DNA of 64,000 bases from Enterobacter cloacae complex sp. ECNIH7. Its GTDB lineage: Bacteria > Pseudomonadota > Gammaproteobacteria > Enterobacterales > Enterobacteriaceae. The stretch covers positions 2,480,001-2,544,000 of the forward strand of contig NZ_CP017990.1 of assembly GCF_002208095.1 (NCBI RefSeq). The letters run 5' to 3'. This document shows positions 1 through 64,000 of the stretch, one piece after another; the first letter of the stretch is position 1; every line of letters starts with the position of its first letter. Made by a program: the position numbers and the translations under genes. The notes under the pieces were generated by a model that saw nothing but the letters and a program-made list of their open reading frames with translations, made no database searches and was not told the DNA's origin.

Positions 1-1
1 T

Positions 2-1237
2 CAGCTTGTGAGTGACAGTGTCACCGAAAGGCGGGCGGCAGCTCGTCAGCTTCAGCGGGATACCCAGCCCGGAATGCTCGCTTTTCTGGAAAAGCGGGTA
101 AACGATGAAACGGACGCGATGGCACGTCAGGCGCTATTACTGGCGGTGGCGAATCTCCAGCTCTCCAGCCCGCAGGCAGAGGTGCGCCGCAAGGCCGTCG
201 AGTTATTAGGGCAGTCCGACGATCCGGACGTTGAGTCCAGACTTACCCCGTTTACCCAGGCACAGACAGAGCCGGATGCCGGGGTGCGCGCCGCCGCACA
301 GGAGAGTCTTAGCCAGATCCAGCATCGACTGATGTGGGGCGAGCTGCTGGGCCAGGCGTTTATGGGGCTCTCCCTGGGGTCGGTGCTGCTGCTGGCGGCG
401 CTGGGGCTTGCTATCACCTACGGCCTGCTGGGCGTCATCAATATGGCGCACGGCGAGATGCTGATGCTGGGGGCGTATGCCACCTGGATGGTGCAGCAGG
501 CGATGGCCGGGCTTGCGCCACAGTGGCTGGCGCTCTATCCCGTTATCGCGCTTCCGGTCGCGTTCTGCCTGACGGCGGGCATCGGAATGGTGCTGGAGCG
601 CACCGTGATCCGCCATTTGTACGGTCGCCCGCTGGAAACGCTGCTGGCAACGTGGGGGATCAGCCTGATGCTCATCCAGCTGGTGCGCATGACGTTTGGC
701 GCCCAGAACCTGGAGGTGGCCAACCCGGCATGGCTGTCCGGCGGGGTGCAGGTTTTTGCCAACCTGACGCTGCCGTGGAACCGCATCGTGGTGCTGGGCT
801 TCGTGCTGCTGGTGCTGTTCTTTACCTGGCTCATTCTGAATAAAACCCGTCTGGGGCTGAACGTGCGCGCGGTGACGCAGAACCGCAGCATGGCCGCCTG
901 CTGCGGGGTACCGACAGGTCGCGTCGATATGCTGGCGTTTGGGCTTGGATCAGGGATTGCCGGGTTAGGCGGCGTGGCGCTATCGCAGCTCGGTAACGTC
1001 GGGCCGGAGCTGGGTCAGGGCTACATTATTGATTCCTTCCTCGTGGTCGTTCTCGGTGGCGTAGGGCAGCTGGCAGGCAGCGTGGCCGCGGCGTTTGGTC
1101 TGGGTATTTTCAATAAAATTCTTGAACCGCAGATGGGGGCGGTCCTGGGCAAGATCGTGATTCTGGTGGCGATCGTGCTGTTTATTCAGAAACGCCCTCA
1201 GGGGCTGTTTGCGCTGAAAGGGAGGGTGATTGACTGA
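2..1237 (+). CDS. urtB: Urea ABC transporter permease UrtB (5' end outside window)
   Basis: Inner-membrane permease of the branched-chain amino acid transporter family that, with UrtC, forms the channel of the high-affinity urea importer. The frame is open to the left edge, and the GTG at 8 is probably not the start because UrtB proteins usually have a longer soluble N-terminal extension, whose helical repeat-like tail is visible here (about residues 1-110). After that come hydrophobic segments with the family motif GLLGVINMAHGEMLMLGAY and, near the end, GGVGQLAGSVAAA. The stop overlaps the urtC start (TGATG), which indicates one operon with urtC, urtD and urtE. urtA should lie upstream of the window. 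Confidence 0.93.
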   Translation, partial: QLVSDSVTERRAAARQLQRDTQPGMLAFLEKRVNDETDAMARQALLLAVANLQLSSPQAEVRRKAVELLGQSDDPDVESRLTPFTQAQTEPDAGVRAAAQESLSQIQHRLMWGELLGQAFMGLSLGSVLLLAALGLAITYGLLGVINMAHGEMLMLGAYATWMVQQAMAGLAPQWLALYPVIALPVAFCLTAGIGMVLERTVIRHLYGRPLETLLATWGISLMLIQLVRMTFGAQNLEVANPAWLSGGVQVFANLTLPWNRIVVLGFVLLVLFFTWLILNKTRLGLNVRAVTQNRSMAACCGVPTGRVDMLAFGLGSGIAGLGGVALSQLGNVGPELGQGYIIDSFLVVVLGGVGQLAGSVAAAFGLGIFNKILEPQMGAVLGKIVILVAIVLFIQKRPQGLFALKGRVID

Positions 1238-2310
1238 TGAGCCAGCCGCTGACCTTAACGCTGGCGCGCAAAGCGCCGCGCACAACGCAACTTGCAGGCA
1301 GCCTGCTGGTGGTGTGTCTGCTGATATTACCGTTTTTCGCCTTACTGCCTGCGACGCATCCGCTGGCGCTGTCGACCTGGATGCTGACGCTGATTGGCAA
1401 GATCCTCTGCTATGCCATCGTTGCGGTGGCGCTGGATCTGGTGTGGGGCTACGCCGGGATGCTCTCTCTTGGGCACGGTATCTTCTTCGCCCTGGGCGGC
1501 TACGCGATGGGCATGTACCTGATGCGCCAGGCCGCGGGTGAAGGTCTTCCCGCGTTTATGTCGTTTCTCTCCTGGAGCGAACTGCCGTGGTTCTGGTGGG
1601 GAACCCAGCATTTTGCCTGGGCGCTGGTGCTGATTGTGATGGTACCTGGCCTGCTGGCGCTGGTGTTCGGCTGGTTCGCCTTCCGCTCAAAGATCAAAGG
1701 GGTCTATTTCTCGATTATGACCCAGGCGCTGACCTATGCCGGGATGCTGCTGTTCTTTCGCAACGAAACCGGTTTTGGCGGCAATAACGGCTTTACCGGC
1801 TTCACCACGCTGCTCGGGTTTTCGGTGACGGAAACGACCACCCGTATCGCGCTGTTTCTGGCGACCGTGCTGTTGCTGATTCTGGCGTTGGGCACCGGAT
1901 TTGCCCTGGCGAAGAGCAAGTTTGGGCGCATCCTGACCGCCGTTCGCGACGCCGAAAACCGCCTGACGTTTTGCGGCTACGATCCGCGCGGGTTCAAGCT
2001 GCTGGTATGGACGCTTTCTGCCGTGCTGTGCGGCCTGGCGGGGGCGCTGTATGTCCCGCAGGTGGGCATTATCAACCCTGGCGAAATGTCGCCGACCAAC
2101 TCGATTGAAGCCGCGATCTGGGTGGCGCTGGGCGGGCGCGGCACGCTGGTCGGGCCGGTGATTGGCGCGGCGCTGGTAAACGGCGCCAAGAGCTTCTTCA
2201 CCGTCGCGATGCCGGAATACTGGCAGCTGTTCCTGGGGCTGATTTTCATCGCCGTCACGCTGTTTTTACCGCGCGGCGTCTACGGTCTGTTTCGAAAGGG
2301 AGAGAAATAA
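1237..2310 (+). CDS. urtC: Urea ABC transporter permease UrtC
   Basis: Second permease of the urea importer, 357 residues, about the usual family length. Numerous hydrophobic helices are visible, with the conserved branched-chain permease stretches LDLVWGYAGMLSLGHG near residue 70 and ALGGRGTLVGPVIGAALVNG near residue 290. Its ATG overlaps the urtB stop, and its own stop overlaps the urtD start (TAATG), so translation is coupled along the operon. It partners with UrtB in the membrane and with the ATPases UrtD and UrtE. The gene is intact, unlike the ATPase gene that follows. Confidence 0.94.
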   Translation: MSQPLTLTLARKAPRTTQLAGSLLVVCLLILPFFALLPATHPLALSTWMLTLIGKILCYAIVAVALDLVWGYAGMLSLGHGIFFALGGYAMGMYLMRQAAGEGLPAFMSFLSWSELPWFWWGTQHFAWALVLIVMVPGLLALVFGWFAFRSKIKGVYFSIMTQALTYAGMLLFFRNETGFGGNNGFTGFTTLLGFSVTETTTRIALFLATVLLLILALGTGFALAKSKFGRILTAVRDAENRLTFCGYDPRGFKLLVWTLSAVLCGLAGALYVPQVGIINPGEMSPTNSIEAAIWVALGGRGTLVGPVIGAALVNGAKSFFTVAMPEYWQLFLGLIFIAVTLFLPRGVYGLFRKGEK

Positions 2311-3097
2311 TGCAGCCAGCCGAAGGGTTATTTACCCGCCAGTTGCCGGGCGATCGTTACCGTGAACAGACCGACCCGGTGCTGCAGCTTGAGGCCATTA
2401 ACGTCAATTTTGACGGGTTTCAGGCCCTGACCGATCTCTCGCTGAATATCGGCGTGGGCGAGCTGCGCTGCGTGATTGGCCCTAACGGCGCCGGTAAAAC
2501 CACGCTGATGGACGTCATCACCGGCAAAACGCGGCCAAAGAGCGGTACGATCAGTCCATCGACCTGACCGCGCTGGAGCCTGCGGCCATCGCCCGCCAGG
2601 GGATCGGGCGTAAATTCCAGAAGCCCACGGTTTTTGAAGCCCTGACGGTGTGGGAAAACCTGGAGATCGCCATGAAAACCGATAAATCCGTCTGGGCGAG
2701 CCTGCGGGCAAAACTCAACGGTGAACAGCGCGACCGAATCGATGAGATGCTGGTTTTGCTGCGCCTTAGCAGCGAGCGCGACCGCCGCGCCGGGCTACTT
2801 TCGCACGGACAAAAACAGTTTCTGGAGATCGGTATGCTGCTGGTTCAGGACCCGCACCTGCTGCTGCTGGATGAACCGGCCGCCGGGATGACCGACGCGG
2901 AAACCGAATACACCGCCGAGCTGTTCAAAACGCTGGCGGGTAAGCATTCCCTGATGGTGGTGGAGCACGATATGGGCTTTGTTGAGACTATCGCCGACCA
3001 CGTCACGGTGCTGCATCAGGGACGCGTGCTGGCGGAAGGTTCGCTTCGCGAGGTGCAGGCCAACGAGCAGGTGATTGAGGTCTATCTGGGGCGCTAA
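2310..3097 (+). pseudogene. urtD: Urea ABC transporter ATPase UrtD, frameshifted
   Basis: One of the two ATPases of the urea importer, broken by a frameshift near 2541-2548. The first piece (2310-2567) carries the Walker A motif GPNGAGKTT and runs to ITGKTRPKSG before going out of frame. The rest continues in another frame from YDQSID (2546) through LLSHGQKQ and the Walker B LLLLDEPAAGM to the normal end at 3097. The span is 788 nt, which is not a multiple of three. Comparison with my memory of the family sequence (SG, three or four residues, YDQ) suggests about 10 nt are missing, and adding 10 nt would give 265 codons plus stop, a typical length. No slippery heptamer is visible. It is either a genuine pseudogene or an assembly error. 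Confidence 0.88.
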
Positions 3098-3103
3098 GGA
3101 GCG

Positions 3104-3805
3104 ATGATGTTACAGGTTAACGAACTGAATCAGTATTACGGCGGCAGCCATATCCTGCGCGGCGTGAGTTTTGAGGCCGTCACCGGAGAAGTCACCTGCC
3201 TGCTGGGGCGCAACGGCGTCGGGAAAACCACGCTGCTGAAGTGTCTGATGGGGCTGATCCCGGCGAAAACCGGGGAGGTCATCTGGCAGGGTAAAAAGAT
3301 CACCCACAGCAGGCCGCACCAGCGGGTGCAGTCTGGCGTGGCGTACGTCCCGCAGGGCCGCGAGATTTTCCCGCGCCTGACCGTGGAGGAGAACCTTCTG
3401 CTGGGGATGTCGCGATTTTCCGCCCGCGAGGCGAAGCAGGTCCCGGATGAGATCTGGCAGCTGTTCCCGGTGCTTAAAGAGATGAAGCATCGCCGCGGGG
3501 GCGATCTCTCCGGTGGACAGCAGCAGCAGCTGGCGATTGGCCGCGCCCTGGCGAGCCGTCCGCAGCTGTTGATTCTGGACGAGCCGACCGAAGGCATACA
3601 GCCGTCGGTGATTAAAGAGATTGGCCAGGTGATCCGCACCCTGGCGAACCGAGGCGACATGGCGATCCTGCTTGTCGAACAGTTTTACGACTTTGCCGCC
3701 GAGCTGGCCGACAGCTACCTGCTGATGTCCCGCGGCACCATTATCCAGCGCGGGCGGGGTGAAAACATGGAGCAGGAGGGCGTGCGCGGCCTGGTTGCGA
3801 TTTAA
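3104..3805 (+). CDS. urtE: Urea ABC transporter ATPase UrtE
   Basis: LivF-like ATPase of the urea importer, 233 residues. Walker A is GRNGVGKTT (about residue 36), the signature is LSGGQQQQ and Walker B is LLILDEPTEGIQPS. It starts 6 nt after the urtD stop behind the SD-like aaggagcg, so it belongs to the urt operon. The gene is intact, but with urtD interrupted the transporter would lack one of its two ATPase types, and whether UrtE alone can drive it is doubtful. Its stop codon (3803-3805) touches the Zur box of zinT. Confidence 0.95.
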   Translation: MMLQVNELNQYYGGSHILRGVSFEAVTGEVTCLLGRNGVGKTTLLKCLMGLIPAKTGEVIWQGKKITHSRPHQRVQSGVAYVPQGREIFPRLTVEENLLLGMSRFSAREAKQVPDEIWQLFPVLKEMKHRRGGDLSGGQQQQLAIGRALASRPQLLILDEPTEGIQPSVIKEIGQVIRTLANRGDMAILLVEQFYDFAAELADSYLLMSRGTIIQRGRGENMEQEGVRGLVAI

Positions 3806-3825
3806 AATGTTATAATATAACATTC
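3805..3825. promoter_or_regulatory. Zur box upstream of zinT
   Basis: A perfect odd-centred palindrome TGTTATAATATAACA lies at 3808-3822. It matches the known enterobacterial Zur operator (GAAATGTTATANTATAACATTTC) at nearly every position. It begins on the last base of the urtE stop codon and lies about 30 bp before the zinT ATG, where bound Zur would block the promoter. Zinc-responsive repression of zinT is established in E. coli; its application here is inferred from the site. Confidence 0.92.
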
Positions 3826-3854
3826 GCATTCTTACAAAACGGAATGAGGGTGTT

Positions 3855-4499
3855 ATGTTGGCTGCACATATTGGGAAATTTGCCATGACTCTGGGGGCGC
3901 TGCTGGTCAGCGGCCAGCTGTTTGCTCACTCGCACGGCCATCAGATGACCGAAGCGGAACAGCGGGCGGCAAACGGCGTGTTTGAGGATAAGGACGTCAA
4001 GGACAGAGCGCTGTCAGACTGGGACGGGACCTGGCAGTCGGTCTATCCGTTCCTGCTGGACGGCTCGCTGGATCCGGTGTTTAAACAGAAAGCGCAGAAG
4101 GACAAAAGCAAAACCTATGACGAGGTGAAAGCGTACTACCGTAAGGGATATGCAACGGACGTGGATGCCATCGGCATCGAAAACAACGTGATGGAATTCC
4201 ATAAGGGCAAAGCGGTCAGCCGCTGTCAGTATGATTACAGCGGCTACAAAATACTGACCTACGCATCGGGCAAAAAAGGCGTTCGCTACCTGTTTGAGTG
4301 TAAGGACGCCGGCAGCAAGGCGCCGAAGTTTGTTCAGTTCAGCGACCACACCATCGCGCCGAAGGCCTCTTCGCACTTCCATCTCTTCATGGGCAACACC
4401 TCCCACGAGGCGCTGCTCAAAGAGATGGATAACTGGCCGACCTATTATCCGAATGAGATGTACAAAGAGCAGGTGGTAGAAGAAATGCTGCACCACTGA
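3855..4499 (+). CDS. zinT: Periplasmic zinc-binding protein ZinT (YodA)
   Basis: Periplasmic zinc and cadmium binding protein that helps ZnuABC acquire zinc under starvation. The 214-residue product begins with a signal peptide ending around LFAHSHGH. It has the family core [34 protein letters not shown] and the metal-binding SSHFHLFMG, which supplies two of the conserved histidines. The N-terminal HSHGH is a further metal-binding stretch after the signal peptide. The ATG follows gagggtgtt. Expression is probably zinc-repressed through the box just upstream. In K-12 zinT lies elsewhere in the genome. Confidence 0.95.
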
Positions 4500-4508
4500 T
4501 GCTTTATT

Positions 4509-4536
4509 GCCGGGTGGCGGCTACGCCTCACCCGGC
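4509..4536. repeat. REP-type palindromic repeat
   Basis: An imperfect GC-rich palindrome that opens with GCCGGGTGGCGG and closes with CACCCGGC, typical of enterobacterial REP elements. It lies in the 46-bp gap between the convergent zinT and ydeE, where such repeats usually stabilise transcript ends. Confidence 0.8.
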
Positions 4537-4545
4537 CTGGAAGCG

Positions 4546-5739
4546 CTACGCCACCTTCGGTGACTCGCACCACGCCTTCACGCTCATCCCACGCAAAATC
4601 ATCAGCCACGCAATGACGATGGCGACCATCATGATGACAAATAACGACCAGTGCGGCAGGTTGGTCAGAATAATACCGGTGATCATCGGGTTTGCCGCCG
4701 CGCCGAGCCAGCCCAGCGCCTGAGCGGAGAAATAGCTTGCCTTCATTCCCGGCGGGGCAATGTTGTCGATCAGCATATATTCGCCCGGTGCATAGATAAT
4801 CTCACCCAGGGTAAATATGGCGGCAGCGATGCCCCAGTAAACCAGGTTTTCTCCAGAGACCATAAATCCCCCCAGCCCCACGATAAAAAACAGGGTGGCG
4901 AGGGTCATCAGCGGGCGAATATTGCTGGCAGAGATCCTGCGGCCCAGCGCGTACTGCAGCGTCACCACCACGGCGGCGTTGACGGGAAGTACCACGGCAA
5001 CGACCTTCTGCGCAAAATCGCTATCGGCATGGGCGGCCAGAACATACTGCGAAATGCAGCTGGCGAACGATCCGCCCACGTAAGAGGCGAGCAGGCCAGA
5101 GAGCGTATACCAGAACAGCGCGCGGTCTTTCAGCAGCACCGACGGCTGCCAGGGCATCTTCTCCTCTGCGGTATCGAGCGCAACGCTTTTCTGCACGAAG
5201 AAATGGATGAATCCGAGCGGCAGCGCGGCGCAGAAGGCCGCCAGCCAGAACGGCAGCTGCAGGCTGTACATCACCAGCAGGGTGCCAATCGGCGGCCCGA
5301 TCGTCCAGCCAATGTTCAGAAAGCTGTAGTTAAGCGAGAAGACGCGCGCTTTCTGGCTTGCGGTAAGCACGTCGGAGAACCAGGCCTTCAGCACTGTCGA
5401 AAAGACGGAATAGGCGCAGTTGATCAGCGCAAAGAACAGCACCACCAGCGAGACGTTATCGACCAGCGGGATCGCGACAAATCCGGCGATGAAGGCCACG
5501 ATCGCGATCAGCATGTAGCGCTTTTTATCAAACTTATCGGCAAGAATGCCAAATCCCAGGCTGAACACTACGCCGATAGTCAGCGCAATCGTCAGGGCAT
5601 AACCAATATTCTCAACGCTCATGCTGTAGACGCGCGTGAGATAAATGGTCATAAACGGCAGCGTTGCCCCCCGACCAATGGTTAATAACAATGACGATGC
5701 CAGCAGCGCTGCGGTTGAGCGCCTGAGAGATGGTTTCAT
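4546..5739 (-). CDS. ydeE: MFS efflux transporter YdeE
   Basis: Major facilitator superfamily exporter, 397 residues with about 12 hydrophobic segments. It aligns from end to end with E. coli YdeE, which has been linked to export of dipeptides and small toxic compounds. Diagnostic stretches are LLLTIGRGATLPFMTIYL near the N-terminus, the inter-helix motif GILADKFDKKRYM (about residue 63) and LGEIIYAPGEYMLIDNIAPP. It is divergent from eamA, with a 193-bp gap holding both promoters. As in E. coli, it sits beside eamA and the mar operon. The C-terminal segment is somewhat divergent. Confidence 0.93.
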   Translation of the reverse strand: MKPSLRRSTAALLASSLLLTIGRGATLPFMTIYLTRVYSMSVENIGYALTIALTIGVVFSLGFGILADKFDKKRYMLIAIVAFIAGFVAIPLVDNVSLVVLFFALINCAYSVFSTVLKAWFSDVLTASQKARVFSLNYSFLNIGWTIGPPIGTLLVMYSLQLPFWLAAFCAALPLGFIHFFVQKSVALDTAEEKMPWQPSVLLKDRALFWYTLSGLLASYVGGSFASCISQYVLAAHADSDFAQKVVAVVLPVNAAVVVTLQYALGRRISASNIRPLMTLATLFFIVGLGGFMVSGENLVYWGIAAAIFTLGEIIYAPGEYMLIDNIAPPGMKASYFSAQALGWLGAAANPMITGIILTNLPHWSLFVIMMVAIVIAWLMILRGMSVKAWCESPKVA

Positions 5740-5932
5740 ATTCCTGCCCGACAGTTGCTTATGCTTTTTATGTTGTGTCCTAAAAGGAGTATCACGACAT
5801 AAGGGGCTTGTATAGCACCTGATTTATCCCTAAGTGCTTCAGCTGCCTGCCAGAATTAATGATCTTCTCGCCGCCCGCTTTTTTCTGTTACCTTGAACTG
5901 TTAACAAATAATTAATAATTCAGGGGCAGGGT

Positions 5933-6835
5933 ATGACGCGTAAAGACGGACTGCTGGCGTTGCTGGTGGTCGTAGTATGGGGGCTGAATTTTGTGGTCAT
6001 CAAGCTGGGGTTACACAACATGCCGCCGCTGATGCTGGCCGGTTTGCGTTTTCTGCTGGTCGCATTCCCGGCCATCTTCTTTGTGGCGCGTCCAAAGATC
6101 CCCTTTAAACTGCTGCTGGGCTACGGTCTGACCATCAGCTTCGGCCAGTTCGCGTTTCTCTTCTGCGCCATCAAGTTCGGTATGCCGGCCGGTCTGGCCT
6201 CGCTGGTGTTGCAGGCGCAGGCGTTCTTTACCATTATTCTCGGCGCCTTCGTATTTGGTGAACGTCTGCAGGGCAAACAGCTGGCGGGCATTACGCTGGC
6301 GGTGTTCGGCGTGCTGGTGCTCATTGAAGCCAGCCTGAATGGTCAGCATGTGGCGCTGCTCGGCTTTATGCTGACGCTGGCGGCGGGGCTGAGCTGGGCC
6401 TGCGGGAATATCTTCAACAAGCTGATTATGCAGCACGAGGCGCGCCCGGCGGTGATGTCTCTGGTGGTCTGGAGCGCGCTGATCCCGATAATCCCGTTTC
6501 TGGCGGCGTCGTTTATTCTGGATGGTCCGGATGTGATGCTGAACAGTCTGGTCGAAATCGATCTGACCACAATCCTTTCTCTTGTCTATCTGGCCTTTGT
6601 CGCCACCATTGTGGGCTACGGGATCTGGGGATCGCTGCTGGGGCGCTATGAAACCTGGCGCGTTGCACCGTTATCTCTGCTGGTGCCGGTGGTAGGACTG
6701 GCCAGCGCAGCGATTTTGCTGGGTGAAACGCTAAGCGCGCTGCAGCTGTTTGGCGCCGTGCTGATCATGGCCGGGCTGTACATTAACGTGTTTGGTCTGC
6801 GGGTTCGTCGGGCGACGCGGGTAAGAAAGGCATAA
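5933..6835 (+). CDS. eamA: O-acetylserine/cysteine exporter EamA (YdeD)
   Basis: Drug/metabolite transporter superfamily exporter, 300 residues with ten hydrophobic helices arranged as two EamA repeats (about 5-140 and 150-290). It closely matches E. coli EamA, which exports O-acetylserine and cysteine pathway metabolites: GLNFVVIKLGLHNMPPLMLAGL in the first repeat and RYETWRVAPLSLLVPVVGL in the second. The ATG follows aggggcagggt. It is convergent with marB across a shared terminator hairpin, an arrangement conserved with E. coli. Confidence 0.95.
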   Translation: MTRKDGLLALLVVVVWGLNFVVIKLGLHNMPPLMLAGLRFLLVAFPAIFFVARPKIPFKLLLGYGLTISFGQFAFLFCAIKFGMPAGLASLVLQAQAFFTIILGAFVFGERLQGKQLAGITLAVFGVLVLIEASLNGQHVALLGFMLTLAAGLSWACGNIFNKLIMQHEARPAVMSLVVWSALIPIIPFLAASFILDGPDVMLNSLVEIDLTTILSLVYLAFVATIVGYGIWGSLLGRYETWRVAPLSLLVPVVGLASAAILLGETLSALQLFGAVLIMAGLYINVFGLRVRRATRVRKA

Positions 6836-6858
6836 AAAAAGCCCCGCGTCTGCGGGGC
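6834..6858 (-). terminator. Rho-independent terminator of marRAB
   Basis: GC stem GCCCCGC/GCGGGGC (6841-6847 and 6852-6858) with a 4-nt loop. On the minus strand it is followed by seven T residues (6834-6840), so it ends the mar operon. The A/T flanks may also let it end eamA transcripts from the other side. Confidence 0.88.
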
Positions 6859-6867
6859 AAAAACGAA

Positions 6868-7086
6868 TCAGAGGCCGTGCTGATTATAATAAGGCACGCC
6901 TAATTCGTCGGATTTGTCGCTACCAGCACCCATATGATTGAAATCATAAGGCGACTGGTCATGTGCGGACGGCAAAATTATCGTATCAGGATTATTTTGC
7001 TGCGTTGCACGAGGGGTTTGCTCCGCGAAGGTCTGGCTGGAGAACAGCACCAGCAAGGCGAGGGCGGCGGAGGCGGTAACTTTCAT
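6868..7086 (-). CDS. marB: Periplasmic mar operon protein MarB
   Basis: Small exported protein, 72 residues, with a clear signal peptide (KVTASAALALLVLFSSQTFA). The mature part keeps the MarB pattern (DTIILPSAHDQSPYDFNHMG, then SDKSDELGVPYYNQHGL). It is the third gene of marRAB, starting 32 nt after marA. In E. coli MarB lowers marA expression from the periplasm by an unknown route. The low complexity of the mature part makes the family call depend partly on context, but position, length and signal peptide all agree. Confidence 0.9.
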   Translation of the reverse strand: MKVTASAALALLVLFSSQTFAEQTPRATQQNNPDTIILPSAHDQSPYDFNHMGAGSDKSDELGVPYYNQHGL

Positions 7087-7118
7087 GATTTCCTCGGTTA
7101 CGTCTTTACAGGCGATGA

Positions 7119-7505
7119 TTAACTACAGTGTTTTAACGGATACAGGTAGCGGGATTCGCCCGGCACGCTGGTGATTCGGTACTTATGAGGCGGCACGTCA
7201 AAATAGTTCTTGAACGTACGCGTCAGGGTTTGCTGCGATTCAAATCCGTAACGTTCCGCCAGATAAAGGATCGGCTCATTGCTTTCTTTCAGTTTCTGGG
7301 CAATTTCCGTCAGCTTGCGGCTGCGAATGTATTGACCTAATGAATGACCGGTCTCTTTTTTGAACATCCGTTGCAGGTGCCATTTGGAGTAACCTGAACG
7401 CTCTGACACTTTTTCAAGGGAGAGCGGCGATTCCAGGTTATCTTCGATCCAGTCCAAAATGCTATGAATGGTGATAGCGTCAGTATTGCGTCTGGACATC
7501 GTCAT
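7119..7505 (-). CDS. marA: Multiple antibiotic resistance activator MarA
   Basis: AraC/XylS-family activator of the mar regulon (acrAB, tolC, micF and others). The 128-residue protein is essentially just two helix-turn-helix units: [26 protein letters not shown] and [24 protein letters not shown], the latter followed by PPHKYR. There is no ligand domain, as expected, since activity is set by protein level. It is translated from the marRAB transcript 14 nt after marR and activates its own operon through the marbox at 8034-8053. Confidence 0.97.
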
Positions 7506-7519
7506 ACCTCTTTTTCTGT

Positions 7520-7954
7520 TTACGGCAGTATTTTCTTGAGCAAAAGCTCAAGGGTTGCCACTTCATCTGCCGTTAAGTTTTTTGTTAGTTCCTGATGCAG
7601 TGTTTGTCCTACTAATTGATGACATTGCTCGCACATGGCCGCGCCATCGCTGGTTAGCTTCACCAGTACGCCGCGTTTGTCATTCGGGTTAGGGCTTCGT
7701 TCTATCCATCCTTTGCAGACGAGACGATCGAGCATGCGGGTTAACGCGCCCAGATCGACAGAGAGCACCTTTTTCAGCTCAACCGGTGTAATACACACTT
7801 CGCAGCGAATGGAACACAGCACTTTGAACTGTGTTGCGGTGATATCCAGCGGTGACAGATAGTCATTGAGCAGGCGATCTTTTTTCTGATTTACCATATG
7901 AATAAGACGACCCAGCGGAACAACGTCGTTAAAGATATCACTGGTGCTTTTCAC
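7520..7954 (-). CDS. marR: Multiple antibiotic resistance repressor MarR
   Basis: Winged-helix repressor of marRAB, 144 residues, released by salicylate-like phenolics or copper-driven cysteine oxidation in E. coli. The GTG start at 7954 is the E. coli start (GTG AAA AGC ACC), lying just inside operator site II. The DNA-binding region includes [32 protein letters not shown]. Cysteines are present in [11 protein letters not shown] and at CEQCHQ, so the redox-sensing chemistry appears to be retained. No truncation or frameshift is visible, so constitutive mar activation is not predicted from this gene. Confidence 0.96.
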
Positions 7955-8060
7955 AATGGTTGCCCTGGCAAGTAGTTAGTCACGGCAGATATTATTGCTC
8001 AGGCAAGTATAAGTCAACTGAATGAGTCAGCCGATGCCACGAATTGCTAAAACGGTTCAT
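7955..8060 (-). promoter_or_regulatory. marO: marRAB promoter, two MarR operators and marbox
   Basis: Control region of marRAB read on the minus strand. The -35 is TTGACT (8012-8017) and the -10 is TAATAT (7989-7994), 17 bp apart. MarR site I, TACTTGCCTGAGCAATAAT (7991-8009), lies between and over these elements. Site II, TACTTGCCAGGGCAAC (7959-7974), lies downstream, next to the marR start. The marbox ATGCCACGAATTGCTAAAAC (8034-8053) is upstream and binds MarA, SoxS or Rob in E. coli. Spacing and sequence follow the E. coli operator closely, so regulation should be the same. Confidence 0.93.
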
Positions 8061-8209
8061 GAACTTTTTTTGAGGTCTTTCAAATCATATAGATAACTGT
8101 GAGTTATCTTTCCAGGACGGAAATAATCGTTGCGTTGCGCCCATGGCTCAATGTCACACTTTCACCCTATAATTGCTGTGTTAAATATGGATAAGGACGA
8201 CAACGCACT

Positions 8210-8875
8210 ATGTTGGATTTAATAAAAGCAATCAGCCTTGGGCTGGTGGTCTTGCTGCCGTTGGCTAACCCGTTAACGACGGTGGCGCTGTTCCTCGGGC
8301 TGGCAGGGAATATGAACAGCGCCGAGCGCAACCATCAGTCGATGATGGCCTCGGTGTATGTGTTTGCCATCATGATGGTGGCTTACTATGCCGGACAGGT
8401 GGTGATGAACACCTTCGGGATTTCCATCCCTGGCCTGCGTATCGCCGGGGGGCTGATTGTGGCCTTTATCGGTTTCCGCATGCTGTTCCCGGCGCAAAAA
8501 GCGCATGAGTCGCCGGAAGCGGCCAGCAAATCGGAAGAGCTGGAAACCGAACCGAGTGCGAATATCGCCTTTGTTCCGATTGCCATGCCGAGCACGGCGG
8601 GGCCTGGTACCATCGCGATGATCATCAGCTCCGCCTCGACGGTGCGTGACAGCGCAACCTTCCCGGACTGGGTGCTGACGGTTGCGCCACCGCTGATTTT
8701 TGCGATTATCGGGGTTATCGTGTGGGCGTCGCTGCGCAGCTCCGGCGCCATCATGCGCTGGGTAGGCAAGGGCGGTATCGAGGCGATTTCCCGGCTAATG
8801 GGCTTCTTACTGGTCTGTATGGGCGTGCAGTTTATTATTAACGGCGTGCTGGAAATTATTAAGACCTATCATTGA
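8210..8875 (+). CDS. marC: MarC family inner-membrane protein
   Basis: Six-helix membrane protein of the MarC/UPF0056 family, 221 residues, of unknown function. It is transcribed away from marRAB from the opposite side of marO. Family stretches are [19 protein letters not shown] at the start and [20 protein letters not shown] in the middle. Despite its name, work in E. coli found no role in antibiotic resistance. The ATG follows gtaaggacgac-like sequence. It ends beside a REP element. Confidence 0.94.
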
Positions 8876-8882
8876 TGTGATT

Positions 8883-8910
8883 GCCGGGTAAGGCGAAGCC
8901 GCCACCCGGC
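8883..8910. repeat. REP-type palindromic repeat
   Basis: GC-rich imperfect palindrome opening GCCGGGTAAGGCG and closing GCCACCCGGC in the 43-bp gap between the convergent marC and sotB. It resembles the element at 4509-4536. Confidence 0.8.
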
Positions 8911-8918
8911 AAGAAGGC

Positions 8919-10115
8919 TCACCCGTGCTGACCCTGCTCCTCCAGCGCCACCGGCCATTTACGGAAGATGAGCACCGACCAGACCAGCGCCACCAGCGCC
9001 GGAATAGCCCCCAGGTTGCCAATGGCCGACATCGACACGTGCAGGATGACCTGATTTCCCACCAGCGCCCCCGCGCCAATGCCCAGATTGAAAATCCCCG
9101 AGAACAGCGACATGGCGACGTCCGTCGCATCCGGCGCCAGGGCCAGCACTTTCACCTGCATACCCAGGCCAATAATCATGATCGCCACGCCCCAGAACAG
9201 GCTGAGGATCGCCAGATGGCTTTCACTGCCCGCGGCGGGCATCAGCAACAGCAGACAGCCCAGCAGCAGGCCGATGGCGCTGCTCACCAGCAAGGAGGCG
9301 TGTCGGTTACCCAGCTTGCCAAACAGCACGCTGCCGATAATGCCCGCGCCGCCGAGGATCAGCAGTAAGACGGTGGCAAAGCTGGCGCTAAAGCCCGCCA
9401 CCACCTGTACAAACGGTTCAATGTAGCTGTACGCCGTGTAGTGTGCCGTCACGACGATGGCGGTCAGCAGGTAGATGCTCAGTAGCGCAGGGCGACGCAT
9501 CAGCAGCGGCAGGCTTTTCAGCGAGCCGGAATGTTCGCTCGGCAGCGCGGGCAGCAGTTTAATCAGGCATACCAGCGTCGCCAGCGCGCCCATACCGATG
9601 GCGAAGAAGGTCGTGCGCCAGCCGAAGTATTGCCCCACGATGCGGCCAATCGGCAGACCCAGCACCATCGCCAGCGCGGTACCGGTGGCAATCAGGCTCA
9701 GCGCCTGGGCGCGTTTCCCCGCCGGTGCGAGTCGAATAGCCAGCGACGCGGTGATCGACCAGAACACCGCATGGGCAAAGGCAATGCCGATACGGCTAAT
9801 GACCAGCACCGTAAAATTCCATGCCATAAACGACAGCACGTGGCTCGCGATGAACAAGACAAACAGACCGATCAGCAGCCTGCGCCGCTCCATCTGGCTG
9901 GTCAAAAGCATAAACGGTAAGGACATCAGCGCCACTACCCAGGCGTAGATGGTCAACATAATGCCCACCTGCGCCGTTTCCATCTGGAAACTTTCAGCGA
10001 TGTCAGACAACAGCCCAACCGGAACAAATTCTGTGGTGTTAAAAATAAACGCGGCAATGGCCAGCGTGACCACGCGTAGCCACGCAACCCTGCGGGAAAC
10101 TGTGTTCGTTGTCAT
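8919..10115 (-). CDS. sotB: Sugar efflux transporter SotB (YdeA)
   Basis: Major facilitator superfamily exporter, 398 residues with 12 hydrophobic segments. It matches E. coli SotB, which exports arabinose and related sugars and inducers such as IPTG. Diagnostic features are the N-terminal [21 protein letters not shown], the motif [14 protein letters not shown] after helix 2, and [23 protein letters not shown] in helix 5. It sits beside marC as in E. coli and is divergent from the phzF pair. A CRP-like site (10193-10208) lies in the shared intergenic region. Confidence 0.94.
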
Positions 10116-10192
10116 AGGGATGTCGGAGATTCGTTGCTGAAAAGAAGAGGAGACGATCTTAAAACGTTGAACGGCGAAAACTCAACCATTAT

Positions 10193-10208
10193 GTGATGCA
10201 GATCTCAA
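10193..10208. promoter_or_regulatory. Possible CRP site between sotB and the phzF pair
   Basis: TGTGATGCAGATCTCA has the exact left half TGTGA, a 6-bp spacer and right half TCTCA (consensus TCACA). It is centred about 85 bp upstream of both divergent genes. This is a sequence match only, and which promoter it would serve is not clear. Confidence 0.4.
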
Positions 10209-10292
10209 TATTTACCTTATGAAAGCGGTAGCCGGGAACGCCGTTTTCATTGAATATAAAAGAACAACACAATAAAAACAGGCGGTAAGACA

Positions 10293-11081
10293 ATGCAGGA
10301 GATTGATTTTTATCTGGTAGATGCGTTCAGCGATACCTCATTTGGCGGCAATCCGGCCGCCGTTTGCCCGCTCAAGGAATGGTTACCCGATGAGACCTTG
10401 CTGAAAATGGCGCAGCAGCATAATCAGTCGGAGACGGCTTTTTTCGTCTGCAGTAAAGGGGGCATTGAGCTACGCTGGTTTACCACGCTTACCGAAGTCA
10501 ATCTCTGCGGCCACGCTACGCTTGCGGCCGCGCACGTGCTGTTTACCGAGCTGGATTACCCGGATTCGCGGATCCACTTTGATACCGCCTCTGGCCGCCT
10601 GACGGTCAGCCGGGAGGGGGAGTGGATGACGCTGGACTTCCCGGCATGCCCAACCCATGAAGAGACACCCCCGCCGGAGATGCTCTCGGCGCTGGGTATC
10701 AGCCGCTACGTTGAAGCCCGTAAAGGGCGCGCCTGGCTGATCGTTCTGGAGAATCGCCAGCAGGTTGAAGCGCTTGCGCCACGCTTCTCGGCGATGACGC
10801 CAGGCGAGCATAAGGTGAGCGTTACGGCGCGCGGTGAGGGGGAATATGATTTTGTCAGCCGCTTTTTCTCACCGGGCGTTTCCGTCCCGGAAGACCCGGT
10901 CACCGGCTCCGCACATACCATGCTGATCCCGTACTGGAGCGAAAAGCTGGGCAAAACCACGATGTTTGCCCGTCAGGTTTCCGCGCGCGGCGGCGATGTA
11001 CGCTGTGAGCTGAAAGGTTCGCGCGTGCTGATGAGCGGGCAGGCCGCGCTTTATCTGAAAGGCACAGTTTTTCTGCGCTAA
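10293..11081 (+). CDS. PhzF family isomerase, first copy of a tandem pair
   Basis: PhzF/YddE-type protein with a diaminopimelate-epimerase-like fold, 262 residues. The family catalytic positions are visible: Glu47 in NQSETAFF, the CGHATLAA motif with His74, and the late EDPVTGSAH carrying the conserved Asp. There are no phenazine genes nearby, so it is not a phenazine enzyme in context; most enterobacterial relatives have no known substrate. The next gene, 27 nt downstream, is a diverged duplicate with the same opening residues, and the two are probably co-transcribed. Confidence 0.88.
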   Translation: MQEIDFYLVDAFSDTSFGGNPAAVCPLKEWLPDETLLKMAQQHNQSETAFFVCSKGGIELRWFTTLTEVNLCGHATLAAAHVLFTELDYPDSRIHFDTASGRLTVSREGEWMTLDFPACPTHEETPPPEMLSALGISRYVEARKGRAWLIVLENRQQVEALAPRFSAMTPGEHKVSVTARGEGEYDFVSRFFSPGVSVPEDPVTGSAHTMLIPYWSEKLGKTTMFARQVSARGGDVRCELKGSRVLMSGQAALYLKGTVFLR

Positions 11082-11108
11082 AAATCCATAACAAGAGAGG
11101 AAGAGACA

Positions 11109-11900
11109 ATGCAGGAAATTGATTTTTATCTGGTGGATGCCTTCAGCGATAAAACCTTTGGCGGCAACGCCGCAGCGGTATGTCCTCTGGAAGAGTGGCT
11201 GCCGGACGAGACGCTGCTCAAAATGGCGCAGCAGCATAACCAGTCTGAGACCGCCTTTTTCGTGCGCACCGACGGCGGGTTTGAGCTGCGCTGGTTTACC
11301 ACGCTGGATGAAATTAACCTCTGCGGTCACGCTACGCTTGCCGCATCGCACGTCATTTTCGAATACCTTGATTACCCGCATACCGAAATCACCTTCACCA
11401 CGCGCTTTGTCGGCGAGCTGACCGTCAAACGCAGCGGCGACTGGCTGACGCTGAACTTCCCCGCGTGGTCGACGGAGGTTGTCGAGAACCCACCTGCGCT
11501 GCTGTTTAGCGCGCTGGGCATCACCGCGGCAAAAGAGGTGCGCGTCGGACGCGATTACATGGTGGTGCTGGAGAGCCAGCAGCAGGTTGAAGCGTTAACG
11601 CCGGATATCGGGGCCATGCTTCCGCTGGATAAAATGGTCTGCGTGACGGCCCCGGGAGAAGAGTATGACTTCGTCAGCCGCTTCTTCTGCCCGGGCGAAG
11701 GGGTGCCGGAAGATCCGGTCACCGGATCCGCCCACAGCATGTTGATCCCTTACTGGAGCGAAAAGCTGGGCAAAACGTCACTCAATGCCCGCCAGGTGTC
11801 ATACCGTGGCGGGGATCTGCGCTGCGAGCTGAAGGGCGACCGCGTGCTGATTGGCGGCCAGGCGACCCTGTATCTGAAAGGGCGAATCTTCCTGCGCTAG
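11109..11900 (+). CDS. PhzF family isomerase, second copy of a tandem pair
   Basis: Paralogue of the preceding gene, 263 residues. It shares the first 14 residues, the NQSETAFFV catalytic segment, LCGHATLAASH and EDPVTGSAHSMLIPYWSEKLGKT, while the central part (about residues 90-160) has diverged. Both copies retain the catalytic residues, so neither looks dead, and sub-functionalisation to different substrates is plausible. It is preceded by a strong SD (agaggaagagaca). Substrate unknown. The duplication is old enough for many substitutions but has kept colinearity and length. Confidence 0.88.
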   Translation: MQEIDFYLVDAFSDKTFGGNAAAVCPLEEWLPDETLLKMAQQHNQSETAFFVRTDGGFELRWFTTLDEINLCGHATLAASHVIFEYLDYPHTEITFTTRFVGELTVKRSGDWLTLNFPAWSTEVVENPPALLFSALGITAAKEVRVGRDYMVVLESQQQVEALTPDIGAMLPLDKMVCVTAPGEEYDFVSRFFCPGEGVPEDPVTGSAHSMLIPYWSEKLGKTSLNARQVSYRGGDLRCELKGDRVLIGGQATLYLKGRIFLR

Positions 11901-11984
11901 CCGAGTGACGCGCTATAAGTTAATACTATGAACCACCCCGGCAGGCCTGAGCTATGTTGATATAAAAACAGCAAGGAGCCTGCC

Positions 11985-12467
11985 ATGTATTCCATTACCT
12001 CTGAATCTGCACGTCATCCGGACATTCTCAACCTGATCGCGGCGCTTGACCGCTACCAGAGCGAACTCTATCCCGCCGAAAGCAATCATCTTCTCGACCT
12101 GTCCGCGCTGCCGGAAGCCTCGCTGATCCTGATGGTCATTCGTGACCAGCAGCTGCACGCCGTGGGCTGCGGCGCCATCGTGCTCAACGGCGACGGAACG
12201 GGGGAGATGAAGCGGGTTTATATCGATCCGGCCCATCGCGGGCAGCATCTGGGTGAAACGCTGCTGGCCGCCCTGGAAGATGAGGCCCTGAGCCGTCATT
12301 GCCACACGGTAAGGCTGGAGACGGGCATCAAACAGCGCGCCGCGGTTCGCCTGTACGAGCAGTGCGGGTACGATTTGCGTCCGGCGTTTGCCCCGTACGC
12401 TGACGATCCGCTCAGCCTGTTTATGGAGAAGGCGCTGGTTGAAGACGTTCGTTTAGCAGCGCTATAA
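11985..12467 (+). CDS. GNAT family N-acetyltransferase
   Basis: Single-domain GNAT acetyltransferase, 160 residues. The acetyl-CoA pyrophosphate loop is seen in [20 protein letters not shown] (about residues 69-88), followed by [21 protein letters not shown], typical of motif B. The substrate cannot be told from sequence. Its last 47 bases overlap the 3' end of the convergent ptrR, so the two transcripts must overlap. The ATG follows aaggagcctgcc. Confidence 0.85.
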
Positions 12468-13299
12468 AGGCTTCCAGCTGGCGGGTCATCGCCCCGCGCC
12501 GCCACACCAGCCAGGTAGTGAGCCAGCGCCAGTTTTCCGCCAGCGGCCAGGCTTCAACCTGATGATGTCCCGGCATACTCTCCAGCATCGAGCGCGGCAT
12601 CAGCGCGATACCCGCGCCCGCAATGACGCAGGCGAGCATGCCGTGATAGGACTCCATTTCATGAATGCGGCCGGGCGTGGCTCTGTCCGCATGAAACCAG
12701 CTTTCCAGATGTCGACGGTACGAGCAGTTTGCGCGAAAGGCGTAAACGTCGCTGCCGCTGACCTGCGTGGCGCGGGCGACCTCCGCATGACCGGCAGGCG
12801 TGACAAGCATCATCTCTTCCCGGTAGACCGGCATGCCCTCCAGCTCCGGGTGCGACAGCGGCCCATCGACAAAGGCGGCGCTGAGGGTTCCCTCCAGTAC
12901 GCCATCAATCATCGTCCCGGAAGGCCCGGTAGAAAGGGCAAACTGGATGCGCGGATAGCGCTGGTTAAACTGCGCCAGCGTTTCGGGAATGCGCACCGCG
13001 GCGGTGCTTTCCAGCGCGCCGAGGGCAAATAACCCCTGCGGCTCATCACCCGCGACGACCATGCGCGCTTCATCCACCAGGGCGAGGATCTGCCTGCTGT
13101 AGCGCAGGAAGTTATGCCCGGCGGGGGATAAGCGCAAACGCTGGTTCTCACGAATAAACAGCTCAACGCCAAGATCGGCTTCCAGCTGGCGGATGCGAGT
13201 GGTCAGGTTAGACGGCACGCGATGCACCTTTTGCGCCGCCTGGGTGATGCTGCCCGTCAGCGCGACGGCGTTAAACATTTCAAGCTGGGTTAAGTCCAT
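12421..13299 (-). CDS. ptrR: LysR-type regulator PtrR (YneJ)
   Basis: LysR-family regulator, 292 residues, orthologous by sequence and position to E. coli YneJ/PtrR, which controls the divergent sad gene in the putrescine/GABA route. The N-terminal winged helix is [40 protein letters not shown] (listed by its start and end: residues 1-40), followed by an effector-binding domain with [13 protein letters not shown]. It is divergent from sad across about 98 bp that would hold the shared operator. The 3' end overlaps the neighbouring GNAT gene. Confidence 0.9.
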
Positions 13300-13397
13300 A
13301 GCATTCTCGTTTCGTGAATAAGGTGGTTAGTATTATTCATTTTTAAGAAATAGCAGAGTGAGCCACAATCAATCAACCGAAATGCGTGGAGAACATC

Positions 13398-14786
13398 ATG
13401 AAATATTCATCTGCTACACATGCCCTGTCCGTTAACCCGGCAACGGGGGAAACCCTCGGTGCCTTCGCCTGGGCGACGCCGGAAGAGGTTGAACGCGCGA
13501 TTTATCAGTCAGACGCGGGGTATCGCCAGTGGCGACGCGAAAGCGTGTCCCATCGGGCGCAGAAGCTGCGGGATCTCGGCGCCGCGCTGCGAAATCGCGC
13601 GGAAGAGATGGCGCAGACCATCTCCCGTGAAATGGGGAAACCCATCCTGCAGGCGCGGGCGGAAGTGGCAAAATCCGCCGGTCTGTGCGACTGGTATGCC
13701 GAGCATGGCCCGGCGATGCTGCGTGCGGAATCCACGCTGGTGGAAAACCACAACGCTGTTATTGAATACCGTCCGCTGGGGCCGATTCTCGCGGTAATGC
13801 CCTGGAACTTCCCGCTCTGGCAGGTGCTGCGCGGCGCGGTGCCGATCCTGCTGGCAGGTAACAGCTATCTGCTTAAGCATGCGCCAAACGTGCTCGGCTC
13901 TGCGGATCTTATTGGGCAGATCTTTGCGGATGCCGGTTTCCCTGAAGGTGTATTCGGCTGGGTGAACGCCACCAATGACGGCGTAAGCCAGGCGATTAAC
14001 GATCGCCGTATTGCGGCGGTGACCGTCACCGGCAGCGTGCGTGCCGGTGCGGCCATTGGCGCGCAGGCAGGAGCCGCGCTGAAAAAATGCGTTCTTGAGC
14101 TGGGCGGTTCCGACCCGTTTATCGTTCTCAACGATGCCGACCTGGATCTTGCCGTAAAGGCGGCGGTGGCGGGGCGCTTCCAGAATACCGGGCAGGTGTG
14201 CGCGGCGGCCAAACGCTTCATTGTGGAAGAAGGGATTGCGGATACCTTTACCCGCCGCTTCGTCGACGCCGTCGCCGCGTTAAAGATGGGCACGCCGGAA
14301 GAAGAAGAGAACTACCTGGGCCCGATGGCGCGTTTTGACCTGCGCGATGAGCTGCATCAGCAGGTGCAGGCCACCCTGGCCGAAGGGGCAACGCTGCTGC
14401 TGGGCGGAGAGAAAATCAGCGGAGAGGGCAATTACTACGCGCCAACCGTGCTGACCAACGTCACCCCGTCGATGACGGCGTTCCGCCAGGAACTGTTTGG
14501 TCCGGTCGCGGCCGTTACGGTAGCAACAGACGCGGAGCACGCCCTTACGCTTGCCAACGACAGCGACTTTGGCCTGTCCGCTACCGTCTTCACCGCTGAC
14601 GCAGCGCTGGCGGATAAATTCTCCCGCGAACTGGAGTGCGGCGGGGTGTTTATCAACGGCTTTAGCGCCAGCGACGCGCGCGTGGCCTTCGGCGGCGTGA
14701 AGAAAAGCGGCTTTGGTCGCGAGCTTTCCCACTTTGGGCTGCACGAGTTCTGCAACGTTCAGACGGTCTGGAAGGATCGCGTGTAA
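13398..14786 (+). CDS. sad: Succinate semialdehyde dehydrogenase Sad (YneI)
   Basis: NAD(P)-dependent aldehyde dehydrogenase converting succinate semialdehyde to succinate at the end of the putrescine/GABA pathway. The ATG at 13398 is chosen because GGAG lies 6 nt upstream and it gives 462 residues with the E. coli N-terminus pattern (ATHALSVNPATGE); an in-frame GTG at 13386 has no SD. Visible motifs are MPWNFPLWQV, the cofactor loop VTVTGSVRAGAAIG, the general base in LELGGSDPF and the catalytic Cys in NTGQVCAAAKR. It is divergent from its presumed regulator ptrR. Confidence 0.95.
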   Translation: MKYSSATHALSVNPATGETLGAFAWATPEEVERAIYQSDAGYRQWRRESVSHRAQKLRDLGAALRNRAEEMAQTISREMGKPILQARAEVAKSAGLCDWYAEHGPAMLRAESTLVENHNAVIEYRPLGPILAVMPWNFPLWQVLRGAVPILLAGNSYLLKHAPNVLGSADLIGQIFADAGFPEGVFGWVNATNDGVSQAINDRRIAAVTVTGSVRAGAAIGAQAGAALKKCVLELGGSDPFIVLNDADLDLAVKAAVAGRFQNTGQVCAAAKRFIVEEGIADTFTRRFVDAVAALKMGTPEEEENYLGPMARFDLRDELHQQVQATLAEGATLLLGGEKISGEGNYYAPTVLTNVTPSMTAFRQELFGPVAAVTVATDAEHALTLANDSDFGLSATVFTADAALADKFSRELECGGVFINGFSASDARVAFGGVKKSGFGRELSHFGLHEFCNVQTVWKDRV

Positions 14787-14807
14787 TTTATCGCCCGCCT
14801 GTGATTT

Positions 14808-14828
14808 CGGCCCTCATCACGAGGGCCG
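14808..14828 (+). terminator. Terminator hairpin after sad
   Basis: Stem CGGCCCTC/GAGGGCCG with loop ATCAC, followed by TTGTCATTTAT. The T-rich tail is interrupted, so it is a moderate intrinsic terminator separating sad from the chemoreceptor gene. Confidence 0.7.
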
Positions 14829-14908
14829 TTGTCATTTATCTGCAATGGTTCTGTCATTTTCATTTCGTAGACTCGCACGCGTCTAACGCCTTGTTAATGA
14901 AGATAATT

Positions 14909-16498
14909 ATGAACCTAACGCAAATTTTTCGCCGTATTGCGCAGCGTCTCACCCCTCGTCACTTTGGCCTGCTGACGGGTATCTTTTGCATTATTGGCCT
15001 TTTCTCCGCGCTGCAGCTCTCCTCCTCATTCCTGCTTAACGCTTCCCTGAACGACGCCCAGCGCAACGAGCAGCAAAACCTTCTCGCCTGGCAGCAGCAG
15101 AGCAAGCTGGATCTGGCCCGTGTTTCCCTGCTGGCGGCAAGCGACCTGCTTAACCGGTCCGGCGTCTGGTTTATGCAGGATAAAGAGACCGGCTCCGACG
15201 GAAGCTGGCACAGCCTGATGGACGATGCGCAAAAGGCGCTGGCGGTTTCTCAGCAGGCGTGGAAGGCCTGGCTGGCGCTGAATCCGCCGAAAGACGACGC
15301 CCTGGTGAACAGCTATCAGCTTTTTTACGGCGCGATCAACGAGCAGGCTGAAGGTTTGATTAAGACCAACACCATCGACGCGTTTTTTGCCGTACCGGCT
15401 CAGGCGTTTCAGTCTGATTTTAACGACAACTATGCGCGCTATCAGCAGGCAAGCGAGAAGCAGGCCATGCAGGGGCGTCAGAGCTTAATGGCGCAGCTCT
15501 CCGGCCTGCAAACGTTGTTCCTGTTTGCGCCGGTGCTGTTGCTTGCCATCGCGGCTGTCGTCTGGTTCGGCATGTCCAGATGGGTGATTACGCCGCTGCG
15601 TCGGTTGATAGCGCATATTAACCGGCTGGCGGCAGGGGATCTCTCCGGCACCCCGCCGAACGTCATGCGCTTTAACCGGGAGATAGGTCAGCTTAGCGAC
15701 AGCATTGCGACTATGCAGCACGGTCTGCAGCAGCTGGTGACGCAGGTGAGCCATGCCACCGCCACGATGGTGGAGAATATTGACACCCTTGCGCAGGGTA
15801 ACCAGAAGCTGTATCAGCAGTCAGCGCGCCAGGCGAAAGAGCTTGAGGATGTGACGGCGCATATTGCGGCGCTGGAAAGCCATGTGGAAGGGAATACCGG
15901 CTATGCCAGGCTCGCCAGCTCGCGGGCCGATGAGGCGCGTCAGGCGGCCGTGGGCGGCGACCGAATGATGTCTACCGTGAATGCGTCTATGCAGGCGATC
16001 GTCGACCGATCTTCTGAGATGCGAGGGATCGTGGCGATGATCGACAGCGTGGCGTTTCAGACCAACATTCTGGCGCTGAATGCGGCCATCGAGGCGGCCC
16101 ATGCCGGAAACCAGGGGCGCGGCTTTGCCGTCGTCGCCAGGGAAGTCGGGCTTTTGGCCAGAAAAAGCAGCCACTCGACGCAGACCATTCAGGAGCTGAT
16201 CAACCGTTCGCTGCAGGGTATTGAAGACGGTTCCCGCGCCGTTAACCTGATGGAAGAAAATCTGCAGCAGGTCACCGGTCTGGTGGGCAATTTAAGCAGT
16301 TTGCTTAATGAGATCTCAACCGCCACGCTCAGCCAGGGAGACAGTATTCACCGGATGACGCGCCAGCTTCAGGCGCTGAATCAGGTCTCTCGTCAGACGG
16401 ACCTGCTGGTCTCTGACGCCTCGGATGCCTCTGAGCGGCTGCAAAAGCAATCCGATCTTTTATTGCAGGCCGTTTCGCGTTTTCGTCTTAGCGCCTGA
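14909..16498 (+). CDS. Methyl-accepting chemotaxis protein
   Basis: Transmembrane chemoreceptor, about 529 residues from the ATG at 14909 (an alternative ATG lies at 14897). Layout: TM1 about residues 17-40, a periplasmic four-helix-type sensor to about 195, TM2 with LFLFAPVLLLAIAAVVWFG, a HAMP linker, then the signalling domain with the conserved hairpin tip IDSVAFQTNILALNAAIEAA (about residues 375-394). The C-terminus ends in VSRFRLSA, with no NWETF tether for CheR/CheB, so it would behave as a low-abundance receptor. K-12 has no receptor between sad and glsB. The ligand is unknown. Confidence 0.92.
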   Translation: MNLTQIFRRIAQRLTPRHFGLLTGIFCIIGLFSALQLSSSFLLNASLNDAQRNEQQNLLAWQQQSKLDLARVSLLAASDLLNRSGVWFMQDKETGSDGSWHSLMDDAQKALAVSQQAWKAWLALNPPKDDALVNSYQLFYGAINEQAEGLIKTNTIDAFFAVPAQAFQSDFNDNYARYQQASEKQAMQGRQSLMAQLSGLQTLFLFAPVLLLAIAAVVWFGMSRWVITPLRRLIAHINRLAAGDLSGTPPNVMRFNREIGQLSDSIATMQHGLQQLVTQVSHATATMVENIDTLAQGNQKLYQQSARQAKELEDVTAHIAALESHVEGNTGYARLASSRADEARQAAVGGDRMMSTVNASMQAIVDRSSEMRGIVAMIDSVAFQTNILALNAAIEAAHAGNQGRGFAVVAREVGLLARKSSHSTQTIQELINRSLQGIEDGSRAVNLMEENLQQVTGLVGNLSSLLNEISTATLSQGDSIHRMTRQLQALNQVSRQTDLLVSDASDASERLQKQSDLLLQAVSRFRLSA

Positions 16499-16560
16499 CG
16501 CAATACATAAGCCTCTGTTATACTCGCAGCCCGTTTTAGCCTGAGGGCAAGGAGCAAAGT

Positions 16561-17487
16561 GTGGCTGCGGTCATCCATAATGAGATGTTGGACGAGATTC
16601 TGGCGCAGGTTCGTCCGTTAATTGGAAAGGGGAAGGTTGCCGACTATATTCCGGCCCTTGCCTCGGTGAGCGGGAATAAGCTGGGGATTGCTATCTGTAC
16701 CATCGACGGACAGCGATACCAGGCAGGCGATGCGACTGAGCGTTTCTCCATTCAGTCCATTTCGAAAGTGCTGAGTCTGGTTGCGGCGATGCGCCAGTAT
16801 GAAGAAGAAGAGATCTGGCAGCGTGTCGGTAAAGATCCTTCCGGCCAGCCTTTTAACTCGCTGCTTCAGCTCGAGATTGAACAGGGTAAACCGCGAAATC
16901 CCTTTATCAATGCCGGGGCGCTGGTGGTCTGCGATATGCTGCAAAGCCGCCTCAGCGCACCGCGCCAGCGAATGCTGGAGATTGTTCGCCAGCTCTCGGG
17001 CGTTGACGATATTGCCTATGATGCGGTGGTGGCACGCTCGGAGTTTGAACACTCCGCCCGTAACGCGGCTATCGCGTGGCTGATGAAATCCTTCGGTAAT
17101 TTCCACAACGACGTGGCGACCGTGCTGCAAAACTACTTCCATTACTGCGCCCTGAAAATGAGCTGCGTTGAGCTGGCCCAGACGTTCCTGTTCCTTGCGC
17201 ACCAGGGGCACGCGCCGCATCTCGATCAGGAGGTGGTTTCTCCGCTTCAGGCCCGGCAGGTTAACGCCCTGATGGCCACCAGCGGGATGTATCAAAACGC
17301 CGGTGAGTTTGCCTGGCGCGTTGGGCTTCCTGCTAAATCGGGCGTCGGCGGCGGGGTCGTGGCTATTGTGCCACATGAAATGGCGATAGCCGTCTGGAGC
17401 CCGGAACTGGATGAAACGGGAAATTCCCTTGCCGGCGTGGCGGTTCTGGAGAAACTGACCCAGCGCCTGGGACGTTCCGTATACTGA
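16561..17487 (+). CDS. glsB: Glutaminase GlsB (YneH)
   Basis: Glutaminase hydrolysing L-glutamine to glutamate and ammonia in the cytoplasm; 308 residues, the same length as E. coli GlsB. Serine-dependent beta-lactamase-like fold with the catalytic motif [12 protein letters not shown] (SxxK, about residues 62-73) and conserved [15 protein letters not shown] and [25 protein letters not shown] (split by function: substrate pocket and KSG-type motif). The GTG start is supported by aaggag 6-7 nt upstream. The stop overlaps the yneG start, so the two are translationally coupled. Confidence 0.95.
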
Positions 17488-17843
17488 TGTCCGATCTGGA
17501 TCCTCTCTTTTCCCGCCTGGCGCGATCGACATTTCGCTCGCGCTTTCGCTTAGGCGATAAGGAAAGACAGTACTGCTGGGACAAAGGCCCCGAAACCATT
17601 GATCGGCACGCCGCGGATTTTGTCGAAAAGCGCCTTGCGCCCGCGCACCCCGCCAACGACGGTAAACAGACGCCCATGCGCGGTCACCCGGTATTTATCG
17701 CCCAGCATGCCACCGCTACCTGTTGCCGGGGCTGTCTGGCAAAATGGCATAACATTCCACAGGGCGTAACGCTCACGGCGCAGCAACAAAATTATATCGT
17801 CAGCGTCATCCACCACTGGCTGGTGCTGCAGATGAACGCCTAA
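17487..17843 (+). CDS. yneG: DUF4186 family protein YneG
   Basis: Small uncharacterised protein, 118 residues, matching E. coli YneG. Its start overlaps the glsB stop (TGATG), the same coupling as in E. coli. Conserved features include RFRLGDKERQYCWDKG near the N-terminus, a His/Cys-containing centre (HPVFIAQHATATCCRGCLAKWH) that could bind metal, and a C-terminal VIHHWLVLQMNA. Function is unknown; the operon suggests a link to glutamine metabolism or acid stress, but this is inference. Confidence 0.85.
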   Translation: MSDLDPLFSRLARSTFRSRFRLGDKERQYCWDKGPETIDRHAADFVEKRLAPAHPANDGKQTPMRGHPVFIAQHATATCCRGCLAKWHNIPQGVTLTAQQQNYIVSVIHHWLVLQMNA

Positions 17844-17956
17844 ATTTGACGAGTTATGCTCCAGTGGTATTTGTGTTATAGATGCATCCCAAGTTAGTCC
17901 AGATCGTGCTGACGACCGCAATAATTGCCATAAGCTCTCATATGGAATGATATTTA

Positions 17957-19396
17957 ATGCGTTCTGCTCTTACCGCTATCAGGCCGTTCCAGGTTGACAC
18001 GCCGCTGCGAAATGCAGCGACGATCTTCATCCTTACCACCTTATTCTATTTTGTTGGCGCGGAATTACGGCTCATTGAAGCCCTGTCGCTGTTCTGGCCG
18101 CTGAATGGCGTCATGGCAGGGATCTTCGCCCGCTATGTTTATCTGAATCGCCTGCATTACTATGCGGTATGTTATGTCGCGATGCTGTTGTACGACGCGG
18201 TAACGACCAACTGGGGGTTGGCCTCAGTGACGATCAACCTGTCAAACATGATCTTTATCGTCGTTGTCGCCGTGCTGGTTCAACGCGACAAGCGGCTGAT
18301 GAAGAAAACCCCCGATCCGCTTAACGCATTACGCCTGTTTAACTACTGTCTGATTGCCGCGCTGCTTTGCGCCTTGCTCGGTGCGGTAGGGTCGGTCGGG
18401 ATTGACAGTCATACCTTCTGGCCGCTGTTTGCCGACTGGTTTAGCGAGCAGTTCTCAACCGGCGTGCTTGTTGTGCCCTGTATGCTCACGATAGGCATGC
18501 CCGTGCGCGAATTCAGGTTACGTCTGGAGCAGCTGCTGCCGGTGATTGCGCTGATCGTCTCGGTGATCGCGTCGGTGGTGATTGGCGGAGCGGGGAGCCT
18601 CTCGTTTCCTCTGCCTGCGCTTATCTGGTGTGCGGTTCGCTACTCATTGCCTGCGACCTGTCTGCTGACGTTTGTCACGGGCGCCACTGAAATTATTCTG
18701 GTCGCCAACTCGATTATTAATATTGCCGTGGCGACGCCGTTTACGACGCCAATGATGTTTTCAGCCCGGCTGGGGATCGCCACGATGGCGATCTGTCCGG
18801 TGATGGTTTCCGTCAGCATGGCGGCGATTAATTCCCTGATCCGCCAGGTTTCACTGAGGGCGGATTATGACTTTTTAACGCACGTCTACTCGCGTTCCGG
18901 GCTTTATGAGGCGTTAAAGCATGAAGAGACGCACCGGCATACGCGTTTTCTGACCGTCATGCTGCTGGATATTGATTATTTCAAGAGCATTAATGATAAC
19001 TACGGCCACGAGTGCGGAGATCGCGTGCTGGCGTCGTTTGCCCGACAGGTTCAGCAGGTCGTCGGTGAGGACGGCATGGTGGCGCGCATGGGCGGGGAAG
19101 AGTTCGCCGTGGTGGTTAATTCAGGCGACGCGCGGCATGGTTTTGAACTGGCTGAACGTATACGATCCACCGTTGCCAGTCATCCTTTTACATGGCGTCA
19201 CCAGACGCTCTATCTGACGGTCAGCATTGGCCTCGGCAGCGGAAAGGCTGAGTCTTGGCAGCTGACCGAGGTCTTCAACAAGCTCATGGCCGAAGCGGAC
19301 GATCATCTCTATCGTTCCAAAAAAGCGGGTCGAAACCGTACCAGCGCCCGGGTGGCGGACGAGCAGATTGCCGCGCCCTCCGGGAGTGAAACATAG
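17957..19396 (+). CDS. dgcF: MASE1-like membrane diguanylate cyclase (YneF/DgcF position)
   Basis: Membrane-bound GGDEF protein, 479 residues. Residues about 20-295 are a multi-helix MASE1-like sensor, and residues 300-470 are a GGDEF domain with an intact active site GGEEF at 379-383 and the metal/substrate segment LLDIDYFKSINDNYGHECGD. The RxxD inhibitory site is missing (the spaced region reads VVGEDGMVAR), so product inhibition is not expected. It occupies the position of E. coli yneF between yneG and uxaB. It is followed by a second GGDEF gene that is not at this place in K-12. Confidence 0.85.
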   Translation: MRSALTAIRPFQVDTPLRNAATIFILTTLFYFVGAELRLIEALSLFWPLNGVMAGIFARYVYLNRLHYYAVCYVAMLLYDAVTTNWGLASVTINLSNMIFIVVVAVLVQRDKRLMKKTPDPLNALRLFNYCLIAALLCALLGAVGSVGIDSHTFWPLFADWFSEQFSTGVLVVPCMLTIGMPVREFRLRLEQLLPVIALIVSVIASVVIGGAGSLSFPLPALIWCAVRYSLPATCLLTFVTGATEIILVANSIINIAVATPFTTPMMFSARLGIATMAICPVMVSVSMAAINSLIRQVSLRADYDFLTHVYSRSGLYEALKHEETHRHTRFLTVMLLDIDYFKSINDNYGHECGDRVLASFARQVQQVVGEDGMVARMGGEEFAVVVNSGDARHGFELAERIRSTVASHPFTWRHQTLYLTVSIGLGSGKAESWQLTEVFNKLMAEADDHLYRSKKAGRNRTSARVADEQIAAPSGSET

Positions 19397-19515
19397 CTGC
19401 GTTAATCGTCATAAGGCATTGACGTGAATAGTAAGCGGCTTAACAGGACGTCAGAACACTGACAATGTCTCTGTTTAAGCTACGCTTTTAGTAACGCTTT
19501 ACGTCAGGAGACATT

Positions 19516-20481
19516 ATGAAAGCACCTGCAACCCCTGAAAATGAAACAGACAGACTCAACTCGCTACGAGAATCAGGTCTGCTTGAGATCGACAGCTCCC
19601 CGGCGTTTGACCGCTTAACGCGTCTGGCAAAACGCTTCTTCCAGGTGCCGCTGGCGATGGTCAATCTCATTGATGAGCATTCGCTGATCGTTAAGTCGTC
19701 CGACGGTCAGGCACCCGGAAGCGTTCCGCGTAATATCTCATTTTGCGGGCATACGATCCTCACCGAAGCGCCGCTGGTGGTGGGGGATATGCTTCAGGAC
19801 GATCGCTTTGCGGATAACCCGCTGGTGGCCGGTGAGCCTCGCGTGCGGTTTTACGCGGGCTTCCCGCTGCGCCTGCGCGACGGCGCAAGCGTTGGCTCGC
19901 TGTGCCTGATTGATTACGCTCCCCGCGAGTTTTCTGCCACCGACCTCGCCGTGCTGAGGGACCTTGGCGCGCTGGCAGAGGATGAATTTGCTGCCATCAG
20001 CGCGGCGACCACGGATGAATTAACCGGGTTATTCAACCGTCGGGGCTTTAATCAGCTCGTGCGGTTCACGCTTTCCGTTGCCCGACGTCGCGCTGAGCCG
20101 CTCACGCTCGGCTGGCTGGATTTGGATCGCTTTAAGGAAATTAACGATCGCTTCGGGCATGAAGAGGGGGATAAGGCGCTGAAAGCGATGGCGCAGCTGA
20201 TGCGCGCCTCTTTCCGTGAGGCGGATCTGCTGGTGCGTTTTGGCGGGGACGAGTTCGCCGTGCTGTTCGCGGATACGGATGAGCAGGGCGCCTGGATTGC
20301 CATGCAGTATCTTGCCGAGCAGGTAGAAAACTATAACGCCCGCAAGCTACATCCATGGTCTCTCCATTTCTCGTGGGGGCTCAGTGAATTCGATCATAAC
20401 GGCAACGACCTGCAGCAGTGGTTAAAAGATGCCGATGAAAAGATGTATGCCATGAAACAGCAGCGCCAGCGCGCCCGGTAA
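19516..20481 (+). CDS. GAF-GGDEF diguanylate cyclase
   Basis: Soluble diguanylate cyclase, 321 residues, with an N-terminal GAF domain (about 25-160; NISFCGHTIL and YAGFPLRLRDGASVGSLCLID are typical) and a GGDEF domain (about 165-318). The active site GGDEF is at 243-247. A canonical inhibitory RxxD (R234-E-A-D237) sits exactly five residues upstream, so this enzyme should be product-inhibited, in contrast to the preceding cyclase. The GAF signal is unknown. The ATG follows caggagacatt. Confidence 0.9.
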   Translation: MKAPATPENETDRLNSLRESGLLEIDSSPAFDRLTRLAKRFFQVPLAMVNLIDEHSLIVKSSDGQAPGSVPRNISFCGHTILTEAPLVVGDMLQDDRFADNPLVAGEPRVRFYAGFPLRLRDGASVGSLCLIDYAPREFSATDLAVLRDLGALAEDEFAAISAATTDELTGLFNRRGFNQLVRFTLSVARRRAEPLTLGWLDLDRFKEINDRFGHEEGDKALKAMAQLMRASFREADLLVRFGGDEFAVLFADTDEQGAWIAMQYLAEQVENYNARKLHPWSLHFSWGLSEFDHNGNDLQQWLKDADEKMYAMKQQRQRAR

Positions 20482-20563
20482 CATAACAAAAGCGTATGTC
20501 CGATCCGTTTGCGTTAAGAAGATGTTAAATGCAGAGTGACGGTATTCAACGTAAGGAAAAACA

Positions 20564-21091
20564 ATGAATACCTCACTGCAAATTAAAAACCTCACCCGAG
20601 ACGACATTCTCACCCATCTTGATGCGCTGGCCGCGATCCTCGAAAACTGTGTGACCGGCGGGGCATCCGTCAGCTTTATGCTTCCCTTTAGTCTGGATAA
20701 GGCTCGTTCGTTCTGGCGCGGCATCGCTGAAAGCGTAGGGCGCAACGAGCGCCTCGTTCTGGCCAGTATCGACCCGAAGGACGGCGTCATCGGAACGGTG
20801 CAGCTGATCGTCGACCAGCCGGAAAACCAGCCGCATCGCGCCGATGTGGCGAAGCTGCTGGTTCACGAGAAAGCGCGCCGGAAAGGTGCCGCGATGGCAT
20901 TGATGGAAGCGCTTGAAGCGGAGGCGCGGGCCAGAGATATTTCCGTTCTGGTGCTCGATACCTCCACCGGCAGCGGCGCCGAGACGTTCTACCAGCGCGC
21001 CGGCTGGCAAAAGGTGGGGGAGATCCCGCGCTATGCCCTGATGCCGGACGGCGCCATGACGGCCACCTCCGTGTTCTATAAGCTCTTATGA
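20564..21091 (+). CDS. GNAT family N-acetyltransferase
   Basis: Single-domain acetyltransferase, 175 residues. Motif A is seen in AKLLVHEKARRKGAAMALMEALE (acetyl-CoA binding turn RRKGAA), followed by LVLDTSTGSGAETFYQRAGWQ. The C-terminal MTATSVFYKLL is typical of this subgroup, some members of which acetylate small toxins or antibiotics, but the substrate cannot be assigned here. Stands alone between the GGDEF gene and uxaB. The ATG follows gtaaggaaaaaca. Confidence 0.85.
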   Translation: MNTSLQIKNLTRDDILTHLDALAAILENCVTGGASVSFMLPFSLDKARSFWRGIAESVGRNERLVLASIDPKDGVIGTVQLIVDQPENQPHRADVAKLLVHEKARRKGAAMALMEALEAEARARDISVLVLDTSTGSGAETFYQRAGWQKVGEIPRYALMPDGAMTATSVFYKLL

Positions 21092-21209
21092 TTATTTTGT
21101 ACAACTACACCGTGGATTGATCAAAACAGGGTTTCTGGTCGTTAAGTTTTGATAAGTTATCGTACCAATCTTATCGGGCTGTATGACTAATCATAAAAGG
21201 AACCCTCTT

Positions 21210-22659
21210 GTGAACACGCTCAACCGTCGTGATTTTCCCGGTGCTCAATACCCGGAACGCATTATTCAGTTTGGTGAAGGCAACTTCCTGCGTGCGTTTG
21301 TCGACTGGCAAATTGACCTGCTAAATGAACATACCGATCTTAACGCCGGTGTGGTTATCGTTCGTCCTATTCAGAGCGACTTCCCGCCGTCGCTGAACAC
21401 TCAGGATGGTCTCTATACCACTATCATTCGCGGCCTGAACGGGCAGGGCGAAGCGATGAGCGAGAGCCGTCTAATCCGCTCGGTTAACCGGGATCGACGT
21501 CTACGGCCAGTATGATGCGTTCCTGAAACTGGCGCACAATCCGGATATGCGTTTTGTTTTCTCAAACACCACCGAAGCGGGTATCAGCTACCACGCGGGG
21601 GACAGATTCGACGATGCCCCTGCGGTTAGCTACCCGGCGAAGCTGACGCGGCTGCTGTTTGAGCGCTTTAGCCACTTCAACGGTGCAGCGGATAAAGGCT
21701 GGATCATCATTCCGTGCGAGTTGATTGACTACAACGGCGCTGCGCTGCATGAACTTGTCCTGCGCTATGCCCGGGAGTGGGCCCTGCCTGCGGCCTTTAT
21801 TCAGTGGCTAAATGACGCCAACAGCTTCTGCTCTACGCTGGTCGACCGTATCGTGACCGGTTACCCGCGTGACGAAGCGGCCACGATGGAAGCCGAGCTG
21901 GGTTATCACGATGGGTTCCTGGACACGGCTGAACATTTCTATCTGTTCGTTATCCAGGGGCCGGCATCCCTTGCACAGGAACTCCGTCTGGATAAGTATC
22001 CGTTAAACGTGCTGATTGTCGACGACATCAGGCCCTACAAAGAGCGCAAAGTCGCTATCCTGAACGGCGCACACACCGCGCTGGTGCCGGTGGCATTCCA
22101 GGCCGGGCTGGATACGGTGGGCGAGGCGATGAATGATGCAGAGATCTGCGCATTCGTCGAAAAAGCGATTTATCAGGAGATTATTCCTGTCCTCGATCTG
22201 CCGCGTGACGAGCTGGAATCTTTCGCCAGCGCGGTAACAGGGCGTTTTCGCAACCCTTACATCAGACACCAGCTGCTTTCCATCGCGCTCAACGGCATGA
22301 CCAAATACCGCACCCGCATCCTGCCGCAGCTGCTGGCAGGGCAGAAGGCAAGCGGACAACTGCCCGCGCGTCTGACGTTCGCGCTGGCTGCATTGATAGC
22401 GTTTTATCGCGGGGAACGTAACGGGGAAAACTACCCGGTACAGGATGATGCATTCTGGCTGGAACGTTATCAGCAGCTGTGGGCACAGCATCGCGACCAG
22501 CAGTTGAGCACCCGTGAGCTGGTGCAGTCCGTATTGAGCGTGAGCGAGCACTGGGAACAGGATCTCACGCAGGTCTCCGGACTTGTCGACCAGGTCACCC
22601 TGAATCTTGACGCCATTCTCCTGAAGGGAATGCGCGCAGCGGTGAAACCCCTGTGCTAA
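21210..22659 (+). pseudogene. uxaB: Tagaturonate reductase (altronate oxidoreductase) UxaB, frameshifted
   Basis: NAD-dependent tagaturonate reductase of galacturonate breakdown, interrupted near 21492. The first 95 or so codons, from the GTG at 21210 (aaaagg 9 nt upstream), end at SVNR; the rest resumes in another frame as [17 protein letters not shown] and runs to the normal C-terminus VKPLC. At the break the DNA reads cgggatcgac where an intact gene would read cgg ga(a/g) atc gac, so two bases are missing. Restoring them gives 1452 nt and exactly 483 residues, the length of E. coli UxaB. All other regions look conserved, so the lesion is recent or a sequencing error. Confidence 0.9.
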
Positions 22660-22666
22660 TGACGTC

Positions 22667-22684
22667 ACCCGGCTTCGGCCGGGT
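22667..22684 (+). terminator. Terminator after uxaB
   Basis: Stem ACCCGGC/GCCGGGT with a TTCG tetraloop followed by TTAATT, 8 nt after the uxaB stop. The short T-run makes it a fair intrinsic terminator. Confidence 0.75.
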
Positions 22685-22808
22685 TTAATTACATCTTAAT
22701 TTAGTTACAACATACTATTTGCTCTTTTTTTTAAAACCACATGCAGCACCGTGCGGTTATCGCTAAGCAGGTCGTAAAATTCAATGTTCCGTTAACATGC
22801 TTGCAACG

Positions 22809-22822
22809 GTGAGGGAGATCAC
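22809..22822. promoter_or_regulatory. Possible CRP site upstream of yneE
   Basis: GTGA-N6-TCAC (spacer gggaga) matches the core of the CRP consensus on both halves; the outer bases (G and G instead of T and A) differ. It is about 45 bp before the bestrophin gene. Support is sequence only. Confidence 0.45.
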
Positions 22823-22860
22823 GTTTAATAGCCACGCTCTTTTCCTTCCTGAAACTCACT

Positions 22861-23775
22861 ATGATTGTTCGTCCTAAACAGCACTGGCTACAACTGATTT
22901 TTGTCTGGCACGGTTCGGTACTTCCCAAAATCTACACCCGACTGCTGCTCAACTTCCTGCTTTCTATCGCCGTTATCCTGATGCTGCCGTGGTATACCTC
23001 GCTGGGCATCAAATTTACCGTGGCGCCATTTAGCATTCTCGGCGTGGCGATCGCTATCTTTCTCGGTTTCAGAAACAACGCCTGTTATTCACGCTACGTT
23101 GAGGCTCGCCTGCTGTGGGGGCAGCTGATGATAGCGGCACGCTCGCTGTTTCGCGAGGTAAAAAACACCTTGCCTGACGATAAGCATCTGGGCGAATTTG
23201 TCCGCCTGCAGATAGCTTTTGCCAACTGCCTGCGTATGACCCTGCGCCGGGACCTGAACGCCGAAAAGCTCTCTAGCTATCTTGCTCCGGATGATTTACG
23301 CCACGTGATGAGCGCCAACTCGCCGGCGAACCGTATTTTACTGATCATGGGGGAGTGGCTGGCCGTGCGGCGGCGAAACGGCCAGCTTTCAGACATCCTG
23401 TTCCACAGCCTGAACAACCGTCTGAACGATATGTCCATCGTCCTTTCCGGGTGCGAGCGCATTGCGACAACGCCGGTACCGTTTGCCTATACGCTGATTT
23501 TGCACCGCACGGTGTATCTGTTCTGCATCATGCTGCCGTTCGCGCTGGTTGTGGATCTGCACTACATGACGCCCTTTGTCTCGGCGCTGATCTCCTACAC
23601 CTTTATCTCGCTGGACACCCTGGCGGAAGAGCTGGAAGACCCGTTCGGCACAGAAGATAACGATCTGCCCCTGGACGCCATCTGCAACATGATGGAACGC
23701 GATCTGCTGCAGATGAACGATGAAGAGAACATTCCGGAAAGGCTGATGCCGGATAAGCATTATCAGCTGACCTGA
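22861..23775 (+). CDS. yneE: Bestrophin family membrane protein YneE
   Basis: Bestrophin/UPF0187-type pentameric ion channel protein, 304 residues. Recognisable features are the N-terminal KQHWLQLIFVWHGSVLPKI, the gate-region helix with FSILGVAIAIFLGFRNNACYSRYVEAR (positions about 59-85) and the C-terminal DTLAEELEDPFGTEDNDLPLD that forms the acidic cytoplasmic loop. E. coli YneE is the namesake, next to uxaB as here. Physiological role in bacteria is unsettled; the Klebsiella homologue conducts cations. Its last bases overlap the convergent acetyltransferase gene. Confidence 0.93.
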   Translation: MIVRPKQHWLQLIFVWHGSVLPKIYTRLLLNFLLSIAVILMLPWYTSLGIKFTVAPFSILGVAIAIFLGFRNNACYSRYVEARLLWGQLMIAARSLFREVKNTLPDDKHLGEFVRLQIAFANCLRMTLRRDLNAEKLSSYLAPDDLRHVMSANSPANRILLIMGEWLAVRRRNGQLSDILFHSLNNRLNDMSIVLSGCERIATTPVPFAYTLILHRTVYLFCIMLPFALVVDLHYMTPFVSALISYTFISLDTLAEELEDPFGTEDNDLPLDAICNMMERDLLQMNDEENIPERLMPDKHYQLT

Positions 23776-24311
23776 CGGGCGTTCCACTCGTCGCGGGTGA
23801 TTTCCCACAGTTCAGAATCCAGCATGCCGCTGACGTAGGCTTTTTGTTCCGTTCTGATAAGCCGCATGCCGCTAATGTCTGAAATACGCCGGGAGCGGCT
23901 GTTGGCGGCGGCTTTCGGGGCGCGTAACACGGGTTTGTTTAGGGTATTAAACCAGAAATCCGTCGCGGCAATGCTGGCCTCGCGCATGTATCCCTGGCCC
24001 TGAAACTCCGGGGCCAACCAGAACCCTCGGTTGTTATCTTCAATGTCATACAAACAGATAATACCCATCAATTCATCCGGCACCTCGCGACGACGGATGC
24101 TCCAGAACCAGGCGATCCCTTTTGCCATATCCGGCAGCGCCACGTTGTTGACATAGTTCTCTGCGCCGTTGTCCGGGTAGGGCCAGGGCACAGAAGAGAG
24201 CATATAGCGGACAATCTCCCAGCGCGGATAAAGCTTTTGTATCTGGGCCGCATCTTCAGCAACCAGAGGCTTTAGCAGTAAGCGTTCTGTCATGAGCGTC
24301 GGTATCGTCAT
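23763..24311 (-). CDS. RimJ/RimL-type GNAT acetyltransferase
   Basis: GNAT acetyltransferase of the RimJ/RimL type (Acetyltransf_3), 182 residues. It begins MTERLLLKPL (from Met7) and has the characteristic AENYVNNV, WSIRRREVPDELMGIICLYDI and FWLAPEFQGQGYMREASIAATDFWFN, the acetyl-CoA loop being QGQGYM. Such enzymes often modify protein N-termini or small molecules, and the substrate here is unknown. The 3' end overlaps yneE by 13 bp in convergent orientation. Confidence 0.87.
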   Translation of the reverse strand: MTIPTLMTERLLLKPLVAEDAAQIQKLYPRWEIVRYMLSSVPWPYPDNGAENYVNNVALPDMAKGIAWFWSIRRREVPDELMGIICLYDIEDNNRGFWLAPEFQGQGYMREASIAATDFWFNTLNKPVLRAPKAAANSRSRRISDISGMRLIRTEQKAYVSGMLDSELWEITRDEWNARQVS

Positions 24312-24428
24312 CCGCTGATCTCCATATTTAAGCGTTATGCTTTTGTTTGCGTTCTGGTATTTTCATCTTAACGGCACTCTATCCCAGTGAGCTCTTTTCC
24401 CATACTACTAAGAATTGCAGAGGTCATC

Positions 24429-24899
24429 ATGGCATTAAGACGGGCAAACCCGCAGGAAGCCGAAATACTCTGGAATATTCGCAATCAGGCGATTCGTCAC
24501 GGCTGTAAAATCAGCTACGGCGCCGACGTCATTGCGCGCTGGACGCCGGATCTCATGCCAGAACGCTATCGGCAGATGGTCATTGAATACCCTTTTTACG
24601 TGGTGGAAGATGAAAAGGGTGATATTGCGGCAACCGGCTATCTGGATCTGGATACCCACTGTCTGGAGGCGATATTCACCTTGCCCGCTGCATCCGGTAA
24701 AGGCATGGCGACCCGGATTATCGAGGCGCTAAAAAATGAGGCCCGCAGCCGGGGGATAGCCCGCCTGAGGCTGGATGCAACGCCTAACGCCCAGTCGTTT
24801 TATCAGAAACTGGGGTTTGTGACGCTGAGCGAAACCTATCATCACTCGCGTATGGCGGGGGCTGATTTACGCTGTTTCGAAATGGCGATCGATTTGTAA
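24429..24899 (+). CDS. GNAT family N-acetyltransferase
   Basis: Single-domain acetyltransferase, 156 residues from the ATG at 24429, chosen because GAGG lies 5 nt upstream; an in-frame GTG at 24387 has no SD. Features: LRRANPQEAEILWNIRNQAI at the start, IFTLPAASGKGMATRIIEAL as the acetyl-CoA motif and ATPNAQSFYQKLGF as motif B. The substrate is unknown. It starts 118 bp from the divergent acetyltransferase gene and lies 12 bp before another, forming a local cluster. Confidence 0.86.
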   Translation: MALRRANPQEAEILWNIRNQAIRHGCKISYGADVIARWTPDLMPERYRQMVIEYPFYVVEDEKGDIAATGYLDLDTHCLEAIFTLPAASGKGMATRIIEALKNEARSRGIARLRLDATPNAQSFYQKLGFVTLSETYHHSRMAGADLRCFEMAIDL

Positions 24900-24911
24900 T
24901 GTGAGGAACAC

Positions 24912-25352
24912 ATGGCTGTCACGGTAAGACCTCTATGCGAAGACGATTACTCCCAATGGCGACCGCTTTGGGATGGCTATACCCATTTTTATGATTGCTA
25001 CCTCGAGGAATCCGTCACCGCATCGACATGGGAAAGGGCGCTCTCAGCGCATTCCCGGATGTTTTGCCGGGTGGTCGAGAAGGACCAAAAGGTCATCGGT
25101 TTCGCGATGTGCATTCTGCATGAAGGAACCTGGTCAACGGCCCCCGTCTGCTACCTGGAAGATCTGTTTGTTGATGCCGACGAACGCGGGGCGGGAGCCG
25201 GTAAGGCGCTCATTGATGCTCTGATTGAGGAAGGCAAGCGCGAAGGGTGGTCAAAACTGTACTGGGTCACCCGTGAGAATAACCCGGCGCGTAAACTCTA
25301 TGACAAATACGGTCAAGCTGACGATTACGTCCGCTATCGCCTCTCCCTTTAA
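24912..25352 (+). CDS. GNAT family N-acetyltransferase
   Basis: Acetyltransferase of 146 residues with the acetyl-CoA loop in LEDLFVDADERGAGAGKALIDAL (about residues 78-100) and VTRENNPARKLYDKYG near the end. The N-terminal half resembles the subgroup that includes diamine-type acetyltransferases, but the substrate cannot be fixed from sequence. It starts 12 nt after the previous acetyltransferase with SD tgaggaaca, so both are probably co-transcribed. Confidence 0.86.
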   Translation: MAVTVRPLCEDDYSQWRPLWDGYTHFYDCYLEESVTASTWERALSAHSRMFCRVVEKDQKVIGFAMCILHEGTWSTAPVCYLEDLFVDADERGAGAGKALIDALIEEGKREGWSKLYWVTRENNPARKLYDKYGQADDYVRYRLSL

Positions 25353-25370
25353 GGCGACAACGCCTGTGTT

Positions 25371-25440
25371 TGTATCACACTGTATCTGCGTCCCGGATAC
25401 ATACACAGGCTTGCAATAAACCCGCTTTCGCACATATCCG
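25371..25440 (+). promoter_or_regulatory. Shared promoter block upstream of the alpha/beta hydrolase
   Basis: TGTATC occurs at 25371-25376 and 25381-25386 (10-bp period), with the inverted GATACA at 25396-25401. This is followed by aaacccgcttt (25418-25428) and cacatatcc (25431-25439). The same order of elements, TGTATC, GATACA, aaacctgcttt and cacatatcc, occurs upstream of the CcdA-thioredoxin gene at 28585-28643, although spacings differ by a few bases. The likely reader is the response regulator encoded between the two genes; this is inference. Confidence 0.6.
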
Positions 25441-25497
25441 CTATACATTGCCGTGTTGTTATATCCCCGTGAATTGTACTCAACCGGAGATACCAAC

Positions 25498-26493
25498 ATG
25501 TTTAGCAAACTCGCATATTCAACTCTCGCACTGACCGTTTCCCTTGGCACCGTGATGTCCTGTCAGGCCGAAGTCACCGGCACAACTTTCGCGGCAGCCT
25601 TCGATCGTCCGCAGCAAATTAACGCCGGCGATTTGAACGTCGGTTATGTCGACATCGGCCCGAAAAACGGCCAGCCGGTTATTTTACTGCACGGCTGGCC
25701 GTACGATATTCACAGCTACGCCGACGTTGCGCCCGCGCTGGCGGCAAAAGGCTATCGGGTGATTGTGCCTTCTCTGCGCGGCTACGGTACCACGCGCTTC
25801 CTGTCAGCCAAAACGCCGCGCAACGGCCAGCCTTCAGCCATGGCGAAAGATATTGTGAACCTGATGGATGCCCTGAATATTAAGCAGGCGGTATTTGCAG
25901 GATATGACTGGGGCGCTCGTACGGCGGATATCGTTGCGGCGCTGTGGCCAGAGCGCGTTAAGTCACTGGTGTCGGTGAGCGGGTATCTCATCAGCAGCCA
26001 GCAGATTGGCAAACAGCCGCTGCCGCCAAAAGCGGAGCAGCAGTGGTGGTATCAGTTCTATTTCGCCACCGCGCGCGGTGCTGAGGGCTATGCCAAAAAC
26101 ACGCATGACTTCGCGCGCTTAATCTGGTCTCAGGCCTCGCCTGACTGGAAATTTAGCGATGCTGTTTTTAACGCCAGCGCCAAATCCCTCGATAACCCGG
26201 ATCACGTCGCCGTGACGCTCAGCAACTATCGCTGGCGTTTAGGGCTGGAAAAAGGCGAGCGCAAATACGACAGCTACGAGCAAAAACTCGCTACGCTGCC
26301 GAATATAACCGTTCCAACGATTACCATCGAAGGCGGAAACAACGGTGCGCCGCATCCTGCACCTCAGGCCTACGCGGGTAAATTTACCGGTAAATATGAG
26401 CACCGCACCTTCGGGGCAACCGTGGGGCACAATCCGCCTCAGGAAGATCCGCAGGATTTCGTCAAGGCCGTCGTTGACGCGGACAAGCTCTGA
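25498..26493 (+). CDS. Exported epoxide-hydrolase-like alpha/beta hydrolase
   Basis: Alpha/beta hydrolase of 331 residues with a signal peptide (residues 1 to about 24, ending SCQA), so it is probably periplasmic. The start at 25498 has GGAGA 7 nt upstream. Motifs: oxyanion HGWP (65-68), nucleophile elbow GYDWGA with Asp137 instead of Ser, as in epoxide hydrolases and haloalkane dehalogenases, a cap region, and the late catalytic His in VGHNPPQEDP. Substrate unknown. It is followed by a two-component system and shares a promoter block with the redox gene at 28709, so it is probably part of one envelope response. Confidence 0.85.
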   Translation: MFSKLAYSTLALTVSLGTVMSCQAEVTGTTFAAAFDRPQQINAGDLNVGYVDIGPKNGQPVILLHGWPYDIHSYADVAPALAAKGYRVIVPSLRGYGTTRFLSAKTPRNGQPSAMAKDIVNLMDALNIKQAVFAGYDWGARTADIVAALWPERVKSLVSVSGYLISSQQIGKQPLPPKAEQQWWYQFYFATARGAEGYAKNTHDFARLIWSQASPDWKFSDAVFNASAKSLDNPDHVAVTLSNYRWRLGLEKGERKYDSYEQKLATLPNITVPTITIEGGNNGAPHPAPQAYAGKFTGKYEHRTFGATVGHNPPQEDPQDFVKAVVDADKL

Positions 26494-26537
26494 AATGTGC
26501 TATTTTCAGTACGTTAACCTTCGGTCTGGAGATTTCG

Positions 26538-27278
26538 GTGGAGCATATTGATCATATTCTTGTCGTCGATGACGACAGGGATATTCGTGAACTGATTGTC
26601 GATTATCTCGGTAAGTCTGGCTATCGCGCGACGGGCGCGGCCAACGGTAAAGAGATGCGCGTCGTGCTGGATAAACAGCATATCGACCTGGTGGTGCTGG
26701 ATGTCATGATGCCCGGCGACGACGGCCTTACGCTGTGTCGAGAGCTACGCGTCGGGAAATATAAAGATCTGCCCATCCTGATGCTGACGGCCCGCAATGA
26801 GGAGACGGACAGGATCCTGGGTCTGGAGATGGGCGCGGATGACTACGTGGTGAAGCCGTTTGTCGCCCGCGAACTGCTGGCGCGTATCAAAGCGATTTTA
26901 CGACGTTTTCGCACGATGCCGCCCAATCTGCAGGTGACAGAAGCCGGGCGGCTGGTGATGTTCGGTGAATGGCAGCTCGATACCGTTGCACGTCACTTAA
27001 TCGATCCGGAAGGGGTGATCGTCGTGCTCAGCGGGGCGGAGTATCGCCTGCTGCGCGTTTTCCTTGACCACCCTCAGCGGGTGCTGACCCGCGATCAGCT
27101 GCTCAACCTCACGCAGGGGCGCGACGCCGAGCTGTTTGAACGTTCTATCGACCTGCTGGTTAGCCGGGTCCGTCAGCGCCTGAACGAAGATGCCCGCACG
27201 CCCGCCTATATCAAGACCGTGCGCAGCGAAGGCTACGTTTTTACGATGCCGGTCACCATCAAAGAGGCTAACGAATGA
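26538..27278 (+). CDS. OmpR-family response regulator
   Basis: Two-component response regulator, 246 residues. The receiver domain (about 5-118) has the acidic pocket DDD near residue 11, phosphoacceptor Asp in LVVLDVMMPGDDG and Lys in VVKPF. The C-terminal OmpR/PhoB winged helix (about 145-240) ends TVRSEGYVFTMPV. GTG start. It overlaps the sensor kinase gene by 4 nt. It is close to OmpR in layout but is not OmpR, and which known pair it is orthologous to could not be decided. It likely controls the flanking hydrolase and CcdA-like genes. Confidence 0.92.
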   Translation: MEHIDHILVVDDDRDIRELIVDYLGKSGYRATGAANGKEMRVVLDKQHIDLVVLDVMMPGDDGLTLCRELRVGKYKDLPILMLTARNEETDRILGLEMGADDYVVKPFVARELLARIKAILRRFRTMPPNLQVTEAGRLVMFGEWQLDTVARHLIDPEGVIVVLSGAEYRLLRVFLDHPQRVLTRDQLLNLTQGRDAELFERSIDLLVSRVRQRLNEDARTPAYIKTVRSEGYVFTMPVTIKEANE

Positions 27279-28573
27279 GGTTCTGGCCACGCTCGCTGCT
27301 TGCCCGCTTGCTGCTCGTCGTGCTGTCCGGTCTGCTGCTGGCCAACGCCCTGAGCCTGACGCTGGTCATGATTGAACGAATGCACAGCGCCAGAACGGTG
27401 ATGCTCGGTAATCTGGAAAACGACGTCGCAACCAGCGTCGCCATTTTAGACCGCTTACCGGCCAGCGAACGCGCGGCCTGGCTTCCGCGCCTCGAACGGG
27501 GTAACTATCGCTATATTCTGGGGCCGGGAGAGCCCGGCAACGCGCCGACGGATAGGCGTTCGCAGGACGCCATCCGAACCTTAAAAGCGACGCTCGCGAC
27601 ACAGTACCCGCTCAGCTTCACCGCCGTCCCTGGTGCCGTTTCACACATCCAGGCGCATCTGACGCTGCGCGACGGCGCGCCGCTGACCATTGACCTGATC
27701 CCGCGCATGCCGCCGGTCGCCAGCTGGTTGCCCGTTGTGCTAATTCTGCAGCTGCTGCTGCTGGCTGCGTGCGCCTGGATTGCCGTGCGGCAGGTGGTGC
27801 GGCCTTTTTCACAATTTACCCGCGCGGTGGATTCGCTGGATCCGGCGGCCAGCACGCCAATGACGGAGAAAGGGCCGCTTGAGGTGCAGCGGGCAGCGCA
27901 TGCCTTCAACGCCATGCAGGCGCGCATTCAGTCTTATCTCCGGGAACGCGCGCAGATCCTGGCCTCGATTTCTCACGATCTCCAGACGCCCATTACCCGC
28001 ATGAAGCTGCGCGTCGAAATGGCAGGGGAACCAGAACTTCGCGACAAGCTTCTGAACGACCTTGATAACATGACGCGTCTGGTGCGGGAGGGGATTGCGT
28101 ATGCCCGGTCATCAGAATCGCTGGAAGAGACCCCGCTGAAGCTGGAGCTAAACGCCTGGGTCAACAGCATCGCCTGCGATTATCAGGACATCGGTAAAAA
28201 CGTGCAGTTTCAGGCAAGCGATGCCCGCCTGCCAATCGTTACGCGTCCCCAGGCGCTCCGCCGGGTGATGACTAACCTGCTGGATAACGCGCTCAAATTC
28301 GGCGAACGCGCTGTAATAACCATCGATGATTCGTCTGACCGGGAGGTGGTTATCCACATCACGGACGACGGGCCGGGGATCCCTGAAGCCGAGCTTGAGG
28401 CGGTTTTACAGCCGTTCTACCGGGTGGAAACATCGCGCAACCGCGATACCGGCGGAACAGGACTCGGACTGGCGATTGCCGCGCAGCTCACCGCTCAGCT
28501 TGAAGGAAAGCTCAACCTGACGAACCTGGCCGGAGGCGGACTGGATGTCTCCATTACGCTACCGCGCCGTTAA
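27275..28573 (+). CDS. Membrane sensor histidine kinase
   Basis: Sensor kinase partner of the preceding regulator, 432 residues. TM1 is about residues 10-32, a periplasmic loop of roughly 115 residues follows, TM2 is about 148-170 (WLPVVLILQLLLLAACAWIAV), then HAMP. The H-box is ASISHDLQTPITRMKLRVEM, the N-box NLLDNALKF and the G-boxes DDGPGIPEAE and GGTGLGLAIA. All catalytic motifs are intact. The periplasmic loop has no cysteines or obvious metal motif, so the signal is not evident. ATG overlaps the regulator stop by 4 nt. Confidence 0.92.
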   Translation: MRFWPRSLLARLLLVVLSGLLLANALSLTLVMIERMHSARTVMLGNLENDVATSVAILDRLPASERAAWLPRLERGNYRYILGPGEPGNAPTDRRSQDAIRTLKATLATQYPLSFTAVPGAVSHIQAHLTLRDGAPLTIDLIPRMPPVASWLPVVLILQLLLLAACAWIAVRQVVRPFSQFTRAVDSLDPAASTPMTEKGPLEVQRAAHAFNAMQARIQSYLRERAQILASISHDLQTPITRMKLRVEMAGEPELRDKLLNDLDNMTRLVREGIAYARSSESLEETPLKLELNAWVNSIACDYQDIGKNVQFQASDARLPIVTRPQALRRVMTNLLDNALKFGERAVITIDDSSDREVVIHITDDGPGIPEAELEAVLQPFYRVETSRNRDTGGTGLGLAIAAQLTAQLEGKLNLTNLAGGGLDVSITLPRR

Positions 28574-28584
28574 TTGTACGGCTT

Positions 28585-28643
28585 TGTATCTCCCGGCCTG
28601 GGTGATACAGAGTCAGACAAAACCTGCTTTTTTACACATATCC
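28585..28643 (+). promoter_or_regulatory. Shared promoter block upstream of the CcdA-thioredoxin gene
   Basis: TGTATC (28585-28590), GATACA (28604-28609), aaacctgcttt (28620-28630) and cacatatcc repeat the elements found at 25371-25440. Half-site spacing is 13 bp here against 9 or 19 bp there. The pair of matches in two promoters flanking one two-component system points to a common operator and promoter. Confidence 0.6.
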
Positions 28644-28708
28644 TGAACACATCCGCACGATGAAATAGCCTCACTGCAGCGTCGCAGGACTTGTATTGTG
28701 AGGTGTCT

Positions 28709-29899
28709 ATGTTTCTGGTAATCGCTTTTCTGGGCGGGATGATAAGCCTGCTCAGCCCATGTACTCTCCCGGTTATTCCGCTCCTGTTCGCCGGTTTTCA
28801 GGGACAGCGACGACATATTCTGGCCCTGCTCGCGGGGATGATCGTGATGTTCACCCTGGTGGCGATGGCCGTCACCGTCGCCAGCGAGTGGATCGCAGAG
28901 GCAACCATCGTCGGGCGCTGGATCGCTCTAGTCATTCTGGACACGGCCGCGCTGGCCTTAATTTTTCCGTCATTCGCCCAGCGTATTGCGGGTCCGGCCG
29001 TCAGCGCGGGAAATGTCCTGAACACCCGAAGCGGGCAAACGCGCGGTATGGTATCGGCTTTTCTGGCCGGGCTCGCGGTGGGGCTGCTCTGGTCTCCCTG
29101 CGCCGGTCCCATACTGGGCGCCATTTTCAGCATTAATATCGCGGGCCATTCGGCCATTACGACGGGCGCGCTGCTGGCGGCCTACGGCAGCGGATGCGCG
29201 CTGATGCTGAGCCTGCTCGTTTTCGGCGGCCGCACGCTGATTGCGCCGTTAAGAGCAAAATCGGCGCTGATGGAAAGGCTGCGGCAGGGGGCTGGCGTGG
29301 CGATGCTGGCGGCAGTCGTATTTAACGCGACAGGAATGACTTCGCTTCTGAAAGGAGCAAATAGCGTTGCGGATCGTCTGGAGACAACACTTTTGACGCT
29401 GGCGAAACCCACAGCCGCGCCGGTGAAGCTCCGGCCGGTCGTGATGACAGAGCCCAGCAGCCAGCTGCCTTCGTTAAGCGGGGGAACAGGGTGGATAAAC
29501 GGTGACCCTGTCACGTCTGAATCTCTGCGAGGGAAGGTGGTATTAATTGATTTCTGGACGTGGGATTGCATTAACTGCCAGCATACGCTTCCCCATGTGA
29601 AAGACTGGGCCACGAAGTATCAGTCTCAGGGGCTGGTCGTGATTGGGGTTCACACGCCGGAATATCCCTGGGAAAAGCCGCTTTCGTCGGTAAAAACCGC
29701 GGTGGAGAAATGGCAGCTGCCGTATCGGGTGGTGACGGATAACAATTATCAAATCTGGAACGCTTTCGGGAACCAGTACTGGCCAGCGCATTACTATTTC
29801 GATGCCAAAGGCCAGCTACGCTATACCGCCTTTGGCGAAGGAGATTATGCGCAGCAGGAAAAGATCATTCAGCAGCTGCTGAAAGAAGCCAGGTCATAA
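28709..29899 (+). CDS. CcdA-thioredoxin fusion (DipZ-like) thiol-disulfide protein
   Basis: Membrane redox protein of 396 residues. The N-terminal CcdA/DsbD-type domain (about 1-210, roughly six helices) has the paired membrane cysteines in SPCTLPVIPLL (Cys18) and SPCAGPILGA (Cys131), which pass electrons across the membrane. The C-terminal TlpA/thioredoxin-like domain (about 255-396) has the active site CINC (Cys287, Cys290) and should face the periplasm. It resembles DipZ proteins and is not DsbD, which has another N-terminal domain. The ATG at 28709 has GAGG 5 nt upstream. Probably delivers reducing power under control of the adjacent two-component system. Confidence 0.88.
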   Translation: MFLVIAFLGGMISLLSPCTLPVIPLLFAGFQGQRRHILALLAGMIVMFTLVAMAVTVASEWIAEATIVGRWIALVILDTAALALIFPSFAQRIAGPAVSAGNVLNTRSGQTRGMVSAFLAGLAVGLLWSPCAGPILGAIFSINIAGHSAITTGALLAAYGSGCALMLSLLVFGGRTLIAPLRAKSALMERLRQGAGVAMLAAVVFNATGMTSLLKGANSVADRLETTLLTLAKPTAAPVKLRPVVMTEPSSQLPSLSGGTGWINGDPVTSESLRGKVVLIDFWTWDCINCQHTLPHVKDWATKYQSQGLVVIGVHTPEYPWEKPLSSVKTAVEKWQLPYRVVTDNNYQIWNAFGNQYWPAHYYFDAKGQLRYTAFGEGDYAQQEKIIQQLLKEARS

Positions 29900-29903
29900 C
29901 CCG

Positions 29904-30662
29904 TCAGGGCTGGCGTTGCGCCACGATAAATAGCCGCGGAAAAGCGAGCAGTATCTGCCCATTTTCCTGGAGCGGATACTGCTCTTCCAGCAGTTCATGG
30001 TAGCGTTTCAGGAAACGTTTCTGCTCGCTCTCGTTCAGTTCCTGGAGCCACGGACGCAAGCCGGTGGCACTTACCCAGTCAATAATGGCCTGGTGCGAGC
30101 TCATTTTATGGAAATAGGTTGTCCGCCAGATATCCACGTCACAGCCCGCCTCCGACAAGATGTCGTAATAGGCATGCACACCCGGGAGAGGTTCACGGCC
30201 GCGGTCAGGGTAGTCTTGCTCCAGCGCCACTTCACGCATCGCTACGTGAGTGGGTTCAAGCCAGTTGTCAGGCATCTGGATCGCTAATACGCCGTTAAGC
30301 GTGAGCAAAGAAACGAGATGAGGAAGGAGATCGTAGTGGTCAGGAACCCATTGCAGCGAAGCGTTGGCATAAATCAGGCTCAGCGGCTGGCCAGGCTTGT
30401 ACTGGCGGATATCGGTCTCTACAAAATGGCAGCCAGGCAATGCGGCTCTTGCTTCCTCGAGCATTGCAGGGGAGTTGTCGACCCCGGTAATGTGCGCCGA
30501 AGGCCAGCGATGCTTCAACAGCGCGGTGCTGTTTCCCGGCCCGCAGCCTAAATCAGCGATGGTGGAGACCTCATCCAGAGGAATTCTGGCGAGCAGTTCT
30601 GCGGCAGGACGCGTTCTTTCCGCGCCGTATTGCAGGTAAAGAGAAGGATTCCAGTCGGCCAT
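29904..30662 (-). CDS. tam: Trans-aconitate 2-methyltransferase Tam
   Basis: SAM-dependent methyltransferase that methylates trans-aconitate, a toxic by-product of aconitase. The ATG at 30662 follows ggagaatcaaa and gives 252 residues, the E. coli length, beginning [22 protein letters not shown] motif I is [15 protein letters not shown] (about residues 34-48); [20 protein letters not shown] and [17 protein letters not shown] are characteristic. In E. coli tam lies next to yneE; here about 6 kb of acetyltransferases and the two-component module separate them. Confidence 0.95.
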
Positions 30663-31045
30663 TTTGATTCTCCGTTTAGCATGCTTCTGCAAGAGTAGCA
30701 CAGCAGTAAGAACAGAGATAATAGGGAAAAAATAAGAAAAAGGGAATATTACCCCTTAAATTCTTAAGGGGCAATACTTTAATTGTAATTATTTTATAAT
30801 TATCGTTTTTTAATATTTTATCGGCTAAGTGCTTCTTACGCTCTGTACCCGAAACTATAAATATTAGATAATCATGAATGGATATATCCCTGGTGTTTCG
30901 TAGGTCTTTGACCTCCTGGCCACTGAGTTTCACGAGGACTTAGTGGCCGGGTACTTTTCAAGTATAAGGAATACCATGCACAATGAAAGCTGTCCTAAAA
31001 GACAGGGGATAATAGTTTCAGGTGTTATTATCAGGAATAAGAGCA
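30663..31045. other. AT-rich intergenic region tam-luxI
   Basis: About 380 bp, clearly richer in A and T than its surroundings. It holds a hairpin CCCCTTAA-ATTC-TTAAGGGG (about 30754-30773), an inverted repeat GGCCACT/AGTGGCC (30918-30924 and 30942-30948) with a long loop, and the lux box at 30988-31007. An 85-codon minus-strand frame (30676-30933) has no recognisable product and is not called as a gene. Confidence 0.6.
30988..31007. promoter_or_regulatory. lux box upstream of luxI homologue
   Basis: AGCTGTCCTAAAAGACAGGG contains the dyad CTGT-N8-ACAG, the core of LuxR-family operators, here extended to CTGTC/GACAG. It lies 39 bp before the synthase ATG. The convergent luxR product is the obvious reader. 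Whether it activates or, as in EsaR-type proteins, represses without signal cannot be told. Confidence 0.8.
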
Positions 31046-31684
31046 ATGAATTCTGTTATTGAGTTTTTTTTGCATGATTACGATGATTTACCGTCAGCAT
31101 TAGCCCGCGAACTCTTCCGACTCAGGAGAAAAACCTTTCGGGACCGACTCGACTGGAAAGTTGAATGCGTTGAAGATATGGAAAAGGATCAATTTGACAA
31201 CCCAAACACGACATACTTGTTGGGTATGTATGAGGGAGAGTTGTTATGTGGCGCGCGATTCATTAATTCGACGCATCCGACAATGATAAGTGAAATTTTT
31301 CACAATTATTTTGCCGAAACCATTATTTTACCGACAGATGTTCCCTGCTGTGAAATTAGCCGTTTATTTTTAGATAAAGAAAGACGAGACTCCTCAAGTC
31401 TGCAGGGCGTGCCCGCCAGTAAGGCATTGTTTCTTGCGATGAATATTTATTGCATTAAGAATAAATATCATGGAATGTACGCAGTAGTCAGTCGTGGTAT
31501 GTATGCCATTTTTCGCCATGCAAACTGGAAAGTTGAAGTTATTCAACGCGGCTTGTCTGAAAAAGGGGAGGTTATTTACTATATATTTATGCCTGCCAGT
31601 ATCAACATTATTGAAGACATTATTAGCAAAGATAAATCCAGTCACTGGCTTCGCGAAATGCTGGAGCATTTACGCCACTTATAA
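31046..31684 (+). CDS. Acyl-homoserine-lactone synthase (LuxI family)
   Basis: Quorum-sensing signal synthase that makes N-acyl-homoserine lactone from SAM and acyl-ACP. The ATG at 31046 has AGGAA 9 nt upstream and gives 212 residues. Invariant LuxI-family positions are present: Arg25 (RLRRKTF region), Phe31, Trp37, Asp48, Asp51, Arg71-Phe72 and the pair Glu103/Arg106 in CEISRLF. It is convergent with the luxR homologue 14 bp away, the esaI/esaR-type arrangement known from Pantoea and Enterobacter. AT-rich DNA suggests acquisition. The acyl chain cannot be predicted. Confidence 0.93.
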   Translation: MNSVIEFFLHDYDDLPSALARELFRLRRKTFRDRLDWKVECVEDMEKDQFDNPNTTYLLGMYEGELLCGARFINSTHPTMISEIFHNYFAETIILPTDVPCCEISRLFLDKERRDSSSLQGVPASKALFLAMNIYCIKNKYHGMYAVVSRGMYAIFRHANWKVEVIQRGLSEKGEVIYYIFMPASINIIEDIISKDKSSHWLREMLEHLRHL

Positions 31685-31698
31685 CCAGTGGCTGAGGC

Positions 31699-32391
31699 TC
31701 AGTCGTCCAGTAATCGTAGTTCTGTTCCAAGTTTAATTGCGTGTCTGGCATTATTCACACCGAGTTTTTTCATTACATTCCCCATATGGAATTTAACGGT
31801 GCGTTCAGCAATAGACAAAATAACAGAAATTTCTGCGTAGGTTTTCCCGGCGCTGACCCATTTAAGGATTTGTCGCTCACGTGGCGACAGAAAAACATTC
31901 TTTTTCTGTTGATGCTGGCTATAGAGATTGAGTGTCTTCTGATGCAGTTGAACAAGGAAGCTTAGAAATTGTGGCCGATATTTTTCTATATCAATACCAG
32001 AATGCTTAGGACTGATGACGGATAAGACGACAAGATTATTAAGATAGTCATGCAGAGGGAACGTCTGCCCCTGGTAGATATCATACTGGACGCTTTCGTT
32101 GAAAATGCGCGTCAGGTTATAACCATCAGACAGGATGACATCACTTTCCCAGAAAAAATCTTCAACACAGCGCAAAGCCCGAATGATAACAGGGTCAATG
32201 AACTGATATTTCCTGTCGAGGTAGATATCAAACCACTCGGGGCTGTTATTGATTATCCGCATCTGTGAAGGATCTTTCTTGTTCATAATGGCGTAGGCGA
32301 AGACGATCCCTTTGAAATCCTCAAAAAACGCGTCCAGCTCACTCTGAATTAGCGTATTGATCGCTATGTCGTTGTAATATGTATCCTTCAC
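31699..32391 (-). CDS. LuxR-family quorum-sensing regulator (EsaR-like)
   Basis: Acyl-homoserine-lactone receptor and transcription factor. The ligand domain (about 20-150) has the family WFDIYLDRKYQFIDPVI (Trp, Tyr and DP of the signal pocket) and HDYLNNLVVLSV. The C-terminal GerE helix-turn-helix is LSPRERQILKWVSAGKTYAEISVILSIAERTVKFHMGNVMKKLGV, positions about 170-214. The GTG at 32391 gives 230 residues, with AGGAGG 12 nt upstream; a TTG at 32427 would add 12 residues but lies at the putative promoter. Best resemblance is to EsaR/SmaR-type regulators. Confidence 0.9.
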   Translation of the reverse strand: MKDTYYNDIAINTLIQSELDAFFEDFKGIVFAYAIMNKKDPSQMRIINNSPEWFDIYLDRKYQFIDPVIIRALRCVEDFFWESDVILSDGYNLTRIFNESVQYDIYQGQTFPLHDYLNNLVVLSVISPKHSGIDIEKYRPQFLSFLVQLHQKTLNLYSQHQQKKNVFLSPRERQILKWVSAGKTYAEISVILSIAERTVKFHMGNVMKKLGVNNARHAIKLGTELRLLDD

Positions 32392-32693
32392 GTGAGTTGC
32401 TTGCCTCCTGTTCGAGTGGAGGAGCAAGTATAATATGCTTCGTTATCTGTAGCGAGTCGCATTTTAATCCAGCCAACAGATAAGACAGGCTACCTCAAGT
32501 GGTAGCCTGGCCAACGTGTGGCATTTCTAATGGTAAATGCAGATGACTCGGCGAATTTTAGAAGATTTTGTCAAATCCCGAAATAGTTCACTAAATATAG
32601 TAGGCTGCAAAATTTAGGAGGTTTTCCGCTTTACATTTGAGTAATGGACAAGCGTACCGACCCAGATTCAAATTCAGGATTTTAGCCCGCGGT
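32392..32693. other. Intergenic region upstream of the luxR homologue
   Basis: About 300 bp between luxR and the NudK-like gene. Apart from the luxR promoter (TATTAT/TATACT-like bases near 32428-32438 on the minus strand), it holds a perfect 9-bp stem CAGGCTACC/GGTAGCCTG with a 6-nt loop (32486-32509) that lacks a T-run. No ORF, tRNA or known RNA is recognised. Confidence 0.55.
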
Positions 32694-33278
32694 CTACATA
32701 ATGCCTTTAAGAGCAATATGATAAAGCAGCATGATGGTTTTACCGTCGACAATCTTGCCTGTTTCAATGCCGCGTAATGCCTCTTCGAGCGTCATTTCCA
32801 GCACGTCGATATCTTCTCCCTCAGCCTTGATCCCGCCGCCTGCGCCGGTTCTGTCTTGCGGCTGGTACTCGGCAAGATAAAAATAAAGTTTTTCCGTGAC
32901 GGAGCCCGGGCTCATATAGGCTTCAAAGATTTTCTGCACGCTCGAAACCTGAAACCCTGTCTCTTCTTCCGCTTCTGCTTTTATGCGGCTTTCGGGATCC
33001 ATGTTGTCCAGCAGTCCCGCCGCGGCTTCGATTAAATCGTCCTCATGGCCGTTGATAAAGACAGGGAAGCGGAACTGGCGCGTCAGGATCACCGTTTTTT
33101 TCTCACGGTTGTAGAGAAGAATAGTCGCGCCGTTGCCACGGTCGTAGACCTCTCGTTGCTGTCGTTGCCATTCGCCGTCACGGTGCTGCAGGTCGAAGGT
33201 GTACTTTTTAAGGTTGTACCAGTTATCTGACAGGGTTTCACTGTCAATGATGCGCACATCTGCACGTTTTGATTGCAC
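32694..33278 (-). CDS. NudK-like Nudix hydrolase
   Basis: Nudix pyrophosphatase of 194 residues, related to NudK (GDP-mannose/ADP-sugar hydrolase). The opening LSDNWYNLKKYTFDLQHRDG, then REVYDRGNGATILLYN, AAGLLDN and YMSPGSVTEKLYFYLAEY mirror NudK. The Nudix core is EAEAEEETGF, with Ala where the consensus REUxEExGU has Arg, and a shifted glycine spacing as in NudK. It may be a paralogue rather than nudK itself. The GTG start is fixed by AAGGAGG 7 nt upstream. Divergent from a DeoR-type regulator; CGTGCA repeats overlap its start. Confidence 0.82.
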   Translation of the reverse strand: MQSKRADVRIIDSETLSDNWYNLKKYTFDLQHRDGEWQRQQREVYDRGNGATILLYNREKKTVILTRQFRFPVFINGHEDDLIEAAAGLLDNMDPESRIKAEAEEETGFQVSSVQKIFEAYMSPGSVTEKLYFYLAEYQPQDRTGAGGGIKAEGEDIDVLEMTLEEALRGIETGKIVDGKTIMLLYHIALKGIM

Positions 33279-33328
33279 GTTTGTTCCTCCTTACGTAGAG
33301 TAATTATCATAAACAGCACTATCGTGCA
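33261..33328. promoter_or_regulatory. CGTGCA repeat cluster between the NudK-like and deoR-like genes
   Basis: The hexamer TGCACG occurs at 33261-33266 and 33274-33279 and its complement CGTGCA at 33323-33328, around the start of the NudK-like gene and upstream of the DeoR-type gene. The same hexamer recurs upstream of the DUF4406-like gene (34571-34640). DeoR-family repressors commonly bind such repeated short motifs; that this is the local operator is inferred. Confidence 0.55.
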
Positions 33329-33364
33329 TCCTCAAGATAAAACATGCAACATCAGGAATTCATG

Positions 33365-34138
33365 ATGCTCACCAGTCAGCGAAAACAATTGATCCTCGAA
33401 AAGCTCGGCACCGAAGGCCAGGTCCAGTCAAAAGCGCTCAGCATGTTCTTTGATGTCTCTGAAGACACCATCAGGCGTGATTTGCGCGAGCTGGCGGCAG
33501 AAGGGCGTTTGCAGCGCGTTCACGGCGGCGCGCTGCCGTCATCTTCTGCTATTGCTCCCTTTGCCGAACGGCAATCCGTGAAAATGGATGCGAAAAAACG
33601 GGTCGCCCGCAAAGGCGCGCAGCTGATTTCATCAGGCCAGGTGGTGATCGTTGACGGTGGCACGACTACTTCGGAGCTGATTACGTTTTTCCCTCCTGAT
33701 CTGCGCATCACGGTGGTTACACACAGTCCGAGCATCGCCCTGGGGCTTGTGGATCATCCGTCCATCGAGGTGATTCTGATCGGCGGTCGCTTGTATAAGC
33801 ACTCCATTGTTGCGGTCGGCGCTGCGGCCATCGAAGGCATCGAAAATATTCATGCAGATCTGTTCTTTATGGGCGTGACCGGGATCCATCCTGAGGCGGG
33901 GCTGACAACCGGCGATTTCGAAGAAGCGTGCATCAAACGTGCATTTTCCGGCAGAGCCGCGGAGACGGTTGTGCTGGCTTCTCCTGAAAAGATCAACACA
34001 GCGTCTTCGTTTGTGATTGGCGATGTGTCGTCGGTGAACACCATTATCGTTGAAGACCATACCGATAAGGAGTGGATCCGCGCGGTATCGGAAAAGGGAG
34101 TCTCCGTCGTGTTGACCTCAGAGAGTGACACTCTCTGA
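33365..34138 (+). CDS. DeoR-family transcriptional regulator
   Basis: DeoR-type regulator, 257 residues from the ATG at 33365, chosen because AGGAA lies 6 nt upstream; ATGs at 33344 and 33362 are less well placed. The N-terminal helix-turn-helix is GQVQSKALSMFFDVSEDTIRRDLRELAAEGRLQRVHGGAL, and the C-terminal sugar-phosphate-binding domain has VIVDGGTTTSELITFF and LFFMGVTGIHPEAGLTTGDFEEA. Such regulators usually sense phosphorylated sugars or nucleosides. It is divergent from the NudK-like gene and convergent with the DUF4406-like gene, and probably represses both. Confidence 0.9.
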   Translation: MLTSQRKQLILEKLGTEGQVQSKALSMFFDVSEDTIRRDLRELAAEGRLQRVHGGALPSSSAIAPFAERQSVKMDAKKRVARKGAQLISSGQVVIVDGGTTTSELITFFPPDLRITVVTHSPSIALGLVDHPSIEVILIGGRLYKHSIVAVGAAAIEGIENIHADLFFMGVTGIHPEAGLTTGDFEEACIKRAFSGRAAETVVLASPEKINTASSFVIGDVSSVNTIIVEDHTDKEWIRAVSEKGVSVVLTSESDTL

Positions 34139-34140
34139 TA

Positions 34141-34164
34141 GCCAGCCTGTGCTCACAGGCTGGC
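34141..34164. terminator. Hairpin between the convergent deoR-like and DUF4406-like genes
   Basis: Perfect 9-bp stem GCCAGCCTG/CAGGCTGGC with a 6-nt loop in the 38-bp gap between the two stop codons. There is no T-run on either strand, so it may act as a transcript-end stabiliser more than as a classic terminator. Confidence 0.55.
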
Positions 34165-34176
34165 TGGCGGACTGCC

Positions 34177-34539
34177 TTAAGCCTCAGGAATGTTCTCAAG
34201 TGCGGTATAAACCTTCAGGCCATATTTGCGGGCAACCTCAATGTCCATATCGGCACCTTTAGACGGACCGGCAATACGATAAATGGCATCACATTTAGCT
34301 ATTAGCCGGTGAGCAACGGGGTACAGCATCGCTTCACTGATTTCATCACCAACCGCTTTCGATCCTGCGGCTTTTGCCAACGGCAAAGCCAGCCATTCGC
34401 CAATGACCGGGATGTGACCCCGCTGGTAAACGGCTAGTGCTGCGCTTTCGAGACGCGCCAGATTCTCATCAATACGTGCCTGAACGCCTTCGGTTCCGCT
34501 GCGATAGGGGCCGGCAATTAAAATTAGCTGTTGTGTCAT
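34177..34539 (-). CDS. DUF4406-like, nucleoside deoxyribosyltransferase-fold protein
   Basis: Small protein of 120 residues from the ATG at 34539. It starts LILIAGPYRSG, the phosphate-binding turn of the nucleoside 2-deoxyribosyltransferase-like (DUF4406) fold, and ends with the family feature IAGPSKGADMDIEVARKYGLKVY. In known members these segments bind a nucleoside or nucleotide sugar moiety. Exact activity is unknown. The promoter carries three CGTGCA-type repeats shared with the NudK-like gene, so nucleotide or nucleotide-sugar turnover under the DeoR-type regulator is a reasonable inference. Confidence 0.75.
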   Translation of the reverse strand: MTQQLILIAGPYRSGTEGVQARIDENLARLESAALAVYQRGHIPVIGEWLALPLAKAAGSKAVGDEISEAMLYPVAHRLIAKCDAIYRIAGPSKGADMDIEVARKYGLKVYTALENIPEA

Positions 34540-34569
34540 AGGTACCTCTGCCAGTGTTATTGCATGAAG

Positions 34570-34640
34570 TTGCACGTTTACTACCGATACCATACGGGAT
34601 TGTGGCCGCGTTATGAAACACTTTCGTGCATTATCGTGCA
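34570..34640. promoter_or_regulatory. CGTGCA repeat cluster upstream of the DUF4406-like gene
   Basis: TTGCACG at 34570-34576, CGTGCA at 34625-34630 and CGTGCA at 34635-34640, the last two exactly 10 bp apart (same DNA face). They match the hexamers around the NudK-like/deoR-like promoters. Confidence 0.55.
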
Positions 34641-34688
34641 AAAAGATGCATGACAGATCATTTAATCGCTTCTGAGAGAAGGGCTGAG

Positions 34689-34784
34689 CTACAGACTTTC
34701 CGGCGCATGGCACACCGCCTCGATATTATGGCCATCAGGCGAAATGACAAACGCGGCATAGTAATTTTCACCGTATGACCTCAT
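34689..34784 (-). pseudogene. Remnant of a VOC (glyoxalase/bleomycin resistance) family gene
   Basis: Minus-strand frame of about 31 codons ending in TAG, reading SYGENYYAAFVISPDGHNIEAVCH, which is the characteristic C-terminal strand pair of VOC-family dioxygenase/lyase proteins. An in-frame TAA stands just upstream and nothing recognisable precedes it, so only the 3' tail survives. It lies between the DUF4406-like gene and the PACE gene. Confidence 0.72.
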
Positions 34785-34805
34785 TTTTTACATTGATTCA
34801 CTTAG

Positions 34806-35249
34806 CTATAACGCCGAACGCTTTCGTCCAACGAACGTCCAGCGCAGGTAGTCGTAAAGCCAGTTAAACAGCATCGTATAGGGCAGGAAAAACAGCACCA
34901 GACCAATCTCAACAAAAAATGCCTCAGCCACGGTCAGGTTCAGCATAACCATTGCCACAGGGATTAAGGAGATGATAAGTCCCGTTTCAAAACCAACCGC
35001 ATGGATTGCGCGAACGAGAAATGTGCGCTGAAACTGATGTTTTTTCTGCAGGGAGTCAAAGAGCTTATTAAAAATAAAATTCCAGACCGTGGCGGTAAGG
35101 GCGGATATCACGGACAACGAGCCTGACTGGAGTACCGACACGTTCATCAGCCAGGCGAGAGACAGCGCGATGATAACGTTGGCCGTCACTTCAAAAATGA
35201 CAGCATGGAAAACTCTCTCTTTAACACTCTTATTTAATTCAATTTCCAT
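34806..35249 (-). CDS. PACE family multidrug/biocide efflux transporter
   Basis: Proteobacterial antimicrobial compound efflux (PACE) protein, 147 residues with four hydrophobic helices forming two bacterial transmembrane pair repeats. Family motifs are visible: RVFHAVIFE with the conserved Glu in helix 1, WNFIFNKLFD at the end of helix 2, RAIHAVGFETGL at the start of repeat two and WLYDYLRW at the end. Relatives such as AceI export chlorhexidine and other cationic compounds, possibly polyamines. Single gene; regulation not evident. Confidence 0.9.
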   Translation of the reverse strand: MEIELNKSVKERVFHAVIFEVTANVIIALSLAWLMNVSVLQSGSLSVISALTATVWNFIFNKLFDSLQKKHQFQRTFLVRAIHAVGFETGLIISLIPVAMVMLNLTVAEAFFVEIGLVLFFLPYTMLFNWLYDYLRWTFVGRKRSAL

Positions 35250-35331
35250 TTGCTTACGGCAGCGTTTTTCAAAAGCTGAAGTATATCAGATGTCTTTCAA
35301 CCTTTTCTAATGCAGGTTATGTTAAATACAC

Positions 35332-35519
35332 CCCAGGCCTGCTAATGTAGAACGCACGGCCTCGGTAAGGGGGGTCTGCGGTTCATGACCTAAAAAGGCG
35401 ATCAGTTTTGAATTATCCATCTCTATTGTCTGCTCCCAGAGATAGCGCATCTCCCGCATTTCACGCAGCGTGGTGTTAAACGGACTCATTGCAGAGACCA
35501 GCCACCATGGAAATTGAAG
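35332..35519 (-). pseudogene. 3' remnant of an NAD-dependent epimerase/SDR gene
   Basis: Minus-strand frame ending TAA at 35332-35334 and reading FPWWLVSAMSPFNTTL, then EMRYLWEQTIEMDNSKL and FLGHEPQTPLTEAVRSTL. This is the usual C-terminal part of an extended short-chain dehydrogenase/epimerase (about 60 residues). The 5' part is gone, replaced at about 35512-35520 by the LysR fragment read on the other strand. LysR and epimerase genes are often divergent neighbours, so a deletion through their promoters and starts would give this. Confidence 0.75.
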
Positions 35520-35697
35520 GAAGGGTCTCTGTCAGGGGCCGCACGCAGGCTTGCCATTACCCAGCCAACCGCCGGACGCCACATTGCGGCACTTGAATCA
35601 GCCCTGGGGCTTGTTTTATTTACCCGTTCGCAGACGGGATTGCAGGCCACGGATGCAGCCGTTGAGCTGAAGGGCCATGCGCAGGCGATGGAAAACG
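35508..35697 (+). pseudogene. 5' remnant of a LysR-family regulator gene
   Basis: Plus-strand frame coding for KEGSLSGAARRLAITQPTAG, then HIAALESALGLVLFTRSQTG and ATDAAVELKGHAQAMEN: the helix-turn-helix and linker of a LysR regulator. The first 15 or so residues are missing, and recognisable sequence stops near 35697, where the frame runs into unrelated codons. The effector domain is absent. Together with the abutting epimerase tail, it marks a deletion scar beside the insertion sequence. Confidence 0.75.
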
Positions 35698-35933
35698 GTA
35701 AGTCATGCACTGTGAGACGATCAGCGTGATGATAGCAGCACGTGAGAAGACACACTCAGAGGTCATTAGCATTCAGGCCAACGCCCAAACGATGCCCATA
35801 AAATGCCAGATTCCTTCTGATCCCATATTTGTCAAGGCTCAATTGAAATGTCCGTTATCCAGCTCAATTAAAATGACCACTTTGATCTCTCATTCTCTTT
35901 ACTGATAGACTTTCCTCCGACTGAAACAACAGG

Positions 35934-36578
35934 ATGATTGAGCCCATGCTTCGATACGAGTTAACGCCGAACAATGCAGGTTTTATACTGTGGGGAGATT
36001 CAGAAGCCCTGAATGAATTACATGAACTCATTCATTACATCGTGGATGAAAGCCCACTGATTAAAGTTAAAGACGGATTTATGTTATCCCTTGCCTATGA
36101 TATTCGTAAAGCACGGGAAGGTAATCGTCGTGTTGAGCAACATCAGTATGATCAACATGATACATATAAGCTTTATGGTGTTGAGCTTTTATGGCCTCTG
36201 GTCCTGGTACAGTCCTCAATACTCAGAAACTCAATGGGTTATATTCAGACAGACAAAAACCAGCTGTCTGTCATGTATGCCTTTGAATACCTGATAGAAT
36301 CAGCATTAACAGAGTCTGAGAGAACAACGTCGAATGATATTATGCTAACAGTAAAATATGCATCAGACTCTGATTTTAATTTCATTGAGGATAATATTGA
36401 CAGCAGGTGCTGCTATTTTATCAGCCTATCTCCGGAGCAAAGAAAAAAGCAGTTAATCAGTATTGTTCGTTCTTTTCATTCATTATGGGGTAAGTATGCC
36501 CGTGAAAAGCAGGACATAAAGATGCTGAACGAAATGAATAATACATCATGGGTCTGGCCGGACAATATCAACTGGTGA
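35934..36578 (+). CDS. Passenger protein of the insertion sequence, unknown function
   Basis: Uncharacterised cytoplasmic protein of up to 214 residues (possibly DUF6904; 210 if it starts at the ATG at 35946). It lies within the insertion sequence and is convergent with the transposase. It has no signal peptide, membrane segment or known catalytic motif. It begins MLRYELTPNNAGFILWGDSE, suggesting a compact alpha/beta domain; a regularly spaced acidic and aromatic pattern follows (YDIRKAREG, YKLYGVELLWP, CCYFISLSPEQRKKQL). Base composition is more AT-rich than the transposase gene. It could be a regulator, a fitness or defence cargo, or a transposition accessory; none is shown. Confidence 0.7.
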   Translation: MIEPMLRYELTPNNAGFILWGDSEALNELHELIHYIVDESPLIKVKDGFMLSLAYDIRKAREGNRRVEQHQYDQHDTYKLYGVELLWPLVLVQSSILRNSMGYIQTDKNQLSVMYAFEYLIESALTESERTTSNDIMLTVKYASDSDFNFIEDNIDSRCCYFISLSPEQRKKQLISIVRSFHSLWGKYAREKQDIKMLNEMNNTSWVWPDNINW

Positions 36579-36606
36579 GCAACCACTGTCCGGCCAGTGA
36601 GTACCA

Positions 36607-38010
36607 TCAGCGGGCTCTTTTACCAAAAATGTCCTCTGAACGTGACTGAAGCTGTTTGAGTGCTTCGAGCATGTCATCATTATCCAGTGAGCGCTGGGAT
36701 TTCTTCCCTTCCTGCTTTGGCCGTCGTCGGGAAGGGCCATCTCCAGCGGGAATTGACTGAGAGCGCGTGTTATCCCGCTTGCTCTGCACCAGACTGATAA
36801 ACTCCAGGGTTCGGCCAAGACGCTTGTTATCGACAATCGCGCCCTGGTCGATTTCTGACAGTCGGTCGTAGGTAGAGTAGGGAAGTAGCGTACCGTTCAG
36901 GCGCAGCTCTTTTCTGCCATCAGGATAGTGATACACATCGATATATTTACCTATTGCACGGCGACTCAGTTCGCTGTCTTCAATCAGGTACAACATTTTA
37001 TCATATTGTATCGTCAACGATTTTGAGACTTTACGTTTTTCACGAACAGTGAAAATAAGCCCCAGGTCCTCATCATGTTCTACAGCACGGTGTACGTCAA
37101 AATCATGTCGCGGTACTTTGCCAAAACGGCGGTTATAGTCAGCCATATAGGCCTCAGCGAAGTCATTTGCAGCCTCCATTGAACAAATGCCCTGTAACCG
37201 CAGCTCTTTGACCAGACGATCCTGTAAAGTGAGGTGAGCTCGTTCTACACGCCCTTTGGCGGGACTGGTTTCTGCACAGATAGTCTGGATGTTCAGTTCA
37301 TGCATGGCTCGCCCAAACTGAGTATGCCCGTCTCCGCCTGTGGCGTGTTTATTGTTAACACGAAAAACACCGGCTTTATCGCTGTACAGTGCCAGCGGTT
37401 TACCATGCTTATCGATATAGCGCCGCGTGGCTTCGAAGTAAGAAAACGTGGACTCCGATTTAACAAACAACAGTTCCATCAGTTTGCTGGTTGCATCATC
37501 AACATAGACCAGCGCGGTGCAGGCCGGGCCACGGCCTTCAAACCAGTCGTGATCACAGCCATCTATTTGTATCAGCTCACCAGTACACGGACGCCGGTAC
37601 CGTGGTTGAGGGATCCTTGCGGCACGTTGTTTACGGGGAACCCATAAGCCAGCCCGCACCATGATGCGCCGGACAGTTTCTTTGCCAAGAAACAGTCCGT
37701 GGAGTTCTTCGAGCTTTTCACGCGCCAGAGTCGGACCGAAATCAGCATAACGCGTCTTGATCAGTTCCAGAGCCTGATCTGCGAGCCCGGGTGGCAACTG
37801 GCGGTTACCACGCATGCCACATCGTCTGCTGGCCATACCAAGCGGTCCGCCTTCACGGTAACGGGCAAGAAGTCTGCGGCATTGCCTGTCGCTGATACCG
37901 AGGTGCTCGGCCGCACGGCGCGTTGTGATGCGACGTTCAATGACGTCCTGTATAATCTTGATCCGGTTGATCTCTTTCAAAGTAAACACTCCTGAGCTTT
38001 CTGCGCTCAT
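36607..38010 (-). CDS. ISNCY/IS1202-type DDE transposase
   Basis: Transposase of 467 residues. N-terminal helix-turn-helix region about 10-60 (RITTRRAAEHLGISDRQCRRLL), a winged second domain, then the RNase H-like integrase core with the DDE residues in IQIDGCDHDWFEGRG, LYSDKAGVFRVN and SPAKGRVERAH. The C-terminal tail is basic and low in complexity (SRRRPKQEGKKSQRS). The ATG follows GGGAGG with a 6-nt spacer. The gene is intact, so the element may still be active. Confidence 0.93.
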   Translation of the reverse strand: MSAESSGVFTLKEINRIKIIQDVIERRITTRRAAEHLGISDRQCRRLLARYREGGPLGMASRRCGMRGNRQLPPGLADQALELIKTRYADFGPTLAREKLEELHGLFLGKETVRRIMVRAGLWVPRKQRAARIPQPRYRRPCTGELIQIDGCDHDWFEGRGPACTALVYVDDATSKLMELLFVKSESTFSYFEATRRYIDKHGKPLALYSDKAGVFRVNNKHATGGDGHTQFGRAMHELNIQTICAETSPAKGRVERAHLTLQDRLVKELRLQGICSMEAANDFAEAYMADYNRRFGKVPRHDFDVHRAVEHDEDLGLIFTVREKRKVSKSLTIQYDKMLYLIEDSELSRRAIGKYIDVYHYPDGRKELRLNGTLLPYSTYDRLSEIDQGAIVDNKRLGRTLEFISLVQSKRDNTRSQSIPAGDGPSRRRPKQEGKKSQRSLDNDDMLEALKQLQSRSEDIFGKRAR

Positions 38011-38107
38011 GATATGCCTCCCGGTAGTTTAAACGGACCAGTGAAGCTTACCATAGCGCGGACATCTGAATTGAGCCACAGGCGGACATTACTATTGAGC
38101 CATTACA

Positions 38108-38347
38108 TGGACGCTTCGTAATGATTGAGCTATGTTAAAAAAGTCTTAGATTACAGCGCTTGTGAAAGCAACGCTGGGTCTTTGTTACGCAGCAGAGCTG
38201 TCTGTAAGTGATGCGCATAATTGTGCAAAACCTGACAGGCACTGTTCGAATTTGTGCGGCGGATCGAGACATGTTTAAAAATGGCTTGCCATATTAAACA
38301 TAGTGTGTGATAACACGTTTTGGGTCAAACGAGGTACAGTTCTGTTT
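38108..38347. other. Region between the insertion sequence and yobF
   Basis: 240 bp with no gene. It should hold the yobF-cspC promoter. No tail of yebO (the gene usually upstream of yobF) is recognisable at the insertion-sequence edge. Confidence 0.5.
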
Positions 38348-38479
38348 ATGTGTGGCATTTTCAGTAAAGAAGTCCTGAGTAAACACGTTGTCGTTGAATA
38401 CCGCTTCTCTGCCGAACCTTATATTAGTGCCTCATGCAGTAATGTCTCAGTTTTATCTCAGCTAATGCCTGCGGGCTAA
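38348..38479 (+). CDS. yobF: Small stress-related protein YobF
   Basis: Small protein of 43 residues, too short for many gene finders. The sequence [20 protein letters not shown] continues with [20 protein letters not shown] and ends PAG. It matches E. coli YobF at most positions, with a slightly different C-terminus. It lies 26 nt before cspC, as in E. coli, where the two are co-transcribed and YobF accumulates under heat and envelope stress. Function unknown. Confidence 0.9.
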
Positions 38480-38505
38480 GAAAACACTCTAAGGAATTTT
38501 GCAAA

Positions 38506-38715
38506 ATGGCAAAGATTAAAGGTCAAGTTAAGTGGTTCAACGAGTCTAAAGGTTTTGGTTTCATTACTCCTGCTGACGGCAGCAAAGACGTGTTCGTACA
38601 CTTCTCTGCAATCCAGGGTAACGGCTTCAAAACTCTGGCTGAAGGCCAGAACGTTGAGTTCGAAATTCAGGACGGCCAGAAAGGCCCAGCTGCAGTTAAC
38701 GTAACTGCTATCTGA
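38506..38715 (+). CDS. cspC: Cold-shock-like protein CspC
   Basis: 69-residue single cold-shock domain binding single-stranded RNA and DNA. RNP1 KGFGFITP and RNP2 DVFVHFSAI are intact. The sequence is that of CspC ([37 protein letters not shown]). In E. coli CspC is constitutive at 37 degrees, acts as a transcription antiterminator and stabilises rpoS mRNA. Strong SD ctaagga. Expressed with yobF and ended by a strong terminator. Confidence 0.97.
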
Positions 38716-38761
38716 TCGAACCGCTGCTGACTGAAGCGCTTCGCACTTCACTCTCAGACAT

Positions 38762-38789
38762 AAAGCCTCGCATAATGCGGGGCTTTTTT
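38762..38789 (+). terminator. Rho-independent terminator of yobF-cspC
   Basis: Near-perfect stem AAAGCCTCGC/GCGGGGCTTT with loop ATAAT and a run of T residues, about 45 nt after the cspC stop. Confidence 0.92.
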
Positions 38790-38934
38790 ATGTCCCTTAT
38801 CTTTCAAAATATTACCATTGGCGGTCTTGTTAGTAACTTGTTGCAAAGCTGCGAGGTTAGTAGCACTGTTTTGCCACCTTAAACCCATCTTTTCCCGTTA
38901 AATCAGGGCGTTGTTTAACAGTCCTGGGGTTCAG

Positions 38935-40653
38935 GTGAAGAAGAAATTGATAACCACCGCTGGCAATTTCACGCCAGCGCGTTTTGTGCTGCTCTGTTTA
39001 GCTATTTTTTGTAGTCTGGCTTTTTTGCTGGGCCGCGTTGCCTGGCTGCAAATCATCAAGCCTGACAATCTGGTGAAGCAGGAAGATATGCGATCCCTCC
39101 GCCAGCTGGCGATTGATGCGCCGCGGGGCATGATAATGGATCGCGAAGGTCGCCCCCTGGCGGTGAGCGTGCCCGTCCGGGCCGTCTGGGCCGATCCTAA
39201 AACGGTGCTGGCAAAAGGGGGCGTTGGCATTGACGAACGCTGGCAGGCGTTGGCAAACGCGCTGCATCTCTCCCTGGGCACACTTTCGGCGCGAATCAAC
39301 GCCAACCCGCAGGGGCGTTTTATTTATCTTGCCCGTCAGGTCGATCCCGCACAGGCGAAGTGGATCGATAAGCTGAATCTGCCCGGTATCAATTTACGCG
39401 ATGAATCCCGCCGTTTTTATCCTGCCGGCCATGTGGCAGCGAACCTGATTGGCTTCACCAATATTGACGGGCAGGGCATTGAAGGCGTGGAAAAAAGCTT
39501 CAACGCGCAGCTGACCGGCAAGGCCGGAGTGCGGCAGGTAAGGGAAGACCGCTACGGTCGCGTGGTTGAAAACCTGACGGAAGTGGCGCCCGCGCCGGCG
39601 CATAACATCCAGTTAAGTATCGACGAGCGGCTGCAAACCATCACCGAGGATGCACTCGATAATGCCGTGGCCTGGAACAAGGCCGAGTCTGGCGCATCGG
39701 TGCTAATAAATATCCCAACCGGGGAAATACTCGCCATGGCGAGCTATCCGGATTTCAACCCCAATAATCGGGAAGGCGCGACGATAAACGATTTTCGTAA
39801 TCGCGCGATCAGCGATACGTTCGAACCCGGTTCGACGGTCAAGCCCCTGGTGCTGATGACGGCCCTGCAGCAGGGCCTGGTCCAGCCGGACAGCGTGATT
39901 GACACTCACCCGTATACCCTTGACGGGCATCGTATCCGCGACGTGGGCTATTATCCTGAACTGACGATGACCGGGATCCTGCAAAAATCGAGCGACACCG
40001 GCGTATCCCGACTCTCCCTGGCAATGCCTGTCCAGCATCTTATTGATACCTATCGAAACTTTGGGTTTGGCACGAATACGGGGCTTGGCTTAACGGGCGA
40101 GAGCGCGGGGCTGTTGCCAAATCGTAAATACTGGAGCCAGCTCGATCGTGCGACCTTTGCCTTCGGCTACGGGTTGATGGTGACGCCGCTCCAGCTGGCG
40201 CACGTCTACGCCACGATCGGCGGCTTCGGGCTCGAGCGACCTCTCTCGATTACGCGTATCGATCCACCCGTTATCGGGCACCGGGTCATGCCGGAAGAGA
40301 TCGCACACGAGGTGGAACACATGATGGAGAGCGTTGCGCTGCCCGGCGGCGGGGGCGTTAAGGCCGCCGTTCGCGATTACCGGGTGGCGGTGAAAACCGG
40401 CACGGCGAAGAAAATTGACGACAGCGGAAAGTACGTCGATAAATACGTTGCGTATACGGCCGGCGTTGCGCCCGCCAGCGATCCGCGCTTTGCCCTGGTG
40501 GTAGTCATTAACGATCCGCAAAATGGCGCCTACTACGGCGGTGCCGTTTCCGCGCCTGTTTTCAGCGAGATTATGGGTAACGTGCTGCGTCTGGAGAATG
40601 TAAAACCTGACGGGTTACCGGCGGGCTCCGATCACCTTATCGTTATGCGTTAA
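38935..40653 (+). CDS. FtsI paralogue, class B penicillin-binding protein (PBP3SAL-like)
   Basis: Peptidoglycan DD-transpeptidase related to FtsI/PBP3, 572 residues from the GTG at 38935 (GGGG 5 nt upstream). A single N-terminal TM (about 16-40) is followed by a pedestal domain and the transpeptidase domain with STVK (nucleophile Ser300), SSD (352-354, where FtsI has SSN) and KTG (487-489). It lies between cspC and rlmA, the position of the Salmonella PBP3SAL gene used for division at acidic pH. K-12 lacks it at this site. It probably supports septation in acid, for instance inside host vacuoles. Confidence 0.9.
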   Translation: MKKKLITTAGNFTPARFVLLCLAIFCSLAFLLGRVAWLQIIKPDNLVKQEDMRSLRQLAIDAPRGMIMDREGRPLAVSVPVRAVWADPKTVLAKGGVGIDERWQALANALHLSLGTLSARINANPQGRFIYLARQVDPAQAKWIDKLNLPGINLRDESRRFYPAGHVAANLIGFTNIDGQGIEGVEKSFNAQLTGKAGVRQVREDRYGRVVENLTEVAPAPAHNIQLSIDERLQTITEDALDNAVAWNKAESGASVLINIPTGEILAMASYPDFNPNNREGATINDFRNRAISDTFEPGSTVKPLVLMTALQQGLVQPDSVIDTHPYTLDGHRIRDVGYYPELTMTGILQKSSDTGVSRLSLAMPVQHLIDTYRNFGFGTNTGLGLTGESAGLLPNRKYWSQLDRATFAFGYGLMVTPLQLAHVYATIGGFGLERPLSITRIDPPVIGHRVMPEEIAHEVEHMMESVALPGGGGVKAAVRDYRVAVKTGTAKKIDDSGKYVDKYVAYTAGVAPASDPRFALVVVINDPQNGAYYGGAVSAPVFSEIMGNVLRLENVKPDGLPAGSDHLIVMR

Positions 40654-40718
40654 CCGGGCGTTTATAACCAGGGCGAATAGCGGTACACTTCGCCCTTTGA
40701 TTATGCTTCGGAGTCACC

Positions 40719-41534
40719 ATGTCCTTCAGCTGCCCCCTTTGCCACGCCCCCCTGACGCATTCAGATAAAAGCTATACCTGTCCGCAGGGGCATCAGTTTG
40801 ATATGGCAAAAGAAGGCTACGTGAATCTTCTGCCGGTGCAGCATAAGCGCTCCCGCGATCCAGGCGACAGTGCAGAGATGATGCAGGCGCGTCGTGCGTT
40901 TCTGGATGCCGGGCACTATCTGCCGCTGCGGGAGACCGTCGCGCAGATGCTGAATGACATCCTGCCGGGTTCAGCCACCGCCATGCTCGATATCGGCTGC
41001 GGGGAAGGATACCACACCGCACGGTTTGCCGGGATCGCACGCGAGAAGGGCGCGTTGACATTCGGTCTGGACGTGTCGAAAGTGGCCATTCGCGCGGCGG
41101 CAAAGCGTTACGCGGACGTGACGTTCTGCGTGGCATCCAGCCACCGGCTGCCGTTTGACGATGCCAGCATGGATGCGGTTATCCGCATTTACGCGCCCTG
41201 CAAGGCGGAAGAGCTGGCTCGCGTGGTGAAACCGGGCGGATGGGTCGTCACCGTGACGCCGGGCCCGCGTCATCTGATGGAGCTGAAAGGCCTGATCTAC
41301 GACGAGGTGCGACTGCATGCCCCTCATTCTGAACAGCTGGCCGGTTTTACCCTGAAGCAGGAGCAAACCGTAGCGTATGAAATGACGCTTAAAGGGGAAG
41401 AAGCAACCGCGCTGCTGCAGATGACGCCGTTCGCGTGGCGGGCAAAACCGGAAGTGTGGGAAGCGTTAGCTCTACAATCAATATTTAACTGCCAGACGGA
41501 TTTCAGTATCCACGTCTGGCAGCGCGAAGATTAA
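40719..41534 (+). CDS. rlmA: 23S rRNA (guanine(745)-N(1))-methyltransferase RlmA
   Basis: Methylates G745 of 23S rRNA near the peptide exit tunnel, using SAM. 271 residues: an N-terminal zinc finger (CPLCHAPL and [10 protein letters not shown] supply the ligands) then [15 protein letters not shown], and a Rossmann methyltransferase domain with motif [11 protein letters not shown] (about residues 90-99). Convergent with mntP; the two stop codons overlap by 4 bp. Same neighbour relationship as in E. coli. Confidence 0.95.
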
Positions 41535-42097
41535 CCGGCGAAGTGTGCCCAGAGGATCTGGGCACCAATGCCAATCAGCACAATTCCTCCCAGGATCTCG
41601 GCGCGTTTACCCAGCAGCGGGCCGATAAACCGTCCAACCATCATGCCCAGCGTGGACATAATCAGCGTTGCGCAGCCGATGGCCAGCGCGGTGGCGATAA
41701 TATTGACCTGCAGGAATGCCAGACCGACGCCGACGGCCATCGCATCAAGGCTGGTGGCAATCGCCGTGGTGACCAGCAGCCAGAACCCGTGGCGGTGCTG
41801 CGGCTCCTCGTCTTCATCATCACCGCCGCGAAAACCTTCTATCACCATTCGGCCACCGAGAAACACCAGCAGTACGAAGGCAATCCAGTGGTTCCACTCC
41901 AGCACGAACTGGCTGGCGAGCATGCCAAGTCCCCAACCGATAAGCGGCGTCAGCGTTTCGATAGCGCCAAAAATGAGGCCGGTACGCAGGGCTTCTGAGA
42001 ACTTAGGTTTGTGGAGCGTGGCGCCTTTTCCGATGGAAGCCGCAAAAGCGTCCATGGACATGCCAAAAGCGAGGAGGATCGTAGCGGAGATATTCAT
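41531..42097 (-). CDS. mntP: Manganese efflux pump MntP (YebN)
   Basis: Inner-membrane manganese exporter of 188 residues and six helices arranged as two three-helix repeats. Metal-binding acidic residues occur in the paired motifs [14 protein letters not shown] (repeat one) and [14 protein letters not shown] (repeat two). The start at 42097 ([12 protein letters not shown]) matches E. coli; an upstream extension of the frame lies in the riboswitch leader. Expression is predicted to depend on manganese twice: through the yybP-ykoY riboswitch just upstream and through MntR boxes further up. Confidence 0.95.
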
Positions 42098-42164
42098 AAC
42101 AGCGTCCAGACCGGGGATATCCATATGACACATCACTGCCCCCAGTAAACAGCAGTTGATGTAT

Positions 42165-42290
42165 CTATGGTCTCGCCTGATCGCGCCGCACATAAGATGT
42201 GCTGTCAGCGATCCGTACGCGCCACGTTTTTCAACGAGTATGTTGACACGTACATTTCCTGCGAGCAGGAAATCGGCTACTCCCCAACGA
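42165..42290 (-). ncRNA. yybP-ykoY manganese riboswitch in the mntP leader
   Basis: Read on the minus strand, the mntP leader starts with ggggagtagccg (42285 downward), the conserved 5' element of yybP-ykoY riboswitches. It continues through several stems, including CATTTCCTGC/GCAGGAAATG, and ends with gcgatcaggcgagacc (to 42169). It lies about 70 nt before the mntP ATG. In E. coli the mntP member of this family raises translation when manganese is bound. Confidence 0.88.
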
Positions 42291-42429
42291 CGGGCGCAAC
42301 CTTAACATATTTTGAGAATATAAAACAACAACGAAGAGGCATTATTTAAAATGCTTGGTGATAACGATTTTCATTTGTCTTTAAGCGTGAAAATATCGTT
42401 AACAAATAGAGAACAAATTAACGAAAGGG

Positions 42430-42488
42430 ATATAGCTTTGGCTATATTTCTTGCGCAAGATAAACACAGAATATAGCCATTGCTATAT
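42430..42488. promoter_or_regulatory. Two MntR-type boxes upstream of mntP
   Basis: Two identical dyads ATATAGC-N4-GCTATAT occur at 42430-42447 and 42471-42488, 41 bp apart (about four helical turns). They resemble the MntR consensus ACATAGC-N4-GCTATGT. They lie in the yobD-mntP gap, upstream of the mntP leader, consistent with direct positive control of mntP by MntR in E. coli. The two-box layout is seen directly; the regulator is inferred. Confidence 0.7.
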
Positions 42489-42495
42489 ATTTAAC

Positions 42496-42954
42496 TCATT
42501 GAGTTTTAACAAGTAACTTGTATATCTTTTCCAGGTCGTCAATATTCTTCACCCGAATAAGCAGGCGGCGTTGTTCTAATTGCATCACCAGCACACCGTC
42601 TTCGGATAAATTCATCTCTTTAATACGGTTATATTCTATCCACACATTGGCGAAGAAAAATCCGCGGGATTTAAAAATGATTTTCGGCGTGCGGATCCAG
42701 AACAGATAAACCGCCATTAATGCCAGCGCACATAATAACCATGTGGTTAATATTGCACCATGGCTGGTGACGTTATTGTAAATAAGAATAACGATGAGAC
42801 CCGCGAAGATAAACGCATCCACGCGTCCGCGTCGCAGAAGGGGAAGGGAGAGCAGCGTCTCGCCGTGACGGCGGGGCATGATGAATTCGTCATAGATCGC
42901 GTAAGCCAGAAGGGCAGCAATAAATAAAACCAGTACGATGTCCGTGACAGTCAT
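42496..42954 (-). CDS. yobD: DUF986 inner-membrane protein YobD
   Basis: Membrane protein of 152 residues, matching E. coli YobD (UPF0266). There are hydrophobic segments at about 3-20, 45-63 and 68-85, then a soluble C-terminal part with [54 protein letters not shown] (positions about 95-148). Function unknown. It follows manZ after a terminator, on the same strand and in the same order as E. coli. Confidence 0.9.
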
Positions 42955-42966
42955 TCATCCTCCAGA

Positions 42967-42994
42967 TAAAAAAACCGGGGGCAAGCCCCCGGCC
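42967..42994 (-). terminator. Rho-independent terminator of manXYZ
   Basis: Perfect 8-bp stem CCGGGGGC/GCCCCCGG with a 2-nt apparent loop (opens to a tetraloop) and seven T residues on the minus strand, about 15 nt after the manZ stop. Confidence 0.93.
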
Positions 42995-43008
42995 TATAGC
43001 ATTGAAAC

Positions 43009-43869
43009 TTACAGACCCAGCAGGCCGACAGCGTAGCCCGCGATACCGATGACGAAGAAGCCAACGATAATCCACAGCGGGTTCACTTTCTTACGCAGCA
43101 GCCACATGCAGGCAAAGGTCAACAGCAGCGGTACCAGGCCAGGCATCAGCTGGTCCAGAATCGTCTGCACGGTGGTGACGCGGGTCTGACCATCCTGACC
43201 GGTGATGGTCGATACCACCAGCGGGATGTTCACGTGCGTCCACTTGTTAACCAGCGCCCCCATGACAAACAGGCCGAGGATTGACGCCCCCTCAGTCAGT
43301 TTTTGCAGGAAGCCGCCGCCCATGTCCTTAACGATGTCCACCCCTTTACGGTAGCCGTAGGCCACGCCGTAGTAACGGGTCAGCAGGCGCACGGCGTTGA
43401 ACAGGATGAAGAACAGCAGCGGGCCAAGCAGGCTGCCGCTCATCGCGATACCGGCACCCAGCGCCGCGAAGACCGGACGCACGGTACCCCAGAAGATTGG
43501 GTCACCGACACCGGCCAGCGGGCCCATCAGGCCGACTTTGATACCGTTGATGGCACCGTCGTCAATCTCTGCGCCGTTCGCACGCTGTTCTTCCATCGCC
43601 AGCGTTACGCCCAGAACCGGAGCCGCTACGTAAGGATGGGTGTTAAAGAATTCCAGGTGACGCTTGATCGCCTGACGGCGCGCTTCGTTGTTTTCCGGGT
43701 ACAGGCGTTTGATCGCCGGCACCATAGAGAAGCAGAAGCCCAGCGCCTGCATACGTTCGAAGTTCCATGAACCCTGAAACAGGTTAGAACGGATGAACAC
43801 GCCACGAATATCACCCGGAGTGAGTTTTTTCTCGGTGGTAGTTTTTGTCATATCAACCATTTCGCTCAC
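43009..43869 (-). CDS. manZ: Mannose PTS IID component ManZ
   Basis: IID subunit of the mannose phosphotransferase system, 286 residues. With ManY it forms the membrane channel for mannose, glucose and glucosamine. Family features: LTPGDIRGVFIRSNLFQGSWNFERMQALGF at the start, AVLGVTLAMEEQRANG in the middle and a C-terminal hydrophobic anchor LWIIVGFFVIGIAGYAVG. It starts 3 nt after manY in the same operon. It is also part of the entry route for lambda DNA and several bacteriocins in E. coli. Confidence 0.97.
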   Translation of the reverse strand: MSEMVDMTKTTTEKKLTPGDIRGVFIRSNLFQGSWNFERMQALGFCFSMVPAIKRLYPENNEARRQAIKRHLEFFNTHPYVAAPVLGVTLAMEEQRANGAEIDDGAINGIKVGLMGPLAGVGDPIFWGTVRPVFAALGAGIAMSGSLLGPLLFFILFNAVRLLTRYYGVAYGYRKGVDIVKDMGGGFLQKLTEGASILGLFVMGALVNKWTHVNIPLVVSTITGQDGQTRVTTVQTILDQLMPGLVPLLLTFACMWLLRKKVNPLWIIVGFFVIGIAGYAVGLLGL

Positions 43870-43872
43870 CTG

Positions 43873-44673
43873 CTAGTCCAGTTCGTTATCGAGATCGTTG
43901 TTACCAGCAGCCTGCGCTGGGGCACCCGCGACGCGGTTATATTTCGGGCTGAGCTGGATGTAGAGAATCGCCATTACCGCACCAATCACACCCAGTGCAA
44001 CCAGGTTGAAGTTGGTGAAGGCAGCGGTCACGAAGCCGAGGTAGAAGAACGGCATCAGATAGCCTGCGCGCATCATGTTGATGACCATCGCATAACCGAC
44101 GACCACGATCATGCCGCCCGCGATGTTCAGACCGCCGGTGACCACTTCTGGAATGGCGTTCAGCATGCTCTGCACTTCACTGGTACCAACAGAGATCGCC
44201 ACGATAACCGCCGGGATCGCGATACGCATCGCCTGCAGGAACAGGGATGAAACGTGGATCCACGACAGTGCCGTGAGGTTGCCGTTTTCGGCCGCCTTAT
44301 CCGCCGCATGCTGGAAGGCAACGGTGATAGTACGAACGATGATGGTCAGAACCTGGCCAGCTGCAGCCAGCGGGATCGCCAGCGCGATACCGGCACCAAT
44401 ACTCTGGTGACCAGCAATAACCAGAACGGTCGAAATGATAGAGGCCAGCGCGGCATCGGGCGCAACCGCCGCGCCGATGTTCATCCAGCCCAGGGCGATC
44501 ATTTCCAGGGTACCACCGATGATGATACCGGTTTTCATGTCACCCAGAACGGCCCCAATCAGCGTACAGGCCACCAGAGGGCGGTGGAACTGAAATTCAT
44601 CAAGTACGGATTCCATACCCGCAATACATGCGACGACGAACACCAGCACAATCTGAAGAGTGGTAATCTCCAT
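43873..44673 (-). CDS. manY: Mannose PTS IIC component ManY
   Basis: IIC subunit, 266 residues, highly hydrophobic, the sugar-translocating channel of the mannose PTS. Characteristic segments include DEFQFHRPLVACTLIGAVLGD (about residues 26-46), the duplicated GWMNIGAAVAPDAALAS and the C-terminal QLSPKYNRVAG. It lies between manX and manZ with short gaps, one transcript. Confidence 0.97.
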   Translation of the reverse strand: MEITTLQIVLVFVVACIAGMESVLDEFQFHRPLVACTLIGAVLGDMKTGIIIGGTLEMIALGWMNIGAAVAPDAALASIISTVLVIAGHQSIGAGIALAIPLAAAGQVLTIIVRTITVAFQHAADKAAENGNLTALSWIHVSSLFLQAMRIAIPAVIVAISVGTSEVQSMLNAIPEVVTGGLNIAGGMIVVVGYAMVINMMRAGYLMPFFYLGFVTAAFTNFNLVALGVIGAVMAILYIQLSPKYNRVAGAPAQAAGNNDLDNELD

Positions 44674-44719
44674 TGCACTTCTCCTATTACATAAACTTTA
44701 TATGAGAACCGGCGCGGGC

Positions 44720-45685
44720 TTATTTCCCAACTTTGCCGATCAAATCCATCATTTTCAGTTTTTGATCCGTAGAAACCTTACGGGCTTCCAGTTCAATACC
44801 GCGCGCATTCAGCTTGTTGAATGCCTCGATATCTTTCGCATCGACTGAAATGGCGTTGTTGACCTGCGTTTTGCCCTGACGGAATGCCATACCACCGATG
44901 TTCACGGAGGTGATTTTCACGCCGCCTTCAACAATGCGCTCAACGTCTGTCGGGTTAGTGAACAGGAGCATTACGCGTTCACCCGCATATTTCGGGTTGT
45001 TGTAAACGCGGATCATCTTGGCGACATCCACGACGTGCGCGGTAACGCCAGGAGGAGCAACCTGAGTCAGAAGGGTTTTACGTACGGTATCGGCGGCAAC
45101 TTCATCGCTGACCACGATAATGCGTCGAACGTTGGTCTCTTTGGTCCAGCGCGTCGCGACCTGGCCGTGGATTAAGCGGTCATCAATACGCGCCAGGCCG
45201 ATGACCATGTAATCGTTCGGGCCCATCGGTTTTGTCGGTGCTGCCGCTTTTGGTGCCGCTGCAGGCGCAGGGGCAGGTTTTTCAACCGGCTGCGCCTTCA
45301 GGGCTTTTACCCCTTCGCGACCGGTTTCAACGGCCAGCGCCACCAGCTCATCAAACGCCGGATTGTCGTCGCGCGCCATGAAGGTTTCCACCAGCATGGG
45401 AATATTAACCCCGGCGACAACTTCATAGTGCTCTTTATCGACGACAATGCGGCTGGCGGCATTGAACGGGCTGCCGCCCCATGTATCAACGAGAAACAGC
45501 ACGCCTTTGCTGGTATCCAGCTTCGCGAGTTGAGCGTTGTACTTCTCTATCAGCGTCTCGGCGTTTTCACCGGGAACGAAATCGATCCAGCCGACGTTTT
45601 CCTGCTCGCCCAACAGCATCTCTGCCGTTTTGAGTAGCTGCTCAGCAGCCCAACCATGTGTGCCTATGACAATAGCAATGGTCAC
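44720..45685 (-). CDS. manX: Mannose PTS IIAB component ManX
   Basis: Cytoplasmic IIAB protein of 321 residues that passes phosphate from HPr to the sugar. The IIA domain (about 1-135) has the phosphorylated His10 in IGTHGWAAEQLL. An Ala/Pro linker (EKPAPAPAAAPKAAAPTKP, about 140-158) leads to the IIB domain with its active-site His in IDDRLIHGQVATRW (about residue 175). First gene of manXYZ. In E. coli the transcript is a target of SgrS and Mlc control; an operator-like dyad lies upstream. Confidence 0.97.
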   Translation of the reverse strand: MTIAIVIGTHGWAAEQLLKTAEMLLGEQENVGWIDFVPGENAETLIEKYNAQLAKLDTSKGVLFLVDTWGGSPFNAASRIVVDKEHYEVVAGVNIPMLVETFMARDDNPAFDELVALAVETGREGVKALKAQPVEKPAPAPAAAPKAAAPTKPMGPNDYMVIGLARIDDRLIHGQVATRWTKETNVRRIIVVSDEVAADTVRKTLLTQVAPPGVTAHVVDVAKMIRVYNNPKYAGERVMLLFTNPTDVERIVEGGVKITSVNIGGMAFRQGKTQVNNAISVDAKDIEAFNKLNARGIELEARKVSTDQKLKMMDLIGKVGK

Positions 45686-45803
45686 TTGCTACCTCCTTTT
45701 ATTATCATTAATACGCCTGCCAGGCAGCCGTACTGAGAATCGTATTGGCGAACCGAATCGATTCAGATAAGGGTTAGAGTTCAAAAAAACTAAGACTTCC
45801 GCG

Positions 45804-45850
45804 AATTATTTTAGATAGTGAAAAAATAATTTATGTGATGAAGATCCGTA
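45804..45850 (-). promoter_or_regulatory. manX upstream control region: Mlc-like dyad and CRP-like half site
   Basis: Inverted repeat AATTATTTT/AAAATAATT (45804-45812 and 45823-45831), A/T-rich like the known Mlc operators. Next to it TGTGATGAAGATCCGT (from 45834) has a perfect CRP left half and a poor right half. Mlc repression and CRP activation of manXYZ are established in E. coli; the precise sites here are inferred by resemblance. Confidence 0.5.
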
Positions 45851-45951
45851 ATTTAGCCACGCGTGACAGATTTATCTGTAGCGTAAAGCCGCTGTGTTAC
45901 AGAACTTTGCAAAGGAACGTAAATCTTTGCTAAAAACACAGTGTCTCTGAT

Positions 45952-46161
45952 ATGTTTAGCCTCCGTTTAATCGTTCAGGAGTATAGGGTTACAGCCCACT
46001 ATATGGACCGTCACCGACGTCAGTCATCTGCCAGGCCATTTCGCGCCTTATTCACCGGCGATCCTCGCCACGTATCGACTCTGTTTGCCTCAGTTTTGCC
46101 CACGTTGAGTGGGGCACCGTTTCGTCATTCCTTTAGCAGGAGCTTGTCATGGAATTCTTAA
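45952..46161 (+). CDS. Small ORF overlapping the yoaE start (YoaL-like)
   Basis: A 69-codon frame upstream of yoaE that ends 13 nt inside yoaE in a different frame (yoaE ATG at 46149). Its C-terminal codons cover the yoaE SD, so translating it would affect ribosome access to yoaE. The peptide is basic and Arg-rich, with [19 protein letters not shown] in the middle. A small protein named YoaL has been reported at this place in E. coli, coupled to yoaE. No strong SD precedes its ATG. Called on position and layout more than on sequence. Confidence 0.5.
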
Positions 46162-47708
46162 TGGACCCGTCAATCTGGGTGGGATTGCTCACGCTGGTGG
46201 TGCTGGAGATTGTTCTCGGCATTGATAACCTGGTGTTTATCGCCATCCTTGCGGACAAACTGCCGCCAAAACAGCGTGATAAAGCGCGTCTGATTGGTCT
46301 CTCGCTGGCGCTGGTTATGCGACTGGGGCTGCTCTCCGTCATCTCCTGGATGGTCACGTTGACTAAACCGCTGTTCTCTGTCATGGACTACACCTTCTCC
46401 GGGCGTGATTTAATCATGCTGATTGGGGGGATATTCCTGCTTTTCAAAGCGACGACGGAGCTACACGAGCGGCTGGAAAACCGTCAGCACGATGATGGAC
46501 ACGGCAAAGGCTATGCCAGCTTCTGGGTGGTGGTGCTGCAGATCGTGGTGCTTGATGCGGTCTTCTCGCTGGATGCGGTGATCACGGCGGTCGGCATGGT
46601 GAATCATCTGCCGGTAATGATGGCGGCTGTCGTTATTGCGATGGCGGTCATGCTGCTGGCCTCGAAGCCGCTGACGCGCTTCGTCAACCAGCATCCAACG
46701 GTAGTCGTTCTGTGTCTGAGCTTCCTGCTGATGATTGGTCTGAGCTTGGTGGCGGAAGGTTTTGGCTTCCATATTCCGAAAGGCTACCTGTACGCCGCAA
46801 TTGGCTTCTCGATTCTGATCGAGCTGTTCAACCAGATTGCGCGCCGTAACTTTATTAAGCAGCAGTCGAATCAGCCGCTGCGCGCCCGTACCGCAGACGC
46901 GATACTGCGCCTGATGGGCGGTCATCGTCAGGTGAACGTCCAGTCTGATTCCGAAAACCATAACCCGGTTCCGGTCCCTGAAGGGGCGTTTGTGGAACAA
47001 GAGCGCTACATGATTAACGGCGTGCTCTCCCTGGCCTCCCGTTCGCTGCGCGGCATCATGACGCCGCGTGGGGAAATCAGCTGGGTTGATGCAAACCTGA
47101 GCGTCGATGAAATTCGCCAGCAGCTGCTCTCTTCTCCGCACAGCCTGTTCCCGGTGTGTCGCGGAGAGCTGGATGAGATCATCGGCGTGGTGCGGGCAAA
47201 AGAGATGCTGGTGGCCCTGGAAGAGGGCGTCAACGTGGAAGCCGTTGCCGCCGCGTCGCCTGCGATTGTCGTGCCGGAAACGCTGGATCCTATCAACCTG
47301 CTCGGGGTGCTGCGCCGCGCTCGCGGTAGCTTTGTTATCGTCACCAACGAGTTTGGCGTGGTGCAGGGGCTGGTCACGCCGCTGGACGTGCTGGAAGCGA
47401 TTGCCGGTGAATTCCCGGATGAAGACGAAACGCCAGAGATCGTTGCCGACGGTGAAGGCTGGCTGGTTAAAGGTACCACCGACCTGCACGCGCTCTCGCA
47501 CACGCTGGGCCTGGAAAACGTCATCAACGATGAAGAAGACATCGCGACCGTTGCCGGTCTGGTTATCGCGGTTAACGGGCAAATCCCGCGCGTCGGAGAT
47601 GTTATCGAGCTGGCACCGCTGCACATTACGATCGTTGAAGCAAACGACTATCGCGTTGATATGGTTCGCATTGTTAAAGAACAATCAGCCCACGACGAAG
47701 ATGAGTAA
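46149..47708 (+). CDS. yoaE: TerC/CBS-domain membrane protein YoaE
   Basis: Inner-membrane protein of 519 residues. The N-terminal TerC-like domain (about 1-240, seven or so helices) has [18 protein letters not shown] and [19 protein letters not shown], whose repeated acidic residues suggest metal transport. It is followed by a CBS pair (about 300-420; [15 protein letters not shown] and [22 protein letters not shown]) and a CorC/HlyC transporter-associated domain (about 435-515). Probably handles a divalent cation; substrate unknown. SD aggag 6 nt before ATG. Convergent with pdeD. Confidence 0.93.
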
Positions 47709-47714
47709 GCCGGC

Positions 47715-49313
47715 TTAGCGCAGCGGCATTAAGGGCACGATGTGCCCATTATGATGCGCTGGCGGGGACGAACTTCCCGCCAGCCACTTCGGAAAATCCC
47801 GTAGCGGCATGGGCCGCGCATAGAAAAACCCCTGCAGGACAGGCACGCCATGGCGGCGCAAATAGCGCGCCTGCTCCTCCGTCTCGACCCCTTCAGCCAC
47901 CAGTTCAATATTCAGCCGCTGTCCCAGCGCAATAATCATATCCGTCACCGTCGAGTTCACGGCGTCGGTGCCGATGGCGGTGGTAAACGACTGGTCGATT
48001 TTCAGCACGTCCGGGTGAAGCTTTTCAAGCCAGGAGAGGGAGCTGTTCCCGGTACCAAAATCGTCGATGGCCAGCTTCACCCCTTTGCGATGCAGTTCGC
48101 GAACGATGCGATAATCCGCATCCAGCAGCGCATCCCGTTCCGTAAGTTCAATCACCAGCTGCTGGCGCGGACGGGCGCTGAACCAGAGATGGTTCAGGTC
48201 CTGTATCAACGCCGCGTGACGAAAATGGCTGGCGGCGACGTTAATACCGATGTGAAAACCAGCGCTGGCGGGGAAGTAGCCTATCTGGCGCACCGTTTCG
48301 GCGATGACGTAGCGGGTCAGGGGGACAATCAGGTTATGTTCTTCTGCCAGAGGGATAAACACCTCCGGGGAGATCCAACCCTGACGGGGGTTATTCCAGC
48401 GCAACAGGATCTCCACGCCGGTGCAGGCCTGGGTACGGGCATTCACCAGCGGCTGACAGAAAAGCTCAAATTCCCGCCCCGCAATCCCCATATCGATCTC
48501 CCACGTAAAGCTCATCCGGTTTGCCGTTGCCAGCCAGGCGAGATAACCCAGCAGCAGGCTGAGCATGAGCCCGAGAGGCAGCTGGGCTGGCAGGCTTTTT
48601 AAGGCTAATTCTCCAGGGCCTGGCCCGCTAACTGTAATGGTGAAAGGATTTCGGGCTGAAGATTGCTGGAAAAGAGAGCCCTCCTCGTCGAAGGTCAGGC
48701 TGTCGCTGACGCGTTGTCCATAGCGCAGAAAGCGATCGCCCACGGTCAGCGCCACGTCATTGATGAGCGGGCGCTGGGGCTCCAGGATCATTTTGGCGAT
48801 CAGATCGATATTGATGATCTCGATAACGCCAGCTTCACCGTCCTGAGAGACGGGATACCACTGGATCAATATCGGGCTACCCTTAAGCAGCCACTGATCG
48901 CTCGATAAAATCAGCTTCGCCGTGCTGGCGGGTAATTCTTTCAGGAAGTCGCGAACGGGCACATTGCGGCTCCCGAAAATACTTGAGCAATACAGGACAC
49001 CGTCGTTAATCAGGGCGATGGAGCGTACCGTCTGCAAAATGGCGGCCTGCTTTCGCAGCGCCAGGTGCGCCTGCGGGCAGGGCTGCCCCACCAGGGGCTG
49101 CAGCACGCTGCGGCGGTTCTCTAAAGAAAGCAGGACGTTATCAAGGGCGCGAACGGTGTGGCTTGTAAAATCGAGGATCCGCTGTTGGTTAACATTGCGC
49201 TGTGAAATAAAGCGAATGCCTAACGTCAGGATGAGCGTGAGGAGCGCAACCGTCACACAGACGATAGCGCGTTTTCGGCGATAGTTTTTAATGATCGTTT
49301 GTGCAGTTTGCAT
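47715..49313 (-). CDS. pdeD: Cyclic-di-GMP phosphodiesterase PdeD (YoaD)
   Basis: Membrane EAL protein, 532 residues from the ATG at 49313, exactly the E. coli length. TM1 about 17-36, periplasmic CSS-motif sensor (YCSSIFGSRNVPV, about residues 108-120), TM2 near 240-258, cytoplasmic EAL domain (about 265-515). The catalytic EAL motif reads EILLRW, with the later TERDALL, DDFGTGNSSLSWL and VAEGVETEEQARYL intact, so hydrolysis is expected. CSS-type sensors respond to periplasmic thiol state through DsbA/DsbB in E. coli. Confidence 0.94.
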   Translation of the reverse strand: MQTAQTIIKNYRRKRAIVCVTVALLTLILTLGIRFISQRNVNQQRILDFTSHTVRALDNVLLSLENRRSVLQPLVGQPCPQAHLALRKQAAILQTVRSIALINDGVLYCSSIFGSRNVPVRDFLKELPASTAKLILSSDQWLLKGSPILIQWYPVSQDGEAGVIEIINIDLIAKMILEPQRPLINDVALTVGDRFLRYGQRVSDSLTFDEEGSLFQQSSARNPFTITVSGPGPGELALKSLPAQLPLGLMLSLLLGYLAWLATANRMSFTWEIDMGIAGREFELFCQPLVNARTQACTGVEILLRWNNPRQGWISPEVFIPLAEEHNLIVPLTRYVIAETVRQIGYFPASAGFHIGINVAASHFRHAALIQDLNHLWFSARPRQQLVIELTERDALLDADYRIVRELHRKGVKLAIDDFGTGNSSLSWLEKLHPDVLKIDQSFTTAIGTDAVNSTVTDMIIALGQRLNIELVAEGVETEEQARYLRRHGVPVLQGFFYARPMPLRDFPKWLAGSSSPPAHHNGHIVPLMPLR

Positions 49314-49404
49314 GAACGGTCGCCTGATAAGCCACCAGCCACAAAAGCCGGACGCAACAGTAAAAGTGTAGTGGGGAAAGCAGAAGGAGACGAGAAAGAA
49401 GAGG

Positions 49405-49435
49405 GAAATTCGCCCATCCGTTGCAGATGGGCGAA
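49405..49435 (-). terminator. Terminator hairpin after sdaA
   Basis: 10-bp stem TTCGCCCATC/GATGGGCGAA with a 7-nt loop just after the sdaA stop; on the minus strand it is followed by TTTCCCTC, a weak T-tail. Confidence 0.75.
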
Positions 49436-49443
49436 AGGCAGTA

Positions 49444-50808
49444 TTAGTCGCACTGCACCTTAATGGCCAGGCCACCGCGGGACGTCTCGCGGTATTTCGC
49501 GTTCATGTCCTTGCCGGTTTCGTACATGGTTTCAATCACCTTATCCAGCGATACGCGAGGTTCGCTGGTACGGCGCATCGCCATCCGTGAGGCGTTGATG
49601 GCTTTCACCGAGGCAATCGCGTTACGCTCGATGCACGGCACCTGAACCTGGCCCGCGACCGGGTCACAGGTCAGACCGAGGTTATGTTCCATACCGATTT
49701 CCGCCGCCACGCAGACCTGCTCAGGGCTTGCGCCCAGCAGCTCTGCCAGACCGGCCGCCGCCATGGAGCAGGCAACGCCCACTTCACCCTGACAGCCCAC
49801 TTCCGCACCGGAGATGGAGGCGTTCATTTTGTACAGCGCACCAATGGCACCTGCCGCCAGGAAATAGCGGATATAGATGTCCGGCGTCACGGGCTCAATA
49901 AAGTGCTCGTAGTATGCCAGTACTGCCGGAACGATACCGCACGCACCGTTGGTTGGCGCCGTCACGACGCGGCCACCGGCGGCGTTCTCTTCGTTAACCG
50001 CCAGGGCAAACATGTTTACCCAGTCAACCACGTTCATCGGGTCGTTGGAGAACTTGTCCGTGGTCACCAGCATACGGCGCAGGGCAGAGGCACGACGCGG
50101 TACGCGCAGTGGGCCCGGCAGAACGCCTTCGGTGTTCATCCCGCGGTCGATACAGGCGCGCATGGTTTGCCAGACGTTCGCAAAATAGTCTTCAATCTCT
50201 TTTTTGCTGTGCAGGGCCAGTTCGTTCTGCATCACCATGCCGGACAGTGAAAGACCGGTCTCTTTGCAGTAGCCCAGCATCTCGGTAGCCGATTTGAACG
50301 GGTACGGTACGCTGACGTCGCCGACGCTGTCTTTGCCAAAATGCTCTTCATCCACGATGAAGCCACCGCCGATGGAGTAGTACGTTTTGCTGTAAATCTC
50401 TTTTTCACCGCTGTAAGCGTGAATGGTCATGCCGTTTTCGTGCAGCGGCAGGTTGTCGCTGCGAAAACGCATGCCGTCATCCTGCGGGAAATCGACTTCC
50501 TGCTGACCGTTTGCCAGCAGCAGGCGGCCGCGTGTTTCCACGTCGCGGATGAATGCCGGGATGGCATCAATATCTACGGTATCCGGCATATTGCCTGCCA
50601 GACCCATAATAATGGCGATATCGGTGTGGTGGCCTTTACCCGTTAATGACAGCGAGCCGTAAACATCCACGGCGACACGGGTAACGCTTTCCAGTAATCC
50701 TTTTTCGACCAGATCATCGACGAACTGTTTACCGGCCTTCATCGGGCCAACAGTATGGGAAGACGAAGGGCCAATTCCCACTTTGAACATGTCGAATATA
50801 CTAATCAC
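49444..50808 (-). CDS. sdaA: L-serine deaminase SdaA
   Basis: Iron-sulfur L-serine ammonia-lyase producing pyruvate and ammonia. The GTG at 50808 is preferred (AGGAG 7 nt upstream) over the GTG at 50814 and gives 454 residues, as in E. coli. N-terminal beta domain with [23 protein letters not shown], and C-terminal catalytic alpha domain with the 4Fe-4S cysteines in [21 protein letters not shown] and [14 protein letters not shown], and [15 protein letters not shown]. Intact. Stands alone between two genes with its own terminator. Confidence 0.96.
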
Positions 50809-50992
50809 TTTCACACTCCTGACAGGGTTACCGGGGTTCCAGTAACGATGTTATAACTGCGCATAGTGTAAGAGGGAACACCGACCTCGGCTTAACTATT
50901 CACATGAATTAAACTAATGGTTAACGATGGGTTTTGCTAATAGCGCGACGCGGATCGCAAACCTGCGAAAAAGGGTGGAATGTAAAGTATAG

Positions 50993-51571
50993 TCAAGGTT
51001 TCAGGCCGATTTGCAGCGCCAGCTCACGAATGATGCCCGCCGTCATGCCCCAGACAAAATAATGCTGATACCAGGACAACCAGACCCGATGGTCATGCCC
51101 GCGACGATGGATATCCAGCGGATGATAACGGCTTAGCCGAAGCGCCTCTTCGAGCGGCATTTCAAACACCGCTGAAACTTCATCGACGCTGGCGTGATAC
51201 TGCAGGCCAGGCGGGATAATGCCCACCACCGGCGTGACCTGAAAACCGGTGACGCTGTCGACGGGCGGCAGCACGCCGATGACCTCCACAGCCTCCGGCG
51301 GAATGGCAACCTCTTCCTGCGCTTCCCGCAGCGCGGCGGCAATCAGCGAGGCGTCGGAGCTGTCAACCGCGCCACCCGGAAAGGCGACCTGACCCGCGTG
51401 CTTACGTAAATGGGGAGAACGCTGGGTGAGCAGCAGGCCCGGCTGCGCGCGACGCACGACCGGGATCAGCACGGCCGCCTGACGCTGGTTCAGCGCTTCG
51501 CGGTTGACCTGCGGTCGTAATAGCTGAAAGCGAGATAAAAAATCGTCCAGCGTCAGGTTCTCTTTTTCCAC
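50993..51571 (-). CDS. nudL: CoA diphosphatase NudL (YeaB)
   Basis: Nudix hydrolase predicted to cleave coenzyme A and its derivatives. 192 residues. The CoA-specific UPF0035 motif [21 protein letters not shown] directly precedes the Nudix box ([24 protein letters not shown]; catalytic REAQEEV, about residues 88-94). It starts 6 nt after the pabB stop and is probably co-transcribed, as in E. coli. Confidence 0.93.
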
Positions 51572-51577
51572 CCGTGA

Positions 51578-52912
51578 TTACTCCAGTTGTTTCAGGATAC
51601 GGTTAACTTTATCAAAGGTTTCCTGATATTCCGCATCGACCTGACTGTCGGCAACAATGCCGCCCCCGGCCGAACAGTAAAGATTTCCGTCGCAGGCCGT
51701 CAGCGTGCGAATGGTAATGCTGGTATCCATGGTGCCGCACAGACTGATATAGCCAATGCTGCCGCACCAGGCGTTGCGGCGGTGGGGCTCCAGCTCATCA
51801 ATGATCTCCATCGCCCGCACCTTTGGCGCGCCGGTGATGGAGCCGCCCGGGAACGCGGCGCGGAGCAGATCGCAGGCGGTGCGAGAGGCGGGTAGACGCG
51901 CGGTAATGGTACTGACCAGATGATGCACCGCCGGGAAAGGCTCGACGACAAACAGTTCCGGCACGCGCACGCTGCCCGGTTCGGCGACGCGGCCAATGTC
52001 GTTACGCATCAGATCGACAATCATCAGGTTCTCGGCGCGGTCTTTCGGAGAGGCGGCGAGTTTTTCCGCCTGCTGGCGATCGGCGTCGGGATCGGCAAGA
52101 CGCGGCAGAGTGCCTTTAATCGGACGGGTTTGAATCGTGCCCTCGGCCAGATGAATAAAGCGCTCGGGTGACAGGCTGAGGATGGCCCCCTGTGCCAGAC
52201 GCACAAACGCGCTGAACGGCGCCTTATTGCTGGCGTTGAGACGGGTAAACGCCTGCCACTCATCTCCCCGGTACGTCGCCTGGAAGCGCTGGGCGAGGTT
52301 AACCTGATAGCAGTCACCGCTTTGCAGATACGCCTGAACGCGCGCAAATTTTTCGGCGTACTCCGCTGCGCTCATATTTGAGCGCCAGCCTGAGGTCAAC
52401 GTAAACGTCTGTGCCGGTGCAGGCTGTTGCGCCTCAAGCCACGCCAGACGCGCCTGCACGTCATGATGGCTCAACAGGGAAACCGTTTTTTTCTGGTGAT
52501 CGACTATTAACGCCCAGTCATACAGCCCCACGGCCATGTCTGGCATGGAAATATCAGCCTGCGCATGCTCCGGCAGCGTTTCGAAACGGCGACCCAGATC
52601 GTAACCAAACAGGCCCAGCGCGCCCCCCTGAAAAGGGAGATCCGGGTTCGGCGCGGCAGATAAGCCCAGCGCGTTAATGGCCTGCTGCAGTTGCTTCAGG
52701 GGATCGTCCGTTAACGACAGGTCATCGGTTGTCAGCGTCTTTAGCGGATCGGCCACCAGAATGTCGAAGCGGCTATAGGGATGGTCCGCATGGCCGGAAT
52801 GCAGCAGCATCGCAAACGGAAGATGGCTCAGGCGGGCAAACCAGAATTCAGCGACGTCTGCACGCCAGGGCAAGGTAATAACAGTGGGGAAGCGCATGTT
52901 CATGTGTGGCAT
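51578..52912 (-). CDS. pabB: Aminodeoxychorismate synthase component I PabB
   Basis: Large subunit of aminodeoxychorismate synthase, making the precursor of p-aminobenzoate and folate from chorismate with ammonia from PabA. 444 residues. The chorismate-binding domain has LSLSPERFI, the PIKGT motif with the catalytic Lys, AENLMIVDLMRNDIGRV, VEPFPAVHHLVSTI and FPGGSITGAPKVRAMEIID. Start uncertain: ATGs at 52912, 52903 and 52897 are all in frame, and none has a strong SD. Divergent from yoaH. The N-terminal third is shorter than in E. coli by a few residues. Confidence 0.94.
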   Translation of the reverse strand: MPHMNMRFPTVITLPWRADVAEFWFARLSHLPFAMLLHSGHADHPYSRFDILVADPLKTLTTDDLSLTDDPLKQLQQAINALGLSAAPNPDLPFQGGALGLFGYDLGRRFETLPEHAQADISMPDMAVGLYDWALIVDHQKKTVSLLSHHDVQARLAWLEAQQPAPAQTFTLTSGWRSNMSAAEYAEKFARVQAYLQSGDCYQVNLAQRFQATYRGDEWQAFTRLNASNKAPFSAFVRLAQGAILSLSPERFIHLAEGTIQTRPIKGTLPRLADPDADRQQAEKLAASPKDRAENLMIVDLMRNDIGRVAEPGSVRVPELFVVEPFPAVHHLVSTITARLPASRTACDLLRAAFPGGSITGAPKVRAMEIIDELEPHRRNAWCGSIGYISLCGTMDTSITIRTLTACDGNLYCSAGGGIVADSQVDAEYQETFDKVNRILKQLE

Positions 52913-52964
52913 ACTACCGGGCAGCGTGAAATAATTAGCGCGAATAATTTAGCAGGAGTTGACG

Positions 52965-53156
52965 ATGTTTGCAGGTTTACCTTCTCTGAGCCATGAACAG
53001 CAGCAGAAAGCGGTTGAGCGAATTCAGGAACTGATGTCCCAGGGGATGAGTAGCGGACAGGCGATTACCGTTGTCGCAGAGGAGATTCGCGCCAGTCATT
53101 CCGGCGAGCGGATCGTGGCGCGTTTCGAAGATGAAGATGAAGATCCAGAAGAGTAA
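52965..53156 (+). CDS. yoaH: Small UPF0181 protein YoaH
   Basis: 63-residue acidic protein; SD AGGAG and ATG at 52965. The sequence [20 protein letters not shown], then [19 protein letters not shown] and an acidic EDEDEDPEE tail, matches E. coli YoaH. Function unknown. Divergent from pabB and convergent with yoaB. Confidence 0.9.
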
Positions 53157-53162
53157 TCGGGC

Positions 53163-53507
53163 CTACACCGCCGCGATAATCTTAATCTCTACCTTATATT
53201 CCGGCTTCATCAGCGTGGCCTGTACGGTACAGCGTACAGGCGCGTGACCCGCCACTACCCATGCATCCCAGGCTTTGTTCATCGCCGCGAAATCCTCTTT
53301 GTTTGCCAGGAAAATCGTTGCATCCAGAATGCGGGATTTGTCGCTGCCCTGTTTTTCCAGCACCGCATCAATCTGCGCCAGGGTGTTAGCCGTCTGCTCG
53401 AACGCATCCGCGTCCAGGTTAGCCGGTACGCCGGTGTAGTAGAGCGTCTGATTATGGATCACCACATCAGACCAGCGGGCTTCGGCATCAATGCGCACAA
53501 TTGTCAT
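53163..53507 (-). CDS. yoaB: RidA/YjgF family protein YoaB
   Basis: RidA-superfamily protein, 114 residues from the ATG at 53507 (GAGGAAACGTTT upstream). Members form trimers and many deaminate reactive enamine/imine intermediates. It has TLYYTGVPANLD, ANTLAQIDAVLEKQGSDKSRILDATIFLAN and the clefting Arg in APVRCTVQATLMKPEYKVEI near residue 100. Specific substrate unknown. Divergent from yoaA. Confidence 0.91.
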   Translation of the reverse strand: MTIVRIDAEARWSDVVIHNQTLYYTGVPANLDADAFEQTANTLAQIDAVLEKQGSDKSRILDATIFLANKEDFAAMNKAWDAWVVAGHAPVRCTVQATLMKPEYKVEIKIIAAV

Positions 53508-53640
53508 AAACGTTTCCTCGTTATTTTTCGTCGTCAGGCGGCAAGACTGCCATATTGTTCTCCTGTCGTCACTATTTGGGGTGGCACAGGAGAGGATGGG
53601 CTGACATAATCCCTGTGCAAAAATACAGTGAGAGAGCACC

Positions 53641-55551
53641 GTGGCAGACGATTTTTCCCCTGAAGGTCAATTAGCGCAGGCTATTCCCGGCTTCAAGCCC
53701 CGTGAGCCTCAGCGCCAGATGGCGCACGCCGTTGCACGCGCCATCGATAAGGCTCAGCCGCTGGTGGTCGAAGCCGGAACCGGCACGGGTAAAACGTATG
53801 CTTACCTTGCTCCGGCGCTGCGCGCTAAGAAGAAGGTGATTATTTCCACCGGTTCGAAGGCGCTGCAGGATCAGCTCTACAGCCGCGATTTGCCCACGGT
53901 GGCGAAAGCGCTGAAATATAAGGGGCGTCTGGCCCTGCTGAAGGGGCGCTCTAACTATCTCTGCCTGGAACGTCTTGAGCAGCAGGCGCTGGCGGGCGGC
54001 GACCTGCCGGTGCAAACCCTCAGCGACGTTATTATCCTTCGCGCCTGGGCGAACCAGACCGAAGAGGGTGATATCAGCACCTGCGCGAGCGTGCCGGAAG
54101 ACTCGCCTGCCTGGCCGCTGGTGACCAGCACCAACGACAACTGCCTCGGCAGCGACTGTCCGCTTTATAAAGACTGCTTTGTGGTGAAAGCGCGCAAAAC
54201 GGCGATGGACGCGGATGTGGTGGTGGTGAACCACCATCTGTTCCTCGCGGATATGGTTGTCAAGGACAGCGGTTTCGGCGAGCTGATCCCGGAGGCGGAC
54301 GTGATGATCTTCGACGAAGCCCATCAGCTTCCGGACATTGCCAGCCAGTACTTCGGCCAGTCGCTTTCCAGCCGCCAGCTGCAGGACCTGGCGAAAGATT
54401 TCACCATCGCTTACCGGACTGAACTCAAAGATACCCAGCAGCTGCAGAAGTGCGCCGACCGTCTGGCGCAAAGCGCGCAGGATTTCCGCTTACAGCTCGG
54501 CGAGCCGGGCTATCGCGGTAACCTGCGCGAGCTTCTGGCGGACAAAAACATCCAGCGCGCGCTGCTGCTGCTCGATGATGCCCTCGAACTCTGCTACGAC
54601 GTGGCAAAACTGTCCCTCGGCCGTTCCGCGCTGCTGGACGCGGCCTTCGAACGCGCCACGCTGTATCGCGGGCGGCTCAAACGGCTGAAAGAGATTAACC
54701 AGCCGGGGTTCAGCTACTGGTATGAGTGCACTTCGCGGCACTTCACGCTGGCGCTCACGCCGTTGACGGTGGCGGATAAATTTAAAGAGGTGATGGCGCA
54801 AAAACCGGGAAGCTGGATCTTCACCTCGGCAACCCTGTCGGTGAATGACGATCTGCATCACTTCACGGAACGTCTCGGCATTGAGGATGCAGAATCGCTG
54901 CTCCTGCCGAGCCCGTTCGATTACGAAAAACAGGCGCTGCTCTGCGTTCCCCGTAATCTGCCGCTGCCGAACCAGCCGGGTGCGGCGCGTCATCTGGCCG
55001 CGATGTTAAAACCGATGATAGAGGCCAATAACGGCCGCTGCTTTATGCTCTGCACCTCTCACGCCATGATGCGCGATCTCGCCGAGCAGTTCCGCGCCAC
55101 CATGACGCTACCGGTGCTGCTGCAGGGAGAAACCAGCAAAGGCCAGCTGTTACAGCAGTTTGTCAGCGCCGGCAATGCCCTGCTGGTAGCAACCAGCAGC
55201 TTCTGGGAAGGGGTCGATGTGCGGGGGGATACGCTCTCGCTGGTGATCATTGATAAGCTGCCGTTTACCTCTCCGGACGATCCGCTGCTGAAGGCGCGCA
55301 TGGAAGACTGCCGTCTGCGCGGGGGCGATCCGTTTGACGAGGTACAGCTCCCGGACGCGGTGATAACCCTCAAGCAGGGGGTAGGGCGATTAATCCGCGA
55401 CGTCACCGATCGCGGAGTGCTGGTCATTTGCGATAACCGGCTGGTGATGCGCCCTTACGGGGCGACCTTCCTTGCAAGCCTGCCGCCCGCGCCGCGGACG
55501 CGGGACATAAAACGCGCGGTGCGTTTCCTGGCAAATCCAACGGCGGAGTAA
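53641..55551 (+). CDS. yoaA: ATP-dependent DNA helicase YoaA (DinG/XPD family)
   Basis: XPD/DinG-like superfamily 2 helicase, 636 residues, GTG start. Walker A is EAGTGTGKTYAYL (about residues 41-53), the iron-sulfur cluster cysteines lie in the segment with CASVPED, CLGSDCPLYKDC, and the DEAH box is MIFDEAHQLPD. Motif VI region GVGRLIRDVTDRG is intact. In E. coli YoaA binds the HolC subunit of DNA polymerase III and helps repair replication blocks, giving azidothymidine tolerance. Followed by tsaB 66 nt later. Confidence 0.95.
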   Translation: MADDFSPEGQLAQAIPGFKPREPQRQMAHAVARAIDKAQPLVVEAGTGTGKTYAYLAPALRAKKKVIISTGSKALQDQLYSRDLPTVAKALKYKGRLALLKGRSNYLCLERLEQQALAGGDLPVQTLSDVIILRAWANQTEEGDISTCASVPEDSPAWPLVTSTNDNCLGSDCPLYKDCFVVKARKTAMDADVVVVNHHLFLADMVVKDSGFGELIPEADVMIFDEAHQLPDIASQYFGQSLSSRQLQDLAKDFTIAYRTELKDTQQLQKCADRLAQSAQDFRLQLGEPGYRGNLRELLADKNIQRALLLLDDALELCYDVAKLSLGRSALLDAAFERATLYRGRLKRLKEINQPGFSYWYECTSRHFTLALTPLTVADKFKEVMAQKPGSWIFTSATLSVNDDLHHFTERLGIEDAESLLLPSPFDYEKQALLCVPRNLPLPNQPGAARHLAAMLKPMIEANNGRCFMLCTSHAMMRDLAEQFRATMTLPVLLQGETSKGQLLQQFVSAGNALLVATSSFWEGVDVRGDTLSLVIIDKLPFTSPDDPLLKARMEDCRLRGGDPFDEVQLPDAVITLKQGVGRLIRDVTDRGVLVICDNRLVMRPYGATFLASLPPAPRTRDIKRAVRFLANPTAE

Positions 55552-55617
55552 TTTACCCCGGAGTGTGCTAAGATGCGCGCCATTTTGTGACTGACCCTTG
55601 CGAGAGCGCGACGACTG

Positions 55618-56313
55618 ATGCGAATTCTGGCTATTGATACCGCGACAGAGGCTTGCTCTGTCGCTTTGTTGAACGACGGTGCTGTTTCTGCTCATTTCGA
55701 AGAGTGCCCACGGGAACACACCCAACGCATTCTGCCCCTGGTAAAAGCCATTTTAACCCAGGGCAACACCTCCTTAACCGACCTCGATGCGCTGGCCTTT
55801 GGCCGCGGCCCCGGCAGCTTTACGGGCGTACGTATCGGGATCGGCATTGCGCAGGGGCTGGCGCTGGGCGCCGAACTGCCGATGATCGGCGTCTCTACCC
55901 TCGCCACGATGGCGCAGGGCGCATGGCGCATGACCGGGGCAACGCGCGTGCTGGCCGCGATTGATGCACGCATGGGCGAAGTTTACTGGGCCGAATACAC
56001 CCGCGACGAGCAGGGCGTGTGGCACGGCGAAGAGACGGAAGCCGTGCTCAAGCCGGAAGCGGTCACTGAACGACTGCAGCAGCTCTCCGGTGAGTGGGCA
56101 ACCGTCGGCACCGGCTGGCAGGCGTGGCCTGACATGGCAAACGACACCGGGGTGACGCTGGTGGACGGCAACATGCTGCTGCCGGCTGCGGAAGATATGC
56201 TTCCGATTGCCTGCCAGCTGCTCGCAGCAGGAAAAACCGTTGCCGTTGAACACGCGGAGCCGGTTTATTTGCGAAACACCGTCGCGTGGAAGAAACTTCC
56301 GGGCCGCGAGTGA
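55618..56313 (+). CDS. tsaB: tRNA threonylcarbamoyladenosine biosynthesis protein TsaB (YeaZ)
   Basis: Scaffold subunit of the TsaBDE complex that makes t6A37 on ANN-decoding tRNAs. 231 residues, actin-like ASKHA fold. Characteristic: [17 protein letters not shown] at the start and [25 protein letters not shown] (about residues 60-85), the surface that pairs with TsaD. Essential in E. coli. Probably transcribed with yeaY. Confidence 0.96.
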
Positions 56314-56350
56314 ATCTCAGTAACAGGAACTGAGAAAAAGGAGTCGCATC

Positions 56351-56932
56351 ATGGCGGTTCAGACTAAAGTAGTACGCCTTATTATGGCAGGCGCGGTTGC
56401 CATAGCACTGAGCGGATGCGTTTCCGTTCCTGATGCGATTAAGGGCAGCAGCCCGACGCCACAGCAGGATCTGGTGCGAGTGATGAATGCGCCTGAGCTT
56501 TACGTCGGCCAGGAAGCGCGCTTTGGCGGTAAGGTCATCGACGTACAAAACCAGCAGGGGAAAACCCGTCTGGAGATCGCGACCGTTCCGCTGGACAGCG
56601 GCGCGCGGCCGGTACTGGGTGAGGCCTCCCGCGGGCGTATCTATGCGGACGTCAGCGGTTTCCTCGATCCGGTCGATTTTCGCGGGCAGCTGGTGACCGT
56701 CGTCGGGCCGATTACCGGCGCCGTGCAGGGCAAAATCGGCAGCACGCCGTATAAATTTATGACCATGCAGGTCAACGGGTATAAACGCTGGCGGCTGGCA
56801 CAGCAGGTGATCATGCCGCCTCAGCCGATGGATCCGTGGATGTGGGGTCCACATCCTTATCGTTACGGCTACCCGGGCTGGGGCTGGTATAACCCGGGCC
56901 CTGCACAGGTTCAGACGATCGTTACTGAGTAA
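56351..56932 (+). CDS. yeaY: Slp-family outer-membrane lipoprotein YeaY
   Basis: Lipoprotein of 193 residues. Signal peptide [18 protein letters not shown] with lipobox LSGC (Cys22 or so), followed by Val-Ser, which favours outer-membrane sorting. The Slp domain includes [21 protein letters not shown] and [26 protein letters not shown]. The C-terminal Pro/Trp/Tyr-rich tail ([29 protein letters not shown], residues about 155-183) is typical. Sigma-E regulated in E. coli; no clear sigma-E promoter was recognised here. Confidence 0.92.
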
Positions 56933-56952
56933 CTTACTGTTATTGTTAGAAA

Positions 56953-56987
56953 AGAGACAGCGGCTCAGCCGCTGTCTCTGTTTTTTT
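56953..56987 (+). terminator. Rho-independent terminator after yeaY
   Basis: Perfect 12-bp stem AGAGACAGCGGC/GCCGCTGTCTCT with a 3-nt loop and a run of seven T residues. Confidence 0.95.
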
Positions 56988-57047
56988 ACGGATAAAACGA
57001 AAAAAAAGAGTGACGCGCTTCGCAACCTTAAATGTGAACAATTAATA

Positions 57048-57064
57048 AACTGGTACGCTGAGTT
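57048..57064. promoter_or_regulatory. FadR-type operator upstream of fadD
   Basis: AACTGGTACGCTGAGTT resembles E. coli FadR operator sites of fadD (CTGGTnnGnnnAGTT pattern). It lies about 70-90 bp before the TTG start. FadR repression relieved by long-chain acyl-CoA is established for E. coli fadD. Confidence 0.65.
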
Positions 57065-57135
57065 AATATAATGTTAACAAACTGTTTATTATCGGGGTTG
57101 TGATGACGACGAACACTCATTTCAGAGGTGATGCA

Positions 57136-58821
57136 TTGAAGAAGGTTTGGCTTAACCGTTATCCCGCAGATGTTCCTGCTGAGATCAATCCTGACCGTTA
57201 TCAATCCCTGGTGGAATTATTTGAGCACTCGGTAAGGCGCTACGCGGACCAGCCCGCATTCGTGAATATGGGCGAGGTCATGACGTTCCGTAAGCTTGAG
57301 GAGCGTAGCCGCGCGTTTGCGGCGTATCTGCAGGAAGGGCTGGGGCTGCAAAAAGGGGACCGCGTCGCGCTGATGATGCCGAACCTGCTGCAATACCCGG
57401 TGGCGCTGTTCGGTATCCTGCGAGCCGGGATGATTGTCGTCAACGTCAACCCCCTGTACACCCCGCGTGAGCTGGAGCATCAGCTGAACGACAGCGGCGC
57501 GGCCGCGATTGTCATTGTGTCCAACTTCGCCCATACGCTGGAAAAAGTGGTCGACAAAACCCAGGTTAAACACGTCATCCTGACGCGCATGGGAGATCAG
57601 CTCTCCACCGCCAAAGGCACGCTGGTTAACTTTGTCGTGAAATACGTCAAGCGCCTGGTGCCAAAATACCACCTGCCGGACGCCATCTCCTTCCGCCGCG
57701 CGCTGCATGCGGGCTACCGTATGCAGTATGTGAAACCCGAAGTGGTGGCGGAAGATCTTGCGTTTCTGCAATACACGGGCGGGACCACCGGCGTCGCCAA
57801 AGGGGCCATGCTTACTCACCGCAATATGCTGGCAAACCTTGAACAGGTGAACGCCACCTACGGGCCGCTGCTGCATCCGGGCAAAGAGGTGGTGATCACC
57901 GCGCTTCCGCTGTATCACATCTTTGCGCTGACCATGAACTGCCTGCTGTTTATTGAACTGGGTGGTCAGAACATCCTCATCACCAACCCGCGCGATATCC
58001 CGGGCCTGGTGAAAGAGCTGGCGAAATATCCGTTCACCGCCATGACCGGGGTTAATACCCTGTTTAACGCGCTGCTTAATAACAAAGAGTTCCAGCAGCT
58101 GGATTTCTCCACGCTGCATCTCTCTGCGGGCGGCGGCATGCCGGTTCAGCAGGCGGTCGCCGAGCGCTGGGTGAAGCTCACCGGCCAGTATTTGCTGGAA
58201 GGCTATGGGCTGACGGAATGTGCTCCGCTGGTCAGCGTGAACCCACACGATATCGACTATCACAGTGGAAGCATTGGTCTGCCGGTTCCTTCGACAGAGG
58301 CCAAACTGGTCGATGATAACGATAACGAAGTCGCGCCGGGCGAGCCGGGTGAGCTTTGCGTCAGAGGTCCGCAGGTGATGCTGGGTTACTGGCAGCGTCC
58401 CGATGCGACCGACGAAATCATCAAAGACGGCTGGCTGCACACCGGTGATATTGCGGTAATGGATGACGAGGGCTTCCTGCGCATCGTCGATCGCAAGAAA
58501 GACATGATCCTGGTCTCCGGCTTCAACGTCTATCCGAATGAGATCGAAGACGTGGTCATGCAGCACAGCGGCGTACTCGAAGTGGCGGCGGTCGGCGTCC
58601 CTTCCGGCAGCAGCGGTGAAGCGGTGAAGATATTTGTGGTCAAGAAAGATCCTTCACTCACCGAGGAAGCGCTGGTAACGTTTTGCCGTCGTCAGCTAAC
58701 GGGCTACAAGGTGCCGAAGCTGGTTGAATTCCGCGACGAGCTGCCGAAATCCAACGTCGGAAAGATATTACGACGAGAATTACGTGACGAAGCCCGTGGC
58801 AAAGTAGACAATAAGGCCTGA
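57136..58821 (+). CDS. fadD: Long-chain fatty acid-CoA ligase FadD
   Basis: Activates long-chain fatty acids to acyl-CoA during uptake, at the inner face of the cytoplasmic membrane. The TTG at 57136 is chosen: AGAGG lies 7 nt upstream and it gives 561 residues beginning [11 protein letters not shown], as in E. coli; a frame from 57100 would add 12 residues. ATP/AMP signature [12 protein letters not shown] (about residues 213-224), [11 protein letters not shown], and the FACS motif region [26 protein letters not shown]. Single gene with terminator. Confidence 0.96.
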
Positions 58822-58841
58822 GCTTCACGCTAATCGCCCAG

Positions 58842-58865
58842 ACGCCGGTTACGCCGGCGTTTTTT
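58842..58865 (+). terminator. fadD terminator, also the U-rich leader of rnd
   Basis: Stem ACGCCGG/CCGGCGT (58842-58848 and 58854-58860) followed by six T residues. The T-run sits about 28 nt before the rnd start. In E. coli a U-rich stretch upstream of rnd is needed for its translation, so the element may have two uses. Confidence 0.85.
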
Positions 58866-58892
58866 ATGGGCGCAAACAAAAGAGAACCCGTT

Positions 58893-60020
58893 TTGAATTA
58901 CCAGATGATCACGACCAACGACGAGCTGGCTTCGCTGTGCGAAGTGACGCGCGACTTTCCTGCCATTGCCCTGGATACCGAGTTTGTCCGTACCCGGACC
59001 TATTATCCGCAGCTGGGTTTGATTCAGATGTACGACGGTAAACACGTGTCGCTGATTGACCCTCTCGGCATTACCGACTGGACGCCGATGCGTGACCTGC
59101 TGCTCGATACCGCCGTGACGAAATACCTGCACGCAGGCAGTGAAGATCTGGAAGTCTTTCTGAACACCTTTGGCATCATGCCCCAGCCGCTGATTGACAC
59201 GCAGATCCTCGCGGCATTCAGCAATCGTCCGCTCTCATGGGGCTTTGCTGCCATGGTGGAGGAGTATACGGGCCTGACGCTGGATAAAAGCGAATCCCGT
59301 ACCGACTGGCTGGCGCGCCCGCTTACCGAGCGTCAGCTGGAATACGCGGCGGCAGATGTGTTTTACCTGCTGCCGATCGCCGGGCAGCTGATGAAAGAGG
59401 CGGAAGCCTCCGGCTGGCTCGCTGCTGCGCTGGACGAATGCCGTATGACCCAGCAGCGTCGTCAGGAAGTGGTTGACCCGAAAGAGGCCTGGCGCGATAT
59501 CAGCAACGCCTGGCAGCTGCGTACGCGTCAGCTGGCATGCCTGCAGCTGCTGGCAGACTGGCGCTTGCGTAAAGCGCGCGAGCGCGATCTGGCCGTTAAC
59601 TTTGTGGTTCGCGAAGAGCATCTCTGGGCAGTCGCGCGCTATATGCCGGGTAGCCTGGGCGAGCTGGACAGTATTGGCCTTTCGGGCAGCGAGATCCGCT
59701 TCCACGGTAAAACCCTGCTGGCGCTGGTCGCCAAAGCGCAGGAGCTGCCGGAAGATGCGCTACCGGAACCGCTGCTGAACCTGATGGACATGCCGGGCTA
59801 TCGCAAAGCGTTTAAGGATATCAAAGCGCTGGTGCAGGCAGTTGCAACGGAAAGCAAGCTGAGTGCGGAACTGCTCGCCTCACGTCGTCAGATTAACCAG
59901 CTGCTGAACTGGCACTGGAAGCTGAAGCCGCAGAATGGCGTGCCGGAGATGATGGCAGGCTGGCGCGGGGAATTGATGGCCGATCGCCTGAATACGCTGC
60001 TGGAAGGTTATCCGCGATAA
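58893..60020 (+). CDS. rnd: Ribonuclease D
   Basis: 3'-5' exoribonuclease that trims tRNA and small RNA precursors. 375 residues from the TTG at 58893, the same unusual start and length as E. coli; the frame extends to 58866 but without support. The N-terminal DEDD nuclease domain has ALDTEFVRTRTYYPQL (Asp/Glu metal ligands), LHAGSEDLEVFLN and the late EYAAADVFYL with Tyr and Asp. Two C-terminal HRDC domains follow (about 205-375). A weak start behind a U-run keeps expression low. Confidence 0.95.
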   Translation: MNYQMITTNDELASLCEVTRDFPAIALDTEFVRTRTYYPQLGLIQMYDGKHVSLIDPLGITDWTPMRDLLLDTAVTKYLHAGSEDLEVFLNTFGIMPQPLIDTQILAAFSNRPLSWGFAAMVEEYTGLTLDKSESRTDWLARPLTERQLEYAAADVFYLLPIAGQLMKEAEASGWLAAALDECRMTQQRRQEVVDPKEAWRDISNAWQLRTRQLACLQLLADWRLRKARERDLAVNFVVREEHLWAVARYMPGSLGELDSIGLSGSEIRFHGKTLLALVAKAQELPEDALPEPLLNLMDMPGYRKAFKDIKALVQAVATESKLSAELLASRRQINQLLNWHWKLKPQNGVPEMMAGWRGELMADRLNTLLEGYPR

Positions 60021-60025
60021 AAAAT

Positions 60026-60078
60026 ATGCCGGGCGATATACCCGGCATATTTCCCCGGTGGCGCTGCGCTTACCGGGG
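60026..60078. repeat. Paired palindromes (BIME-like) between rnd and minE
   Basis: ATGCCGGG/CCCGGCAT (60026-60033 and 60041-60048) followed by CCCCGGTGGCGCTGCGCTTACCGGGG read as positions 60053-60078. The second half is a REP-type palindrome. Both lie in the short convergent gap between rnd and minE and may end both transcripts. Confidence 0.75.
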
Positions 60079-60094
60079 CGACGAAAACACAAAC

Positions 60095-60364
60095 CTACGG
60101 ACGCGACTCTTCCGCTTCCGGGAGCGTAACGTTCAGCTCCAGAATCGAAATATCCCCGTCTTTTTGTTCCAGCTGCACCGTGACCATCTCCGGGTCAATC
60201 TGCACATACTTACAGATCACTTCCAGGATGTCCTTGCGCAGCTGCGGCAGGTAGTGAGGCTCGGCGTCGCTACGGCGACGCTCCGCAACGATAATTTGCA
60301 GACGTTCTTTTGCGATGTTGGCGGTGTTCTTTTTCCGCGAGAGAAAAAAGTCCAGTAATGCCAT
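60095..60364 (-). CDS. minE: Cell division topological specificity factor MinE
   Basis: 89-residue partner of MinD. The N-terminal amphipathic membrane-targeting and MinD-binding segment ([20 protein letters not shown], residues 3-22) is followed by the dimerisation domain ([29 protein letters not shown]). It stimulates MinD ATPase and drives pole-to-pole oscillation. Last gene of minCDE, 3 nt after minD. Confidence 0.97.
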
Positions 60365-60367
60365 AAC

Positions 60368-61180
60368 TTATCCTCCGAACAGGCGTTTGAGGAAACCTTT
60401 CTTCTCTTCTTCAATGAAGCGGAAAGGACGTTCTTCTCCCAGCAGACGGTCAACGGTATCGGCGTAAGCTTTACCTGCATCTGCCATTGTATCAAGGATC
60501 ACTGGCTCGCCCTGGTTAGAGGCGCGTAACACGGACTGATCTTCCGGGATAACGCCCACCAGCTTAATGCGCAGGATCTCCAGCACGTCTTCCATGCTCA
60601 GCATGTCACCTTTGTTCACGCGGCCCGGATTGTAGCGGGTGAGCAGCAGGTGTTCTTTAATCGGGTCTTCGCCATTTTCCGCACGACGGGATTTTGAGGC
60701 GAGGATGCCCAGAATGCGGTCTGAGTCACGCACGGATGAAACTTCAGGGTTGGTGGTGATGATCGCTTCATCCGCGAAGTAGAGCGCCATCAGGGCACCG
60801 GTTTCGATGCCGGCAGGGGAGTCGCAGACAATGAAGTCGAAATCCATTTTTTTCAGATCGTCGAGCACCTTTTCCACGCCTTCACGGGTCAGGGCGTCTT
60901 TGTCACGCGTCTGAGAAGCCGGGAGAATGTAGAGGTTCTCGGTGCGCTTGTCTTTGATCATCGCCTGGTTAAGCGTGGCATCGCCCTGAATGACGTTCAC
61001 GAAGTCATACACGACGCGACGCTCACATCCCATGATGAGGTCGAGGTTACGCAGACCGATATCGAAGTCGATAACGATGGTTTTCTTTCCCTTCTGGGCC
61101 AAACCAGTAGCGATGGCCGCGCTGGAGGTGGTCTTGCCAACGCCTCCTTTACCCGAAGTAACAACAATAATGCGTGCCAT
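60368..61180 (-). CDS. minD: Septum site-determining ATPase MinD
   Basis: Membrane-cycling ParA/MinD-type ATPase, 270 residues. Deviant Walker A KGGVGKTTSSA (about residues 10-20), switch regions including DFIVCDSPAGIE, and the C-terminal membrane-targeting amphipathic helix EEKKGFLKRLFGG. It recruits MinC to the membrane and oscillates with MinE. Middle gene of minCDE. Confidence 0.98.
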   Translation of the reverse strand: MARIIVVTSGKGGVGKTTSSAAIATGLAQKGKKTIVIDFDIGLRNLDLIMGCERRVVYDFVNVIQGDATLNQAMIKDKRTENLYILPASQTRDKDALTREGVEKVLDDLKKMDFDFIVCDSPAGIETGALMALYFADEAIITTNPEVSSVRDSDRILGILASKSRRAENGEDPIKEHLLLTRYNPGRVNKGDMLSMEDVLEILRIKLVGVIPEDQSVLRASNQGEPVILDTMADAGKAYADTVDRLLGEERPFRFIEEEKKGFLKRLFGG

Positions 61181-61203
61181 AGAAATTCCTTGTTAAAAAG
61201 GGA

Positions 61204-62016
<813 letters not shown>

Positions 62017-62034
62017 TTAATTCAGAGTAAAAAC

Positions 62035-62310
62035 ATGTTTTGTGTGATCTACAGAAGTACAAGCCGTGACCAGACCTATCTTTATGTCGAAAAGAAAGAC
62101 GATTTTTCACGCGTGCCTGAAGAATTAATGAAGAACTTTGGCCGACCACAGCTGGCGATGCTGCTGCCGCTCGATGGTCGTAAGAAACTGATTAACGCCG
62201 ATCTGGATAAAGTGAAAACGGCCTTATCCGAGCAAGGCTATTATTTACAGCTTCCACCGCCACCCGAGAATTTATTAAAACAGCATCTTGAGGCGAACGG
62301 TAAAAAATAG
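62035..62310 (+). CDS. ycgL: YcgL domain protein
   Basis: 91-residue protein of the YcgL family (UPF0745) with alpha/beta fold known from structure but no established function. Matches E. coli Ycg[21 protein letters not shown] at the start, [20 protein letters not shown] in the middle. Divergent from minC as in E. coli. Confidence 0.93.
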
Positions 62311-62357
62311 TCTCAACTGTTTTTGGGCACAACACATCAACCGTTTAGGGGTCGACC

Positions 62358-63017
62358 ATGTATCAACATCATAACTGGCAAGGTGCATTACTGGATTATC
62401 CCGTCAGCAAAGTGGTTTGCGTGGGCAGCAACTACGCAAAACATATTCAGGAGATGGGCAGCGCGACGCCAGAAGAGCCGGTCCTGTTTATTAAGCCTGA
62501 AACGGCGCTTTGCGATATCCGCCAGCCGCTGGCGCTGCCCCAGGGGCTGGGTTCGGTGCATCACGAAGTTGAACTTGCCGTGCTGATCGGCGCGACGCTG
62601 CGCCAGGCCTCAGAAGAACATGTTAAAAAAGCGATTGCCGGATACGGCGTGGCGCTGGATCTGACCCTGCGTGACGTTCAAGGCAAAATGAAGAAAGCAG
62701 GGCAGCCGTGGGAAAAAGCCAAAGGGTTTGATAATTCCTGCCCGATTTCGGCGTTTGTGCCGGTGAGCGAATTTACCGGCGATCCGCAGGACACGCCGCT
62801 CAGCCTGAAGGTTAACGGCGAGATCCGCCAGCAGGGCACCACGGCAGACATGATCCATAAGATTGTGCCCCTGATCGCCTACATGAGCCGCTTCTTTACC
62901 CTGAAACCGGGTGATGTGATCCTGACCGGCACGCCGGAAGGCGTTGGCCCGCTCGTGAGCGGTGACGAGCTGGAGGTCGGTTTTAACGGTCTGTCGCTGA
63001 AAACCCGCGTGCTGTAA
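62358..63017 (+). CDS. ycgM: Fumarylacetoacetate hydrolase family protein YcgM
   Basis: FAH-family hydrolase/decarboxylase of 219 residues. Metal-binding acidic residues occur in the HHEVELAVLIG motif (about residues 68-78), and other family hallmarks are GYGVALDLTLRDVQ and DVILTGTPEGVGPL. Relatives hydrolyse or decarboxylate acylpyruvates and oxaloacetate; the substrate here is not proven. It starts 47 nt after ycgL. Confidence 0.93.
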   Translation: MYQHHNWQGALLDYPVSKVVCVGSNYAKHIQEMGSATPEEPVLFIKPETALCDIRQPLALPQGLGSVHHEVELAVLIGATLRQASEEHVKKAIAGYGVALDLTLRDVQGKMKKAGQPWEKAKGFDNSCPISAFVPVSEFTGDPQDTPLSLKVNGEIRQQGTTADMIHKIVPLIAYMSRFFTLKPGDVILTGTPEGVGPLVSGDELEVGFNGLSLKTRVL

Positions 63018-63110
63018 TCCCATCTTGCCGCCTGAAGAGGGCGGCAAAACTTGCAACAACGTGCCAGACTCGTTATAAGGTGCGCTTTCTTTTGACGTGT
63101 GGACATCCTG

Positions 63111-63551
63111 ATGAACGACATCCCTTTCTGGCAAAGCAAAACTCTCGACGACATGACTGACGCGGAATGGGAATCATTGTGCGACGGCTGCGGGCAGTGC
63201 TGCCTGCACAAGCTGATGGATGAAGATACGGATGAAATCTACTTCACCAACGTTGCCTGCAAGCAGCTAAACATTAAAACCTGCCAGTGCCGCAACTATG
63301 AGCGCCGGTTTGAATTTGAGCCGGACTGCATAAAGTTAACCCGGGATAATCTGCCGACGTTTGAATGGCTGCCGCATACCTGCGCGTATCGCCTGCTGGC
63401 GGAAGGGAAAGGTCTGCCTGACTGGCATCCGTTGTTAACCGGTTCAAAAGCGGCGATGCACGGCGAGCGTATCTCTGTGCGCCACATTGCGGTGAAAGAG
63501 TCCGAGGTGCGGGACTGGGAAGATCACATCATGAATCACCCGACCCGTTGA
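63111..63551 (+). CDS. ycgN: UPF0260 cysteine-rich protein YcgN
   Basis: Zinc/iron-chelating domain protein (YkgJ type), 146 residues from the ATG at 63111; a GTG at 63099 is an alternative. The Cys cluster [12 protein letters not shown] with later [15 protein letters not shown] is characteristic and should bind metal. Function unknown. Third gene of the ycgLMN group and followed by a strong terminator. Confidence 0.92.
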
Positions 63552-63554
63552 GAT

Positions 63555-63581
63555 TAAAAAACCCGCCGAAGCGGGTTTTTT
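63555..63581. terminator. Bidirectional terminator after ycgN
   Basis: AACCCGC/GCGGGTT stem with a CGAA loop, flanked by A residues on the left and T residues on the right, so it can work for ycgN and for transcripts coming from dsbB. Confidence 0.92.
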
Positions 63582-63597
63582 ATTATGCGCGGTTGTG

Positions 63598-63663
63598 TCG
63601 GGTGGCGCTGCGCTTACCCGACCTACAAAACCGTAGGCCCGCGCAAGCGAAGTGCCGCCGGGC
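63598..63663. repeat. REP/BIME repeat pair between ycgN and dsbB
   Basis: TCGGGTGGCGCTGCGCTTACCCGA-type palindrome (63598-63621) followed by a second GC-rich REP-like unit (about 63633-63663, ending gccgccgggc) in opposite orientation, which is the layout of a BIME. Confidence 0.82.
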
Positions 63664-63666
63664 AAC

Positions 63667-63999
63667 TTAGCGCCCAAAGAGGTCGCGTTTCTTCGGTTTG
63701 AACGGCTGAGCGATCAGCACCAGCAGCGCCACGATGAAGTAGGCGGCAAAAATGCCTACCAGCCACTGCGGCATCTCCAGCGTCAGGAATTCCCACTGAC
63801 GAACGGAGCAGTCACCGGATGCGACAAACACCTGCGGCAGCCATTTATCCAGCGGCAGCCAGCTCGGGAAGCGGGCGGCAAAATCGCAGGTCATAAACGG
63901 CGACGGATGCAGCTGCATCATGGTGTGCTGCCAGGAGAGTTCAATCCCTTTCCAGGCGCTGTACAGCCAGATCGCGATAGCGGCATAGCGAAGCGGCGA
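63667..63999 (-). CDS. dsbB: Disulfide bond formation protein DsbB (5' end outside window)
   Basis: Inner-membrane oxidase that regenerates DsbA and passes electrons to quinones. The frame is open to the right edge, continuing upstream of the internal ATGs as [23 protein letters not shown]. Visible are the second periplasmic loop with its cysteine pair ([19 protein letters not shown] and [13 protein letters not shown]), the last membrane helix and the C-terminal [12 protein letters not shown] as in E. coli. The first quinone-site half (CxxC) is outside the window. Confidence 0.95.
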
Positions 64000-64000
64000 C

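Follow-up and report, generated by a model that had tools for sequence, protein, structure and literature searches.

Several two-component systems of the OmpR class act in envelope or oxidative stress, among them the envelope stress pairs HprRS, CpxRA, and BaeRS. EnvZ-OmpR and RisS-RisA combine a kinase and a regulator of the same class, and their targets are unlike the candidate targets described here. The known responses to electrophiles depend mostly on one-component regulators of the cytoplasm, CifR being an example. According to the available part of PMC8244358, Cif of Pseudomonas aeruginosa is an epoxide hydrolase with its own regulator, CifR, which responds to epoxides. The available parts of PMC9233671 and PMC10141476 describe DsbRS of P. 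aeruginosa, a two-component pair that governs envelope thiol-disulfide genes, and that of PMC7769827 deals with a different, CpxR-like regulator. A search of the open-licence literature found no published description of the system reported below.

A block of four genes, termed HYD, RR, HK, and TRX, is found in a 64,000-nucleotide stretch of DNA (the window) from Enterobacter cloacae complex sp. ECNIH7 (Table 1). The block is very probably an envelope regulon run by RR and HK, a conclusion drawn from the co-occurrence of the genes, a regulatory site that they share, and related clusters in distant bacteria. The gene set, its co-occurrence, and the shared site were all computed. A sequence-only reading of the window had taken the four genes to be intact and on the same strand, and the open reading frames, conserved motifs, and Pfam matches agree: Abhydrolase for HYD, Response_reg and Trans_reg_C for RR, HAMP, HisKA, and HATPase_c for HK, and DsbD_TM and AhpC-TSA for TRX. 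That reading began the block at position 25371, which lies inside regulatory site A, and was silent on the site. HYD could also start at a GTG at 25453, giving a longer reading frame, but this is less likely than the ATG at 25498. The gap between HK and TRX is 135 bases. No dsb gene occurs among the classified genes of the block or in the annotated neighborhoods of Pantoea and Phyllobacterium, and a search for near DNA matches only found none in E. coli genomes.

Table 1. Genes and candidate regulatory sites of the block (positions in the window)
Feature	Position	Strand	Remarks
Regulatory site A, TTGTATCACACTGTATC	25370-25386	+	Tandem TGTATC, 10-base period; exact match
HYD, epoxide-hydrolase-like alpha/beta hydrolase	25498-26493	+	331 aa; ATG start
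RR, OmpR-type response regulator	26538-27278	+	246 aa; GTG start
HK, EnvZ-class sensor kinase	27275-28573	+	432 aa; overlaps RR by 4 bases
Regulatory site B, TTGTACGGCTTTGTATC	28574-28590	+	2 mismatches
Further 2-mismatch match adjoining site B	28604-28620	-	Pattern scan
TRX, CcdA-like membrane domain and DipZ-type thioredoxin domain (CINC)	28709-29899	+	396 aa

The genes co-occur in other genomes; a lack of co-occurrence was one of the two outcomes that the sequence-only reading had named as refuting it. All four are together in 24 of the 27 loci fetched. Among 198 genomes of the family, HK is present in 17 and HYD in 18, with both in 16 (Fisher 1.8e-20), so that HYD occurs in 16/17 genomes with HK versus 2/181 without it. 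TRX of the 396-aa type (14 of the 198; 6.7e-19) and DUF6130 genes (7 of the 198) occur, within this sample, only in genomes with HK. Beyond the family, the four genes are clustered in Phyllobacterium, next to MsrA and Ohr genes, and in Sinorhizobium, where one cluster carries a second epoxide hydrolase gene; S. meliloti strain LMB1 is among the bearers of the set. EHN-type epoxide hydrolase genes keep company with the cluster in genome G200 and in S. terangae, and glyoxalase-fold genes are among the cluster neighbors. The proposed four-gene module thus stands as a real co-occurring unit, but not as a fixed one: among the 17 family genomes with HK, three lack the short TRX and one lacks HYD, and in two further genomes with HK (G207 and G231) HYD is placed elsewhere in the genome; the core of the set is RR and HK. 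Chance adjacency was rejected on the basis of co-occurrence and changed flanks; loci L030, L044, L045, and L047 to L049 have the block without a match to its tam and GNAT neighbors (the L030 contig ends early). A close relative of the RR-HK pair (76% and 55%) occurs in Pantoea vagans together with a site that has one mismatch, and the 13 kb covered there contain neither HYD nor TRX. The pair is patchy in the class, where HK (E <= 1e-70) occurs in at least 3 of 369 genomes, its own included, with the first few candidates per genome scored. The P. vagans arrangement and this patchiness count against the explanation proposed below.

The shared site has the form TTGTATC-N4-TGTATC and in most transcription units lies about 130 bases upstream of the leading gene. 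Site A ends 111 bases upstream of the HYD start codon, and site B ends 118 bases upstream of the TRX ATG. The imperfect match of the latter also counts against the explanation; the site before TRX has no mismatches in Klebsiella (L022) and in G040 (L166). With up to two mismatches allowed, the window has five matches versus 0.73 expected, of which three belong to this block and two to a repeated element at 36930-37012. The whole genome has exactly two copies of the 16-base core, one upstream of HYD and the other upstream of a distant pair of DUF6130 and hydrolase genes, which in Pantoea sits within the HYD, RR, HK, and TRX cluster. Candidate targets extend to an operon outside the window. The predicted fold of DUF6130 is an Ig/FN3-like sandwich (all E > 0.001), and the fold search suggested no function. 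Other sites, with one mismatch, number 17 in this genome (reversed control, 6); ten consist of pairs TTTATCATATTGTATC/TATATCGATGTGTATC, which resemble a repeated element. The reading frames at two of the places, L073 and L075, show no clear target. Matches in 52 stretches of viral contigs were taken for chance. A scan for Sigma-70-type promoters found none, versus 2.1 expected.

Across genomes, the site tracks the kinase. The exact 17-mer is present in 13/17 family genomes with HK versus 6/181 without it (7e-13); it occurs 20 times, versus 3 for a reversed control, and 14 of these 20 occurrences are at the module. Among 40 genomes of the genus, the exact core is found in 30/30 with HK versus 2/10 without it (5.9e-7); 28 of 59 exact sites are at the HK module, 23 are at DUF6130, and 8 are elsewhere, and the reversed control gave 1. 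The site goes with whichever gene leads a transcription unit: at up to two mismatches it precedes HYD in 31 of 37 rows (DUF6130 leads in 5 of the 6 others), TRX in 29 of 38, and DUF6130 in 7 of 8, and where a second hydrolase leads (L021, G138, and G207) a site with one or two mismatches precedes that gene. At the same threshold, 22 of 27 promoters have a site, versus about 3 of 1620 shuffles; these promoters were our own choice, and if the six from which the pattern could already be seen at its definition are set aside, the count is 16/21. The five lacking a site, which weigh against the explanation, are those of HYD, TRX, and DUF6130 in G050 (where HYD has an exact site farther upstream) and of TRX in S. 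terangae and S. meliloti. That HYD and TRX both have this heritable site upstream is an argument for their control by a single regulator. The sequence-only reading had named a regulator controlling neither neighbor as the outcome that would refute it, and in silico the common candidate site points the other way.

HYD bears most of the sequence marks of epoxide hydrolases and is a putative enzyme of this kind. It matches 5BOV with E 1.3e-165, an entry named "Putative epoxide hydrolase protein". The marks compared, which are those given for alpha/beta epoxide hydrolases in the available part of PMC8244358, are an HGXP motif, an Asp/His pair, a charge-relay acid, and a ring-opening pair. The motif (H65-G66-W67-P68), the Asp nucleophile D137 (in GYDWG), and the His base H311 are invariant in 11/11 aligned rows, and D137 aligns with the Asp of GHDWG in bifunctional epoxide hydrolase 2. 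In the alignments, Y185 (10/11 rows) falls opposite the YQLYF Tyr of epoxide hydrolase 2, and Y244 (11/11 rows) opposite a Tyr of EHN-type enzymes. These residues, judged from sequence alone, form a putative Tyr-Tyr lid pair and presumably occupy the positions of the catalytic ring-opening pair. In contrast, Cif has a His-Tyr pair. The charge-relay acid could not be placed, which counts against the explanation; E278 is nearly invariant, and position 280 is variable. HYD is probably exported, to judge from an apparent signal peptide read by eye, and leaders resembling the twin-arginine type were likewise seen by eye in its relatives in L025, L159, and L160. As with Cif, a putative epoxide hydrolase would be under a regulator of its own, but CifR is a TetR-like repressor, whereas RR and HK form a two-component pair.

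TRX resembles DipZ of Mycobacterium tuberculosis and its long relatives in joining a CcdA domain to a thioredoxin domain with a CxxC site. Cysteines C18 and C131 of the CcdA part and the CINC site (287-290; C287 and C290) are invariant in 9/9 rows, and the thioredoxin part matches 2HYX (E 3.2e-44). However, TRX stops after this domain and lacks the C-terminal part of long DipZ; its 396 aa compare with a reading frame of 594 aa in L025. A periplasmic MsrAB partner was sought in the genome, and the only MsrA found (213 aa) has no evident signal. TRX thus has no known Msr partner in the periplasm, another point against the explanation.

On balance, we consider it probable that RR and HK run a dedicated envelope-stress regulon through the tandem sites, with HYD, TRX, and the DUF6130-hydrolase operon as targets and chemistry directed at reactive compounds. 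Judging from the families, HK would phosphorylate RR upon its signal, and the conserved sites suggest that RR would bind the tandem TGTATC half-sites upstream of each target. RR would activate HYD-RR-HK, so that the system feeds itself, and also TRX and the distant operon. By analogy with CcdA and DipZ, TRX may use its CcdA part to pass electrons across the membrane, from thioredoxin in the cytoplasm to the CINC domain in the periplasm. The substrate of HYD and of the second hydrolase would be a reactive or damaged periplasmic compound, most likely an epoxide or a lipid-oxidation product. We infer this binding, activation, and chemistry. An oxidant or electrophile signal, as suggested by the sequence-only reading, is plausible in view of the company of Ohr, MsrA, EHN-type epoxide hydrolase, and glyoxalase-fold genes; organic peroxides, oxidized lipids, or related electrophiles are favored, and this is the least certain part of the explanation.

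Perhaps the pair is instead a general acid, osmotic, or envelope-integrity system of the OmpR-EnvZ or RisA-RisS type, for which the hydrolases and TRX would be housekeeping products. OmpR and EnvZ are the best-scoring NCBIfam models, and RisS periplasmic domains hold Foldseek ranks 1 to 6 for the predicted sensor fold. However, the scores are far below the equivalog cut-offs (243.3 of 331 bits for RR, 186.1 of 415 for HK), the Foldseek E values are all 0.015 or higher, and the candidate targets are few and enzymatic, which makes this improbable. RR and HK also fall short of the cut-offs for CpxR (154.7 of 341), CpxA (145.7 of 486), BaeR (172.3 of 380), and BaeS (NF012163; 107 of 500).

The main rival concerns the signal: the same regulon could respond to periplasmic copper or another soft metal, with TRX mending metal-made disulfides, a role that has been proposed for DsbRS, and DUF6130 binding metal. 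DsbRS, a copper-responsive pair in the available parts of PMC9233671 and PMC10141476, controls disulfide genes; no dsbDEG operon was seen at RR and HK, whose candidate outputs are hydrolases and a CcdA-thioredoxin fusion. In G207, TRX is followed by MbnB/TglH/ChrH-, DUF2063-, and DoxX-family genes, a DUF305 gene adjoins the related pair of P. vagans, and H93, H95, H123, and H134 of DUF6130 are invariant in 20 rows. A copper or other soft-metal signal is nonetheless unlikely, given that no known copper family is among those found in the block or the distal operon, the periplasmic part of HK has no cysteine, and the genes for Ohr, MsrA, and epoxide hydrolases do not count as metal genes. It is also conceivable that a different regulator owns the site and that the four genes are only inherited as a group. 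Binding by RR is deduced from sequence, the exact 17-mer in the six family genomes without HK is never beside these genes, and G015, an assembly 86% complete in which HK was not detected, retains DUF6130 with its site, which likewise counts against the regulon. Nevertheless, the site follows HK among genomes of the genus, it is found with RR-HK in Alphaproteobacteria, in Pelomonas, and on a Pseudomonas plasmid, and L036, which lacks HYD, RR, and HK, also lacks the TRX site. Ownership by another regulator is thus very improbable.

The shared tandem site and the distant DUF6130-hydrolase candidate target are new here. Distantly related soil and plant bacteria have the same gene set, a sign of a so far undescribed response to damage of the cell envelope. 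A bolder and tentative possibility is a dedicated extracytoplasmic sensor of electrophiles or oxidized lipids, conserved between Rhizobiales and Enterobacter along with a DNA code peculiar to it, in which exported epoxide hydrolases and imported reducing power would form one periplasmic response. The finding supplies a candidate binding site, targets beyond the immediate neighborhood, and relatives in soil bacteria that are convenient in the laboratory, which make the envelope response directly testable. If the signal is an electrophile, a two-component system would serve a task otherwise associated mostly with one-component regulators in the cytoplasm.

The sequence-only reading had grouped four genes of the window, and comparison of genomes bears this grouping out as real and beyond chance. 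The genes encode an epoxide-hydrolase-like alpha/beta hydrolase that is probably exported (HYD), an OmpR-type response regulator (RR), an EnvZ-class sensor kinase (HK) and a CcdA-like membrane domain fused to a thioredoxin domain (TRX, 396 aa). Among 27 loci from named genomes retrieved by a TRX search, 24 contain all four genes, although HK and TRX are fragmented in one of these, L050. Two loci from Pelomonas have RR, HK and TRX, and one further locus has TRX alone. In a family sample of 198 genomes, HK is found in 17, HYD in 18 and both in 16. TRX of the 396-aa type occurs in 14 genomes, each of which also has HK; long DipZ relatives were tallied separately and occur in 8 genomes. In a class sample, HK is found at E <= 1e-70 in only 3 of 369 genomes, the window's own included, so the system is patchy; one of the three (G523) has a TRX-like stretch, RR and HK in a row. 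These genome-sample searches scored only the first candidates per genome, and misses are possible.

TRX has its closest named relatives in Enterobacter, Lelliottia and Leclercia, which makes an Enterobacter the probable host. A locus of Enterobacter quasihormaechei (L036) keeps TRX and has no match to HYD, RR or HK. In the window, 44 bases separate HYD from RR, RR overlaps HK by 4 bases, and 135 bases precede TRX; this spacing suggests a single HYD-RR-HK operon and a separate transcription unit for TRX. A match to the neighboring LuxI-like gene occurs in 2 of the 27 loci (L026 and L027). The tagaturonate-reductase-like gene may be broken or contain a sequencing error. A pair of sequences elsewhere in the window, TATATCGATGTGTATC and TTTATCATATTGTATC, has five copies in the genome (three in C1, two in C2) and is probably part of a mobile element.

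Features and their coordinates in the window and in compared loci
Feature	Location	Remarks
HYD, RR, HK, TRX	window 25498-29899	one strand; all intact
Presumed LuxI-like and convergent LuxR-like genes	window 31022-32427	adjoin the block
Gene we take to be tagaturonate-reductase-like	window 21183-22659	two ORFs in differing frames
TATATCGATGTGTATC and TTTATCATATTGTATC	window 36930-37012	opposite orientation, 67 bases apart
Exact core before DUF6130 gene	C1:3641962	ends 113 bases upstream of the gene
HK match, Pseudomonas antarctica plasmid	L023 2916-4519	three pieces
MbnB/TglH/ChrH-, DUF2063- and DoxX-family genes, G207	L158 546-4204	after TRX, same strand
Second type of RR-HK pair, Pantoea vagans plasmid	L201 4541-7725	one-mismatch site at 5160

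In the loci compared first, HYD promoters carry TTTGTATCACACTGTATC or a near variant; the shared tandem site is TTGTATC-N4-TGTATC. Its 16-base core has exactly two exact matches in the window's own genome, one before HYD and one before a distant DUF6130 gene; the gene after DUF6130 encodes a hydrolase of 247 aa whose N terminus looks signal-like. The site pattern alone found this pair, and synteny ties it to the cluster in Pantoea agglomerans, where both genes lie inside (DUF6130-HYD-RR-HK-hydrolase-TRX). Of the 198 family genomes, 7 have DUF6130, and every one of these also has HK. The borders originally drawn around the four genes were too narrow.

The site precedes whichever gene leads the transcription unit. 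With at most two mismatches, it is present in 31 of 37 HYD rows, 29 of 38 TRX rows and 7 of 8 DUF6130 rows. DUF6130 leads in five of the six HYD rows without a site, and the sixth is G050, which also has none before TRX. In the other TRX rows without a site (for L052, as read from the RR row), TRX lies behind a second hydrolase with its own site (L021, G138, G207), the site is farther upstream (G041, L023) or before the gene ahead of TRX (two Pelomonas), or no site occurs in 220 bases upstream (L036, which has lost HYD, RR and HK). In L023, HK may be broken, because its match is fragmented; on its TRX side this locus has two exact sites separated by 67 bases.

Among 40 genomes of the genus, the exact core occurs in 30/30 with HK versus 2/10 without: G015, an 86%-complete assembly that retains DUF6130, and G241, where a stretch judged by eye to resemble the DUF6130 promoter is left and the gene is absent. 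The HK module accounts for 28 of the 59 exact sites and DUF6130 for 23; the other 8 include one before the second hydrolase (L167) and the G241 stretch. A reversed control pattern matched once in the same genomes. Across the family sample, the exact 17-mer occurs in 13/17 genomes with HK versus 6/181 without (20 sites versus 3 for the reversed control), and the four remaining genomes with HK (G041, G056, G148, G207) carry sites that deviate at one or two positions. Among 27 promoters that we chose, 22 match with at most two mismatches, compared with about 3 of 1620 shuffles; six of the 27 had been seen before the pattern was defined, and leaving them out gives 16/21.

A tblastn search with HK (E <= 1e-60) recovered 148 plasmid records, mostly Sinorhizobium, Rhizobium and Ensifer. 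In Phyllobacterium zundukense, MsrA and TRX are divergent from RR-HK-Ohr-HYD, and in Sinorhizobium terangae and S. meliloti all four genes fit into about 10 kb. The proteins share 72-73% (RR), 54-55% (HK), 62-67% (HYD) and 42-43% (TRX) identity with those of the window. In Phyllobacterium, TRX and Ohr have an upstream site with one or two mismatches, as does HYD in the two Sinorhizobium species; the TRX genes of the latter lack one. An EHN-type epoxide hydrolase gene lies downstream of HYD in S. terangae, preceded by a two-mismatch site, and another is between DUF6130 and HYD in G200.

The closest solved structure to HYD is 5BOV ("Putative epoxide hydrolase protein"; E 1.3e-165), and HYD is 73% identical to its homolog in Klebsiella pneumoniae locus L022. 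HGWP, D137, Y244 and H311 are present in 11/11 aligned rows and Y185 in 10/11. HYD thus carries most of the epoxide-hydrolase sequence marks described in PMC8244358; its charge-relay acid is less certain. RR and HK belong to the OmpR/EnvZ class, yet score far below the cut-offs for OmpR, EnvZ, CpxRA and BaeRS, and the best 120 of 6027 HK relatives bear generic source labels (ATP-binding protein, sensor histidine kinase, EnvZ, SasA and others). A predicted model of HK residues 1-180 (pLDDT 81.6, pTM 0.65) most resembles the RisS periplasmic domain, weakly (E 0.015 or worse). The second membrane helix contains C166, which all 13 compared sequences share; the periplasmic part of the window HK has no cysteine. 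TRX combines its CcdA-like part with a DipZ-like thioredoxin domain, after which the protein ends.

The existence of a regulon is well supported by these comparisons. Because the site and RR-HK are shared in presence and loss, the simplest reading is that RR binds the site. HK would sense something periplasmic, phosphorylated RR would bind the tandem sites, and the cell would make the exported hydrolases, DUF6130 and TRX. Oxidized or electrophilic compounds are the favored candidate signal, given the presence of Ohr, MsrA, epoxide hydrolases of two types and glyoxalase-fold genes; the periplasmic electrophile or oxidant response proposed from the sequence is plausible and unproven. Copper is kept alive as a signal of HK by the invariant histidines of DUF6130 and by the MbnB/TglH/ChrH-, DUF2063- and DoxX-family genes of G207. 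No description of this system was found in the open-licence literature searched.

The second type of RR-HK pair in Pantoea vagans (76% and 55%) lies beside DUF305, YncE-family and BhsA/McbA-like genes. The RR-HK family may therefore have other regulons that share the same DNA code.
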